A stretch of 47,475 nucleotides of DNA from an uncultured Flavobacteriales bacterium. Its GTDB lineage: Bacteria; Bacteroidota; Bacteroidia; Flavobacteriales_G; Salibacteraceae. The position numbers were made by a program, and so were the translations under genes. The notes beneath the pieces are model-generated. The model was not told the DNA's origin. It did no database searches and saw only the letters and a list, made by a program, of their open reading frames with translations. The DNA lies in the NCBI GenBank assembly GCA_913057205.1, contig CAJXNO010000019.1:1-47475 (forward strand). The letters run 5' to 3'. How positions within the stretch are numbered: the stretch's first letter is position 1; each line of letters opens with the position of its first letter. Shown in pieces: positions 1 through 47,475 of this stretch.

Positions 1-1
1 G

Positions 2-283
2 ATCAAGGAAGATTACTTTGATGCAGCCTACAGCGTGGGTGCACTTTTCTTTAACCGAGGTGCTGAAATGCTGAACAAAGCAAACATGATCAGTGATGAC
101 GCCGAGTACAAGAAAGCAAAAACTGCTGCAGAAGGCGTGTTGAAGGAAGCGCTTCCTTACTTAGAGCACGCACACGAATTGCAGCCAGACGATGTGAGTA
201 CCATGAGCTCGCTGAAAGAATTGTACGCACGTACCAACCAGATGGAGAAGTATGAGGCGATGAGCAAGAAGCTCAGTAACTAA
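2..283 (+). CDS. TPR-type repeat protein, C-terminal end only
   Basis: The reading frame is open from the first bases of the window to a TAA at 281-283, so this is the 3' end (about 93 residues) of a gene that begins upstream. The peptide is helical and TPR-like: AYSVGALFFNRGAEM pairs with a later helix ending in HAHELQPDD, followed by a last helix pair (STMSSLKELYARTNQMEKY). TPR proteins are protein-binding scaffolds; the partner cannot be read from this fragment. A GTG at position 35 could be taken as a start, but the frame and the repeat both continue upstream of it, so it is internal. A strong hairpin terminator follows 25 bases after the stop. Confidence 0.75.
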   Translation: MKEDYFDAAYSVGALFFNRGAEMLNKANMISDDAEYKKAKTAAEGVLKEALPYLEHAHELQPDDVSTMSSLKELYARTNQMEKYEAMSKKLSN

Positions 284-307
284 GCTCTTGAAAATAAGAT
301 TTATAAG

Positions 308-334
308 AAAGACCTCTTGATGGGGTCTTTTTTT
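308..334 (+). terminator. Rho-independent terminator after the TPR gene
   Basis: A perfect 7-bp stem, AAAGACC (308-314) and GGTCTTT (324-330), with a 9-base loop, runs straight into a T tract (to 334). It separates the TPR gene from the lipoprotein gene at 357. Confidence 0.85.
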
Positions 335-356
335 ATGCCTTATTTTTGAAGGCTCC

Positions 357-866
357 ATGAAATTGCGCTTCATCATAGGAATCAGCATCGTGACGGTAAG
401 TTCGGCCCTGGCATTGACTTCTTGCAACAGGTCATGCGAAACCGACTGCAACGGTCGTGGGTTCTGCTATGAAAGTGAATGCTTGTGCGACAAGTGGTAC
501 AGTGGCGAGAGCTGCGAGCTTTCCTTCAACCGAAATTATGCCGGGGTGTATTACGGTGAAGCTTCTTACCAGAACGGAACACGCATACGCACGGCAGATA
601 GCATTGTTTTAAGCGCACACCCAACCATTCCAAACCGTTTAGAGGAAGCATCTGGTTACCATTTGATATTAGAAACCGATTCTACATTGACTATTCCGCT
701 GCAGCAGGTTGTTGCGGATGACGACACCTTCAGAATTGAAGGCGAGGGGAGGCATCAAGTGGGCGTCATAAGCTTTGAATACCACCGATTTTCGACGGAT
801 AGTGAGCCCATGGGCATGGTTGGATTCTCCGGAGAGTTGGTAGACCGCTCCAATGAAGGCAATTAA
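357..866 (+). CDS. EGF-like domain lipoprotein (intact copy)
   Basis: This 169-residue protein starts at an ATG and has a lipoprotein signal peptide ending in Leu-Thr-Ser-Cys, so Cys23 should be lipidated. An EGF-like module follows at once, with six cysteines (27, 31, 37, 42, 44, 53) in the spacing of a C-rich EGF/tenascin repeat (CNGRGFC ... CLCDKWYSGESC). The remaining 115 residues look like a small beta-rich domain beginning YAGVYYGEASYQNG. It is the first of three related genes in a row (next at 940 and 2251) and the only one with an uninterrupted frame. Likely a surface or periplasmic lipoprotein of unknown role. Confidence 0.8.
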   Translation: MKLRFIIGISIVTVSSALALTSCNRSCETDCNGRGFCYESECLCDKWYSGESCELSFNRNYAGVYYGEASYQNGTRIRTADSIVLSAHPTIPNRLEEASGYHLILETDSTLTIPLQQVVADDDTFRIEGEGRHQVGVISFEYHRFSTDSEPMGMVGFSGELVDRSNEGN

Positions 867-939
867 TTCAATTTGAAGGCGTTGATTGTAGCAAAACCTG
901 CTACGCATACCATCCAACCCATCGTTTTCAAGCCTTGGT

Positions 940-1650
940 TTGCTCTTATTCATCGTAATCCTTTCAGCGTGCAACAAGCCGGAGGGATGTCCATATCAAT
1001 ACACGATGCCAAATGGCACGTGTAAGTGTGACCCTGGATTCGAGGGAGAGCATTGCGAGATCATCGTAGACTCTTGTTTGACCAAAGTACCTGATTGTGG
1101 GGAACATGGTGCATGTGTTCATGGTATTTGTGAATGCCAAGAAGATTACACCGGATCGTATTGTGAGCAATATATTCCTGAAGAAATAATCGGAAGCTTC
1201 ACTGTAGTAGAACATTCACACCAACCGGATGACCTCAGGCATTTGAATGATCCAGGGTTCCGGACCATTGAAGTTACGAAAGAGGAAGTATCCGCGTTTT
1301 TCGATCACCACATACCGTACTACATACAGGGTTCCTCTGAATACATTCACAGGGTGCAGTTCTCGGGAAATGACCGATTGCACATCAAAGAAGGTTTCTA
1401 ACAGAATAGAGAAGGCTATGAGCATTGGATGCTGAGTTCGCTTTGGGGGTATTGCTATTATAGTACCATAGCCTTTAAATACAGCTTAGTATATCGAAAC
1501 GATTCAATATTCGGTAAAGGTCAGCTTAGTGATTATTATGACGCAAAAACTGGCTCAGGTCGTGGTGGTACAGCCTGCAATGAGAAGAACCGTGTTCGAT
1601 CTACCTTCATTGCTGTGCGTACTTCTGAACTCGATACGAATGATCGGTAG
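940..1650 (+). pseudogene. EGF-like lipoprotein gene interrupted by an in-frame TAA
   Basis: The 5' part reads as a lipoprotein signal (MLLFIVILSAC) followed by two EGF-like modules, the second containing DCGEHGACVHGICECQEDY. The frame hits TAA at 1399-1401, but the same frame continues without another stop to TAG at 1648-1650 and still reads like a folded protein (for example GYCYYSTIAFKYSLVYRND). The simplest reading is one nonsense mutation in a gene of about 236 codons. The start is also doubtful: TTG at 940 gives a signal peptide without a basic N-terminus, and the upstream in-frame alternative is CTG at 898. A truncated 153-residue protein may still be made. Sequencing error cannot be excluded. 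Confidence 0.65.
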
Positions 1651-1752
1651 AGCATACGTTGTCAAGGCCGGATGAAACAAGATGGAGTGTTGATAGTATT
1701 AGAGTACAAGCCGTTCTTTTAAATTTAACATAATATATATTATAGTCTTTAA

Positions 1753-2184
1753 ACTATATATGTTCTTAATCACGCTTATCGTCCAGATCACTGATACAGC
1801 TACAATCTCGATAGTCCATACCAACAGGCTGAGTTGTTGGTATACGTTGACGATGTATTGTATGCTAGAAGAATCTTTCAACCATAGATTGAAATTCCCT
1901 TGGGATTGATCAATGCCTTTTCAGAGCAAACCGGAGATCTTAGTCCGAAAAACCAAGAACCCTTTCAAGATGGCGCTCAAATCGAAATACACGTCTCTTG
2001 GTATAGTTTCTATTCTCCAAACAACGATCAAAACGACCCTTTACCCTCAAAATCTCGACTGGCTGTCCTAAGCGCTGCTCAAGCATTTCTGCCTTCCGTC
2101 AAATCCGCTTACTCGGATGTGGCATTCCATAACGAGTGGTTAGAGGTAAAAGCAGACTTGGTTTTTGAACCATATGCTAACTAA
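1753..2184 (+). pseudogene. Decayed gene of unknown family with internal stops
   Basis: One frame through this stretch gives protein-like sequence on both sides of two stops: TGA at 1792 and TAG at 1885. The pieces include QQAELLVYVDDVLYARRIFQP (before the TAG) and, after it, an uninterrupted 90-residue stretch ending WLEVKADLVFEPYAN at a TAA. The frame is closed by a TAA at 1750 just upstream, inside a very AT-rich patch (1720-1770). I do not recognise the family. A short functional ORF from TTG at 1900 (94 residues) is possible, but coherent sequence upstream of the stop favours a decayed gene. It lies between two damaged EGF-lipoprotein genes, so the whole 0.9-3.05 kb stretch seems to be decaying. 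Confidence 0.4.
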
Positions 2185-2250
2185 TCATTGAATTCTACCG
2201 TTTCCTTATTTTTAAATGTCACAGTATCGTCCCATCTGTATATTTCGAGT

Positions 2251-3053
2251 ATGATCAATAATCTACACTTCGTTCAGCTATCGGCCCTCCTCCTTCTTCT
2301 GCTCTCGTTTGCTACTTCTTGTCAAAACGATTGTCCAGATAATTGCTCTGGGAATGGACGCTGCGAAATAGATCAAAGCTGCACGTGCGACCCGGGCTTC
2401 ACGGGGCTCGCTTGTGAGTTTGAGGACTCGTGTAATGCAGCTGCTTTGACTGTGGAGAGCACGGTCGGTGCGCATCTGGTAGATGTGATTGTGACGAAGG
2501 CTACTACGGTACCCTCTGCGACTCTGCTGATTTATGCCTTGTGAACCAAGTTGAGTGCCTTAATGGCGGTGAATGCATCGCAGGGAATTGTGGTTGCCCG
2601 GACGGCTTTGTAGGGTCTCAATGCGAGCTCATAGACAAATGTTACCAAGTATCGTGTGCTTTTGATGAGCCTTGCGTTGATGGACGTTGCTTCTGCAGCG
2701 CTTACACAACTGGCGAGCTTTGTGCAGAAAAGCGTATTGACATTCATTTAGGGTCCTATTCTGGTCAATGAACCATTCGTCAGAACGGTAACACCTCAAC
2801 CTTTTCCGGTGCTTTTACATTGGTAGAAAGTACGGATAAAGCAATGCTACAAGGCGAAGCAGATGGATACCTAGAAAGTGACCCCTTGAGCTTTCAGTTC
2901 ATCTCCTCTAACTTGAATCGATTTAATGTGATTGGGGTCGGTATGAATAATGACGTAGAGGGAAATGGTGAAATCATCAGCGCATCGCTCTCCTTTGGTT
3001 TCACAATGAGAGATGCGCTAGGAAATACTGTTGAGGTTAGCTTTGAGCGCTAA
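2251..3053 (+). pseudogene. Multi-EGF lipoprotein gene with a frameshift and a nonsense codon
   Basis: From ATG at 2251 the frame encodes a lipoprotein signal ending Ala-Thr-Ser-Cys and a first EGF module (CPDNCSGNGRCEIDQSC). Near 2437-2447 the EGF pattern jumps to the next frame, consistent with a 1-base deletion. From there FDCGEHGRCASGRCDCDEGY and two more EGF modules follow until TGA at 2769-2771. After this stop the same frame goes on to 3053 with a beta-rich domain that resembles the C-terminal domain of the intact paralogue at 357 (GSYSG-stop-TIRQNG against GVYYGEASYQNG). So there are two independent lesions in what was a gene of roughly 268 codons. Reading across both lesions gives a domain order of signal, four EGF modules, C-terminal domain. 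Confidence 0.75.
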
Positions 3054-3161
3054 TAATGGTAAATTATCGATCACCTCTAGTGGTTAGGATTCCTAGATGC
3101 ACGCCATTTACTTTCAAACCTTTTCCCTGTAATGGGTTCTTTTGTTGTAGATACATCCAAT

Positions 3162-4394
3162 ATGAAAAAACGATACGCTTCCCTCCTTTCCATCCTTTGT
3201 TTTAGCCTCATGTCTTACGCCCAGTTCGGTGAATGGACAGGTATTGCCAATATGCCACAAGGCAAGCACCACCCGGTAACCTTCGCCATCGATGGCTTCG
3301 GGTATGCCGTTACCGGCTCTACCAACAACGGACTACAGATCCGCACAGACGATTTTTACCGCTACGATCCTATTGCCGATGAATGGACGGTTTTAGACGA
3401 CTTCCCTGGCGCAGACCGCAGCTTTGCGATCGGTCAGGCGTATAAAGGCAAGGGCTACCTCGGCTTTGGAGCTTCTACCACCGCTTACTTGAGAGATATT
3501 TGGGAATACGATCCTCAAACCGAAGAATGGGACCTGCTTACACAGTGTCCGTGCGAAGGACGCAGACACCCGGCATTTGTGATTGAGGACGACAAGATCT
3601 TTGTAGGTCTGGGCGACAATCAATTTGGCAACCAGCGCGATTGGTGGGTCTACGACATGGTCAACGATACCTGGGAGCAAGGCGACGACCTTCCGGGTCA
3701 AACGCGACACCACCCTTTCATGTTCTCAGCTGGTGGTGAGGTTTACACAGGTTTGGGACACGGTAATTTTGGCATCTACAGAAACTGGTATCGTTGGGAT
3801 CGCGTGAATGAAGAATGGGAAACCATGAACATTTTCCCTGGTGAGGCGCGCGTTGCAGGCACACAATTCTTTCACGACAGTACAGGTTACGTACTCAGCG
3901 GTGATGGCTCAGATCACTCTTTCATGCCTACCGGTGAATTCTGGAGATACGATCACGTGAATGATGATTGGGAGGAACTTGAGCCGCATCCAGGCATCAG
4001 TCGTTGGGCTCCGGGTTCATTCGTAATAGAAGACACCGTTTATTTTATGGGCGGACAAAACAGACAAACAGGATTGGTGCGGAACGACGGTTTCAAATTT
4101 CAATTGGTAGAAGATCCAGTGGATACCATCCCTCCTGCTGGTCAGCCTGAAGTCAACGCTATCACTACAAAGATCTATCCGAATCCTAGCAATGGTATCA
4201 TCAACATCCAGGCATCCAGCACTGATAATATGCTGGTTGAGGTATACAGTCTCGATGGACGCAACATCATGAAGCAAGCGTTCAATACCACAAGCTCTTT
4301 AGATCTTAGTGATGTTGAAAATGGCATCTACCTGCTTCGAATAACACATCAGGGAGCAACACTGCGGGCTAAGCGTATCGTCCTACAGCACTGA
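3162..4394 (+). CDS. Kelch-repeat protein with type A T9SS sorting domain
   Basis: This protein of about 410 residues starts at ATG 3162, which begins a good signal peptide (MKKRYASLLSILCFSLMSYAQ); an ATG 30 bases upstream would add an unsuitable extension. The middle holds about six Kelch-type blades, each ending in a pattern like YDPxxxEW (YRYDPIADEW, WEYDPQTEEW, RWDRVNEEW, RYDHVNDDW), predicting a beta-propeller. The last 75 residues (from KIYPNPSNG to AKRIVLQH) are a type A T9SS C-terminal sorting domain, so the protein should be exported across the outer membrane and anchored or released. Ligand unknown. Frame intact, unlike the genes just upstream. Confidence 0.88.
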   Translation: MKKRYASLLSILCFSLMSYAQFGEWTGIANMPQGKHHPVTFAIDGFGYAVTGSTNNGLQIRTDDFYRYDPIADEWTVLDDFPGADRSFAIGQAYKGKGYLGFGASTTAYLRDIWEYDPQTEEWDLLTQCPCEGRRHPAFVIEDDKIFVGLGDNQFGNQRDWWVYDMVNDTWEQGDDLPGQTRHHPFMFSAGGEVYTGLGHGNFGIYRNWYRWDRVNEEWETMNIFPGEARVAGTQFFHDSTGYVLSGDGSDHSFMPTGEFWRYDHVNDDWEELEPHPGISRWAPGSFVIEDTVYFMGGQNRQTGLVRNDGFKFQLVEDPVDTIPPAGQPEVNAITTKIYPNPSNGIINIQASSTDNMLVEVYSLDGRNIMKQAFNTTSSLDLSDVENGIYLLRITHQGATLRAKRIVLQH

Positions 4395-4408
4395 TTGGAC
4401 AATTAATA

Positions 4409-5713
4409 TCACTCCTCGTCAGCAGCTCGATCAATCAACTTTTGGTCGAGCTGTTTGCTTGTTTTGAGTCCCAACTTCCGCAGGTCCTCTGCCCGCTTCA
4501 CCAAGTTACCGTTGCCAGTAGAGATCTTCTTCATGGTGTCTTCGTAGGTTCCTTGCGCCGTTCGAAACTGTTTACCGAGTTGGATCAAGTCTTCCGTTAA
4601 GCCCACAAACTTGTCGTAAAGGTTCCCGCCCTGTCGAGCGATCTCCAATGCGTTTTGGGTTTGCTTCTCTTGCTTCCAAATGCTCGCAATGGTGCGGAGT
4701 GTGGCCAACAACGTGGAGGTAGAAACGATCACCACATTGCGGTCAAATGCCTCCTGGAAAAGCCCAGCATCCGCTTGCACTGCGGTGGAGAAGGCACCTT
4801 CGATTGGGACGAACAACAAGACGAAATCGAGTCCGTCAATACCATAAAGGTTCTGGTAATTCTTGTCTGAAAGCCCTTTCACATGGGCCTTGATGGATGC
4901 AATGTGTTCTTTCAAATGCTGCTGTTGCTCCTCTGCTGTTTCCGATGAAGCGAAGCGTTCGTAAGCGATCAATGAGACCTTCGAGTCAACAATGATGTTG
5001 CGATCCTCTGGTAACTTGATGATGACGTCGGGTTGAAAGCGCTTACCGTCTTCCGTGGTGATGCTCTGCTGAACGAAGTATTCCTGATCTCGTGTCAATC
5101 CGCTTTTCTCCAAGATCCGCTCTAACACCACTTCGCCCCAATTTCCTTGAGCCTTCACATCACTCTTCAATGCGTTTGTCAAGTTCTCGGCGTCCTTTGC
5201 CAGCTTTGCACTCTGTTCGCTCAGCATCTTCAGTTCGCTTTTCAACGAAATGGTGTCTGCCTTTCCTTTTTCATAAGTCTCCTCTACCTTCTTCTCAAAT
5301 TTCTCCAGTTTCTCTTTGAAAGGTGAAAGCAGGGTTCCGAGTTGTTCCTGATTCTGCTGCTTGAAGGATTGGCCAGTTTTATCCAACACCTCCTGCGCCA
5401 AGACTTTGAAATCATTCTTGAACTTTTCTTGCAACTTATCCATTTCGGCCTTGTCTTGCGCCAAGCGTTCATCCAGGTTCCGGTAGCGCTCCTTCCACGT
5501 AGATAACTCCTGCAAACTATCCTGCAGCCTACGCTCCACCTCTTGGTGTTCTTCGGCCTCCTTGTTCAGGCGCTGCTGCAAATCCACATAGCGATCCTTG
5601 GTTACAAAACGCTCTTCATCCATCGCTACAGCAGCACCGGATTTGAGTCTGAAAAACAAGTAGCCCAGCGCTGCACCTAGCACTAGACCGATCAATAGCA
5701 TAACGATGTCCAT
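4409..5713 (-). CDS. rmuC: RmuC-family DNA recombination protein
   Basis: A 434-residue protein with an N-terminal membrane anchor (residues about 2-22), a long coiled coil (about 40-185) and the RmuC nuclease-like core, beginning near GNWGEVVLERILEKSG (190-205) and containing IVDSKVSLIAYERF and FVPIEGAF. RmuC limits recombination at inverted repeats in E. coli and is thought to be a nuclease related to restriction endonuclease folds. I chose ATG 5713 rather than an upstream in-frame start because the 24-residue extension would be encoded by the terminator hairpin of the preceding gene (5736-5764). Convergent with the Kelch gene, 14 bases apart. Confidence 0.92.
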   Translation of the reverse strand: MDIVMLLIGLVLGAALGYLFFRLKSGAAVAMDEERFVTKDRYVDLQQRLNKEAEEHQEVERRLQDSLQELSTWKERYRNLDERLAQDKAEMDKLQEKFKNDFKVLAQEVLDKTGQSFKQQNQEQLGTLLSPFKEKLEKFEKKVEETYEKGKADTISLKSELKMLSEQSAKLAKDAENLTNALKSDVKAQGNWGEVVLERILEKSGLTRDQEYFVQQSITTEDGKRFQPDVIIKLPEDRNIIVDSKVSLIAYERFASSETAEEQQQHLKEHIASIKAHVKGLSDKNYQNLYGIDGLDFVLLFVPIEGAFSTAVQADAGLFQEAFDRNVVIVSTSTLLATLRTIASIWKQEKQTQNALEIARQGGNLYDKFVGLTEDLIQLGKQFRTAQGTYEDTMKKISTGNGNLVKRAEDLRKLGLKTSKQLDQKLIDRAADEE

Positions 5714-5735
5714 AAGATTGAAGTTGATTACAAAG

Positions 5736-5764
5736 AAAAAGGCTCCTGAAAAGAGAGCCTTTTT
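5736..5764 (-). terminator. Rho-independent terminator after the SPFH gene
   Basis: A perfect 10-bp stem, AAAAAGGCTC (5736-5745) and GAGCCTTTTT (5755-5764), with a 9-base loop. In minus-strand transcription it follows the SPFH gene stop (5789) and ends in a U tract. It lies just before the rmuC start and helps fix that start. Confidence 0.85.
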
Positions 5765-5788
5765 CTGTTGAATTGTTCTTAACAAAAA

Positions 5789-6598
5789 TCAATCTGCGTT
5801 CAAGATCAGCGGCAAGCCATCGTCTCCCCCGCCGATCAAAATGATCTTTGTGTTCTGAGATTCTGCGAGCTTTTTGGTAGCCTCAATGCCCTTCTCCTTT
5901 AAGATCTTATCGGTCAATGAAGCGTTCAAGATCTTATTTGCAGCAGCCTTACCTTCAGACTCAATGCGCTGTCGTTCAGCTTCCTTCTCTGCCTTTTCCA
6001 AACGGAATTCGTACTCCAAACTTTCTTGTTCCTGACGAAGCTTACGCTCGATTGCTTCCTTGATCGTTGGCGGCAGGGTTACATCACGTACCAAGACATT
6101 ATTCACTTGAACGTACTGCCCATCGAGAATCCCCTTGGTCTCTTCAAAGATCTCTTGCTGAATAGCATCGCGCTTCGATGAATAGATCTGTTCGGGTGTG
6201 TAGCGTCCGACCACACTTCTGGTCGCAGAACGGATCGCTGGTAAAATCACGCGTTCGGTATAGTTCTCACCCTTCTCCTTATGCAATGAAGGCAGTTTGT
6301 AAAAGTTGGGTTGAAACCAAATGGAGGCATCCAATTTGATATCAAGTCCATTGGAACTCAATACGGTCATCTGTTCAAAAACCTCCTGTTGGCGAACTTC
6401 GTAGATGAACATGGTGTTCCACGGTGCAATGATGTGAAAGCCTTCATTAAAGGTCTCAGTGGTATCTACCCCACCCCCAAACTTGCGATACAATACCCCG
6501 GCCTCACCGGATTCAATGGTCTGGGTGGATGTAGCCAGGATGTACACAACGATCACAAAGGCTGCGACTAAGGGAATGAGAAATTTTGGTGCATTCAT
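5789..6598 (-). CDS. SPFH/prohibitin-family membrane protein
   Basis: 269 residues. One N-terminal membrane segment (about residues 5-24) is followed by an SPFH/band-7 domain (ESGEAGVLYRKFGGGV through VNNVLVRDVTLPP, about 30-190). A charged coiled coil rich in Glu-Lys-Ala (EKAEKEAERQRIESEGKAAA) follows, then a short tail. The overall size and the QTIESGEAGV start match prohibitin-like proteins. These form large ring or cage assemblies in the membrane and often control FtsH-type proteases; that role here is inference. It is transcribed alone, with a TACGTTTG box upstream and a strong terminator downstream. Confidence 0.88.
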   Translation of the reverse strand: MNAPKFLIPLVAAFVIVVYILATSTQTIESGEAGVLYRKFGGGVDTTETFNEGFHIIAPWNTMFIYEVRQQEVFEQMTVLSSNGLDIKLDASIWFQPNFYKLPSLHKEKGENYTERVILPAIRSATRSVVGRYTPEQIYSSKRDAIQQEIFEETKGILDGQYVQVNNVLVRDVTLPPTIKEAIERKLRQEQESLEYEFRLEKAEKEAERQRIESEGKAAANKILNASLTDKILKEKGIEATKKLAESQNTKIILIGGGDDGLPLILNAD

Positions 6599-6629
6599 AT
6601 GTTTTGATGCTTTACTGTTTATGATAGTT

Positions 6630-6637
6630 CAAACGTA
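6630..6637 (-). promoter_or_regulatory. Probable -7 promoter box of the SPFH gene
   Basis: On the minus strand this reads TACGTTTG, matching the Bacteroidetes -7 consensus TAnnTTTG, 31 bases before the SPFH start codon. No clear TTG -33 element is seen at the usual distance. Confidence 0.5.
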
Positions 6638-6681
6638 CAGGATATACCTGCGCTGACCTAATGTCTGCTTGGTTAACAGCG

Positions 6682-9624
6682 TTAGCGTAATCCTGTTTGC
6701 TCTCCGGTGCTCACCACCATCACCTGATCACGGATCACGCGCAGCTCTCCGTAGTGATCGCGGTAGCGCAAGACAAAGGGGTAGCTACCTGCTGGAACCT
6801 TGGGTCCGTTCACCCAATGTCCGTCCCAGGCACGGTCGGGCGTGTTCGAGCGGAATACTTGCGTACCCCATCGATCATAGATGATCAAACTAAAATCTTG
6901 GTAGGAGATCGCTTCTCCCTGGATCTGGAAGACATCATTCAATCCATCATCGTTGGGCGTGAACCCTGAAGGATAGAACAAGGTGGTTTCGAAAATCAAG
7001 CGCACCAATTCTGCTGTGGAATCTGCGCAGCCTTCGTCGTTCTTTACAAACAGCTCTACCAGCGCAAAGGAATCAAGCGGGTCAAACACATAGGGCACTT
7101 TTTGTTGCTGTTCAAAGGTGTCTGCACCAATGATCCAATACCATTCATCCGCACCAAGCGATGTATGATCAAACACAGTGAAGGGCTGTGTATTGGAAGG
7201 CAGAATAGGTGCATAATTGAAGGCCGCTTCTGGGGTATCAAGGATCTTGACCAAGCACGGGTAAGCCTGCTCGGTTCGGCATCCAAAGGCCGTGATCACC
7301 TCCAACTCCACCGGAATGCAACCTGGATCATCGAATTGTTGCAACAAACTGTCAACGGCATAGTCCTCGTACCGGTTGCCGTTGATGACCCAGTTGTAAG
7401 TGCTGGAAGCGTTGAACCCGGTCTTTCTGAACTCCACATCCGATGCACCACAGGCTTCCATCGGTAATGCCTCTACACTTGCCATTTCTGGTTCGCCTAC
7501 ATGTACTGTAATGCTGGATGAGCCTGGCTTCGAAATGCAGAGGTCGGCAATGGTAAGGTCGTAGGTAGTGGTCTTGGTTGGACGCACAAACTGTACGGGA
7601 TTGTTGTCATTGGTATGACTCCAATGGAACGTGTATTCCTCTGGTCCCTTGAATCCTCCGGTCCCCTTGGCAATGAGGTAGACCGACTCTCCGCGACAGA
7701 TGGAATCGTCTTCCAATTGAATCGTGCTTGAAATGGCTGAATAACCGCCTACCTGTACAAAAATGCTGTCAGCGAAAGCAGGTGTACCACAGGCGTCAGA
7801 AACAGTTACGCGATACCAACGCGGCAGGTCAGGACTCACCTCAATGCTGCTTCCAAATTGTCCCGTTTCCCAGGAATAGGTGTAAACCGTATCACCCCCT
7901 ACTCCATTGATCGTTAGCCCTATGGTATCGTACGGGCAAATGGTATCCGGCTGTTCATAGAAAGCGTCAAGGGGCGGACGAACCTTCACTTCCACCACTG
8001 CAGTATCACCCAAACAACCGTTTTCATCGATGGCTTGAACGTAATAGAAGGTGGTGGTATCCGGACTCACCTGCACCACCTGTGTGGTATAGCTAACGGA
8101 GTTTTGAGGACTTTCTTCCTTCCAATTGTAGTAATAAGGCGCATTTCCTCCTGTGGCAGAACCGGCAATGGATGCAATGTTCGATATACAGATCATGGTA
8201 TCTCCAAATGAATTGGTCACCACGGGCGTGGGTGTAGGAACGATCACCACAAGCGTATCCAAACATCCATTGATATCTGTGGTATAAACATAATTGGTAT
8301 CTGCGCAAAGCTGCGATGCTAAAAAGCCCGACTCAGACGAACTCCAAGTGTAGAAGTAAGGCGGGTTGCCCCCTGTGCTGCTCACACTCGCTCCACCATC
8401 GCACGCTACGGTATTATGGCACGAAATGCCTTCGATGCTCGTAGTACTTGTAACAATATCGCTTGCTTGATTCAATGCAGTATCCACCACCAGCGTGCAG
8501 CCCGCATCATCGGTGATGGTAACGGTATAATTTCCAGCACAGAGTCCAGATTGCGTAGAGTCTGGAGGCAATCCGCCCGACCATGCGTAGGTGTAAGGTG
8601 CATTGCCAAGGGAAATGTCCACATTCAAACCTCCATCACATACTTCAAAACAATCCAAGTGATCGGGAATCAATTCGGCATCGATGATGCCATCAAAGTA
8701 AAAACCGATCGAATCTATGGTATCAAGGTTCCCGCAAAGGTCTTCTACGTAGCCCGCGCCTGACTGGACCTTCAGGTAGTACTGACCGATCTGTGTAACG
8801 GGGGGAGTGAACTGAATGCTCACCTCGTCGGTATAAGTTCCACAACCTACGCCACTTGCACTGGTCACCGTATGCGTTCCCCCGGGTCCTTCCAATACAA
8901 AATCACCCCCTTGAATACTGCTGCATACCAATTCTTCATCAAACCGCACCCTGATCGAGTCAAAGCTGGCACAATTGACGGGTGAAGTGACGCTATCCAT
9001 TGCCGGTGGAATATTATCGAACAAAACCGCTGTAGAGGAAGAAAAGTCAACCGTGAATCCATAGACCGTTCCGGTCCAATTCGTAATATGCAGGTAGTAG
9101 GTCTCGCCTACGGCAACGTTGAGGTCTGCGCACCACTTTGGACCGTTGAACCCACCTGGACCATTGCAATTTCCGAATCCACCATTTGGCGTGCTAACAC
9201 CGGTAGATCCATTGAATCCAAAAGCCCCCCAGGTGTTGGATCTAACCATTGCTGCAGAAGCACCTGCATTCGTGGCAAGTGCGGCACACGTGGTGTTGGT
9301 CATGTTAAACAGCGTCCAATCATGGTCTTGGTTGGTATTCACGGGATCGATGCTGAAGCGGAGGATACCAGCCGTTTGGATCGTGAACTGCAGCCAGATA
9401 CTCCGCTGTTCAGGTGCATAGCATCCAGCAACATTGAAGATCTCATTCGGGTAATTACCCATACCGTTGTGATTGGTGCTCACGGTATAGGTCTCATCGC
9501 AGATCGGCACTGCACCTAAGCAATCTTGATCTGTCGGGGTTTGTGCATGCACAGCAACTCCGAGCAACACCATCAGTGTCACCGAGCTCATCTGTGCATA
9601 CAGGTCTCCAAACATCCTACGCAT
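6682..9624 (-). CDS. Large secreted protein with SprB-like repeats and gliding-type C-terminal domain
   Basis: 980 residues with a signal peptide ending near VAVHA|QTP (residue 27). The N-terminal part (CLGAVPICDETYTV ... YYLHITNW) is a common Bacteroidetes surface module; then comes a Big-like domain and SprB-type repeats with the CxxxCDGG...APYTYAWSGG...CAGNYTVTITD pattern, followed by several PKD/Ig-like domains. The C-terminus (FYPSGFTPNDDGLNDVF ... IYDRWGTQVFRS ... GSYPFVLRYRD) is the gliding-associated, type B T9SS sorting domain. It should be exported by T9SS and attached to the cell surface, perhaps as an adhesin. No gliding machinery genes lie in this window. The start is ATG 9624; ATG 9591 would leave too short a signal peptide. 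Confidence 0.92.
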   Translation of the reverse strand: MRRMFGDLYAQMSSVTLMVLLGVAVHAQTPTDQDCLGAVPICDETYTVSTNHNGMGNYPNEIFNVAGCYAPEQRSIWLQFTIQTAGILRFSIDPVNTNQDHDWTLFNMTNTTCAALATNAGASAAMVRSNTWGAFGFNGSTGVSTPNGGFGNCNGPGGFNGPKWCADLNVAVGETYYLHITNWTGTVYGFTVDFSSSTAVLFDNIPPAMDSVTSPVNCASFDSIRVRFDEELVCSSIQGGDFVLEGPGGTHTVTSASGVGCGTYTDEVSIQFTPPVTQIGQYYLKVQSGAGYVEDLCGNLDTIDSIGFYFDGIIDAELIPDHLDCFEVCDGGLNVDISLGNAPYTYAWSGGLPPDSTQSGLCAGNYTVTITDDAGCTLVVDTALNQASDIVTSTTSIEGISCHNTVACDGGASVSSTGGNPPYFYTWSSSESGFLASQLCADTNYVYTTDINGCLDTLVVIVPTPTPVVTNSFGDTMICISNIASIAGSATGGNAPYYYNWKEESPQNSVSYTTQVVQVSPDTTTFYYVQAIDENGCLGDTAVVEVKVRPPLDAFYEQPDTICPYDTIGLTINGVGGDTVYTYSWETGQFGSSIEVSPDLPRWYRVTVSDACGTPAFADSIFVQVGGYSAISSTIQLEDDSICRGESVYLIAKGTGGFKGPEEYTFHWSHTNDNNPVQFVRPTKTTTYDLTIADLCISKPGSSSITVHVGEPEMASVEALPMEACGASDVEFRKTGFNASSTYNWVINGNRYEDYAVDSLLQQFDDPGCIPVELEVITAFGCRTEQAYPCLVKILDTPEAAFNYAPILPSNTQPFTVFDHTSLGADEWYWIIGADTFEQQQKVPYVFDPLDSFALVELFVKNDEGCADSTAELVRLIFETTLFYPSGFTPNDDGLNDVFQIQGEAISYQDFSLIIYDRWGTQVFRSNTPDRAWDGHWVNGPKVPAGSYPFVLRYRDHYGELRVIRDQVMVVSTGEQTGLR

Positions 9625-9761
9625 TTCGATTTCGATCTAGAGGTAACTAAAGTACATTAATCTACTCCATCCTAAAAGCTGTCGAAAATCCTTTTTTCTA
9701 GCGACGACGATCAGTGTTTGATGCTACCTGCTATCGCACTTTTGATTCAAACATTTGAACC

Positions 9762-9974
9762 ATGCATTTCAGTAAGCAAAACTTCGAGATTCGGTTGCGA
9801 GAGTTCTTCGAACGTCACGACCCCGCCAAGGTAGATCTTGCACACGTGTTAGCCAATCGCTTTCACCTGCACCAAGATGAGGTATTCCAGCACCTTACCA
9901 AGCATTATGATACCAATACGTACCATGAGCCGTCAACGTTTAAGGAGAAACTACTAGAAATCCTTACCGCCTGA
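9762..9974 (+). CDS. Small helical protein upstream of PPK2
   Basis: 70 residues starting at ATG and rich in Phe, His and Glu (FEIRLREFFERHDPAKVDLA ... FHLHQDEVFQHLTKHY). It has no signal peptide or membrane segment and looks helical. I do not recognise the family. Its stop lies 4 bases before the TTG start of the PPK2 gene, so the two are very likely translated from one mRNA and may be functionally linked. Its size would suit a small regulator or a partner of the kinase, but nothing in the sequence proves that. Confidence 0.65.
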   Translation: MHFSKQNFEIRLREFFERHDPAKVDLAHVLANRFHLHQDEVFQHLTKHYDTNTYHEPSTFKEKLLEILTA

Positions 9975-9978
9975 CCGT

Positions 9979-10890
9979 TTGGATACCCTTAGCCTTCGAT
10001 ACCAATTCCAATCTGGAAAGGACAAGACCTTCAGACTAGACGAATACGACCCGGCTGAAACGTTTGGCTTAGATAAGCTGATGGCTTTGGAGCGTACCGT
10101 CGGCAATACGCTCGATCTTCGGCCGCTTCAAGAACGCTTGTATGCAGAAGGTCGACAAGCAGTGCTGGTGATCTTTCAAGCCATGGACGCGGCTGGAAAG
10201 GACAGTGCCATCAACCACGTCTTCTCCGGGATCAACCCACAGGGCTGCCAAGTGCACAGCTTCAAGCATCCTACGAGTAAAGAATTGAATCATGACTACC
10301 TCTGGCGCTGCTCACAGGTGTTGCCAGAAAAAGGCATGATTGGCGTGTTCAACCGATCTTACTATGAGGAAGTACTCGTTGCCAAGGTGCACCCTGAGTT
10401 GATCTTGGATCAGAAGTTGCCCAATGTGCGACAAATCGAAGACGTGAATGAACGGTTCTGGGAACAGCGCTATGAGCAGATCAGGAGCTATGAGCGCAGA
10501 CTCACCATGAACGGGATCTCGATTATCAAATTCTTCCTTCACCTCTCCAAAGAGGAACAGACAAAGCGCTTCTTGAAACGGGTGAAACGTCCAGATAAGA
10601 ACTGGAAATTCTCATCCAGCGACATGAAGGAGCGCGCGTTCTGGGACGATTACCAACTTGCCTATCAGGACTGCATTCAAGCCACATCATCGGTGCATGC
10701 GCCGTGGTACATCATTCCTGCAGACAACAAGTGGTTTGCCCGCGCCGCCATCAGTCAGATTTTGGTGGATCGGGTTTCTCAACTCAATCCAGCTTTTCCT
10801 GAGCTCTCCCCTGAAGAAACCAAAGCCCTTGACCAGGTAAAAGAAACCCTCAAGAAGGAAAGGAAGGAACAGCAAAAAAAAGACACATAG
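9979..10890 (+). CDS. ppk2: Polyphosphate kinase 2 family, class III type
   Basis: 303 residues. PPK2 enzymes move phosphate between polyphosphate and nucleotides. Visible motifs are the N-terminal RLDEYDPAET segment seen in class III enzymes, the Walker A-like AMDAAGKDS (68-76), the Walker B-like GVFNRSYYEE (122-131), and the lid region KRVKRPDKNWKFSSSD. Class III enzymes can phosphorylate both AMP and ADP; assigning class III is a judgement from these motifs and the single-domain length. The start is TTG at 9979: the first ATG (10081) would cut off the conserved N-terminus. It follows the small ORF by 4 bases. A Lys/Glu-rich tail ends the protein. Confidence 0.93.
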   Translation: MDTLSLRYQFQSGKDKTFRLDEYDPAETFGLDKLMALERTVGNTLDLRPLQERLYAEGRQAVLVIFQAMDAAGKDSAINHVFSGINPQGCQVHSFKHPTSKELNHDYLWRCSQVLPEKGMIGVFNRSYYEEVLVAKVHPELILDQKLPNVRQIEDVNERFWEQRYEQIRSYERRLTMNGISIIKFFLHLSKEEQTKRFLKRVKRPDKNWKFSSSDMKERAFWDDYQLAYQDCIQATSSVHAPWYIIPADNKWFARAAISQILVDRVSQLNPAFPELSPEETKALDQVKETLKKERKEQQKKDT

Positions 10891-10929
10891 GTCCTTAAAG
10901 TGCTCACCCCTGTACTGAGAATGCAACGG

Positions 10930-11397
10930 TTAGGATAGTCCGGACTGCCGCGGACGCTTCGGCATCTCCCTGTCAGGAACCAAATCAAAGCGTTCTTGGA
11001 AGAGATCGTTGAAGATCTCAGCCGACTCTTTTCCCCATTCATCATCGGGATGGAAATGCCAGGCGATGCGGTTATCGTCATCCAGACTCACCCACAGCTC
11101 AAAAACTTTCGATAAGTACAATGCGGAGGACGCGTTGAAATCAAATAAACGCACTTCGAGGCGCTTAGCGCTGATGGCCCTGGGACCGTAAATCGCTAAC
11201 CAAACCAGGATCTCGGTGTAGAATTCACGGGCTTGAAGCATATTGGAGACGCCCTCGATGAGGTATTTCTCTACATCGGCATTGAGCTCCACTTTGGGTT
11301 CACCTTGACGATCTGCATATTCCTCAATGTCTCCCGTCTTCCGCTTAGAATTGTAAGGTGGAACCGAATCGATGTTGTCTACTCTGTGTTTTCGCAT
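10930..11397 (-). CDS. SiaC-like (DUF1987-type) protein
   Basis: 155 residues with no signal peptide. The core (about 40-140) has an N-terminal segment with EGVSNMLQAREFYTEILVWL, then VRLFDFNASSALYLSKVFELW and IAWHFHPDDEWGKESAEIFN. This order (a SxxMxxAxxFY helix, a strand with F-N-x-S-S, then W-x-x-x-x-D-D-x-x-x-x-GE) resembles the SiaC/DUF1987 fold, a STAS-like phosphoprotein that controls biofilm signalling in Pseudomonas together with the kinase SiaB. Neither SiaB nor a SiaA phosphatase is nearby. The family call is from pattern memory and is moderate. Convergent with ppk2, 39 bases apart. Confidence 0.6.
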   Translation of the reverse strand: MRKHRVDNIDSVPPYNSKRKTGDIEEYADRQGEPKVELNADVEKYLIEGVSNMLQAREFYTEILVWLAIYGPRAISAKRLEVRLFDFNASSALYLSKVFELWVSLDDDNRIAWHFHPDDEWGKESAEIFNDLFQERFDLVPDREMPKRPRQSGLS

Positions 11398-11494
11398 GGC
11401 TTGAACGCTCGTGCAAAGTTTTCATTTATGCCGAGAAATAAAGGTGATGCTTATCAGGGTGATGCCTGTTTCCTTGACGAGGTCTCGCTAAGAA

Positions 11495-11992
11495 TCACTG
11501 CTTGAGGTACTTCCCCATGTAAAGATGCCCTGTAGTTCCTTCCTCCAATTGAATCAGCCCATCAAAGCACGCCCACATTTGGTAGGCTTTCTTGGTTAAG
11601 AAGGATCTACTGTTCACATTGTCAGACCGCAGTATCGCAACCAACACCGATATACCATGCTGCGCTGCCTGTGACTCCAGCGCTCCGAGCAATAGATGTC
11701 CCCAGCCTTGTCCGGTGAAGTTGCTAGCCAGATAAAAGGTCACCTCTGCTACGTGCTTCAGCCCTCCACGGTTGGAACGATAGGGCGCTAAATTCCCCCA
11801 CCCGATCACCTTGCCCTCTGGCGACTCCAATACCAAGGCCAGCATACTCCGGTTACGCAACTGCTGAAACCAGTTTTGTGCTTCCTCGCCGTGCAAGGGG
11901 GCATCAAACGCGTTCTTTCCATGGCTTATGGCTTCATTCATCACTTCCAGGCAGTGTTGGAAGTCCTTCGCTTCAATGGGGCGGATATGCAT
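11495..11992 (-). CDS. GNAT-family N-acetyltransferase
   Basis: 165 residues covering a whole GNAT fold: N-terminal strand and helix (HIRPIEAKDFQHCLEVMNEA), the segment AEVTFYLASNFTGQGWGHLL with the acetyl-CoA-binding GQGWG turn (94-98), and the C-terminal motif with LRSDNVNSRSFLTKKAY. The V-x-FYL-x-x-xFxGQGxG pattern is close to phosphinothricin/methionine sulfone acetyltransferase-type members. The substrate is unknown. It is divergent from the LysE-type gene, with 46 bases between the start codons, so the two share a regulatory region. Confidence 0.88.
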   Translation of the reverse strand: MHIRPIEAKDFQHCLEVMNEAISHGKNAFDAPLHGEEAQNWFQQLRNRSMLALVLESPEGKVIGWGNLAPYRSNRGGLKHVAEVTFYLASNFTGQGWGHLLLGALESQAAQHGISVLVAILRSDNVNSRSFLTKKAYQMWACFDGLIQLEEGTTGHLYMGKYLKQ

Positions 11993-12038
11993 CTATCTTC
12001 GTTGAAATGACCAGCAACAATAATAGCAAAGGAAAGAG

Positions 12039-12662
12039 ATGGATATTCAATTGATCATCGGCTTCATCGTGGCTACCCTCGCCTTGGCGTTCATGCCTGG
12101 ACCAGACAACATCTATGTGCTTACAGAGAGCATTGGCAAAGGTCCGCGACAAGGGATCTTTATCACCTTGGGCTTGATGAGTGGAGTCATTGTGCATACT
12201 ACCTTGGTGGCTACCGGTCTATCGGTATTGGTGTTCAGCAATCCGATTGGCTTCATGGTGGTGCAGTATGCAGGAGCGGCCTACCTCTTCTACCTCGCCT
12301 ACCAAGCCGTAAAAGAGGAACAGCAGCAAGTAGACATCAATACTCAAGGAGAAGCCTCGCGGGCTCCGGCCTTGTTGAAGCGCGGGTTCTTGATGAACGT
12401 TCTCAACCCAAAGGTGAGCGTGTTCTTTATCGCCTTTCTTCCTCAGTTTGTATCCCCCACCGGATGGGCACCGTTCGCTCAAATGATCGTGCTGGGTGGG
12501 CTTTTTGCCCTTACCTCGTTCTTCGTCTTTGCAGGAATCGCTTTGGTTTCAGGCCGATCAGCGCGCATGGTACAGTCGCCTCAGTTTTGGCGCGCCACCA
12601 AATGGATCAAGGTAGTCGTGTTGATCGCACTAGGGATGCTCTTACTGTTCGCCGAGCAGTAG
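12039..12662 (+). CDS. LysE/RhtB-family exporter
   Basis: 207 residues with about six hydrophobic segments. The N-terminus (LALAFMPGPDNIYVLTES) holds the family signature around the PGPD motif of the first transmembrane helix. The middle has the A-Y-L-F-Y-L-A-Y-Q helix and LLKRGFLMNVLNPKVSVFFIAFLPQF, typical of RhtB-type amino-acid exporters. Members export amino acids or derivatives such as homoserine, threonine or lysine; the substrate here is unknown. Its 3' end overlaps that of the convergent gene at 12642 by 21 bases. Confidence 0.93.
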   Translation: MDIQLIIGFIVATLALAFMPGPDNIYVLTESIGKGPRQGIFITLGLMSGVIVHTTLVATGLSVLVFSNPIGFMVVQYAGAAYLFYLAYQAVKEEQQQVDINTQGEASRAPALLKRGFLMNVLNPKVSVFFIAFLPQFVSPTGWAPFAQMIVLGGLFALTSFFVFAGIALVSGRSARMVQSPQFWRATKWIKVVVLIALGMLLLFAEQ

Positions 12663-13451
12663 TTTCTCCTCCAGCTTATTGATGGCTTCAGAGAAAAAGG
12701 AACGTGCCACTGCATGATCCGCTTCTTCAACAGAAAGTACTCCGCCGTTGAAATCTTCTGCCCGCCAGCTTCCATTCGAAAGTGCATCGAGTCCTTTCAC
12801 ATCTACGGCGTCTTCGCCTCGGTAAGCGGAAACATAGTAGTACCAGTCTGAACAGACCTCATCAGGCATCGCCATCCCCAAACTGAATTGGAGGTTTTCC
12901 ACCTTCTCGCTTTGCAATAAAAGCCCGGTATCAAAATGATGCGGCCACACCCGAACCTCACTCTTTACGGTTTTTGAACCCGCTTTGACCAAGTCGTGCA
13001 AGACCTTGTCTGCATCGCTTCTTCTGGACGCATGTTGGGTGCGTCGCTCCCCCTCTACTGCTTGGAAGGTGAAGCTATCTTCAAACGATAGATCATAAGG
13101 CAGGTCATAGTGCAGGTCAAAAACAAACGGACGGTCTAATCCACAAAAGCTGCGCTCCCGTTCCATCCAATTCACGATGTCTAAATGGCGGGCGCCCTTG
13201 ATGGGATAGCTGGCCACCAAGTCTGATAAGGGGTGATAAAGATCCAAGGCGAAGGCGGCTACGTTGAGTCCCAACTTGAGGCCCTCATCGTTCAGGGCTT
13301 GGGTCCACAAGGTTTGCTCGTCGCTATCCCATACCATGCTGGTGTGGGAGTCGTCTGGACGCTCGTCGACGAAACTCTTTCCTGCGGCAGCCAGGTATTG
13401 TGACGCCAAATGCAGGTAGATCAAGTCATCTGATGGCTCCGCTTTGCTCAT
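12642..13451 (-). CDS. Conserved-looking protein of unknown function
   Basis: 269 residues, acidic and soluble, with no signal peptide. I do not recognise the family. Notable stretches are SDEQTLWTQALNDEGLKLGL, WMERERSFCGLDRPFVFDLH, VRVWPHHFDTGLLL (about residues 165-178) and SDWYYYVSAYRG (about 200-211); the Trp-Pro-His-His-Phe-Asp block looks like a conserved core. The start ATG overlaps the stop of the DUF427 gene by 4 bases (ATGA, 13448-13451), so they are translationally coupled. They may form the tail of the meta-cleavage operon upstream. Confidence 0.75.
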   Translation of the reverse strand: MSKAEPSDDLIYLHLASQYLAAAGKSFVDERPDDSHTSMVWDSDEQTLWTQALNDEGLKLGLNVAAFALDLYHPLSDLVASYPIKGARHLDIVNWMERERSFCGLDRPFVFDLHYDLPYDLSFEDSFTFQAVEGERRTQHASRRSDADKVLHDLVKAGSKTVKSEVRVWPHHFDTGLLLQSEKVENLQFSLGMAMPDEVCSDWYYYVSAYRGEDAVDVKGLDALSNGSWRAEDFNGGVLSVEEADHAVARSFFSEAINKLEEKLLLGEQ

Positions 13452-13729
13452 TCCTTAACCTCTACTCCCTTCCAAAATGCAACGCGGTTCTCGATGTTCT
13501 TCGCCATGCTGGAGGTGCTTGGATAGTACCACGCAGCATCTTCATTGCGCTCACCATCTACCACGATGCTGTAGTAATTGGCCGTACCCTTCCAGTTGCA
13601 AACGGTGTGGGTGTCTGTGCCTTCAAAATAATCCTTGTTGATCGCGTCATGAGGGAAGTAATGGTTTCCTTCGATCACGATGGTGTCATCGCTTTCTGCG
13701 ATCACCTTTCCATTCCAAATTGCTTTCAT
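13448..13729 (-). CDS. DUF427-family protein
   Basis: 93 residues from ATG 13729: MKAIWNGKVIAESDDTIVIE, then NHYFPHDAINKDYFE, TVCNWKGTANYYSI and AAWYYPSTSSMAKNIENRVAFW. This is the full-length DUF427 pattern (A-x-WNGxxIAES ... YFP ... CPxKGxAxYY ... AWxYPxP), a small beta-rich cytosolic fold with no agreed activity. The upstream in-frame extension to 13798 lacks family similarity and runs into the decarboxylase gene, so the shorter start is right. It overlaps the next gene by 4 bases and starts 46 bases after the decarboxylase stop. Confidence 0.9.
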   Translation of the reverse strand: MKAIWNGKVIAESDDTIVIEGNHYFPHDAINKDYFEGTDTHTVCNWKGTANYYSIVVDGERNEDAAWYYPSTSSMAKNIENRVAFWKGVEVKE

Positions 13730-13775
13730 ATGCTCAGTTTTATTGCTTGACGAAGCTGAAAGCGGATGCTTACAA

Positions 13776-14540
13776 CTAGTCAGCGGTTTCAAATCCAACG
13801 CTCCCGAGGTCTTCTACCTCCACCTGTACGGCTTGATGCGGCTTCAGGAACGCTGCCGGGGTTGCTGCCCCTGCTAGAATAACGTAACCCGCTTTGATCG
13901 GTTCACCGTATTGCGCTGCTAATCGGGTTGCTGCTTGCAATGCCTTCCAAGGATCACCGAGGATGGCCTGAGAACTGCCTTCTTCGATCACTTCTCCATC
14001 AAAGCGCAAGCGCATGTTCAGGTCACGTATTTCGCGGTGAGGCGCATGCCAATCGCCCACGACGAAACCGGTCGAGGAACAGTTATCGGCCACTACGTCA
14101 TAGAGGTTAAACTTGAAGTTCTGGAAACGGGAGTCAATCACTTCGATGGCCGCAGCCATTCCGTCTACGTAGTTTTCAAGCTCATCGAGCGGTATCTCGT
14201 AACCGATGTCTTTGCTGATCCGAAAAGCGATCTCGGGCTCGGCCCTGGGGTGAATGAATTTCGATAAGGGTACGCGATCGCCTGCCTGGATGAGCATGTC
14301 CTGGGTTAACCGCCCCCAAATCATGTCATGGACGCCCATCTGCTTCATCTTGGCCTCAGAGGTAAATCCCATCTTCAATCCGATGATCGGATTGCCTTCT
14401 TGTACGCGGTGTGCTACCAATTCCGATTGAATGGCATAGGCCTCATCGATATCAAAAGAGCTGGACTCGCTCAATTGAGCGATCGGTTGAGCCTGTGTTG
14501 CCGCACGGTGTAAGCGTTCTGCTAATTCGGTTCGTTCCAT
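13776..14540 (-). CDS. 2-oxo-3-hexenedioate (4-oxalocrotonate) decarboxylase
   Basis: 254 residues of the hydratase/decarboxylase (FAH-like) family. Of the two family members in this operon, this one matches the decarboxylase DmpH/XylI: GLKMGFTSEAKMKQMGV, then IEVIDSRFQNFKFNLYDVVA and DNCSSTGFVVG, against the XylI pattern GLKMGLTSxAKMxQMGV ... DSRYENFKFDL ... ADNASSTxF. It removes CO2 from 2-oxo-3-hexenedioate to give 2-hydroxypenta-2,4-dienoate, the substrate of the hydratase encoded at 16507. It is the last of four tightly packed minus-strand genes, one base after the aldolase stop. Mg-binding acidic residues lie in IHPRAEPEIAF. Confidence 0.85.
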   Translation of the reverse strand: MERTELAERLHRAATQAQPIAQLSESSSFDIDEAYAIQSELVAHRVQEGNPIIGLKMGFTSEAKMKQMGVHDMIWGRLTQDMLIQAGDRVPLSKFIHPRAEPEIAFRISKDIGYEIPLDELENYVDGMAAAIEVIDSRFQNFKFNLYDVVADNCSSTGFVVGDWHAPHREIRDLNMRLRFDGEVIEEGSSQAILGDPWKALQAATRLAAQYGEPIKAGYVILAGAATPAAFLKPHQAVQVEVEDLGSVGFETAD

Positions 14541-14541
14541 C

Positions 14542-15555
14542 TTATGCTTTTCGTTCTTTTAGAAGATCCAAGGCCACATCAACGATCATGTCCTCTTGTC
14601 CTCCTACCATCTTTCTTTTTCCTAATTCTTCCAAAATCGTTCTCGTATCGATGCCATACTTCTCAGAGGCGCGCTCTGAGTGCAGCAAGAAACTTGAATA
14701 CACGCCGGCATAGCCCAATGAAAGGGTCTCGCGGTCGACACGTACCGGTCGCGTTTGTAGCGGACGAATCAGGTCATCCGCAGCGTCCATCAGTTTGTAA
14801 AGGTCACTGTTGTGCTCGGCTCCCATGCGGTTCAATACTGCAATGAGGACTTCCAACGGACAATTTCCAGCACCTGCGCCCATTCCTGCCAATGAAGCAT
14901 CCAAACGCGTTGCCCCATGCTGCATGGCTACGATCGTGTTGGCTACGCCTAGTCCCAGGTTATGGTGGCAGTGCACGCCGAGTTCCGTCTTATCATCCAA
15001 CACATCGCGAAAGGCCTTCATGCGATCGGCCACGTCATCCATCAACAACGCCCCTGCTGAATCGGTTACATAAACACAATCCGCACCGTAGGACTCCATC
15101 AGCTTTGCTTGTTCTGCGAGTTTCTTCGGTTCAGACATGTGGGCCATCATGAGGAAGCCCGCCACGTCCATGCCCAAGTCCTTTGCTGCTGCGATGTGCT
15201 GAGCGGAAATGTCTGCCTCTGTGCAATGCGTTGCGATGCGAACAGACTCAACACCCAATTCACGGGCCTTTTTCAGGTCCTCGATGGTTCCGATACCAGG
15301 CAGCAGCAAGGTGGTCAGCTTTGCATGCTTGAGCTCTTGGCTCAGGCCTTCTAACCACTCCCAATCGGTGTGGGCGCCAAAGCCATAATTGAAACTCCCG
15401 CCTGCGAGTCCATCGCCGTGGGCAACCTCAATGGCATCCACACCCGCTGCATCCAGCTCCAAGGCGATCTCTTTGACCGACTGCGTGCTGTATTGATGGC
15501 GGATGGCATGCATGCCATCTCTTAACGTAACATCTTGTATATAAAGTTTTTTCAT
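14542..15555 (-). CDS. 4-hydroxy-2-oxovalerate aldolase
   Basis: 337 residues of the DmpG/MhpE family (HMG-CoA-lyase-like TIM barrel). [13 protein letters not shown] at the start gives catalytic/metal residues Arg12, Asp13 and His16, and HCHHNLGLG supplies the metal-binding His195 and His197. It cleaves 4-hydroxy-2-oxovalerate to pyruvate and acetaldehyde and forms a channelling complex with the acylating dehydrogenase encoded just upstream. I chose ATG 15555, which gives the normal family N-terminus; ATG 15576, overlapping the previous stop by 4 bases (ATGA), would add seven residues and is equally possible. The C-terminal domain that binds the dehydrogenase is present. Confidence 0.95.
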
Positions 15556-15572
15556 CTCTTCACTTCTTGTGA

Positions 15573-16502
15573 TCATCCAACTAATACCGTTCGCGCCAGG
15601 TGTTCACCTGTTGCCATGGCCGCACTGGTCATGATATCCAAGTTGCCGGCATACTCTGGGAGGTAATGTCCAGCTCCCACGACCTTCAAGAAAACGGAAG
15701 TCTTCAATCCACTCACCTTACCCAAGCCTTCAATGAACACCGGGTTTTCTTCAGGGATGATATCAAACTGTACGTCTTGGTGAAGTTCATAGCCTGGCAC
15801 ATACTGTTGCACTTCTTTGACCATCTCATCGATGCTCTTACGGATAGCCTCCTCATCTGCCGGTTCACTCAAGGTGAATACAGTATCTCGCATCACTAAG
15901 GGCGGCTCTGCGGGATTTAATATGATAATGGCCTTGCCTCGCGTTGCGCCTCCTACCTTTTCAATAGCGGCAGCTGTGGTTTCGGTAAATTCATCAATGT
16001 TGGCGCGCGTTCCAGGTCCAGCCGATTTACTCGATATCGATGCCACGATCTCTCCGTAGTGCACCTTAGCTATCCTAGAAACAGCCGCTACCATCGGAAT
16101 GGTGGCTTGTCCACCACAGGTTACCATGTTCACGTTATCCACGTCAATGTTGGCGTCAAAATTCACCGGTGGGATCAGGTAAGGACCGATCGCCGCTGGG
16201 GTAAGGTCTATCATCCGAACGCCGTATGGCTTCAGTTTCTCGTAGTTGTAATGATGGGCTTTGGCGGATGTAGCATCGAACACCATCTCGACTCCTTCGA
16301 ACTCAGGAAGCTTCAATAGGCCATCCACGCCTTCGTGGGTAGTGGCTACTCCCATGCGTGCCGCACGGGCCAATCCATCCGATGCTGGGTCGATCCCCAC
16401 CATGGCTACGACCTCCAACACATCCGATGTGCGCAGGATCTTGATCATGAGGTCTGTACCAATATTTCCAGAGCCAATGATGGCCACTTTCGTCTTCTTC
16501 AT
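15573..16502 (-). CDS. Acetaldehyde dehydrogenase (acylating)
   Basis: 309 residues of the DmpF/MhpF family. It has an NAD-binding GSGNIG (10-15), the catalytic Cys129 in NMVTCGGQA, and the conserved [19 protein letters not shown]-like block ([19 protein letters not shown]). It oxidises acetaldehyde with NAD and CoA to acetyl-CoA, taking the aldehyde directly from the partner aldolase. I use ATG 16502, 4 bases after the hydratase stop; an in-frame ATG at 16523 would overlap the hydratase gene and add seven residues. The stop overlaps or closely meets the aldolase start. Confidence 0.95.
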
Positions 16503-16506
16503 AGTT

Positions 16507-17301
16507 TCATTTCTCGTTGCCAAACTTAACCTTTACCCCTCCGAGTCCATCGATGCTCGCCTCAAAAACGTCGCTCGGCTCCACAGGCACCATAGGACCA
16601 AGCGCTCCGGCTAGCACCCAGTATCCTTCCTTCAGTGGCATACCGATCTCTGCCCAGGTATTCACCAACCAAAGCGCGGCATTCAACGGACTACCCAAGC
16701 ACGCTGAGCCCTTCCCTTCGCTCACCAAATCACCGTTTTTATGTAATTGCATCTCGCACCCCTCCAGATCCAGTCCAGCTAGAGGAACGATGTGATCAGA
16801 CACCACAAAGTGGCTGGCTGAGGCATTGTCTGCAATGGTATCGGTAATGCGGATGTTCCAGTCTTTTACCCGACTTCCGACAATCTCAATCGACACTGCA
16901 GCGCCTTCGATGGCATCTTTCAAGGTATCCATATCGATTTTTTCTGAAGGCAGGTCTTTGGCCAGCTTGAACGCCACTTCGGCTTCGGCCTTTGGTTGGA
17001 AGAGCTCATTCCACGGCACTTCATCACCCAGCTTCACCTCCATGCGGTCGGTCAACACACCAAAATCAGGTTGATCTACGCCCAGTTGCTCTTGAACCAC
17101 CTTAGAGGTTAGACCCACCTTCACCCCCACGGTCTGCTCGCCTGCCGCAAGCCTACGATCGATGTTCACCTTCTGCACAGCATAGGCCAGGCTTAGGTTA
17201 TCCACTCCGATCAATTCACGGATTGGCGCACACGCCGAACGTTGTTCAACCGCCCGCCAGAGGTTTGTGGCAGCCTCTTCGATTATTTCTTGATTTCCCA
17301 T
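16507..17301 (-). CDS. 2-oxopent-4-enoate hydratase
   Basis: 264 residues. This paralogue matches the hydratase branch (DmpE/XylJ): [19 protein letters not shown], then [32 protein letters not shown] with acidic metal ligands, and [15 protein letters not shown]. It adds water to 2-hydroxypenta-2,4-dienoate to form 4-hydroxy-2-oxovalerate. It is first in the four-gene operon and is followed by the dehydrogenase, aldolase and decarboxylase. A CATCTTTG box on the minus strand (17307-17314) lies immediately upstream of the start codon. No ring-cleavage dioxygenase or tautomerase is in the window, so the feeding pathway (catechol-type or tryptophan via 2-aminomuconate) is unknown. Confidence 0.88.
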
Positions 17302-17394
17302 GGGTGCAAAGATGTTATTCTTGCTCTTCTAGTAGCAAGGTTGGCAAATGCAATGATCCTTAAACGCTCTATGCAATTTTCATTGCGACAAAAC

Positions 17395-18345
17395 CTAGCT
17401 GGCCACCTTCTCGAAGATCGCATCGCAGAAATAGCCTTTGGAGTCGTAGACCTTCTCTTGCAGCTCGAGATCGGTGTGATCGGTAATGCGGGCGATGCTA
17501 TCGTCGTCGTACTTCCTGGAAACCTCCGTGAAGATGCACTCACCTTCATCAAAAGTCACACGTAGATCAAGCGCAGCGAGATGCACCTCTTGTTCTTGCG
17601 TAGAAAGGATGAAGCTTCTTGCTACCCCTTCTTCTTCGTTGTATTCTGGTTGGTGTTGAAAGGCATCCAAGTCAAAGTCGCCACCGAGCTCGCGATTTAT
17701 ACGTCTCAGTACATTCAGGTTGAAAGCCGCCGTAACGCCTTGGCTGTCATTGTAGGCAGGCAAGATGATGTCTTTACTCTTCTTTAGGTCGAGGCCAAGC
17801 AACAGGCGATCGCCAAGGTTCATGGCTGCGGAGAGTTGTTTCAAAAAGGAGTTCGCTCGATCATCAAGGAGGTTTCCGATGTTGGACCCCATGAAGAGGA
17901 TGACCTTAGGTCGATCATTCGGCAAGCGCTCAAGCACTTGAAAGTACTCCCCTTGCATGGATGAAACCTGTACAGCTGGTAGTTCTTTACCAACGCGCTC
18001 CACCAGTAGTTTCAAGGCGTTCGAAGAAATATCAATCGGCCGGTAGGTAAATGTGGCGGGATCTAATGCTTTCAGCAGGTGCATGGTCTTGGTACCATCG
18101 CCTGCGCCGAGCTCCACCAAGTCAAATGCATCCATTCCATCCGTCAAAGCAGCTTTCAATGCCTCCGTTCGTTCGGAGAAGATCTCCTTCTCACAACGCG
18201 TGAGGTAGTATTCTGGCAGCTGCATGATCTGAACAAAAAGGTCATCTCCCCGCTCATCATAGAACCATTTCGACGAAAGTGTTTTGGGTTGGGAGGTTAA
18301 TCCGTCTTTGACTTCTTGTGCGAATTGGTCTTCTAGGTTATCCAT
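17395..18345 (-). CDS. egtD: L-histidine N-alpha-methyltransferase (EgtD)
   Basis: 316 residues, the usual EgtD length. It has the family start FYDERGDDLF (28-37), PEYYLTRCEKEIF (44-56), the SAM-binding ELGAGDGTKT (78-87), FMGSNIGNL, and the C-terminal segment with F-x-EGE...TEVSRKY. EgtD methylates histidine three times with SAM to give hercynine, the precursor of ergothioneine. Its start overlaps the end of egtB by 8 bases, so the pair is co-translated. The next gene downstream (the meta-cleavage operon) begins 93 bases later. Confidence 0.95.
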   Translation of the reverse strand: MDNLEDQFAQEVKDGLTSQPKTLSSKWFYDERGDDLFVQIMQLPEYYLTRCEKEIFSERTEALKAALTDGMDAFDLVELGAGDGTKTMHLLKALDPATFTYRPIDISSNALKLLVERVGKELPAVQVSSMQGEYFQVLERLPNDRPKVILFMGSNIGNLLDDRANSFLKQLSAAMNLGDRLLLGLDLKKSKDIILPAYNDSQGVTAAFNLNVLRRINRELGGDFDLDAFQHQPEYNEEEGVARSFILSTQEQEVHLAALDLRVTFDEGECIFTEVSRKYDDDSIARITDHTDLELQEKVYDSKGYFCDAIFEKVAS

Positions 18346-19513
18346 TAATGTTCTTGGCTAGTCGGATCCCGCTGAAATGCCAGCGCATGTCCGGATGAAA
18401 AAAGTTTCTATAGGTATTTCTACTGTGCTTCGGAGGCGTTGCGTTGGATGCGCCGCGCAGGACCATTTGGTTGATCATGAATTTACCATTGTATTCTCCA
18501 ACCGCACCATCGGGTTTCTGGTAGCCTGGGTAGGGCACATACGGGCTACTTGTGTGTTCCCATCGCTGCCCCCAAGCAAAATGATCTGCTGCTGCTTCCC
18601 ACTCAAATTCTGTCGGCAAGCGAGCACCAGACCACGCGGCAAAGGCATAGGCTTCATAGTGGGAGATGTGACAAAGCGCCACATCAGGATGCAATGGCTG
18701 CAAACCTGCAAGGGTGTATTGATGCCACCTTCCTTCTTGTTGTGTCCAATAAAGCGGATGCCTCACCTTCTGACCTTGCACCCATGCCCACCCCTCGTCA
18801 TGCCAGAGGCGATGGTCTTGATAGCCCCCATCGGCGATGAAAGCTTGATAGGCCGCATTCGTTACTAGTACATTGGAGATTTGATAGCCGTTCAGATATA
18901 CCTTATGACGGTCATGCTCATTATCAAAGTGAAAGCCCTCCCCTTTTGCACCGACCTCATACAATCCTTCATCCATTTGGATCCACTGCTCGTCCTCCTG
19001 CAGGTCATCAACCAAGGACAGCTCCTCTTCATATACCGGATGCGTTGGATTCTGATGAAAAAGGTACTTCAGGTCCATCAGCATCAATTCTTGGTGCTGT
19101 TGTTCGTGCTGCAAGCCAACCTCTATGAGGGATTCAAAAGCTTGAGCCACTTCTGTTTGCAGCAACTGCTCCAGCGCTGCATCTACGTGTGCACGATAAG
19201 CGTACACCTCCTCGATGCTCGGCCGTGTAATCAATCCACGTTGATCCCGAGGAATGCGCTCTCCGAGGGTGTTGTAGTAGCTGTTGAACAGGAAATGAAA
19301 GCGATCATCAAAAGCTTTGTAGTCGGGATGATAAACTGAGAGGATGAATTGCTCAAAGAACCATGTGGTATGCGCCAAATGCCACTTGAGCGGACTAACA
19401 AAAATGGCTGCTTGAGGAAGGAGGTCCTCCGGTGATAGCGGCTCACAGAGCGCCAAGCTATGGGCGCGAACGGCTTTGTAGTTATTGATAAGCGTTGTGC
19501 TAGCTACCTCCAT
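18338..19513 (-). CDS. egtB: Ergothioneine sulfoxide synthase (EgtB)
   Basis: 391 residues: an N-terminal DinB-like four-helix domain and a C-terminal FGE-sulfatase fold. The iron-binding histidines are His48 (WHLAHTTWFFE) and His136/His140 (HEQQHQE). The C-terminus has the hallmark HSRNTYRNFFHPDMRWHFSG. It couples hercynine to a cysteine-containing thiol with O2. No EgtA, EgtC or PLP lyase (EgtE) is adjacent, so the sulfur donor (cysteine or gamma-glutamylcysteine) and the lyase are unknown. ATG 19513 is preferred over TTG 19519. Confidence 0.95.
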   Translation of the reverse strand: MEVASTTLINNYKAVRAHSLALCEPLSPEDLLPQAAIFVSPLKWHLAHTTWFFEQFILSVYHPDYKAFDDRFHFLFNSYYNTLGERIPRDQRGLITRPSIEEVYAYRAHVDAALEQLLQTEVAQAFESLIEVGLQHEQQHQELMLMDLKYLFHQNPTHPVYEEELSLVDDLQEDEQWIQMDEGLYEVGAKGEGFHFDNEHDRHKVYLNGYQISNVLVTNAAYQAFIADGGYQDHRLWHDEGWAWVQGQKVRHPLYWTQQEGRWHQYTLAGLQPLHPDVALCHISHYEAYAFAAWSGARLPTEFEWEAAADHFAWGQRWEHTSSPYVPYPGYQKPDGAVGEYNGKFMINQMVLRGASNATPPKHSRNTYRNFFHPDMRWHFSGIRLAKNING

Positions 19514-19557
19514 GCACAACGAAGATGGCTAAAATTCCAAACAAGGCCTGAAGGATT

Positions 19558-20709
19558 CTATTTCAAGGAAGACCGGATGGAATCAAAGAGCACCATGCGA
19601 TACGGCGGAACTGCATTGCTCTCTCCAGCAGCGAGTCTTTTCATGGTTCTGTTGCTCAGCATAAAAGTGGCCATCTCCTGGCCGAAACGCTTCTTGAGTA
19701 CAGCTTGGATGGACTTCCACTCTTCCTCTACCAACCGATTGATGCGCTTTTGCTCGTCGCGCTTCATGCGTTTCTCTTCATCATCCAATGGCAGAAAGGC
19801 AGGCTGATCTGATTTCAATCCACGCGCAGATGCTTCTTCTCGGGCCTGCTTCAAGGTCTTTTTCCACTTCTCGTAAACCGCAGTCGTTCGCATCGACTTC
19901 AGGCCGATTTCCTTCTCTGCTATGCTGGGTTTATTGGGATCAGACTGCACCAAATCGAGTAAACCTTTACTGGTAAATATCTTGAAAGCTGGTCGATTGT
20001 GCTGTTCGGCGAGCTTTTCCCGCTCTTGGTACAGGGCCTGCAATGCGTGGTACTGCACTTGATTCAATGCTTTGCGATCGTCTTTGCTCAAGGAGATGCC
20101 TGTGTCTTCCCGTTCCTTCTCTATGGCATCTTTCAGAAAGAACGCGTTTTCTTGCGCATACCATTGCAAGCGGTCTTCATCCGCTGCTAAGAGTTGGCTC
20201 AGCAGAACCTCCCGTAGTTGAAATAGATAGCGTACATCATCCGCTGCGTAGGAGCACTGTTGGGAGGTGAGTGGACGCTGAAACCAGTTGCTCATTTGAG
20301 AACCCTGTCCGAGCTCCACGTCTAAAACACTCGCCACCAAATTAGTCAAGGAAAGCTGTGAATACCCCAATAGCTTTGACGCATTGCTTAGGTCTTCTAA
20401 GTGCTGCGGTTTACATCCCAGTGCGTGCAAGAGTCGGAGGTCTTCTCCGAATTCAAAGGCCACCTTCTTCACCTCCGGCGACTCCAAGACCGGGAATACC
20501 CGTTCGATGTCAACGCCCTTCGCCAGTGGGTCGATCAAAAAGATATCCTTATCGGTAGCCATCTGCATCAAGCAGAGGTTAAAGCCATAACGGAAGCGAT
20601 TCTTATCAAACTCCAAGTCGATGGCCAAGTTGTTGCATTGACGCAATGCTTCCAAGGCCTGATCGAAGGAGGAGCAATCATCTATGCGCTGGTATGCGAG
20701 CTTTTTCAT
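19558..20709 (-). CDS. rnd: RNase D-like 3'-5' exonuclease with HRDC-type region
   Basis: 383 residues. The DEDDy exonuclease core is complete: Asp31 and Glu33 in AIDLEFDKN, Asp90 in FEFGEDLRLL, and Tyr154/Asp158 in SYAADDVRYL. The second half is helical and probably holds an HRDC domain (about 205-290), followed by a very charged segment (DEEKRMKRDEQKRINRLVEE) and a tail. RNase D trims tRNA 3' ends; some relatives in this phylum may act on other RNAs. It starts at ATG 20709 and is divergent from the exported-protein gene at 20826, with 116 bases between. Confidence 0.88.
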   Translation of the reverse strand: MKKLAYQRIDDCSSFDQALEALRQCNNLAIDLEFDKNRFRYGFNLCLMQMATDKDIFLIDPLAKGVDIERVFPVLESPEVKKVAFEFGEDLRLLHALGCKPQHLEDLSNASKLLGYSQLSLTNLVASVLDVELGQGSQMSNWFQRPLTSQQCSYAADDVRYLFQLREVLLSQLLAADEDRLQWYAQENAFFLKDAIEKEREDTGISLSKDDRKALNQVQYHALQALYQEREKLAEQHNRPAFKIFTSKGLLDLVQSDPNKPSIAEKEIGLKSMRTTAVYEKWKKTLKQAREEASARGLKSDQPAFLPLDDEEKRMKRDEQKRINRLVEEEWKSIQAVLKKRFGQEMATFMLSNRTMKRLAAGESNAVPPYRMVLFDSIRSSLK

Positions 20710-20825
20710 CTAACCCTACGATGATAAGGATTCATTTGCAATGGGAATCATCGGAGGAGCGAGGAATATTTCCGTCGATTTCATCTGATTTACAAATGCA
20801 ATATTAATTTCTAGACGAAATCATT

Positions 20826-21506
20826 TTGCGCAAGATACTTTTCATAGGACTCCTAAGCCTTTTTGGGACTGCGGCAGAGGCAACAAACCCTTTGCCCGTG
20901 CAGCCAGTTCATGCGTCGACCAACGTTTTCGACTTCCGAAAAAGTGTTGAATTCGAAGCACATAGAAACGGAACCCAGGTGGAGTTGAAATGGGCGGTCA
21001 CGGGATTTGTGAAGTATTTCCACATTGAACGTAGCCTAGACCGTGAGAGCTGGGAACCGATCCTCAGCATAAGTGGATCGAATGAGACCTATCACCGAAC
21101 GGAGTATTTCGACATCGATTATGATGTTCCATCCACGAAGGTCTTTTACCGGGTCAAGCAGGTGTTTTTCTCAGGAGAAACATCAACGTCCTACACTGCT
21201 TTTGTGCCGCCGTTTGATGACTTGAGCATGCACCAAGAACGCCTGATCCAAAGCATCACCGATCCCATTCAGGTAGGCAGCAAGTTGCGCTTAGACTTTG
21301 TAAACTTCGCAGAGGAAGACCTGCTCTTGGTCATGCGAGAACAATGTGGTATTGAGTTCTACGCCAAAGTGCGGTTCATGTAAGAGGAAAAACTATACGA
21401 GGTGATCAACGTGAGTGCCGACATTCCATCTGGACAATACTTGATCACCACCTCTAGCAAGAAGCACATCTACTCTTCCTCCTTGCGGATCGAGTACACG
21501 AAATAG
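20826..21506 (+). pseudogene. Exported Fn3-like protein interrupted by an in-frame TAA
   Basis: The first 185 codons give a signal peptide (RKILFIGLLSLFGTAAEA), then a fibronectin-III-like domain typical of Bacteroidetes exported proteins (VELKWAVTGFVKYFHIERS ... FYRVKQVFFSGETSTS). The frame stops at TAA 21381-21383, but the very same frame runs on for 40 codons to TAG at 21504-21506, reading EEKLYEVINVSADIPSGQYL and ending YSSSLRIEYTK, which looks like the natural last strand pair of a secreted domain. So a single nonsense codon appears to cut off the C-terminus. The start is TTG. Convergent with typA, 7 bases apart. Confidence 0.65.
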
Positions 21507-21513
21507 ATAAAGC

Positions 21514-23277
21514 TTATCCAATCTTACGCATACGGATGCTCTGTGGCGTCACCTCAAGGTATTCATCCTCTCGGATGTATTCCATCGCCTCCTCCAACGA
21601 GAAACGGACCTTAGGAGCCACCTTGGCAGCGTCATCTGAACCAGAAGCACGCACGTTGGTCAGCTTCTTACCCTTGATCACGTTAACCTCCAAGTCGTTA
21701 TCACGAGAGTTCTCTCCGATCACCTGTCCTTTATACACCTGCTCATTGGGATCGATGAAGAAACGTCCACGGTCCTGCAAACGATCGATCGCGTAGGTCA
21801 AGGCTTGTCCGGTTTCGCTGGAGATCAAAGCTCCTTTATCAGAGCTTGGCATCTCTCCCTTGAAGGGCTTGAACTCACGGAAACGGTGGGTCATCACGGC
21901 TTCCCCAGCTGTACTGGTAAGGATCTTGTTTCGAAGTCCAATCAATCCGCGCGATGGAATATCGAACTCCAAGTGCTGTACGTCACCCTTGGATTCCATG
22001 ATCATCAGGTCACCCTTTCGCGTAGTCACCAATTCAATCGCTTTCCCGCTGTATTCTTCTGGAACGTCGATGACCAAGGTTTCGAACGGTTCATGCTTCT
22101 GTCCGTCGATCTCCTTCACGATCACGCGTGGCTTACCTACTTGAAGTTCATAGCCTTCACGACGCATGGTTTCGATGAGGATGGAGAGGTGAAGCACCCC
22201 ACGACCAAAAACGTTGAATTTATCTTCACTTTCCGTCTCCTCTACCCGCAGCGCGAGGTTCTTCTCGGTCTCTTTGAACAAACGATCGCGCAAGTGGCGT
22301 GACGTTACGAACTTTCCTTCCTTACCGAAGAAGGGGGAGTTATTGATGGTGAACAGCATGCTCATGGTAGGTTCATCCACCTTGATGCGTGGCAATGCTT
22401 CTGGCTGGGTCAAGTCAGCAACGGTATCACCGATATCAAAGTCTTCCATACCAACAATCGCACAGAGGTCGCCACTGCGGACAGACTTCACCTGCTTGCG
22501 TCCGAGTCCTTCAAAGACATACAATTCCTTGATGCGGTTCTTCTTCTGTACGCCGTCCTTCTTCATCAGGAAGTAGTCTTTTCCTTCTTCGATATCACCA
22601 CGGTACACCTTACCGATGGCGATTCGACCTTTGAAGCTTGAGAAGTCCAGAGAAGTGACCTGCATTTGCGCAGCACCTTCGTGGTACTTGGCCTCAGGGA
22701 TCACTTCAATGATGGTATCCAAGAGCGCAGTAATGTCTTCGGTCTTTTCCTTCCAATCTTTGCTCATCCAGCCCTGCTTTGACGAACCATAAAGGGTTTC
22801 AAAGTTGAGTTGGTCTTCCGTTGCATCCAGATTGAACATCAGATCAAACACTTGTTCGTGTACTTCGTCTGGTCTACAATTCTCCTTATCTACCTTATTC
22901 ACCACCACGATTGGCTTCAAGTTAAGCTCGATCGCTTTACCCAGTACGAATCGGGTTTGTGGCATCGGACCTTCGAAGGCGTCCACCAACAACAGCACAC
23001 CATCAGCCATTTTAAGCACGCGCTCAACCTCACCTCCAAAGTCGGCGTGACCAGGGGTGTCGATGATGTTGATCTTAACGCCCTTGTATTGCACAGCCAC
23101 GTTCTTAGAAAGGATGGTAATACCACGCTCGCGTTCTAGGTCGTTGTTGTCTAGGATCAATTCACCCGACTCCTTACGATCATCTAGGATATTCGCGTAA
23201 TGGATGATCTGGTCTACAAGGGTTGTTTTGCCATGGTCGACGTGGGCGATGATGGCGATGTTACGGATGGATTGCAC
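21514..23277 (-). CDS. typA: Translational GTPase TypA/BipA
   Basis: 587 residues with all GTPase motifs: AHVDHGKTT (11-19), RGIT (51-54), DTPGH (73-77) and NKVD (127-130). EF-G-like domains II, III and V follow, then the TypA-specific C-terminal domain (ALTYAIDRLQDRGRFFIDPNEQVY, NVRASGSDDA ... LEEAMEYIREDEYLEVTP). TypA is a ribosome-associated GTPase needed for ribosome assembly and growth under stress or cold. The start is GTG 23277, placing Met directly before QSIRNIAIIAHVDH as in the family. A textbook Bacteroidetes promoter lies 30-57 bases upstream. Confidence 0.97.
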   Translation of the reverse strand: MQSIRNIAIIAHVDHGKTTLVDQIIHYANILDDRKESGELILDNNDLERERGITILSKNVAVQYKGVKINIIDTPGHADFGGEVERVLKMADGVLLLVDAFEGPMPQTRFVLGKAIELNLKPIVVVNKVDKENCRPDEVHEQVFDLMFNLDATEDQLNFETLYGSSKQGWMSKDWKEKTEDITALLDTIIEVIPEAKYHEGAAQMQVTSLDFSSFKGRIAIGKVYRGDIEEGKDYFLMKKDGVQKKNRIKELYVFEGLGRKQVKSVRSGDLCAIVGMEDFDIGDTVADLTQPEALPRIKVDEPTMSMLFTINNSPFFGKEGKFVTSRHLRDRLFKETEKNLALRVEETESEDKFNVFGRGVLHLSILIETMRREGYELQVGKPRVIVKEIDGQKHEPFETLVIDVPEEYSGKAIELVTTRKGDLMIMESKGDVQHLEFDIPSRGLIGLRNKILTSTAGEAVMTHRFREFKPFKGEMPSSDKGALISSETGQALTYAIDRLQDRGRFFIDPNEQVYKGQVIGENSRDNDLEVNVIKGKKLTNVRASGSDDAAKVAPKVRFSLEEAMEYIREDEYLEVTPQSIRMRKIG

Positions 23278-23306
23278 TGATGTTGTCGTGTTAAAATTTG
23301 CGGCTG

Positions 23307-23334
23307 CAAAGGTAGGTTTAATTCACCTGCAAAA
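23307..23334 (-). promoter_or_regulatory. Promoter of typA
   Basis: On the minus strand a TTTTG element (23330-23334) is followed after 15 bases by TACCTTTG (23307-23314). This is close to the Bacteroidetes consensus (TTTG or TTG, then TAnnTTTG), 30 bases upstream of the GTG start. Confidence 0.7.
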
Positions 23335-23354
23335 CATGCTGTTACAACTTTATC

Positions 23355-24281
23355 TCAATGCCCATCGTGCGGGGCGTCGGAGATGATTTGATCGGTCATG
23401 ATTCGCGCTTCCACGTAGGATGAAACCCGCAGATCTGCCCGGTCTTCGATCAAGTGAACGTGTACATTGATGGTCTGCTTCACATCATCTATGGCGCTGT
23501 TGATCAGGTAGACATAGCCCTCTGCTTCTTTTTCTCCGCCGGATGGCCGGACCAACACCCGCTGATACAAGGCCAAGCGATCAGCCTGGTTGGGAAACAC
23601 ATCCAGTTCAATGTGCTTGTGGGAATCATCAATCACTTCAAACAAGGCTTGATCTGCCTGAACGCATTTGCCCTTGTTCGCATCCACCTTGTTGACGAAG
23701 CCACTGATCGGCGATCGGATCTCTAACGTGGTAGACAACTGCTTATCGGTTGACGGTGTGGCCATCCCGATGAACTGCATTTCTGCCTTCAAGCTCTGCA
23801 CCTTGGTCTGCTCCTGCTCGAAGGCCGTCTTGCTCTGCTCCAACTCCTTCTCTGATACCGCCTGCTCTTCAAAAAGGCGCTGATGGCGCTCGTACACCTT
23901 ACCCAAACGCGTTACCTCCAGATCAGAGGTCAAATAATCCCGTTGCAATTGCAAGATGCTTTGATCCGACAAGCGCGCCAACAGGCCTCCTTTTTTGACC
24001 TTTTGTCCACGCAAAACGTGCAGCGACTCGATGTAACCTGGCGTTCTTGCATAAACGTCGGCCTTGAATTGAGGCGGAACCTCGATGCGACCGTTGCAGC
24101 GGATGATGCTCATGGTATCCCCGTTCTCAGCCAAAGGCTGATCCGAATCAGAAAGCACAGCACCAGTGGTTGTGGCTTCGTCTACTTCGATTGGCGCTGA
24201 CGAAGAAGCGTCCTTTTCACTGCATGAGGCCATCATGATAGCCAACAGTGCGAAAAGTGTAATATATCTATAAACAAACAT
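23355..24281 (-). CDS. Efflux periplasmic adaptor lipoprotein (CzcB/CusB type)
   Basis: 308 residues from ATG 24281, chosen because it begins a lipoprotein signal ending MMASC (lipidated Cys20). The biotinyl-lipoyl-like hairpin has VYARTPGYIESLHVLRGQ and LEIRSPISGFVNKVDANKGK on either side of a coiled-coil hairpin (about 120-185). The beta-barrel part reads FEVIDDSHKHIELDVFPNQ. It would bridge the inner-membrane pump and the outer-membrane channel. It lies 11 bases after the pump gene in the same operon. The C-terminal DAPHDGH and the HKH in the barrel are possible metal contacts. Shorter than many CzcB proteins; no extra N-terminal metal-binding domain. Confidence 0.92.
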   Translation of the reverse strand: MFVYRYITLFALLAIMMASCSEKDASSSAPIEVDEATTTGAVLSDSDQPLAENGDTMSIIRCNGRIEVPPQFKADVYARTPGYIESLHVLRGQKVKKGGLLARLSDQSILQLQRDYLTSDLEVTRLGKVYERHQRLFEEQAVSEKELEQSKTAFEQEQTKVQSLKAEMQFIGMATPSTDKQLSTTLEIRSPISGFVNKVDANKGKCVQADQALFEVIDDSHKHIELDVFPNQADRLALYQRVLVRPSGGEKEAEGYVYLINSAIDDVKQTINVHVHLIEDRADLRVSSYVEARIMTDQIISDAPHDGH

Positions 24282-24292
24282 TTTAAACCCTT

Positions 24293-27200
24293 TTACTTGA
24301 TGTAATAATTTAATTTTTCTATCGCCAGATGCGTATCGCGAAGGAGATCGATCTGGTTCCATTTCAACTCCATGGCCGTGTGCATCAACTGAACGAAGCG
24401 TAGGTAGTCCAGTTCCCCTTCCTCGTAAGACTGAAGAGCCTGATTCATCATGCGATCTGCTTGCTGCTCCAATGCATTGCCGTGCTCACGCCACTGCTCC
24501 ATTGCTAAGCTTGCATAAGCCTGCTCCACTTCCAAGGCAGTACTCAGCGCGAATAAACGCGCAGACACTTCATTGTCGGCTTGCTCCACCGCGATCATGC
24601 TTTCCTTGGCCCTGCTCCGTTGATCGGTTTGAAACAATGGGATGGAAACACCTGCTACCAAGCCATCCAGTCCTGGATTACCGTCGATCTGCTGATTGAA
24701 GTAACCCACGGATAGTTGCGGCCAATAGGACGCTTTCTCCGCCTTTCTTACGGCCAGTACCGCTTCTTTTTGTTCGGTTGCTAAGGCATTGAACAAAGGA
24801 GCCAATGCCTCATCACCTATGGGCAAGGAATCGATGTCATTGAGTTCAGCCGCTCGATCGGTTTGCAAGGGATGCCGCACCATGTCTTCCAGCGCCTTCC
24901 TTGCCTCTTGTTCATTTCTGAGTTGTTGGCGCTGTTGCTTCTGGATCTGAGCTTGCATCCCCAACAGGCTCCCCAACTCCAATTGATCGATCTCACCCAA
25001 GGAAAAGCGGAGTTCAGCCTTATTGCGAAAGCTCCGGAACAAGGCATCGAACTGCTCCAACACTCGACCTTTTTCGAGCTCTGCCATCCAACGGTAATAC
25101 GCCGAGCGCACATCACGCTTCACCTCACGTTCTTTCAGCTGAAGTTGTTGTTCTTGAGCACCGAGCTGGACTTGCAACGCCTTCCTGCGCTCGATGGTTG
25201 CCCAAGGGTTCTGCACTTGCTGCTGCACATCTACGTAGTAGTCGCCCCGTTGCGATGAGTTGATTTGACCGTATTGAGCGTTCACATCGGTATTTCCGAG
25301 TCCCCATTCTGCCTTCAGTCGAGCTTTCGCTGCTTCCACCTTCAAGCGTTGGTCGCGCACCTCTTGATGCATTGCAAGCGCATCCTGCTCGATCTGTCGT
25401 AACGCATCATCCTGAGCGAATACCTCCGATGAAAGGCCTAAGAGGAAGAATGGAACAAGCACAGTCGTCCACTGCTGCTTCCGCTTCAGCAGCCACCTCC
25501 TGCGATTGGCCAAGAGGTAGATCGCTGGAAGCACCAACAAGGTCAATAAAGTTGACGTCACCAGTCCACCGATGACCACCGTGGCTAAGGGTCGCTGCAC
25601 CTCCGCTCCTTCTGAGCCAGAGAAGGCCATCGGCACAAAGCCGAGCATGGCCACGAGCGCGGTCATGATCACCGGACGCAGACGTACGATGGCGCCGTTC
25701 TGTATGATCTTTTCAAGCGACCAATCGTCATGTTGTTCTGTCAATTTCCTAAAGTATCCGATCATAACTATTCCATTTAGTACCGCCACTCCAAACAAGG
25801 CGATGAAGCCCACGCCAGCTGAAATGCTGAACGGTAGTCCGCGTAGCCACAAAAAGAGCACACCTCCTACCGCACTCAACGGCACAGCTGAGAAGATGAG
25901 CAAGGAGTCGCGAACAGAGCCGAAGGCGATGTAAAGCAGGAATAGAATAAGCAATAATGCCGCAGGAACCGCAATTTGTAGGCGTTTCTTTGCGCTTTGG
26001 AGGTTTTCAAACGCCCCGCCGTAGCTGATGTAATACCCTGGAGGCAGGTCTAGCGCCGCATCCAAACGCTGATTGATCTCCTCCACCAACGACTCCACAT
26101 CTCGCTCGCGTACGTTGATACCAATGGTGATGCGACGTTTCGTATCCTCACGCTGGATCTGAACGGGACCAACAACTTCTTCCACATCCACCAGCTCGCT
26201 CAGCGGTACATGTTCCATATCATCGCGGTGTACGTAGATGCGGGTTAGGTCGAAGCGTTGGCGTGTAGGCGCATCCAAGCGCACCACCAGATCAAACCGG
26301 CGTTCACCTTCATAGACCACACCGCTCTTCTCTCCGGCGTAGGCGGTACGCACCACTTGGTTGACCAGGTCTACATTGACCCCATACTGCGCACACTTTG
26401 CTCGATTGATGGCGATCTGGTACTGGGTGAGTCCATCGGTCTGCTCCACTTTAACATCAGCAGCTCCTTGAACCTCACGAATCACCCTGGCCGCCTCTTC
26501 TGCCTGCAGGCGAAGTTCTTCCATATCCTCCCCAAAGATCTTTACGGCGATATCGGTCTTGGCACCTGTAATCAACTCATTGAAGCGCAGCTGGATCGGC
26601 TGGGTGAACTCAAAACTTGCCCAATCAATCGGCTCCAGTGCTTCCTTCATCAGGCTGATCAGCTCCTCGCGATCGTCTGTAGTGGTCCACTCCTCTCGGT
26701 CTTTGAGGATGATCATGATGTCCGCATCCTCAATCCCCATCGGATCCGTAGGAACCTCTGCCGTACCGATCTTTGAGACCACATGCTTTACCTCCGGAAA
26801 CTGTTCGATCAATATTTGCTCGGCCTTCGTAGAGGTTTCCACACTTTTGGTCAAGGAGCTTCCTGGTTCAATGGTCATCTGCATGGCGAGGTCGCCTTCT
26901 TCCAAGGTTGGAATGAAGACTGCTCCCATGCGCAGAAAGATGAACAGGGCAACAACAAGCAATGCACCGCTAGCACCTACCACCAGTTTTGGTCTACGTA
27001 GCGCAAATTCCAAGCTGGGCTGATAGAAGCGCTGAAAGAAGCGCATGATGCGATCTGCCATGTTGCCCTCACGCACTTGGGTACTCTTCAAAAACATGGC
27101 ACTCATCATGGGTACGTAGGTCAGCGTAAGCACGAACGCACCGAAGATGGCAAAGCTGAAGGTTTGCGCCATTGGGCGGAACATCTTGCCTTCAATACCC

Positions 27201-28594
27201 GTCAAACTCATGATCGGTACGAAAACCACCAGAATGATGAGCACACCAAACGCAGCCGTTTTGTAGATATCAGCCGAGGTATTTGCAATGAAGTCATCGA
27301 ACTGCGCTTGATTCTGCTTGGTCACCTGTCGCAAGAGCATGGCATGCAGAATGGCTTCAATGATGATCACCGCGCCATCCACCACAATGCCGAAGTCGAT
27401 CGCTCCCAAGGACATCAAGTTGGCCGAAACGCCAAAGAGATCCATCATGATGAAAGCGAAGAGCATGGATAGGGGGATGACGGATGCCACGATGAGTCCG
27501 GCCCGCAGGTTACCCAACAAAAGGATCAAGACCAAAATGACAATCAAACCTCCTTCGATCAAGTTCTTCCCGACGGTCTGAATCGTTTTACCTACGAGCA
27601 CAGAACGATCGAGAAAGGGTTCTAGCACTACACCTTCTGGTAGCGAGCCCTGAACTTGCTTGATCCGCTCATGCACATTATCGATCACCTCGCTGGAGTT
27701 TCCTCCTTTTAGCATCAAGGTAATGCCGCCAACGGTCTCGCCCTTGCAATCCATGGTCATCGCTCCGAAGCGAACGCCATGACCTAGCTTGACCTCTCCC
27801 AACTGGCGGATGCGAATAGGAATACCATCGCGGCGCTCAACGAGAATGTTCTGGATGTCTTGCTTGCCTTCTACCACGCCTTCGGTGCGGATGTAAAAGG
27901 AACGTCCATCCCGCTCGATGTAGCTACCACCGGAGTTGCGGTTATTCTTCTCCAAAGCATCGAATACATCGGGCATGGTGATGCCAAACTGGTTCAGCTT
28001 CACAGGATCGATGGCGACCTCGTACTGTTTGACGTAACCACCGAAGGAAGAGATATCCACCACGCCCTTGGTGCCCATCAATTGACGCTTCACGATCCAG
28101 TCTTGGATGGTACGGAGCTCCATGATGTCATATTGCCCCTCATACCCGGGAGCAACGTTTAGGGTGTATTGATATATCTCGCCGAGTCCGGTAGTAATCG
28201 GCATCATCTCAGGAGCACCCAAGTAAGATGGAATGGCATCGCCGATGGTGCTGAGCTGCTCTGAAACGTATTGTCGTGCATTGAGAATGGGCATTCCTTC
28301 CTCAAAGACGATAGTAACCACGGATAACCCGAATCGACTGATGCTGCGGATCTCCTCCACGCGTGGAATGTTGGCCACCGACATCTCGATCGGATAAGTA
28401 ATGAATTGTTCTACCTCCTGTGCGGCCAAGGTTGGTGAAGAGGTAACGACCTGCACTTGATTGTTGGTGATATCGGGCACGGCATCTAAGGGTACCTCGA
28501 ACATAGCGCGCAAGCCGAGTAATATGATCGCTAGAGTGATCAGTGCAACCACCAACTTGTTGTGCACTGAAAAGCGAATGATCTTTTCGAACAT
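24293..28594 (-). CDS. CzcA-type heavy-metal RND pump fused to a TolC-like domain
   Basis: 1433 residues. Residues 1 to about 1040 are a complete HME-RND pump with 12 predicted membrane helices. The proton-relay helix reads GAIDFGIVVDGAVIIIE, with Asp400, Asp406 and Glu413 as in divalent-cation (Zn/Co/Ni) pumps rather than CusA. After a basic stretch (NRRRWLLKRKQQW) comes a hydrophobic segment ending SSEVFAQ that looks like a signal peptide. About 373 residues of a TolC/CusC-like outer-membrane factor follow, with long coiled coils (EQQLQLKEREVKRDVRSAYY) and the repeat-like half QAYASLAMEQWREHGNALEQ. The CzcB-like adaptor follows 11 bases downstream. Such fusions occur in Bacteroidetes; how the OMF half reaches the outer membrane is not clear. 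Confidence 0.93.
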   Translation of the reverse strand: MFEKIIRFSVHNKLVVALITLAIILLGLRAMFEVPLDAVPDITNNQVQVVTSSPTLAAQEVEQFITYPIEMSVANIPRVEEIRSISRFGLSVVTIVFEEGMPILNARQYVSEQLSTIGDAIPSYLGAPEMMPITTGLGEIYQYTLNVAPGYEGQYDIMELRTIQDWIVKRQLMGTKGVVDISSFGGYVKQYEVAIDPVKLNQFGITMPDVFDALEKNNRNSGGSYIERDGRSFYIRTEGVVEGKQDIQNILVERRDGIPIRIRQLGEVKLGHGVRFGAMTMDCKGETVGGITLMLKGGNSSEVIDNVHERIKQVQGSLPEGVVLEPFLDRSVLVGKTIQTVGKNLIEGGLIVILVLILLLGNLRAGLIVASVIPLSMLFAFIMMDLFGVSANLMSLGAIDFGIVVDGAVIIIEAILHAMLLRQVTKQNQAQFDDFIANTSADIYKTAAFGVLIILVVFVPIMSLTGIEGKMFRPMAQTFSFAIFGAFVLTLTYVPMMSAMFLKSTQVREGNMADRIMRFFQRFYQPSLEFALRRPKLVVGASGALLVVALFIFLRMGAVFIPTLEEGDLAMQMTIEPGSSLTKSVETSTKAEQILIEQFPEVKHVVSKIGTAEVPTDPMGIEDADIMIILKDREEWTTTDDREELISLMKEALEPIDWASFEFTQPIQLRFNELITGAKTDIAVKIFGEDMEELRLQAEEAARVIREVQGAADVKVEQTDGLTQYQIAINRAKCAQYGVNVDLVNQVVRTAYAGEKSGVVYEGERRFDLVVRLDAPTRQRFDLTRIYVHRDDMEHVPLSELVDVEEVVGPVQIQREDTKRRITIGINVRERDVESLVEEINQRLDAALDLPPGYYISYGGAFENLQSAKKRLQIAVPAALLLILFLLYIAFGSVRDSLLIFSAVPLSAVGGVLFLWLRGLPFSISAGVGFIALFGVAVLNGIVMIGYFRKLTEQHDDWSLEKIIQNGAIVRLRPVIMTALVAMLGFVPMAFSGSEGAEVQRPLATVVIGGLVTSTLLTLLVLPAIYLLANRRRWLLKRKQQWTTVLVPFFLLGLSSEVFAQDDALRQIEQDALAMHQEVRDQRLKVEAAKARLKAEWGLGNTDVNAQYGQINSSQRGDYYVDVQQQVQNPWATIERRKALQVQLGAQEQQLQLKEREVKRDVRSAYYRWMAELEKGRVLEQFDALFRSFRNKAELRFSLGEIDQLELGSLLGMQAQIQKQQRQQLRNEQEARKALEDMVRHPLQTDRAAELNDIDSLPIGDEALAPLFNALATEQKEAVLAVRKAEKASYWPQLSVGYFNQQIDGNPGLDGLVAGVSIPLFQTDQRSRAKESMIAVEQADNEVSARLFALSTALEVEQAYASLAMEQWREHGNALEQQADRMMNQALQSYEEGELDYLRFVQLMHTAMELKWNQIDLLRDTHLAIEKLNYYIK

Positions 28595-28656
28595 GAATTA
28601 AAGTCTGAATGGAGAAAAAAAAGCGGACGTCGCCGCGGTGAATTGCCTACAGAGAA

Positions 28657-29010
28657 TCAGGCAACAGGCGGCGCACGCGGTGAGCGCGACCTTGGGTGGC
28701 TGCTTTCGAGCATAGCGCTGTAAGCAGGTCTCACGACATCGTGCTCAACGTATGGAGCGTGGATCGCATTCGCCTCTGCCAACAAAGCTGCATTGAGAGA
28801 AGGAAGCTCTTGGAGGGCAATGTCTTCTAAATGACGTTCCCCCAGATCTTCCTCTAGGATATGCAAAAGGATATCAAAGATGCTCGCCTCGTGCGACTGA
28901 TGAATCTCCTCACAGCTATTCTGCGGCGCATAATGGTTATGCGGAACAACCGAGTGGCCGATCAGAACAAAGAGTCCAAAAAAGAGCAAGATATTCCGCA
29001 GTATTCTCAC
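28657..29010 (-). CDS. Small His-rich membrane-anchored or exported protein
   Basis: 117 residues from GTG 29010. One hydrophobic segment at the start (ILRNILLFFGLFVLIGHSVV) is followed by a His-rich patch (PHNHYAP, EEIHQSHEAS, LLHILEEDLGERHLED). The family is not recognised with certainty, but short His-rich exported proteins are common just before metal-efflux genes in this phylum. It lies 62 bases upstream of the RND pump gene on the same strand, so a metal-binding or sensing role is a reasonable inference. The Pro/Ser/Arg-rich end (ESSHPRSRSPRAPP) looks disordered. Confidence 0.7.
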   Translation of the reverse strand: MRILRNILLFFGLFVLIGHSVVPHNHYAPQNSCEEIHQSHEASIFDILLHILEEDLGERHLEDIALQELPSLNAALLAEANAIHAPYVEHDVVRPAYSAMLESSHPRSRSPRAPPVA

Positions 29011-29015
29011 AACGG

Positions 29016-29023
29016 CAAAAGTA
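29016..29023 (-). promoter_or_regulatory. -7 promoter box of the metal-efflux operon
   Basis: Minus-strand TACTTTTG fits TAnnTTTG and sits 6 bases before the GTG start of the His-rich gene. Transcription would begin at or beside the start codon, so the mRNA may be nearly leaderless. Confidence 0.45.
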
Positions 29024-29056
29024 GGTAAGATTGATTTTGGAATCGGTCTAAATATG

Positions 29057-29112
29057 CTGGCTGCTGGCTGCTAGCTGCTAGCTTCTGGCTGTTGGCTGTT
29101 GGCTAATTGCTG
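29057..29112. repeat. Heptamer tandem repeat, 8 units
   Basis: Eight 7-base units in perfect register: CTGGCTG twice, CTAGCTG, CTAGCTT, CTGGCTG, TTGGCTG, TTGGCTA, ATTGCTG. Noncoding, upstream of the metal-efflux operon. Same period as the arrays at 41712, 42805 and 47363. Confidence 0.85.
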
Positions 29113-29134
29113 TAGGGTGTTATGCCTTCACGTA

Positions 29135-29190
29135 GCTGTCATGCTGAGGTTTTTTCGCCAAAGGCGAAAAAAGTCTCGAAGCACGGCAGC
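29135..29190. repeat. Long hairpin-forming repeat element
   Basis: Inner perfect dyad TTTTTTCGCC (29150-29159), AAA loop, GGCGAAAAAA (29163-29172). Outer arms GCTGTCATGCT (29135-29145) and AGCACGGCAGC (29180-29190) pair at 10 of 11 positions counting one G-U, with GAG pairing to CTC between. The motif TGTCATGCTGAG...TCTCGAAGCA looks like a dispersed Bacteroidetes intergenic element (from memory). Confidence 0.65.
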
Positions 29191-29217
29191 GGGTTCACGA
29201 CCAGGGAGCCTGTTCTT

Positions 29218-29246
29218 CTCGATACATCCACGCCTAGGGCGTGGAT
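29218..29246. repeat. Palindrome with a second partial copy at 42878
   Basis: Perfect stem ATCCACGCC (29226-29234) and GGCGTGGAT (29238-29246) around TAG. The first 17 bases (CTCGATACATCCACGCC, 29218-29234) recur exactly at 42878-42894, without the second arm. It may stop minus-strand transcription of the gene at 29278, but there is no U tract. Confidence 0.65.
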
Positions 29247-29277
29247 ACTTTAAGTGACAAGTAGTTCAATCGACCAA

Positions 29278-30132
29278 TCACCCCTCAGCTCTGAGCGTGT
29301 AAGCAAAACCTACTGTAACCGTGGCAAAATGCAGCCAGTTCCTGACATATCCATCGCCTGGTCCGTTCACCTCAGATGTGCCCACAGCTCCTCCTCCCAA
29401 GTAGCGAAGGTTTAGGAATGCGCTCACTGGGGCGTCAAATTCATAGCCCGTTCGCAAGCTGGCGTCAAGAATGGCTCCAACTACTTCATTATCGCTGCCA
29501 TTCAGGTAACTTACCGGAGCGTAAATGCCATCTGCTTCTAACTCAGTAAATACGTTTTCACTAAGGTAGGCACGTGTTCTTAGCTTCAAGGCCGGCACGG
29601 GTCCCACATCTCGGTTCGTTCTAAATTGTGTCCCGTCCTTCGACTCAAATGAAATTGTCGCATTTCTAAGCTGCAGGGATCCTCCAAGCTCTACGTGGAA
29701 GCGCGGGTTGTCTCTGAACAATGTTCGTGTGTAGCTCGCTCGGTAAAAAGGGAAGTTGTAAAGCAAGTTGACCCCCGTATTCGCCGGGAAGGTCATTTCA
29801 TCTACCACCAGGTCTTCCGTCAGCAAAACTTCCGTTTCTAAGCGCAGGGGCTGGTATAGCACATAAATGGTGTGTTTGTCATTGATGTTCAGTTCAAGCG
29901 ACAGCCGCGATACAGGGAACAATACGTCCTGTCCACCTCGTTTGCGGTAGTCGAAGTAGGTTCCGCTCTGACTGAATTGAACCCGGTGGTCTGCTACGGC
30001 CAAGAAGCCGAGTTCACCCACACCAGTGAGTGAGAGTCCTGCCGAATCTTTGGGCGCTTGTCCTTGAAGGCTGGAAGCAACCACAGAAAGAAAAAGGATA
30101 ATGGGGATGATTTTGACTTTCATACTATTCAT
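29278..30132 (-). CDS. Probable outer-membrane beta-barrel protein
   Basis: 284 residues with a signal peptide (KVKIIPIILFLSVVASSLQGQ). The rest is made of alternating amphipathic strands rich in Tyr, Phe, Gly and Asn (RLSLELNINDKHTIYVLYQP, LLYNFPFYRASYTRTLFRD, AFLNLRYLGGGAVGTSE) and ends in TVGFAYTLRAEG, consistent with a small barrel of about 10-12 strands. Family not recognised. ATG 30132 is used; ATG 30123 (four codons later, giving MKVKII) is equally good. It stands alone between the repeat region and a DUF3892 gene on the other strand. Confidence 0.7.
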   Translation of the reverse strand: MNSMKVKIIPIILFLSVVASSLQGQAPKDSAGLSLTGVGELGFLAVADHRVQFSQSGTYFDYRKRGGQDVLFPVSRLSLELNINDKHTIYVLYQPLRLETEVLLTEDLVVDEMTFPANTGVNLLYNFPFYRASYTRTLFRDNPRFHVELGGSLQLRNATISFESKDGTQFRTNRDVGPVPALKLRTRAYLSENVFTELEADGIYAPVSYLNGSDNEVVGAILDASLRTGYEFDAPVSAFLNLRYLGGGAVGTSEVNGPGDGYVRNWLHFATVTVGFAYTLRAEG

Positions 30133-30273
30133 TGCTAGGTATGATGATTCATTGATTTATTCGTTCAAATGCATAACTCCTCTTAGTCGCCCAACATGTG
30201 ATGTGGATAACCCAAGGCCTGGTGTCTCAGCTGGCAGCGACTTTTATGTACCTTCTAGGCAAACGATAAGACC

Positions 30274-30588
30274 ATGAAAGACTACCGTATTTCAGGAATT
30301 TGGAAAGATGATCGTGGCGTGATCAGTCACTATGCCTTTCACACCGTACAAAACGGCAATTGGTCGCGGGCTGAGAAGGTTTCTAAAGCAGAAGCCATTC
30401 GTCGCATCGAAGAACAAGGTGCCAACGCTGTGACGTGGGTTTGGAGCTACACCGATTGCGATTGGAAAAAGGGTGAGAATGTCTACGTCGTTCAGGGTGA
30501 TACGGGAAAGTATTTGCGTACAGAGCCTGACGATCGCAGAAAGGATAACCTCGGTCACCTCATCGAGTTGGATTGGGTGTCGAATTAG
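30274..30588 (+). CDS. DUF3892-type small protein
   Basis: 104 residues, soluble. It reads KDYRISGIWKDDRGVISHYA ... KAEAIRRIEEQGANAVTWVW ... WKKGENVYVVQGDTGKYLRT, which fits the DUF3892 pattern (a small domain with an xxxI.xI...G.I......G and a K-x-E-x-x-x-x-I segment, ending in a YLRTxxDxxxxDNLxxL block). Function unknown. The ATG start is clean and the frame is intact. No operon partner: the neighbours are on the other strand. Confidence 0.7.
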   Translation: MKDYRISGIWKDDRGVISHYAFHTVQNGNWSRAEKVSKAEAIRRIEEQGANAVTWVWSYTDCDWKKGENVYVVQGDTGKYLRTEPDDRRKDNLGHLIELDWVSN

Positions 30589-30662
30589 GCCGTATAGCTC
30601 TCTGAGTGCTCCAATCGCTCACCGATCTCTGGGAGGTCGTTGTTAACCACTTGCCATGTAGC

Positions 30663-30941
30663 CTAATGGTCGATCTCCGTATGCTGGTTGTGTGTGGCGC
30701 CCGTAAACCGCTTGAGCAGTTCGAGGTCGTTTCTCAGATCTAACGGAGCGTCATCTGCAATAAGCAGGTCACCGGCGGTTTGTCCGATCTCCTGCAGGTG
30801 AGAATAGACCTCTTCACGCACAGCTTCTTCGTTTTTGAACTGTTGATAGTCCAAAGGTTCTGTTCGATGCTGAATGCTCGAGATGTTGCTCAAGATCTGG
30901 TGTAACAATGCTTTCTTTTCGTTGCTGTTGATTTGTGCCAT
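30663..30941 (-). CDS. Small helical cytosolic protein, unknown
   Basis: 92 residues from ATG 30941 (MAQINSNEKKALLHQILSNI). The upstream in-frame extension to 30998 is hydrophobic but less likely, as ATG 30941 starts a normal soluble helix. The sequence is acidic and helical (NEEAVREEVYSHLQEIGQTA, LRNDLELLKRFTGATH) with no metal or catalytic motif that I can see. Family not recognised. Divergent from the monooxygenase-like gene at 31073. Confidence 0.6.
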   Translation of the reverse strand: MAQINSNEKKALLHQILSNISSIQHRTEPLDYQQFKNEEAVREEVYSHLQEIGQTAGDLLIADDAPLDLRNDLELLKRFTGATHNQHTEIDH

Positions 30942-31072
30942 GAAAAGAACATAAGCTTTGAATAGGAATAGCCAAATGAAGTAGGCTGTTCTTAACAAAG
31001 CTTTGCATATTTGGTCTGCAACCCGCTATATCAGCACCACTTGAAGTGTTTTGTCCGTGCTCCAAATCAATA

Positions 31073-31375
31073 ATGATGCATATCGTACTTTATAAATTCA
31101 CCGTCAAGAATGCCCAGGAAGATGAGTTCATCACCGCTTGGGAAGCGTTAACGAAGCTCATCCACTCCCATGAGGGAAGCCTTGGTTCAAGGTTACACAA
31201 GGAGGCTGATGGTGTGTTCATCGCCTATGCACAGTGGCCCAGCTTGGAGTCGTTCGATCGAGCGGGTGAAAGGCTCCCCGCTGAGGCGGATGGGTATCGC
31301 GCAGCGATGCGTGAGGCGTGTACGTCCATTGAGACCATCCATCAGATGGAGGTCGTGAAGGATCTTTTGGTGTGA
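31073..31375 (+). CDS. Antibiotic-biosynthesis-monooxygenase (ABM) fold protein
   Basis: 100 residues: MHIVLYKFTVKNAQEDEFIT, AWEALTKLIHSHEGSLGSRL, DGVFIAYAQWPSLESFDRA, then a C-terminal strand. This is the ferredoxin-like dimeric ABM fold (strand, helix, EGxxGxRL, A-x-W-x-S). Members range from heme-degrading enzymes to small quinol monooxygenases; the specific role here is unknown. Start at ATG 31073 or 31076 (adjacent ATGs); the upstream TTG at 31046 would add a Cys-rich piece that does not belong to the fold. Confidence 0.75.
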   Translation: MMHIVLYKFTVKNAQEDEFITAWEALTKLIHSHEGSLGSRLHKEADGVFIAYAQWPSLESFDRAGERLPAEADGYRAAMREACTSIETIHQMEVVKDLLV

Positions 31376-31484
31376 GGACCGGTGTTAGCGCCGTGAATAA
31401 GGGTCGCATAGACTACCAATTATCCTTGTCCCCAGCCATCTGTACAATACTCAAGTAAATCCCCGCTTCATTCCGTTGAACCGC

Positions 31485-31492
31485 TACCTTTG
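31485..31492 (+). promoter_or_regulatory. Probable -7 box of yidC
   Basis: TACCTTTG matches TAnnTTTG, 26 bases before the yidC start. No clear -33 TTG at the usual distance. Confidence 0.5.
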
Positions 31493-31518
31493 CCGGCTCA
31501 TTTGTACGCGTACTAGGA

Positions 31519-33414
31519 ATGGATAGAAATACACTTACCGGCTTGGTCCTCATTGGTGTCATCCTCATCGGATACAGCTTTTGGATGCAGCCGTCGCAAG
31601 AAGAGCTCGAAGCGCAGCAGCGTCAACAAGATAGCATTGCTGCCGTGCAGGCGGAAGAAGCAGCCGCAAAGGCGGAGCGTGAAACCGCTATACTAAAGGA
31701 AGATAGCTCCGAAACTACAGAAGAAGCTTCGCTGGATTCGGTGGCTTTGGCATTGAAGGATTCCTTGGATCGCATCGAGCGCAAGCGCCGATTTGGAAGC
31801 TTTGCGGCCGCAGCAGCTGGCGAAGAGCAGCTTCATGTGATCGAAAACAAGCATGTGCGGCTTACACTTAGTAACAAAGGTGCAGCGCCTGTGATCGGAG
31901 AGTTGAAGCAGTACGTTACTTCAGACTCCATGCCGCTCTACTTGTTCGATAAGGAGACGTCGAACTTCAATTTCACCTTTTGGGTAGATAATAACACGGA
32001 GCTCTCCAGCGACGAGCTTTACTTTGAACCGGTGGCAGCGGAAATGAGTGCCACACAAGCGGTGTATCGGATCTATGGTGCATCGGCTGACCAATACCTG
32101 GAAGTCGCCTACATCATCGATAACGAGGAGAAGTACATCGTTAACGCCGATGTTTCGGTGCACGGAATGGATAACATCTTGCGTGCCAGCGAGGATATTT
32201 TCGAATTGAACTGGAAGCTTCAGGCACCGCTGCACGAAAAGAGTCGTGAACAGGAGCAGCAGAAGACAACCATGTATTACAAGTACATGGACGATGATGC
32301 AGACTACGTTTCTGAGACGAGCTATGAGGCAGAAGACCTCGAGGCAACGATCCACTGGGTGGCGTTCAAGCAGCAGTTCTTCTCTGCCGCGCTTATCTCG
32401 GAATTCGGTTTTTCTAAGGAAGGTTCTGCGGTTGAGACCATAGAACTAGAAGATCAGAACTACACCAAGGGCTTGTCTGCTACGGTTGGACTGACCTTTG
32501 ATAACGGTCGAGATCCATCGGTGCCATTCCGCATGTATTTGGGGCCTAACCACTACCAAACGCTGAATAACCTGGAGATCGGTTTGGAAGACCAGATCGA
32601 TCTGGGTTGGGCCATCTTCGGTTGGGTGAACCGCTGGTTGGTGATTCCGGTATTCAACTTTTTAGATGATAACACCGGTTTGAGCTACGGGATTATCATC
32701 CTTTTGCTTACCCTGCTCATAAAATTGATGCTTTCTCCGCTCACCTTCAAGAACTACGTCTCAAGCGCGCGGATGAAGGTGCTGAAGCCAGAGATCGAGG
32801 AATTGAACAAGAAATTCGAAGGCAAGGATGCCATGCAAAAGCAGCAGGCAACCATGGATCTCTACCGAAAGGCGGGTGTGAATCCGATGGCAGGTTGTGT
32901 GCCTATGCTGCTTCAGCTGCCAATCCTCTACGCGATGTTCCGCTTCTTCCCAGCGAGTATTGAGCTGCGTCAGGAGTCGTTCCTGTGGGCGGATGACCTG
33001 AGTTCTTACGACTCTATTATGACTTTGCCGTTTGAGATTCCATTCTACGGTGATCATGTGAGCTTGTTCACGTTATTGATGGCCATCTCTACCTTCTTCT
33101 ATTCGAAGTACAATATGGACCTCAGCGGAGGTGCCAATGCGCAGATGCCACAGATGAAGGTCATGATCTACTTCATGCCATTCATGCTCCTGTTCTTCTT
33201 CAACAGCTATTCGTCAGGTCTAAGCTACTACTACTTCACCGCCAACGTCATCACCATGGTGCAGCAATTTGTTGTGAAGCGCTACTTCATCGATGAAGAG
33301 AAGATTCACCGCAAGATCCAAGAGAACAAAAAGAAGCCTAAGAAGAAGTCGAACTTCCAACAGCGCTTAGAGAAGATGGCAAAAGATCGCGGATATCAAC
33401 CGCCTAAAAAGTAA
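31519..33414 (+). CDS. yidC: Membrane protein insertase YidC
   Basis: 631 residues. It begins with a membrane helix (MDRNTLTGLVLIGVILIGYS), then a Glu/Ala-rich linker and a large periplasmic domain (about 100-350). The insertase core follows with five helices: SYGIIILLLTLLIKLMLSPL, NPMAGCVPMLLQLPILYAMF (about 454-473) and the last pair (MIYFMPFMLLFFFNSYSSGL). The C-terminal tail is Lys-rich, as expected for ribosome contact. YidC inserts and folds inner-membrane proteins alone or with SecYEG. Two lipoprotein genes follow in the same direction, the first after only 3 bases. Confidence 0.97.
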   Translation: MDRNTLTGLVLIGVILIGYSFWMQPSQEELEAQQRQQDSIAAVQAEEAAAKAERETAILKEDSSETTEEASLDSVALALKDSLDRIERKRRFGSFAAAAAGEEQLHVIENKHVRLTLSNKGAAPVIGELKQYVTSDSMPLYLFDKETSNFNFTFWVDNNTELSSDELYFEPVAAEMSATQAVYRIYGASADQYLEVAYIIDNEEKYIVNADVSVHGMDNILRASEDIFELNWKLQAPLHEKSREQEQQKTTMYYKYMDDDADYVSETSYEAEDLEATIHWVAFKQQFFSAALISEFGFSKEGSAVETIELEDQNYTKGLSATVGLTFDNGRDPSVPFRMYLGPNHYQTLNNLEIGLEDQIDLGWAIFGWVNRWLVIPVFNFLDDNTGLSYGIIILLLTLLIKLMLSPLTFKNYVSSARMKVLKPEIEELNKKFEGKDAMQKQQATMDLYRKAGVNPMAGCVPMLLQLPILYAMFRFFPASIELRQESFLWADDLSSYDSIMTLPFEIPFYGDHVSLFTLLMAISTFFYSKYNMDLSGGANAQMPQMKVMIYFMPFMLLFFFNSYSSGLSYYYFTANVITMVQQFVVKRYFIDEEKIHRKIQENKKKPKKKSNFQQRLEKMAKDRGYQPPKK

Positions 33415-33417
33415 TTC

Positions 33418-34035
33418 ATGAAGCAGTTCATCTACGTATTAGTGGCATTGGTGGCGTTCGGTTTCACGGCATGCAAGAACAGCAAGAAGTCTACCGCCGC
33501 TGATCAAGCAGCAACACAAAGTGAAGCTGCGAAGGCTGAAGTACAAGCATCGCCTGAGGCTAAAACAATCAAGGAGGAAGACATCCTAACGGAAGAAGAA
33601 GCCATGGCGCAAGCCAAGGATACCATGCAATATGCCCCGCAGATGTCGGAAGACAGCTATTTCAAGATGGTTCGGACTCCTTGTTTCGGGCGCTGTCCGG
33701 TCTACAACTTTGAGGTGAAGCAGAACGGCTTCGCCTTGTTGGAGGGCATCAAGTTCTTTGATTACATGGGCATGTATGAAGCCCAGTTTTCAGAAACGCA
33801 ATTGAACAAGATCAAAGCCTTAGCAGAAGAATACGGTTACTTAGAAATGGATCATGTTTATGATGCTCCGGTAACCGACCTTCCTTCTACCACAACCGCC
33901 CTGCGCACCCGCGATGGCATCCATTGGGTATACAATCGAATGAACGCGCCGCAAGCGCTGAACGAATTTCAAACCGAGGTGGAAACCTTGATCAAAGAAG
34001 TGCAGTGGAAACCCGCCGACCAAACCACAGAATGA
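33418..34035 (+). CDS. DUF6438-domain lipoprotein
   Basis: 205 residues with a lipoprotein signal ending FTAC (Cys19), then a Lys/Ala/Glu-rich linker. The domain opens with RTPCFGRCPVYNFEVKQNG (86-104), the DUF6438 hallmark of two cysteines around GR, followed by a GMYEAQFSETQLNKIKALAE helix and a strand-rich end. Function unknown; the Cys pair could form a disulfide in the periplasm. It begins 3 bases after the yidC stop and is followed by another lipoprotein gene 7 bases later, so it probably sits in a yidC operon. Confidence 0.85.
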   Translation: MKQFIYVLVALVAFGFTACKNSKKSTAADQAATQSEAAKAEVQASPEAKTIKEEDILTEEEAMAQAKDTMQYAPQMSEDSYFKMVRTPCFGRCPVYNFEVKQNGFALLEGIKFFDYMGMYEAQFSETQLNKIKALAEEYGYLEMDHVYDAPVTDLPSTTTALRTRDGIHWVYNRMNAPQALNEFQTEVETLIKEVQWKPADQTTE

Positions 34036-34042
34036 CCCCATC

Positions 34043-34660
34043 ATGAAGCAATTCATTCCAAGCCTTTCAGTCATCGTATTCAGCCTACTCCTTGTTTCGT
34101 GCGGAGGAGGGGAGGAGCAAGCGCAAACACCTGAAGAGACAGCGCCAAGCGAACAAGCGCCTTCAACACCGGCAACGCAGCCAGCCGGACAAAATGCAAG
34201 CGATGATATCCAAGTGGTTGATGGCATGCAACTGTATGAGAACGATGATTTCTCTATGGTGGTTCCCGAATCTTGGAACATCGACCTTTCCGGTAGAATG
34301 AATACGCGCATGATCCTTTTTGCTCCGTACGATTCAACCGGGAACATCTTTCGCGAGAACATGAACATGATCGTTGATCCCGTGGGTGACTCCCTCGACC
34401 TCGATGCTTATGTTGCCTACGCAAAAGGCATTCTTTCTAGCCAATTGCCCGGCTTTGGAAACTACCGTGAGCGCAAGGAAGAAGATCGTACTTGGTTGTT
34501 CTACGATGGTTCTCAAGAGAACATGGTTTTGCACTATTCTCAGATGATGGCGAGGGATGGAAAGGATATCTACATTCTCACGTTCACATCCAACGCCTCT
34601 GAAAGCAAGAACGAGGCAGAAGCGCAGGACATCATGCGCACCTTCCGCTTCAAGGATTGA
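34043..34660 (+). CDS. Lipoprotein with PsbP-like domain
   Basis: 205 residues. Signal peptide ending LVSC (Cys20), a Gln/Pro/Ala/Thr-rich linker (about 25-55), then a compact domain: MQLYENDDFSMVVPESWNID, ITVDP-like strand (NMNMIVDPVGDSLDL), helix AYVAYAKGILSSQLPGFGNY, and a last strand pair (GKDIYILTFTSNASES) with a helix AEAQDIMRTFRF. This matches the PsbP/DUF1795 layout seen in many Bacteroidetes lipoproteins. Role unknown. Its TGA stop touches the stop of the convergent gene (TGATCA, 34658-34663). Confidence 0.75.
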   Translation: MKQFIPSLSVIVFSLLLVSCGGGEEQAQTPEETAPSEQAPSTPATQPAGQNASDDIQVVDGMQLYENDDFSMVVPESWNIDLSGRMNTRMILFAPYDSTGNIFRENMNMIVDPVGDSLDLDAYVAYAKGILSSQLPGFGNYRERKEEDRTWLFYDGSQENMVLHYSQMMARDGKDIYILTFTSNASESKNEAEAQDIMRTFRFKD

Positions 34661-35431
34661 TCAAACGTTCTTTAGGACCGCTTTGTCCTGAATGCCTTCC
34701 ACCCTTAGCGTTGCAGCAACCGTAGCCAAGATGGCGATGAACCCCGCGGTCATCGGGCCGATGAAGGGGATGAGCATCCAAGCGGCAAACGGTGTTCCTA
34801 AGGTGAGGGTAGAGGCTTTATGTTTCCAAACAAAGCGGTTGCTGTCGCTCACCGAATAGCGGTAGCGCTCCAAGCTGTAATCCATGAAATTGTAGCCGTA
34901 GTAGTAGGCGTTCACTGCAAAGAGCAGGAATGGACTTGCCGCACCCACCACAGGAATGAAACCGATGATGAAACAAGCGACGGTGAGCAGCAGTTGAATG
35001 ACACCATTGCGAAGCGCCAGTCCCATGGCACACGTGAGGTCTCGGGTGAATTGTGTTATGGAGAATTCGGGGACATCTTTACCGAGGGCAGCGGCTACCT
35101 TTTCGCTTAAATAGGTCAGAACGGGCGCCATTAGCAGCAGGATTACGCTACCTCCGATGAATGCAAGGGCAAAGTAGAGCAGGATGCGCAGCACGATCCA
35201 TAAGATCCAGTAAAAGACATCTGCTAGGAATCCGGCCCACTCGGGAAGCCAGTCTTGGTCGCCCAAACACAATTCCAAGTAGCCATTGATCCAATCGGTA
35301 GCCCAACCGGTGAGGGCCAAACCGCCCACGAAGACCAATATGGTGATGATGAGCGGAAACCACATGAACCATCGAAGTCCATGCTTTCCAAGAAAGGTCA
35401 GGGAGTGGCGATAGGCTTGAAGCGCATTCAT
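34661..35431 (-). CDS. EI24/CysZ-like membrane protein
   Basis: 256 residues with about six hydrophobic segments: FMWFPLIITILVFVGGLALT, IVLRILLYFALAFIGGSVIL, LLLTVACFIIGFIPVVGAAS and PFAAWMLIPFIGPMTAGFIA. The N-terminal region (LGKHGLRWFMWFPLI) and FIPVVGAASPFLLFAVNAYY fit the EI24 domain, which includes the sulfate permease CysZ. CysZ-type sulfate or sulfite transport would suit the sulfur locus just upstream, but the family is broad and this is inference. Its start lies 2 bases after the Crp/Fnr gene stop, so they are co-transcribed. Confidence 0.85.
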   Translation of the reverse strand: MNALQAYRHSLTFLGKHGLRWFMWFPLIITILVFVGGLALTGWATDWINGYLELCLGDQDWLPEWAGFLADVFYWILWIVLRILLYFALAFIGGSVILLLMAPVLTYLSEKVAAALGKDVPEFSITQFTRDLTCAMGLALRNGVIQLLLTVACFIIGFIPVVGAASPFLLFAVNAYYYGYNFMDYSLERYRYSVSDSNRFVWKHKASTLTLGTPFAAWMLIPFIGPMTAGFIAILATVAATLRVEGIQDKAVLKNV

Positions 35432-35433
35432 GA

Positions 35434-36087
35434 TCAGATGCTTTCCACCATCGGCGTCAGGTCGATCTGATTGCGGTGCAGGCTGATCATGCCGTTCTGC
35501 TCCATCTTCTTGAGCAAGCGCGACACAACCTCACGCGAGGTGTTCAGGTCGTCTGCGATCTGTTGGTGGGTAGTGTTGAGGATGGTTGATTCTAAGGTGC
35601 GAGCTTGTTTGGTGAGGTAGAATTCCAAACGTTCGTCCATGGCTTTGAAGGCGATCGCATCGATCACCGTTAGGATCTCCTCGAAGCGGGTGCGGTAGGT
35701 TTCCAGAACGAAATAATACCACGACTTGTGCTCCAACATCAAGGCGTCCATCTTATCGATCGGTACCAGTATTGCCCTACTTTCTCGCATGGCGCGGGCC
35801 ATAACCTCTGAGGTCTTTTGTTGACTGGCGCAAACCATCGAAAGTGCGCAAGCGTTGCCGGGTTCGATGTAGTAAACAAAGAATTCACCGCCTTCTTCCC
35901 CTTCGCGGTAGAGTTTCACGAGTCCGTCAACAATCAACAGGGTACTGCGGAAATACTGTCCGGTTCGCATCATTTCCTCTCCCTCCTCAAAAGTCTTCAA
36001 GGTGCCGATCTCGGCTAGTTTATCTACCAGCTCAGGTTCGAACATCGGGAAGCGCTGCTCCAGCAGCTCTTTAATGGCTAAATCCAT
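35434..36087 (-). CDS. Crp/Fnr-family transcriptional regulator
   Basis: 217 residues: cyclic-nucleotide-like sensor domain (about 15-125), a long dimer helix (FVLETYRTRFEEILTVIDAI) and a winged helix-turn-helix (TTHQQIADDLNTSREVVSRL, 172-191). Recognition helix residues Ser184-Arg185-Glu186-x-x-Ser189-Arg190 carry both CRP-like Arg/Glu/Arg and FNR-like Glu/Ser/Arg contacts, expected to read GTGA half-sites. The sensor domain has two close cysteines, Cys80 and Cys86 (GNACALSMVC), and lacks the four-Cys iron-sulfur set of FNR. It heads a two-gene unit with the EI24 gene, near the sulfur-oxidation genes, and is my candidate for the factor binding the dyads found upstream of those genes. Confidence 0.93.
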   Translation of the reverse strand: MDLAIKELLEQRFPMFEPELVDKLAEIGTLKTFEEGEEMMRTGQYFRSTLLIVDGLVKLYREGEEGGEFFVYYIEPGNACALSMVCASQQKTSEVMARAMRESRAILVPIDKMDALMLEHKSWYYFVLETYRTRFEEILTVIDAIAFKAMDERLEFYLTKQARTLESTILNTTHQQIADDLNTSREVVSRLLKKMEQNGMISLHRNQIDLTPMVESI

Positions 36088-36108
36088 GGCAAGTTCTTAC
36101 GATTGGCT

Positions 36109-36116
36109 CAAATATA
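36109..36116 (-). promoter_or_regulatory. -7 box of the Crp/Fnr gene
   Basis: Minus-strand TATATTTG fits TAnnTTTG exactly, 21 bases upstream of the start codon. Confidence 0.55.
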
Positions 36117-36159
36117 GCCGATACCTGGTTTGAAAATGGTCAAAAGTGATGGACGGAAA

Positions 36160-37053
36160 CTAGGCCTTGGACTTCTTAGACCCAAAGCCGTAGAAGAGTT
36201 GTCCGAAGAATGATTTCGGCATTTCTTCCACGCCGGGGTAACCCAACTTGATGTCAGCATCGTCTTTGGGGATGCTGCTCGTTCTGAAAAGGTAATCCCA
36301 GATACTCAAGGAGATGGCATAGTTCAAGCCGTATCGTTTGCCTTCGGGTAGGTTGTATGCATGATGCCACAGGTGCATCACCGGGTTGTTGAAGATGTAC
36401 TTCAGCGGACCGTAAGTCAAGTGAATGTTTGCGTGGTTCAAGTGTCCAATGGCGATCGCTGCATAGAAAACGATGTAGGCTTGTTGGGGTGTGAACCCAC
36501 CAATCAGCATCACGGCGATGTACTTCATTGGGGTGTAGAACACGTTTTCCATCCAATGGTAGCGTAAGTGTGCTGCAAAGCCCATCTCTTCTACCGAGTG
36601 GTGCACCTTATGGAATTGCCAAAGCCAGTCATAGCGGTGAAGCAAGACGTGCGTGAACCACTGAATGAAATCGGTCACCACGAAGAATACCAGTAGCTGC
36701 AACCACCAGTTCATCGCAGAAATATCGATCAGGGCAAATTTGCTCAAATCCCCACCCAGGAGATCTTTGAATGCCATTTCCGTAACGTTGGAAAAGGCGA
36801 TGAATATGACCAGTTTGAAGATGTAGAAATTGAAGAACATGTAGAAGGTATCCAACCAGAAATCCTTGCGGAATACCGACTGGTTCTTCCGCCAAGGAAA
36901 GGCGATCTCCAAACCCCACACCACCAAAGACAACACGATCAACCACCAGAAGTAGTTGACATACCAAGGATCCACCTGAAAGGTGATCTCACGCCACGTG
37001 TAGTTAGCAAAGTCCTTAAAGGACTGTATGAATACACTCCAATACGTTTCCAT
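36160..37053 (-). CDS. Fatty-acid hydroxylase/sterol desaturase-family membrane protein
   Basis: 297 residues with several hydrophobic segments and the full set of His boxes for a di-iron site: HVLLHR (His135, His139), FHKVHHS (His148, 151, 152), HLNHANIH (His204, 207, 211) and HLWHHAYN (His227, 230, 231). Members hydroxylate or desaturate lipids, sterols or carotenoids using O2. The substrate here is unknown. It sits on the same strand between the Crp/Fnr gene and the rhodanese gene, so co-regulation with the sulfur genes is possible, but it has its own long upstream region and lacks the dyad seen in front of those genes. Confidence 0.92.
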   Translation of the reverse strand: METYWSVFIQSFKDFANYTWREITFQVDPWYVNYFWWLIVLSLVVWGLEIAFPWRKNQSVFRKDFWLDTFYMFFNFYIFKLVIFIAFSNVTEMAFKDLLGGDLSKFALIDISAMNWWLQLLVFFVVTDFIQWFTHVLLHRYDWLWQFHKVHHSVEEMGFAAHLRYHWMENVFYTPMKYIAVMLIGGFTPQQAYIVFYAAIAIGHLNHANIHLTYGPLKYIFNNPVMHLWHHAYNLPEGKRYGLNYAISLSIWDYLFRTSSIPKDDADIKLGYPGVEEMPKSFFGQLFYGFGSKKSKA

Positions 37054-37129
37054 TTTTTCTGCTGCGCTATTCGTTCTGCTAGTTCATTGTTAAAACACCT
37101 GAGTAACTATCCTGTTGACACCAATAGCC

Positions 37130-37149
37130 ATCCCGATAGCTATCGGGAT
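37130..37149. repeat. Perfect 20-bp palindrome
   Basis: ATCCCGATAG followed directly by CTATCGGGAT, 2 bases after the rhodanese gene stop. I recall this palindrome as very common between genes in Bacteroidetes genomes. It can form a hairpin after the rhodanese operon but lacks a T run, so it is listed as a repeat rather than a terminator. Confidence 0.7.
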
Positions 37150-37151
37150 AC

Positions 37152-37523
37152 CTACTTCCACCTAGAAAACCCATTAGCCAGGTTATGTACTTCGGTAAAG
37201 CCTTGCTCTTTCATGATGCTCTGTGCACGTTTGCTTCGTCCACCTGAATGACAGTAAACCAACACCGGCTTGCTTTTGTCCAAAGACGCCAATTGCTTTT
37301 CGAAATCAGGCTTTGAGATATCGATCTGTTGCGCTCCTTCGATCATTCCGTTAGCTACTTCGCCATCGGTTCGTACATCGATGATCTGCAGCTCAGCTTG
37401 GTTCGCAATGAGCTCTTTGGCTTGGGCGTTGCTCATATCGGTAAATGTACCGTTCGACTGATCTTGTTGGGCGTTGCAGGCCAATAGGGTAAAGGCCATG
37501 GCAAAAGATAGGAGATACTTCAT
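37152..37523 (-). CDS. Periplasmic rhodanese lipoprotein
   Basis: 123 residues. A lipoprotein signal ends FTLLAC (Cys16), followed by one rhodanese domain with the IIDVRTDGEVANGMIEGA segment and the catalytic Cys91 in VYCHSGGRSKRA. The loop CHSGGRS is of the sulfur-carrier type that exchanges a persulfide with thiols. It is the last gene of a translationally coupled set: its start overlaps the stop of the small membrane protein by 4 bases (ATGA), and that gene in turn overlaps SQR. Placement outside the inner membrane suggests it handles sulfane sulfur in the periplasm. Confidence 0.92.
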   Translation of the reverse strand: MKYLLSFAMAFTLLACNAQQDQSNGTFTDMSNAQAKELIANQAELQIIDVRTDGEVANGMIEGAQQIDISKPDFEKQLASLDKSKPVLVYCHSGGRSKRAQSIMKEQGFTEVHNLANGFSRWK

Positions 37524-37756
37524 GCTACTTGTTTTTTAAGTTTTAGTGTCAAAGATAGGAGCAGAAGCAACCATGGCCATCCGTGAAAGACGGTGTCAAA
37601 CCAGTCTAACGGCTGCATGCCCACAGCACCTCCTGCGATCCATTTTAGTTTTCCCCAGATGTGGGGTTCGGGGATAAAGGGAGCCAGCCCCAAAGTGAGG
37701 CTGATCATCACCCATATTCTTGTGTTTTCTTCTATACGGTTGAGTACCTGTTGCAT
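37520..37756 (-). CDS. Small two-helix membrane protein between SQR and rhodanese
   Basis: 78 residues from ATG 37756, overlapping the last base of the SQR stop (TAATG) and ending in a 4-base overlap with the rhodanese start (ATGA). There are two hydrophobic segments: IWVMISLTLGLAPFIPEPHI and WPWLLLLLSLTLKL. Between them is HIWGKLKWIAGGAVGMQPLDWFDTVFHGWP. The family resembles short membrane proteins I have seen beside sulfide-oxidation genes but I cannot name it. Tight coupling on both sides argues for a role with SQR, perhaps as a membrane anchor or sulfur carrier; this is inference. Confidence 0.8.
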   Translation of the reverse strand: MQQVLNRIEENTRIWVMISLTLGLAPFIPEPHIWGKLKWIAGGAVGMQPLDWFDTVFHGWPWLLLLLSLTLKLKKQVA

Positions 37757-39018
37757 TACATGTTTCCTTTCATCATGCGATTCCAGTATAAGTAGGGAAG
37801 TCCGTACTTTTTGAGCAACCACATGCTGTATTGTTCTTTACTCGTGTCGATTACTGAAGAGATGACCGGGTCACTGTCTCGTACGTTATCGTATTTGAAC
37901 TCTGCTAATACCATCTTGCCGTAGCCGGTTACGAGTGGACAAGAGGAATAGCCTTCGTATTGCTTCACACCTAGTTTTTGTTGTTTCCGCATCATTAGGA
38001 TGTTTTCGGTTACCACAGGCGCTTGCTTACGAACGGCAGCACCCGTCTTTGCGGTAGGTAAAGCTGCTACGTCTCCTAAACCAAAGATGTTCGGATAATC
38101 CTTGTGTTGAAGGGTGTGGTGATCAACATTCAGCCAGCCTTTGCTTGGACCTTCTTGATGGGCTAATGGCGAATTGCGCACAAAATCCGGTGCTTGTTGG
38201 GGTGGGGCTAGGTGCAAGATGTCATAGGGCATCGTAACAAAGCTTTCTCCTTCAACTTGCTCTTGGAGATGAGGGTCTTCATTGATTACGCAACCGTTCT
38301 CACCTGCTTGGGTGTGATGGAAGGTAATGGTTTTATCCTTCGAGTTGATCTCATGCGGGGCGTAGAAGGTCTTGAAGTAGATTCCATATCGCTCAATCAC
38401 TGACATCAATGTTCCTGCGAACTCCTTTACGCCAAAAATCACTGAGCCGGGTGTGGCGAACACTACATTCACATCATCTAATCGCTGTTTCTTAAAGTAG
38501 TCGGCCGCTAAATAGGCGATCTTCTGTGGTGCTCCACCACATTTAATGGGCGTTGTTGGTTGGGTAAATACCGCATTACCTTTTTTAAGCGATTTGATTG
38601 CTTTCCAGGTCTTTTTCGGGTCGAGGTAATTGCTTACAACATCGGGTGTTTCCAGTGCTTCACGCAAACCAGTGATGCCATCCAGATTGTATTGGATGCC
38701 AGGTGCTACGATTAGGTAGTCATAAGTAATGGCGCCGCTAGACTTTGTGTTGACCGTATTGGCTTCCGGTTCAAAGCTTGTAGCATAATCCTGAATCCAT
38801 TTTACCCCTTGAGGAATGAGGTCTTTTTCTGATCGGCGGGTTTTGTTGTAATCAAACGTTCCGGCACCTACCAAGGTCCATGCGGCTTGATACCAGTGGT
38901 GCTCAGAGGGTTCAATGATACCAACGTCAATGCTTTTGTCGTTGTTGCGCAATTGGGCAGCGGTCATGATACCAGCGGTACCTCCGCCTATGATCAATAC
39001 TTCATAGTGTGTCTTCAT
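37756..39018 (-). CDS. sqr: Sulfide:quinone oxidoreductase (type II-like)
   Basis: 420 residues from ATG 39018. The FAD-binding start LIIGGGTAGI (8-17) and the second FAD motif NIFGLGDVAALPTAKTGAAV are present. The two redox cysteines fit type II SQR: Cys160 in IKCGGAPQK and Cys360 in YSSCPLVTG. The C-terminus has an amphipathic segment (EQYSMWLLKKYGLPYLYW) for membrane attachment. It oxidises sulfide to sulfane sulfur and feeds electrons to menaquinone. It heads the SQR-membrane protein-rhodanese operon and has its own promoter with a dyad (39043-39086). Confidence 0.93.
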   Translation of the reverse strand: MKTHYEVLIIGGGTAGIMTAAQLRNNDKSIDVGIIEPSEHHWYQAAWTLVGAGTFDYNKTRRSEKDLIPQGVKWIQDYATSFEPEANTVNTKSSGAITYDYLIVAPGIQYNLDGITGLREALETPDVVSNYLDPKKTWKAIKSLKKGNAVFTQPTTPIKCGGAPQKIAYLAADYFKKQRLDDVNVVFATPGSVIFGVKEFAGTLMSVIERYGIYFKTFYAPHEINSKDKTITFHHTQAGENGCVINEDPHLQEQVEGESFVTMPYDILHLAPPQQAPDFVRNSPLAHQEGPSKGWLNVDHHTLQHKDYPNIFGLGDVAALPTAKTGAAVRKQAPVVTENILMMRKQQKLGVKQYEGYSSCPLVTGYGKMVLAEFKYDNVRDSDPVISSVIDTSKEQYSMWLLKKYGLPYLYWNRMMKGNM

Positions 39019-39042
39019 AACAGTAAATCTTAGGTTGAAAGT

Positions 39043-39086
39043 CAATGATACACCTTACCCAACGCCTGTTTTGTGACCAAAGGCAC
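39043..39086 (-). promoter_or_regulatory. SQR promoter with Crp/Fnr-like dyad
   Basis: In gene direction: dyad GTGCCTTTGGTCAC (39073-39086), then 22 bases, then TATCATTG (39043-39050, one mismatch to TAnnTTTG), 24 bases before the SQR start. The weakest member of the five-promoter set by -7 box, but the spacing is identical. Confidence 0.5.
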
Positions 39087-39092
39087 ATGGTC

Positions 39093-39416
39093 TTAAGCTG
39101 CGTCAACAGATTGAATGACCTCAAGCAAATGTTGCGCACTCATCACGCCGGATTGGCGCCACTTGATCTCACCGTTCTTGAAGATCATAAGGGTAGGTAC
39201 CCCACGGATCTGGAAGGTGCTGGATGCCATTGGGTTCTTGTCTACGTCGATCTTGATGATGCGTACGTTGTCATCCACCATCCCATTCAATTCCTGAAGG
39301 ATGGGTTGCAGCATCTTGCACGGTGCACACCAATCGGCGTAGAAGTCGACCAAAACGGTCTTACCTGAGTTTACAATGTCAGAGAATCGCTCTTTCTTTA
39401 CTTCGCTTGTTTCCAT
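39093..39416 (-). CDS. Thioredoxin
   Basis: 107 residues from ATG 39416. It is a full thioredoxin fold with active site Cys30-Ala-Pro-Cys33 (WCAPCKMLQP, less common than WCGPC), the buried Asp in VLVDFYADW, and the cis-proline loop GVPTLMIF. It is cytoplasmic (no signal). The location between SQR and the dioxygenase-like gene suggests it reduces protein or small-molecule persulfides in this pathway. It has its own promoter with a dyad (39438-39481). Confidence 0.95.
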   Translation of the reverse strand: METSEVKKERFSDIVNSGKTVLVDFYADWCAPCKMLQPILQELNGMVDDNVRIIKIDVDKNPMASSTFQIRGVPTLMIFKNGEIKWRQSGVMSAQHLLEVIQSVDAA

Positions 39417-39437
39417 AGCTGTTTCAAATTCTAGGGA

Positions 39438-39481
39438 CAAAGGTCAGTAAACCGTGTTGCAGCTACAGTAACAGAAGTCAC
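39438..39481 (-). promoter_or_regulatory. Thioredoxin promoter with Crp/Fnr-like dyad
   Basis: In gene direction: GTGACTTCTGTTAC (39468-39481), 22 bases, then GACCTTTG (39438-39445), 21 bases before the start. Both half-sites follow GTnAC. Confidence 0.65.
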
Positions 39482-39485
39482 ACTG

Positions 39486-40007
39486 CTAAGCCAAGCTCTT
39501 GTCATTCTTGGTCAGAACATCCTTCAAGCTTCCATCGGATTCATTGTAGATGGTCCATTGGGTGATCTTGTCTGCATAAAGGTGAATGGCGATGCTCTCT
39601 TCATCACCAATGCTCCTAAACCGGTGGAAGCCGAAGCCATCATTCAGGTATATGAACTCGCCGCGTTCGATGACTTGCGTTTCAATCAGATCCGCTCGAC
39701 CTTCTGTTATTCGATAGTGCTCCAATTCCAAGGCTCCCTTTAGCACTTTTACCCAGCCTTGTTGAAAGTTGTAGTTATGAATTGGGGTGTCGATTCCCGA
39801 ACGCCAGTAGGTGATGATGGCCTCCAGGCTAGGCGTGTCGTAAATGCTGACTCGCATGTGATCCTTGCTCATCCAATCGCAGAGTTCAAGTAGTTCCATC
39901 GGGTTGAGTTCGATGGAATCCACCAAGGTCTTGTAACCGTCGTAACCCGGTCCCAAGTTGAGGTTGTATACCAGCTGGTCTAGTGTGGTGATCTTTGGTG
40001 CCATCAT
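39486..40007 (-). CDS. Cysteine-dioxygenase-like cupin with a changed metal site
   Basis: 173 residues from ATG 40007 (a good GGAG lies just upstream; TTG 40028 is not needed). The fold follows cysteine dioxygenase: DHMRVSIY (Arg52, equivalent to the substrate-binding Arg60 of rat CDO), TPIHNYNFQQGWVKVLKG (cupin motif 1), GFGFHRFRS (His128, equivalent to His140) and AIHLYADK (His142, Tyr144, equivalent to His155/Tyr157). But the first-motif His-x-His is His77-Asn-Tyr79, so one of the three Fe-binding histidines is replaced by Tyr, and the triad Ser is Ala140. It may bind metal differently, act on another thiol, or be inactive. It lies within the sulfur locus with its own dyad-bearing promoter. 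Confidence 0.8.
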   Translation of the reverse strand: MMAPKITTLDQLVYNLNLGPGYDGYKTLVDSIELNPMELLELCDWMSKDHMRVSIYDTPSLEAIITYWRSGIDTPIHNYNFQQGWVKVLKGALELEHYRITEGRADLIETQVIERGEFIYLNDGFGFHRFRSIGDEESIAIHLYADKITQWTIYNESDGSLKDVLTKNDKSLA

Positions 40008-40025
40008 AGCTCCTGCGATTTTTGC

Positions 40026-40069
40026 CAAAGGTCAGAAGGTAGGGGTAGACCGACTATGAGGAGACTCAT
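40026..40069 (-). promoter_or_regulatory. Promoter of the dioxygenase-like gene with variant dyad
   Basis: In gene direction: perfect palindrome arms ATGAG and CTCAT around TCTC (40056-40069), 22 bases, then GACCTTTG (40026-40033). Half-site TGAG instead of TGAC, but position and length equal those of the other four promoters. Confidence 0.5.
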
Positions 40070-40090
40070 TTTTACAGCTGATATAGTGAC

Positions 40091-40126
40091 AAAAAAAAGC
40101 CGGAGCCACAAGGGGCTCCGACTTTC
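40091..40126 (-). terminator. Rho-independent terminator after the persulfide dioxygenase gene
   Basis: On the minus strand a stem of GTCGGAGCC against GGCTCCGGC (core CGGAGCC at 40101-40107 and GGCTCCG at 40114-40120) is followed by eight U residues (40091-40098). It isolates the dioxygenase unit from the downstream cupin gene. Confidence 0.85.
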
Positions 40127-40185
40127 AACCTAGTCCTGCCGTGAAGCAGGACCTCTACACCAATCAATCGTTTACATCCGATGCA

Positions 40186-41598
40186 TTACAGCATGGTTGT
40201 TTGCTCTTGGAAATCTGATACGGGCAGACCATCCACTTGCTTCATGGCATTGAAGCCACCCAGCACATTCGCTACTTCAGCTACGCCGAGTTTCTTGAGG
40301 ATGGATGCGGCTGCCACGGAGCGGTATCCGCCGGCACAATGCACCGTAAAGTTTTTGCTTTTGTCCAGGTCACCTGCATTCTGGTAGATGAAGTCCAATG
40401 GGAAGTTGGTAACACCATCCACATGCTGGCTGTCGTACTCACTTTTCTTTCGTACGTCCAACACGTTCATCTCTTCCACCGGATACTTCGCTACGAAGTC
40501 TTCTGGGGCAATATTCTCGATGCTGTCTAGCGCATTACCTGCTGCTGTCCAAGCTTCGATACCGCCCTTCAAGAATCCTACGGGGTTATCGTAACCCACA
40601 CGTGCCATACGCGTGATTACTTCTTCTTCCCTTCCTTCATCTGCGATCATCAATACAGGTGCCTGTAGGTCTTCAATCAGCACACCCATCCAAGGAGCGA
40701 AGTTGTCATCGATCCCGATGAAGATGGAGGATGGAATGAAACCTTCGGTGAACTTGGAGTGGTGACGGGTATCGATGATGATGGTTCCTTCTTTCTCCAT
40801 TGCTGCTTTGAACTCATCTACGCTGAGGAACTTCATGCCCTGCTCGAGCACGTTGTCAAAGCTTTCATAGCCCATCTTGTTCATCACCGCATTCTTTGGG
40901 AAGTACTGTGGAGGTGCCACCAAGCCGGTGATCACTTCCTTGATGAACTCCTCCTTACCCATATCGGCGCGGAGCGCATAGTTTGTGCGTTTCTGATTGC
41001 CCAGGGTATCGGTGGTCTCCTTACTCATGTTCTTACCACAAGCGCTGCCTTGTCCGTGGCCTGGATAAACGATCACATCCTCTGGAAGCGGCATAATCTT
41101 GTTGCGCAAAGAATCAAACAGGTGTGCTGCCAGGTCTTCTTGGGTCAGGTCGGTTTTCACCGCAAGGTCAGGTCTACCGACATCGCCGATGAAGAGTGTA
41201 TCACCGGTGTAGATGCTGTGCTCTTTACCATTTTCGTCCAGTACCAAGAAGGTAGAAGACTCCATGGTATGTCCAGGAGTGTGCAATACCTTGATGTTGA
41301 TGTTGCCCAAAGGAAGCAGTTCACCATCTTCAGCTACATGCGCGTCGAAATTCGGCTGAGCCGTAGGTCCGTACACGATTTTGGCTCCGGTCTTCTTCGC
41401 GAGGTCCAAATGGCCAGAGACAAAATCGGCATGGAAGTGTGTTTCAAGCACGTATTTGATGGTAGCGCCACGTTCCTCGGCCATCTTGATGTACGGCTCG
41501 GTTTCACGCAGTGGGTCGATAATGGCAGCTTCGCCATTGGATTCGATGTAATAGGCTGCTTCAGCCAAACATCCGGTATAGATCTGTTCTATTTTCAT
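40186..41598 (-). CDS. ETHE1-like persulfide dioxygenase fused to two rhodanese domains
   Basis: 470 residues from ATG 41598 (41607 is possible). The N-terminal metallo-beta-lactamase domain (1-235) has THFHADFVSGH (His54, His56, Asp58, His63), His110 (LHTPGH), Asp133 (TGDTLF) and His181 (YPGHG). His54, His110 and Asp133 match the ETHE1 iron ligands. Rhodanese domain 1 (about 258-350) lacks the catalytic Cys (VLMIADEG at its loop). Domain 2 (about 365-465) has Cys421 in VHCAGGYRS. ETHE1 oxidises glutathione persulfide to sulfite; the rhodanese can transfer sulfur to or from sulfite. A terminator follows, and a dyad-bearing promoter precedes it. Confidence 0.92.
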   Translation of the reverse strand: MKIEQIYTGCLAEAAYYIESNGEAAIIDPLRETEPYIKMAEERGATIKYVLETHFHADFVSGHLDLAKKTGAKIVYGPTAQPNFDAHVAEDGELLPLGNINIKVLHTPGHTMESSTFLVLDENGKEHSIYTGDTLFIGDVGRPDLAVKTDLTQEDLAAHLFDSLRNKIMPLPEDVIVYPGHGQGSACGKNMSKETTDTLGNQKRTNYALRADMGKEEFIKEVITGLVAPPQYFPKNAVMNKMGYESFDNVLEQGMKFLSVDEFKAAMEKEGTIIIDTRHHSKFTEGFIPSSIFIGIDDNFAPWMGVLIEDLQAPVLMIADEGREEEVITRMARVGYDNPVGFLKGGIEAWTAAGNALDSIENIAPEDFVAKYPVEEMNVLDVRKKSEYDSQHVDGVTNFPLDFIYQNAGDLDKSKNFTVHCAGGYRSVAAASILKKLGVAEVANVLGGFNAMKQVDGLPVSDFQEQTTML

Positions 41599-41639
41599 AT
41601 AACTCATGTTTTGGTTTAACGGATCAATGATTAACAGCA

Positions 41640-41706
41640 CAAAGGTGAGGAGAAGCACCCGGGCTCAAAGTGACTTGAGTTACATGGGGAAGATGACTTG
41701 GGTCAC
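41640..41706 (-). promoter_or_regulatory. Promoter of the persulfide dioxygenase with two dyads
   Basis: In gene direction: upstream dyad GTGACCCAAGTCAT (41693-41706), 9 bases, proximal dyad GTAACTCAAGTCAC (41670-41683), TTTG, 18 bases, CACCTTTG (41640-41647). The two dyads are 23 bp apart centre to centre. The best-defined promoter of the set. Confidence 0.7.
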
Positions 41707-41711
41707 GTTTT

Positions 41712-41802
41712 TAGCTGTCTGTCATTAGCTGTCGGCTATCAGCTGTCGGCTATCAGCTGTCGGCTATCAGGAGCTAGGGGCTAGGGGCTAGGAGCTAGAG
41801 GT
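41712..41802. repeat. Heptamer tandem repeat, 13 units
   Basis: Thirteen 7-base units in one register: TAGCTGT, CTGTCAT, TAGCTGT, then CGGCTAT/CAGCTGT alternating to CGGCTAT, then CAGGAGC, TAGGGGC twice, TAGGAGC, TAGAGGT. The unit sequence drifts from GCTGTC-type to TAGGGGC-type without losing register. It fills part of the 324-base gap between the persulfide dioxygenase and TauE genes. Confidence 0.9.
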
Positions 41803-41830
41803 GATCGTTGAGCTCGCTCCGCTCGATTCC

Positions 41831-41858
41831 TAATACCTTGTACCTAGTTCCTAATACC
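41831..41858. repeat. Heptamer repeat of the TAATACC type, 4 units
   Basis: TAATACC, TTGTACC, TAGTTCC, TAATACC in register. Same family as the units at 42902-42936 and 47454-47475. Confidence 0.8.
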
Positions 41859-41890
41859 TCTTCAAAATGCCAACAGCAATCATCCAAAAT

Positions 41891-41925
41891 ACTAAGTACT
41901 CTGTACTAGCTACTAAGTACTACTA
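41891..41925. repeat. Heptamer repeat of the ACTAAGT type, 5 units
   Basis: ACTAAGT, ACTCTGT, ACTAGCT, ACTAAGT, ACTACTA in register. It runs to the stop codon of the TauE gene (41923). Confidence 0.8.
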
Positions 41926-42738
41926 AAAAATCTCACTCAAAAGAATCCCTGCTCCCATCACCAGTACAAACCAACCGAAACCGGTTTTCAGCTTGCTGCC
42001 ATCGATCTTGGTGCTGAGGTAGCTGCCCAAGAAGATACCGGCTGCGGCTAGCGCGGTGAAGCTGGCGAGGAAGGTCCAGTCTACTTCGTAGTTGGAGAGG
42101 TCACCGAGGAAGCCGATGAGCGACTTGGCGGAAATGATGACCAATGAGGTGCCAATCGCGGTTTTCATCGGTAGTTTCGCGAAGAGAACAAGGGCCGGTA
42201 TGATCAAGAATCCACCGCCTGCTCCAACCAGTCCGGTGAGGGTTCCAACCACGATTCCCTCTGCCAGCACTACAAGCGGGGTGATCCAACCGGCCCTATT
42301 CTTTTGTTCTGTTGATTTTGCTTCCGTTTCTTTTGGCGCCTTTTTCTTTCTGATCATTCCCACCGATGCAAAGAGCATCAACAAGGCAAAGAGCAACATC
42401 AAGAAGGCATCCTTGGTCAAATCAAACGACCCAATCTGCATCAACTCCTCCGGAATTGCAGGCACTAGGAAGCGCCGTGTTAAGTACACCGCAGCAATAC
42501 TCGGCAACCCGAAAAGGATGGCTGTTTTAAAGTCTACCAACTGCTGGCGGGCGTAGCGCACTGCTCCAACCAAGCTAGAAGCTCCCACAATGAAAAGCGA
42601 GTATGCCGTAGCCATAACGGGTGAAATGCCGATGAGGTAGACCAACACCGGAACGGTTAAGATGGAGCCACCACCGCCGATCAAGCCGAGCGAAACCCCA
42701 ATCAAAATAGCCGCTGCGAATCCGATGATCTCTAACAT
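41923..42738 (-). CDS. TauE/SafE-family anion exporter
   Basis: 271 residues from ATG 42738 with about eight membrane helices. The family signature appears twice: GVSLGLIGGGGSILTVPVLV near the start and GTLTGLVGAGGGFLIIPALV in the second half. A soluble loop (MIRKKKAPKETEAKSTEQKN) splits the halves. TauE/SafE proteins export sulfite, sulfoacetate and similar anions; here sulfite made by the persulfide dioxygenase is the likely cargo (inference). The promoter has the same dyad layout as the dioxygenase gene downstream. Confidence 0.93.
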   Translation of the reverse strand: MLEIIGFAAAILIGVSLGLIGGGGSILTVPVLVYLIGISPVMATAYSLFIVGASSLVGAVRYARQQLVDFKTAILFGLPSIAAVYLTRRFLVPAIPEELMQIGSFDLTKDAFLMLLFALLMLFASVGMIRKKKAPKETEAKSTEQKNRAGWITPLVVLAEGIVVGTLTGLVGAGGGFLIIPALVLFAKLPMKTAIGTSLVIISAKSLIGFLGDLSNYEVDWTFLASFTALAAAGIFLGSYLSTKIDGSKLKTGFGWFVLVMGAGILLSEIF

Positions 42739-42743
42739 GAGGG

Positions 42744-42787
42744 CAAAGGTGAGCTTTTCAAATGGGGCGCAATGTGACTTAGGTACC
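42744..42787 (-). promoter_or_regulatory. TauE promoter with Crp/Fnr-like dyad
   Basis: In gene direction: GGTACCTAAGTCAC (42774-42787), ATTG, 18 bases, CACCTTTG (42744-42751), 5 bases before the start codon. The spacing equals that of the persulfide dioxygenase promoter. Confidence 0.65.
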
Positions 42788-42804
42788 AAAGAGACCTTTG
42801 AAGG

Positions 42805-42853
42805 AGCTGTCGGCTGTCGGCTGTCAGCTGTCAGCTATCAGCTATCAGTTGTC
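42805..42853. repeat. Heptamer tandem repeat, 7 units
   Basis: AGCTGTC, GGCTGTC twice, AGCTGTC, AGCTATC twice, AGTTGTC in register, upstream of TauE and purB (divergent). Confidence 0.85.
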
Positions 42854-42901
42854 AGGATAGTCTATCTTGTTGGAGGGCTCGATACATCCACGCCCGGTTC
42901 G

Positions 42902-42936
42902 CATACCTAATTCTTAATACCTAATTCCTAATACCG
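42902..42936. repeat. Heptamer repeat of the AATACCT type, 5 units
   Basis: CATACCT, AATTCTT, AATACCT, AATTCCT, AATACCG in register. Preceded by a copy of CTCGATACATCCACGCC (42878-42894), as at 29218. Confidence 0.8.
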
Positions 42937-42961
42937 TTCACAGTGTTCTTCCTCACACCCC

Positions 42962-42969
42962 TATCTTTG
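42962..42969 (+). promoter_or_regulatory. Probable -7 box of purB
   Basis: TATCTTTG fits TAnnTTTG, 28 bases before the purB start. It lies directly after the heptamer repeats. Confidence 0.5.
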
Positions 42970-42997
42970 CTGCTTTCAAAAATCAATCCCTTGATCC

Positions 42998-44359
42998 ATG
43001 CCACGAAAGGCCCTGACTTCTGTTTCCCCGGTTGATGGTCGGTATTCCCGACACACGGAATCCTTGATCGACTATTTTTCTGAGTACGCGCTCTTCAAGT
43101 ACCGCGTGCGGGTAGAGATCGAGTACTTGATCACTTTGTCGACCGAAGGGCTACAGGGCATTGCGCCGCTCACAGAGCAGGAAGCTTATAAGCTGCGTGG
43201 ATTGTACATGGATTTCACGCTGCAAGATGCAGAAGCCATCAAACAGATCGAGCGCACCACCAACCACGATGTGAAGGCGGTAGAATACTTCGTTAAAGAA
43301 CAGTTGTCAAAGCTCGGACGCAAAGACCTACTCGAGTTCGTGCACTTTGGACTCACCAGTCAGGATGTGAACAATACGGCCGTTCCTTTATCGATCAGAG
43401 AAGCGCAAGAAGAGGTGATGTTGCCGCGTTTGCGGAAGATCCGAGATCAGATCATGGCAGCCGTTCAAGAATGGAAGGAGGTTCCAATGCTGGCGCGTAC
43501 GCACGGACAACCCGCTAGTCCTACCAACCTAGGCAAGGAGTTCTATGTCTTTGTTGAACGCATCGATCAACAGATCGAGCAACTTCTCAATGTGCCTTTT
43601 GCAGCCAAGTTTGGCGGAGCTACTGGGAACTTCAACGCCCATCATGTGGCCTATCCAGATAATGATTGGACCAAGTTTGGGAACTACTTCGTGAACGATG
43701 TGCTTGGTTTGTATCGCTCGCAGACCACTACGCAGATCGAGCATTATGATCACCTGGCCGGACAGCTGGATGCGTGGAAGCGCATCAACAATATTTTGAT
43801 TGACCTGTGTAGAGATGTCTGGACCTACATTTCTATGGATTACTTCAAGCAGAAGATCAAGGAAGGCGAAGTGGGTTCATCAGCCATGCCGCATAAGGTG
43901 AATCCGATCGACTTTGAAAACGCGGAGGGTAACCTCGGCTTTGCCAATGCCATGAATGAGCACCTTTCCAGCAAACTGCCAATCTCTCGTTTGCAGCGTG
44001 ACCTTACTGACAGTACCGTGCTGCGCAACATCGGTATGCCTTTCTCGCATACCTTGATCGCACTGGCATCGCTGGAGAAAGGCTTTGGTAAGCTCATCCT
44101 GAATGAAGAGCGGATCCATGCCGACTTGGATGCGCATTGGGAGGTGTGTGCAGAGGCCATTCAAACCATCTTGCGCCGGGAGGGGTATGACAAGCCTTAC
44201 GAAGCATTGAAGGCCTTGACGCGTGGCAACGCCAAAGTTACACCGGAGTCTTTAGCACAATTCATCGACACGCTCAACGTTAGCGATGCAGTGAAAGCCG
44301 AGTGCAAAGCGATCACACCGCATAATTATACCGGTATCTTCGAGCTGAAGGCTCAATGA
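42998..44359 (+). CDS. purB: Adenylosuccinate lyase
   Basis: 453 residues, the length of the E. coli-type enzyme. It starts RKALTSVSPVDGRYSRHTES. The family signature GSSAMPHKVNPIDFENAEG (about 293-311) is intact, as are TTNHDVKAVEY, FVHFGLTSQDVNNTA and LARTHGQPASPTNLGKE. The enzyme acts twice in purine synthesis, releasing fumarate from SAICAR and from adenylosuccinate. The last four bases overlap the ABC transporter start (ATGA, 44356-44359), so the two genes are co-translated. Confidence 0.97.
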   Translation: MPRKALTSVSPVDGRYSRHTESLIDYFSEYALFKYRVRVEIEYLITLSTEGLQGIAPLTEQEAYKLRGLYMDFTLQDAEAIKQIERTTNHDVKAVEYFVKEQLSKLGRKDLLEFVHFGLTSQDVNNTAVPLSIREAQEEVMLPRLRKIRDQIMAAVQEWKEVPMLARTHGQPASPTNLGKEFYVFVERIDQQIEQLLNVPFAAKFGGATGNFNAHHVAYPDNDWTKFGNYFVNDVLGLYRSQTTTQIEHYDHLAGQLDAWKRINNILIDLCRDVWTYISMDYFKQKIKEGEVGSSAMPHKVNPIDFENAEGNLGFANAMNEHLSSKLPISRLQRDLTDSTVLRNIGMPFSHTLIALASLEKGFGKLILNEERIHADLDAHWEVCAEAIQTILRREGYDKPYEALKALTRGNAKVTPESLAQFIDTLNVSDAVKAECKAITPHNYTGIFELKAQ

Positions 44360-46167
44360 AAAAGTTTTTCGACATCCTGCGCTACCTCGCTCCCTACAAG
44401 GGACGTATTGCGCTGAATTTACTGTTCAATTTACTGAACGCCGCCTTTTCTGTGGTGTCGTTCTCGGCCATCGTGCCGTTCTTGAAGCTCTTGTTCGATA
44501 GCGTTGATCCCCAGGATGAGGCGCCCAAAGAACTTGGCAATGGCTTCCTGAATAAGCTCAACCTGCTCTTTGAGAACTACATCCAAAGCTATGGCCAGCT
44601 GGATGCCCTTTTCTTCTTCTGCATCGCGATCATCATCCTGTTTTTGGTGCGGAATGTGTTCCGCTACCTGGCCTTGCATCAAATGGCCTTCTTGCGCAAC
44701 GTAGCAGTGCGCGACATCCGAAGAGCGGTTTACACCAAACTCCTCCGCTTGCCGATGGCCTATTACACAGACGAACGGAAGGGGCAGATCATGGCCCGCT
44801 TTACGAATGACGTGGCTGAGGTTGAATGGTCGGTGATGGGTGCGCTGGAAGCGCTGTTTCGTCAGCCGGTAATGATCTTGCTGTACCTCATCTCCCTGAT
44901 CAGCATAAGCTGGGAGTTGACGGTCTTTGTGCTGCTAGTTTTGCCGATCAGCGGATTGCTCATCGGACGCATTGGGAAGTCGTTGAAGCGTACGGCCAAG
45001 AAGGGGCAGGAAGAGCTGGGTGAAGTTGTGACCTCCTTGGAAGAGACAACGGGTGGCATCCGCATTGTGAAAGGTTTTACCGCTGAAGATCAGTTTGATG
45101 AGCATTTCAATAAGGTCAACAACCACCACTTCAAGCTGATGGTGCGCCTGTTTCGCAAACAGTACTTGACATCGCCATTGAGTGAAACGCTTTCGGCCTT
45201 CACCATTGCGCTGATTCTTTGGTTTGGCGGCAAGCTGGTCTTAGAAGGGGAGGTGCTGAACGGTGAGTTCTTCATCCTCTACATCGTGATATTTTCACAG
45301 ATGATTAGTCCAGCGAGGGCCTTGTCTGAGTCCTTCGTTCGGGTACAGCGAGGCATCTCAGCCAGCGAGCGGATCGATGAGATCTTGGATGCAGATGAGC
45401 AAGTGAATGAAGTACCCCATCCTAAACCCATCGAGACCCTCAAGGAAGAGATCGAGTTCCAGAAGGTGGATTTTCGCTATGGCGATGAGCCTGTACTGAA
45501 CGATATCAACCTTCAAGTGAAACGTGGACAGTCCATCGCCTTGGTCGGTCCATCGGGAGGAGGTAAAAGCACCCTGGTGGATCTGCTTCCACGCTTCTAC
45601 GATACCGTTTCCGGCGCGATCTTGATCGATGGTGAAGACATTCGGAATTTCAAGGTGAAGGAATTGCGTTCGTTGTTCGGCATCGTTTCCCAGCAAAGCA
45701 TTTTGTTCAACGATACCGTGCGCAATAACCTGCTGATCGGTAATCCTAATGCTACCGAGAAGCAGATGATCGATGCCTTGCACGCGGCCAATGCCCACGG
45801 TTTTGTGGTGTCGCTCCCAGATGGTTTAGACACGAACATCGGGGAGGGAGGTAACCGCTTGTCGGGCGGACAAAAACAGCGTTTGAGCATTGCTCGGGCC
45901 ATCTTAAATGATCCACCGGTGATGATTTTGGATGAGGCTACCTCTGCCTTGGACACCGAGAGCGAGCGACTCGTGCAAGATGCCTTGGAGCGCTTGATGA
46001 AAGGTAGAACCAGCTTCGTGATCGCGCACCGTTTGAGTACCGTACAGCACGTGGATCGCATCATTGTGATCGATAAAGGACGGATTGTGGAATCGGGTAC
46101 CCATGAGGAGCTGCTTGCCGTCAACGGTTTGTACAAGCGTTTGGTTGAATTGCAGGACCTGAATTGA
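44356..46167 (+). CDS. MsbA-like ABC exporter (fused permease-ATPase)
   Basis: 603 residues. An N-terminal six-helix ABC type-1 membrane domain (about 15-325) is followed by an ATPase with Walker A GPSGGGKST (about 398-406), signature LSGGQKQRLSIARA (about 502), Walker B VMILDEATSALD and the H-loop IAHRLST. This half-transporter dimerises. MsbA-type members flip lipid A or other lipids; the substrate here is not determined. The glycosyltransferase gene begins 7 bases later, which would suit envelope-glycolipid export, though that link is inference. Confidence 0.95.
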   Translation: MKKFFDILRYLAPYKGRIALNLLFNLLNAAFSVVSFSAIVPFLKLLFDSVDPQDEAPKELGNGFLNKLNLLFENYIQSYGQLDALFFFCIAIIILFLVRNVFRYLALHQMAFLRNVAVRDIRRAVYTKLLRLPMAYYTDERKGQIMARFTNDVAEVEWSVMGALEALFRQPVMILLYLISLISISWELTVFVLLVLPISGLLIGRIGKSLKRTAKKGQEELGEVVTSLEETTGGIRIVKGFTAEDQFDEHFNKVNNHHFKLMVRLFRKQYLTSPLSETLSAFTIALILWFGGKLVLEGEVLNGEFFILYIVIFSQMISPARALSESFVRVQRGISASERIDEILDADEQVNEVPHPKPIETLKEEIEFQKVDFRYGDEPVLNDINLQVKRGQSIALVGPSGGGKSTLVDLLPRFYDTVSGAILIDGEDIRNFKVKELRSLFGIVSQQSILFNDTVRNNLLIGNPNATEKQMIDALHAANAHGFVVSLPDGLDTNIGEGGNRLSGGQKQRLSIARAILNDPPVMILDEATSALDTESERLVQDALERLMKGRTSFVIAHRLSTVQHVDRIIVIDKGRIVESGTHEELLAVNGLYKRLVELQDLN

Positions 46168-46174
46168 TGCGCTT

Positions 46175-47107
46175 GTGAAGATATCTGCCTTCACCTTTTG
46201 TAGAAACGCTGCCTCGCTCTACTATCCGATCGATGCGGTGATCAGATCCATCTTGCCCCTTGTGGATGAGTTTGTTGTTGCCCTAGGTAAGGGTGAAGAA
46301 AATGACCCTACACGCTCGTGGATCGAGTCTATTGAAAATCCCAAGATCAAGATCATCGATACGGAGTGGGACCTTAAGGCATTTCCAAACGGAACCATCC
46401 ACGCGCAGCAAACCGATATTGCTAAAGAAGCCTGCACGGGCGATTGGTTGCTCTACCTGCAAGCAGATGAAGTGGTGCATGAAGCGGATCTTCCCTTGAT
46501 CAGACAGCAATGCGAGCATTACCTGAACGATGAAAGGGTAGAAGGCATGTTGTTTCAGTACCACCATTTCTGGGGCGACTATTCGCATGTAGTAGAAGCA
46601 CACGGCTGGTATCCGAAAGAAATCCGATTGATCCGGAACCGAACGGATATTCACTCGTGGGAAAGTGCGCAATCGTTCAGAAGCATTCCAGGCTTCGATG
46701 GCAAGTCGTATCGTAGAAAAGAGGGCTCGCGCAAACTACGAGTGGTAAGCAGCGGTGCGCGCATTTTTCATTATGGGTGGGTGCGACCGCCTCAGGTGAT
46801 GACTAAGAAGATGCAAGCCATGGACCGCAATCACGGACACGAAACGATCCGTTTCAAGGATGCATTCGAGTATGGGGATTTATCTTGCTTGAAGGTATTC
46901 AATGGATCACACCCAGCGGTGATGCAAACGTGGATCGAGAAGATGAACTGGGAGGACGAACTGGACTTAACGGGAACAAAAGGCTTAAAGCGCAGCCATC
47001 GATTCAAGCACGAACGATGGAAGTACCGATTGCTTCACGGCTTAGAACAAAACCTCTTGGCAGGTAAAGAGGTCTTTGCCTATCGCAACTACGAGCTTGT
47101 CGACTGA
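46175..47107 (+). CDS. Glycosyltransferase family 2-like protein
   Basis: 310 residues from GTG 46175. It has a GT-A type start (KISAFTFCRNAASLYYPIDA), the acceptor-side segment EFVVALGKGEENDPTRSWIE, and the putative nucleotide-sugar/metal motif in GDWLLYLQADEVVHEADLP (the QADE replaces the usual DxD). Later blocks are FQYHHFWGDYSHVV and ARIFHYGWVRPPQVMTKKMQ. Soluble, with no membrane helix. The sugar and acceptor are unknown. It follows the ABC exporter by 7 bases and is probably in the same operon. Confidence 0.88.
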   Translation: MKISAFTFCRNAASLYYPIDAVIRSILPLVDEFVVALGKGEENDPTRSWIESIENPKIKIIDTEWDLKAFPNGTIHAQQTDIAKEACTGDWLLYLQADEVVHEADLPLIRQQCEHYLNDERVEGMLFQYHHFWGDYSHVVEAHGWYPKEIRLIRNRTDIHSWESAQSFRSIPGFDGKSYRRKEGSRKLRVVSSGARIFHYGWVRPPQVMTKKMQAMDRNHGHETIRFKDAFEYGDLSCLKVFNGSHPAVMQTWIEKMNWEDELDLTGTKGLKRSHRFKHERWKYRLLHGLEQNLLAGKEVFAYRNYELVD

Positions 47108-47115
47108 GGTTTCAC

Positions 47116-47268
47116 TCAGTGTTTCGGACAGCTCTTACATGGTTTCTTACCCTTCTTCTTGTACTTGTGACAGCACTTCTTCTTGCACTCCATCGGTAAG
47201 TTATCGATGCCGAATAACTGAACAGCGATGCACGGTGGAAGGGAATGAGGTTGGATGCCAGACTGCAT
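47116..47268 (-). CDS. 50-residue Cys/Lys-rich peptide behind a metalloregulator-like operator
   Basis: ATG 47268 to TGA 47116-47118. The N-terminal half is IQPHSLPPCIAVQLFGIDN; the C-terminal half is ECKKKCCHKYKKKGKKPCKS followed by CPKH. Six cysteines sit in the peptide, five of them in a Lys-rich 24-residue tail, which looks like a metal- or nucleic-acid-binding knuckle. I have seen similar tiny proteins in Bacteroidetes, often near iron-uptake genes, but cannot name the family. It has its own promoter (TACTTTTG, 47294-47301 on the minus strand) with a perfect inverted repeat directly after it. It is convergent with the glycosyltransferase gene, 8 bases apart. Confidence 0.75.
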   Translation of the reverse strand: MQSGIQPHSLPPCIAVQLFGIDNLPMECKKKCCHKYKKKGKKPCKSCPKH

Positions 47269-47276
47269 TATTCTTA

Positions 47277-47301
47277 TTTAGATTAAATCTAAACAAAAGT
47301 A
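47277..47301 (-). promoter_or_regulatory. Promoter and DtxR/MntR-like operator of the Cys-rich gene
   Basis: A -7 box, TACTTTTG (47294-47301, minus strand), abuts a perfect dyad, TTTAGATT-T-AATCTAAA in gene direction (47277-47293), which ends 8 bases before the start codon. The dyad would cover the transcription start, the usual position for a repressor. It resembles the TTAGG-type palindromes of DtxR/MntR iron or manganese regulators (inference). Confidence 0.6.
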
Positions 47302-47362
47302 AATCCTGATCATTTTCGCTCGGCACGGAAGTCAAAAAAAAATAACTGAGAGATATCAACAA

Positions 47363-47397
47363 AGGGGCTAGGGGCTAGGGGCAAGGTGCTAGGGGTG
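47363..47397. repeat. Heptamer tandem repeat of the AGGGGCT type, 5 units
   Basis: AGGGGCT twice, AGGGGCA, AGGTGCT, AGGGGTG in register. Same unit family as the second half of the array at 41712. Confidence 0.8.
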
Positions 47398-47453
47398 AGC
47401 GGATGAAATATGGAGTTCTTGGTAATCAACCTATGTCAGGCACGCACAACGCA

Positions 47454-47475
47454 CTAATACCTAATTCCTAATACC
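47454..47475. repeat. Heptamer repeat of the CTAATAC type, reaching the window end
   Basis: CTAATAC, CTAATTC, CTAATAC, C, in register and cut off by the end of the window. Same family as 42902-42936. Confidence 0.7.

Follow-up and report, generated by a model that had tools for sequence, protein, structure and literature searches.

A Crp/Fnr-type regulator gene among sulfur genes

Which genes does a Crp/Fnr-type protein encoded among sulfide and persulfide genes control, and which signal does it sense? We addressed this question for a locus of an uncultured Flavobacteriales bacterium, in a window (the whole stretch of DNA analysed) of 47,475 nucleotides. The regulator gene lies on the minus strand at 35434-36087, starts with ATG and encodes 217 residues, in agreement with the initial annotation. 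Pfam assigns a cNMP_binding domain (PF00027, 33.3 bits) and an HTH_Crp_2 domain (PF13545, 44.5 bits), both above the cut-off, and the best Foldseek matches are Crp/Fnr proteins. The score against the CRP equivalog model is 43.6 bits, far below the cut-off of 266. Three places in this genome exceed the HTH_Crp_2 cut-off, and the regulator is the sole member of the cysteine-containing family among them. Residues 184-190 of the recognition helix are Ser-Arg-Glu-Val-Val-Ser-Arg, and Cys80 and Cys86 lie within GNACALSMVC, as first described. These are the only two cysteines of the protein, so that the absence of an FNR-type four-cysteine cluster, also claimed earlier, holds. The AlphaFold model (overall confidence 86.6) is confident everywhere except at residues 81-90 (pLDDT 54), suggesting that this loop is possibly mobile.

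The regulator belongs to a block of genes that are all on the minus strand. The block comprises a CysZ-like gene, the regulator, a fatty-acid hydroxylase, a rhodanese downstream of the SQR gene (37152-37523), a small membrane protein, an SQR-like flavoprotein (37756-39018), a thioredoxin (39093-39418), a cysteine-dioxygenase-like cupin (39486-40010; PF05995, 26.9 bits), a PDO, which is a persulfide-dioxygenase-type metallo-beta-lactamase with two rhodanese domains (40186-41607), and a TauE/SafE-family transporter (41923-42738). The SQR-like, thioredoxin, PDO and TauE genes are the predicted targets. The best model for the SQR-like protein is a type III sulfide:quinone reductase selenoprotein, with a score well under the cut-off. 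The cupin gene, placed between the thioredoxin and PDO genes, possibly encodes a thiol or persulfide dioxygenase, and a homologue is found in the block of two relatives of the same genus (L143 and L145). Whole-protein searches and one collection scan yielded a set of 201 homologous loci, which represent a family of Bacteroidota. The neighbourhood of PDO, TauE and rhodanese genes is conserved in most orthologues.

Operator dyads in the window

GTGAC arms had been noted upstream of the sulfur genes. We found four sites with at most one mismatch to GTGAC-N4-GTCAC in the window, one upstream of SQR, one upstream of thioredoxin and two upstream of PDO, together with one two-mismatch dyad upstream of TauE, which bears out that observation. 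All of them are on the minus strand. The SQR dyad GTGCCTTTGGTCAC (39073-39086) is 22 nt from a -7 box, TATCATTG (39043-39050), and the thioredoxin dyad GTGACTTCTGTTAC (39468-39481) is 22 nt from GACCTTTG (39438-39445). At PDO, the proximal dyad GTAACTCAAGTCAC (41670-41683) lies 22 nt from CACCTTTG (41640-41647), and a distal dyad GTGACCCAAGTCAT (41693-41706), 23 bp further upstream, has no box at this distance. The TauE dyad GGTACCTAAGTCAC (42774-42787) is 22 nt from another copy of CACCTTTG (42744-42751), and the same dyad-to-box spacing is therefore obeyed by all four predicted target genes. At TauE, no more than 5 nt separate the end of the box from the ATG (42738-42787, minus strand), and the transcript is therefore predicted to be leaderless or nearly so.

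Counted over the whole window, two-mismatch dyads show no excess (16, with 18.7 expected by chance), indicating that the signal is the placement of the dyads. Sites with at most one mismatch number 41 in 2.83 Mb, whereas the roughly 1.5 kb of upstream DNA alone contain four (Poisson P about 9e-9). The region upstream of the regulator gene itself (36088-36160) contains no dyad with two or fewer mismatches, hence no candidate autoregulatory site there. A repeat with a 14-nt period, GCTGTCGGCTATCA, is found in the upstream regions of both PDO and TauE (41700-41786 and 42799-42857), about 1.06 kb apart, and is adjoined by a second repeat family, TTCCTAATACC.

Operator motif and residue 186 across relatives

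We then investigated the upstream regions of sulfur genes in the relatives, counting palindromes of the form 5+N+5 with no preset motif. Among the loci whose regulator has Glu186 (E186), GTGAC-N4 was found in 23 loci versus 1 in the shuffle; the sole equally frequent palindrome was an A/T-rich word, AAAAC with spacer 0 (24 versus 4). In the group with Val186 (V186), GTAAC-N4 ranked first (10 loci versus 2). GTGAC dyads with at most one mismatch are present in 74 of 99 close loci, versus 1.6 expected from shuffles. Of the 54 V186 loci, 14 have an exact GTAAC dyad (about 0.2 in shuffles) and one has an exact GTGAC dyad. An anchored search that left the third base of the half-site free gave 147 E186 sites and 27 V186 sites: G is present at this base in at least one half of 144 of the former, and 24 of the latter have no G.

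R185, E186 and R190 of the regulator are at the places of R180, E181 and R185 of CRP. Classical CAP mutants at position 181 shift the preference to A:T at the fourth base pair of TGTGA. The base that varies with residue 186 belongs to this very pair, the cytosine of which is contacted by Glu181 and the guanine by Arg185 in CRP (PMC11253593). The Glu186/Val186 split may therefore be a natural repeat of the base-recognition rule of CRP. Among loci with sites, the tree contains only about two independent changes between E186 and V186, too few for an independent-pairs test of V186 against A-type operators to reach significance. There are also exceptions at PDO sites unlinked to the regulator, two with Glu yet GTAAC (L376 and L309) and two with Val yet G (L411 and L413). 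For both reasons, the match between residue and operator base gives strong correlative support rather than proof.

Regulon and dependence on the regulator

PDO promoters unlinked to a regulator gene carry the dyad and box in 15 of 35 cases in genomes with the regulator, versus 2 of 47 in genomes without it (Fisher p = 4e-5). One of these two positives comes from an incomplete genome (G028), and other genomes of its genus do have the regulator. The earlier proposal that the helix reads GTGA-type half-sites gains from this dependence, from the de novo GTGAC-N4-GTCAC motif and from the GTAAC shift in V186 proteins, and the dyads are likely operators.

In the genus of the window, dyad-and-box sites away from the regulator precede genes for rhodaneses, DUF302 proteins, PDO, thioredoxin, a YgaP-like membrane protein, TrhO and a conserved secreted protein. 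Some precede unrelated genes (3-hydroxyacyl-CoA dehydrogenase-like and peptide deformylase-like) or no open reading frame. No peroxide-defence genes were found among the dyad-and-box targets examined. Across the genome, the bare dyad shows no enrichment, with 41 sites versus 71 for a reversed control, and nearly all the remaining bare dyads examined are inside open reading frames; only the combination of dyad and box is therefore informative.

The genome of the window has a perfect dyad and box (C32:30531) before a gene for a secreted protein of about 500 residues with no Pfam match. A related secreted protein of similar length, also with no Pfam match, is preceded by a one-mismatch dyad and box in a second genome of the genus (L442). 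In the genome of the window, a TrhO-type rhodanese gene (UPF0176) closely follows another one-mismatch dyad and box (C15:345). The same genome encodes a second PDO (contig C33, 6519-7874), which is 59% identical to the first; its upstream region has no dyad and box, so that it probably falls outside the regulon.

Conservation of the cysteines and the signal

The initial annotation had regarded the cysteine pair as a plausible redox or persulfide switch and had asked whether both cysteines are kept only beside SQR or PDO genes. Only G55, Y72, C80, H174, R185 and R190 are strictly invariant in the 201 proteins, a degree of conservation well above what chance would give. C80 is present in all 201, including copies with no sulfur neighbours, and is absent from the other Crp/Fnr paralogues of the same genomes, many of which carry the GE-type cassette that is usual for such proteins, in a comparison that also includes E. 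coli CRP. C86 is found in 115 of 115 close orthologues with E186, and Gly, Ala, Ser or other residues replace it in deeper clades. In the set collected without cysteine bias (loci L141-L260, from the whole-protein search), a sulfur gene lies within 9 kb of 53 of the 75 copies with C86 versus 13 of the 46 without it. Loci L032-L111 were left out of these statistics because their search motif included the cysteines. The tree requires five changes of C86, and the association consequently depends on few events. Copies lacking C86 also occur beside PDO, TauE, rhodanese or thioredoxin genes, with GTAAC dyads (L170, L217, L232, L234 and L248 among them).

The strict two-cysteine rule fails in both directions, with C80 kept everywhere and C86 missing in several sulfur-linked copies, making C80, rather than the pair, the likelier core residue as judged from conservation. 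Since C86 is not needed for the sulfur linkage, a two-thiol switch cannot be general. The retention of C80 in copies with no sulfur neighbours means that it may serve a broader signal, such as redox state, a metal or heme. We infer that the regulon is best explained by reactive sulfur acting on C80, joined by C86 as its partner in the main lineage, and put sensing through C80 at even odds or marginally better.

C80 could instead bind a cofactor, either a metal or, by the thiolate ligation that CooA uses, heme. The same regulon would then answer to O2, NO, CO or H2S. The heme ligands of CooA are Cys75/His77 and an N-terminal proline, and its cysteine is in the loop that corresponds to the C80 loop. 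CooA is also among the distant PDB matches of the profile, one invariant cysteine would suffice for ligation, and C86 is dispensable. However, none of the histidines of the sensor domain is invariant among the 201 homologues, and among the His, Cys, Met, Tyr and Trp residues of this domain only Y72 never varies besides C80. The predicted regulon is also specifically one of sulfur handling, and we regard a cofactor as unlikely. A general thiol redox switch, in which a disulfide or peroxide chemistry of C80 and C86 would control the sulfur genes as redox-linked genes, seems less likely still. The two cysteines are six residues apart in a loop of uncertain structure (pLDDT 54 at 81-90), and a thioredoxin gene is within the regulon, but single-cysteine clades retain both the sulfur linkage and the operators, and peroxide-defence genes are missing from the targets examined.

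Promoter geometry and mode of action

Reactive sulfur at C80 remains the preferred signal, and the promoters suggest what the regulator would do in response. Among 126 dyads of E186 loci, TAnnTTTG, the -7 box of Bacteroidota, is found 22 nt downstream (offset 22) in 96 (32 with 6/6 and 64 with 5/6 matches), whereas any other offset has it in at most 8. V186 sites behave alike, with the box at offset 22 in 15 of 25. In all, 109 loci have a dyad and a box at 21-23 nt, versus 2-9 at control offsets. In mapped Flavobacterium promoters, the TAnnTTTG box spans -12 to -5 (PMC9723704). Placed from these coordinates, a dyad with 22-nt spacing would extend from -48 to -35, with its centre at -41.5. We therefore infer an activator of the target genes from the fixed position of the dyad. 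The position -41.5 is that of class II activators in CRP and FNR. The part of our explanation concerning the operator and class II activation is, on these sequence grounds, very probably correct. A repressor inactivated by polysulfide is improbable, since a repressor needs no fixed spacing and the spacing to the -7 box at the class II position is fixed in more than 100 loci, even though the dyad abuts the -33 region and the best-known persulfide regulators of such operons, CstR, SqrR and BigR, are repressors (PMC9774590). The earlier likening of the regulator to these three proteins consequently misleads as to the mode of action.

We propose that a CRP-type dimer would bind T-GTGAC-N4-GTCAC-A dyads centred at -41.5, with R185, E186 and R190 reading the half-site as R180, E181 and R185 do in CRP. 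The bound dimer would substitute for the -33 element and contact RNA polymerase as a class II activator. It would activate SQR, thioredoxin, PDO-rhodanese and TauE in the window, and rhodanese, DUF302 and YgaP-like genes elsewhere. The signal would be reactive sulfur, a persulfide or polysulfide, at Cys80, where CRP holds the cAMP phosphate, and Cys86, where present, may act as a partner or resolving thiol. We give this whole explanation, a class II activator of sulfide and persulfide genes with reactive sulfur acting on Cys80, a probability of about 0.55. If it is true, Bacteroidota would have a sulfide-response activator, an operator code would be ready for regulon prediction in many genomes, and the CRP pocket would, in this family, have exchanged ligand binding for thiol chemistry.

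Comparison with known systems

To our knowledge, no Crp/Fnr protein has been established as a dedicated reactive-sulfur regulator. We found none in the open-access papers searched, nor any work on this regulator family or any experiment on a member. One review (PMC9774590) names CstR, SqrR/BigR and FisR, along with general regulators such as OxyR. The broadest reading has somewhat less than an even chance: these proteins would make up a large and so far uncharacterised Crp/Fnr family, found in Bacteroidota and with at least one relative in a Firmicute. Its cyclic-nucleotide pocket would now be the cysteine-based reactive-sulfur receptor of an allosteric, persulfide-sensing class II activator, with a natural, operator-matched Glu-to-Val specificity switch.

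The regulator belongs to the Crp/Fnr superfamily, since it has both a sensor domain of the cNMP-binding fold and a C-terminal Crp-type winged helix. By the sequence features tested, it is not cAMP-CRP, FNR or CooA. It shares with E. coli CRP/CAP the fold, the R-E-x-x-x-R reading of GTGA and the class II position at -41.5. However, CRP contacts the cAMP phosphate through a Glu and an Arg, and this Glu72 and Arg82 cassette is absent from the regulator, whose GNACALSMVC loop has no GE motif and carries the invariant Cys instead. FNR has four cysteines for its 4Fe-4S cluster, whereas the regulator has two. CooA has a Cys/His heme pair, whereas no sensor-domain His is kept throughout this family. 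The closest solved relative by sequence (8e-30) is EUBREC_1222 of Eubacterium rectale (PDB 3dv8), an uncharacterised Firmicute protein of the Crp/Fnr family, which shares the C-x5-C arrangement (MCLLSASC).

CstR, SqrR and BigR also govern persulfide-handling operons, and the protein of the window resembles them in having a cysteine pair. They differ in being repressors of the CsoR or ArsR fold. Their two conserved cysteines form di- to tetrasulfide links; in the regulator family both cysteines are present in all 115 close orthologues, and deeper sulfur-linked copies lose the second. In Cupriavidus and Acinetobacter, reactive sulfur leads FisR to activate a PDO/SQR/rhodanese operon (PMC7315123, PMC9774590). 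The regulator would likewise activate PDO/SQR-type genes, presumably in response to reactive sulfur, but FisR is an unrelated protein that needs sigma54, whereas the regulator would act at a sigmaA-type TAnnTTTG promoter.
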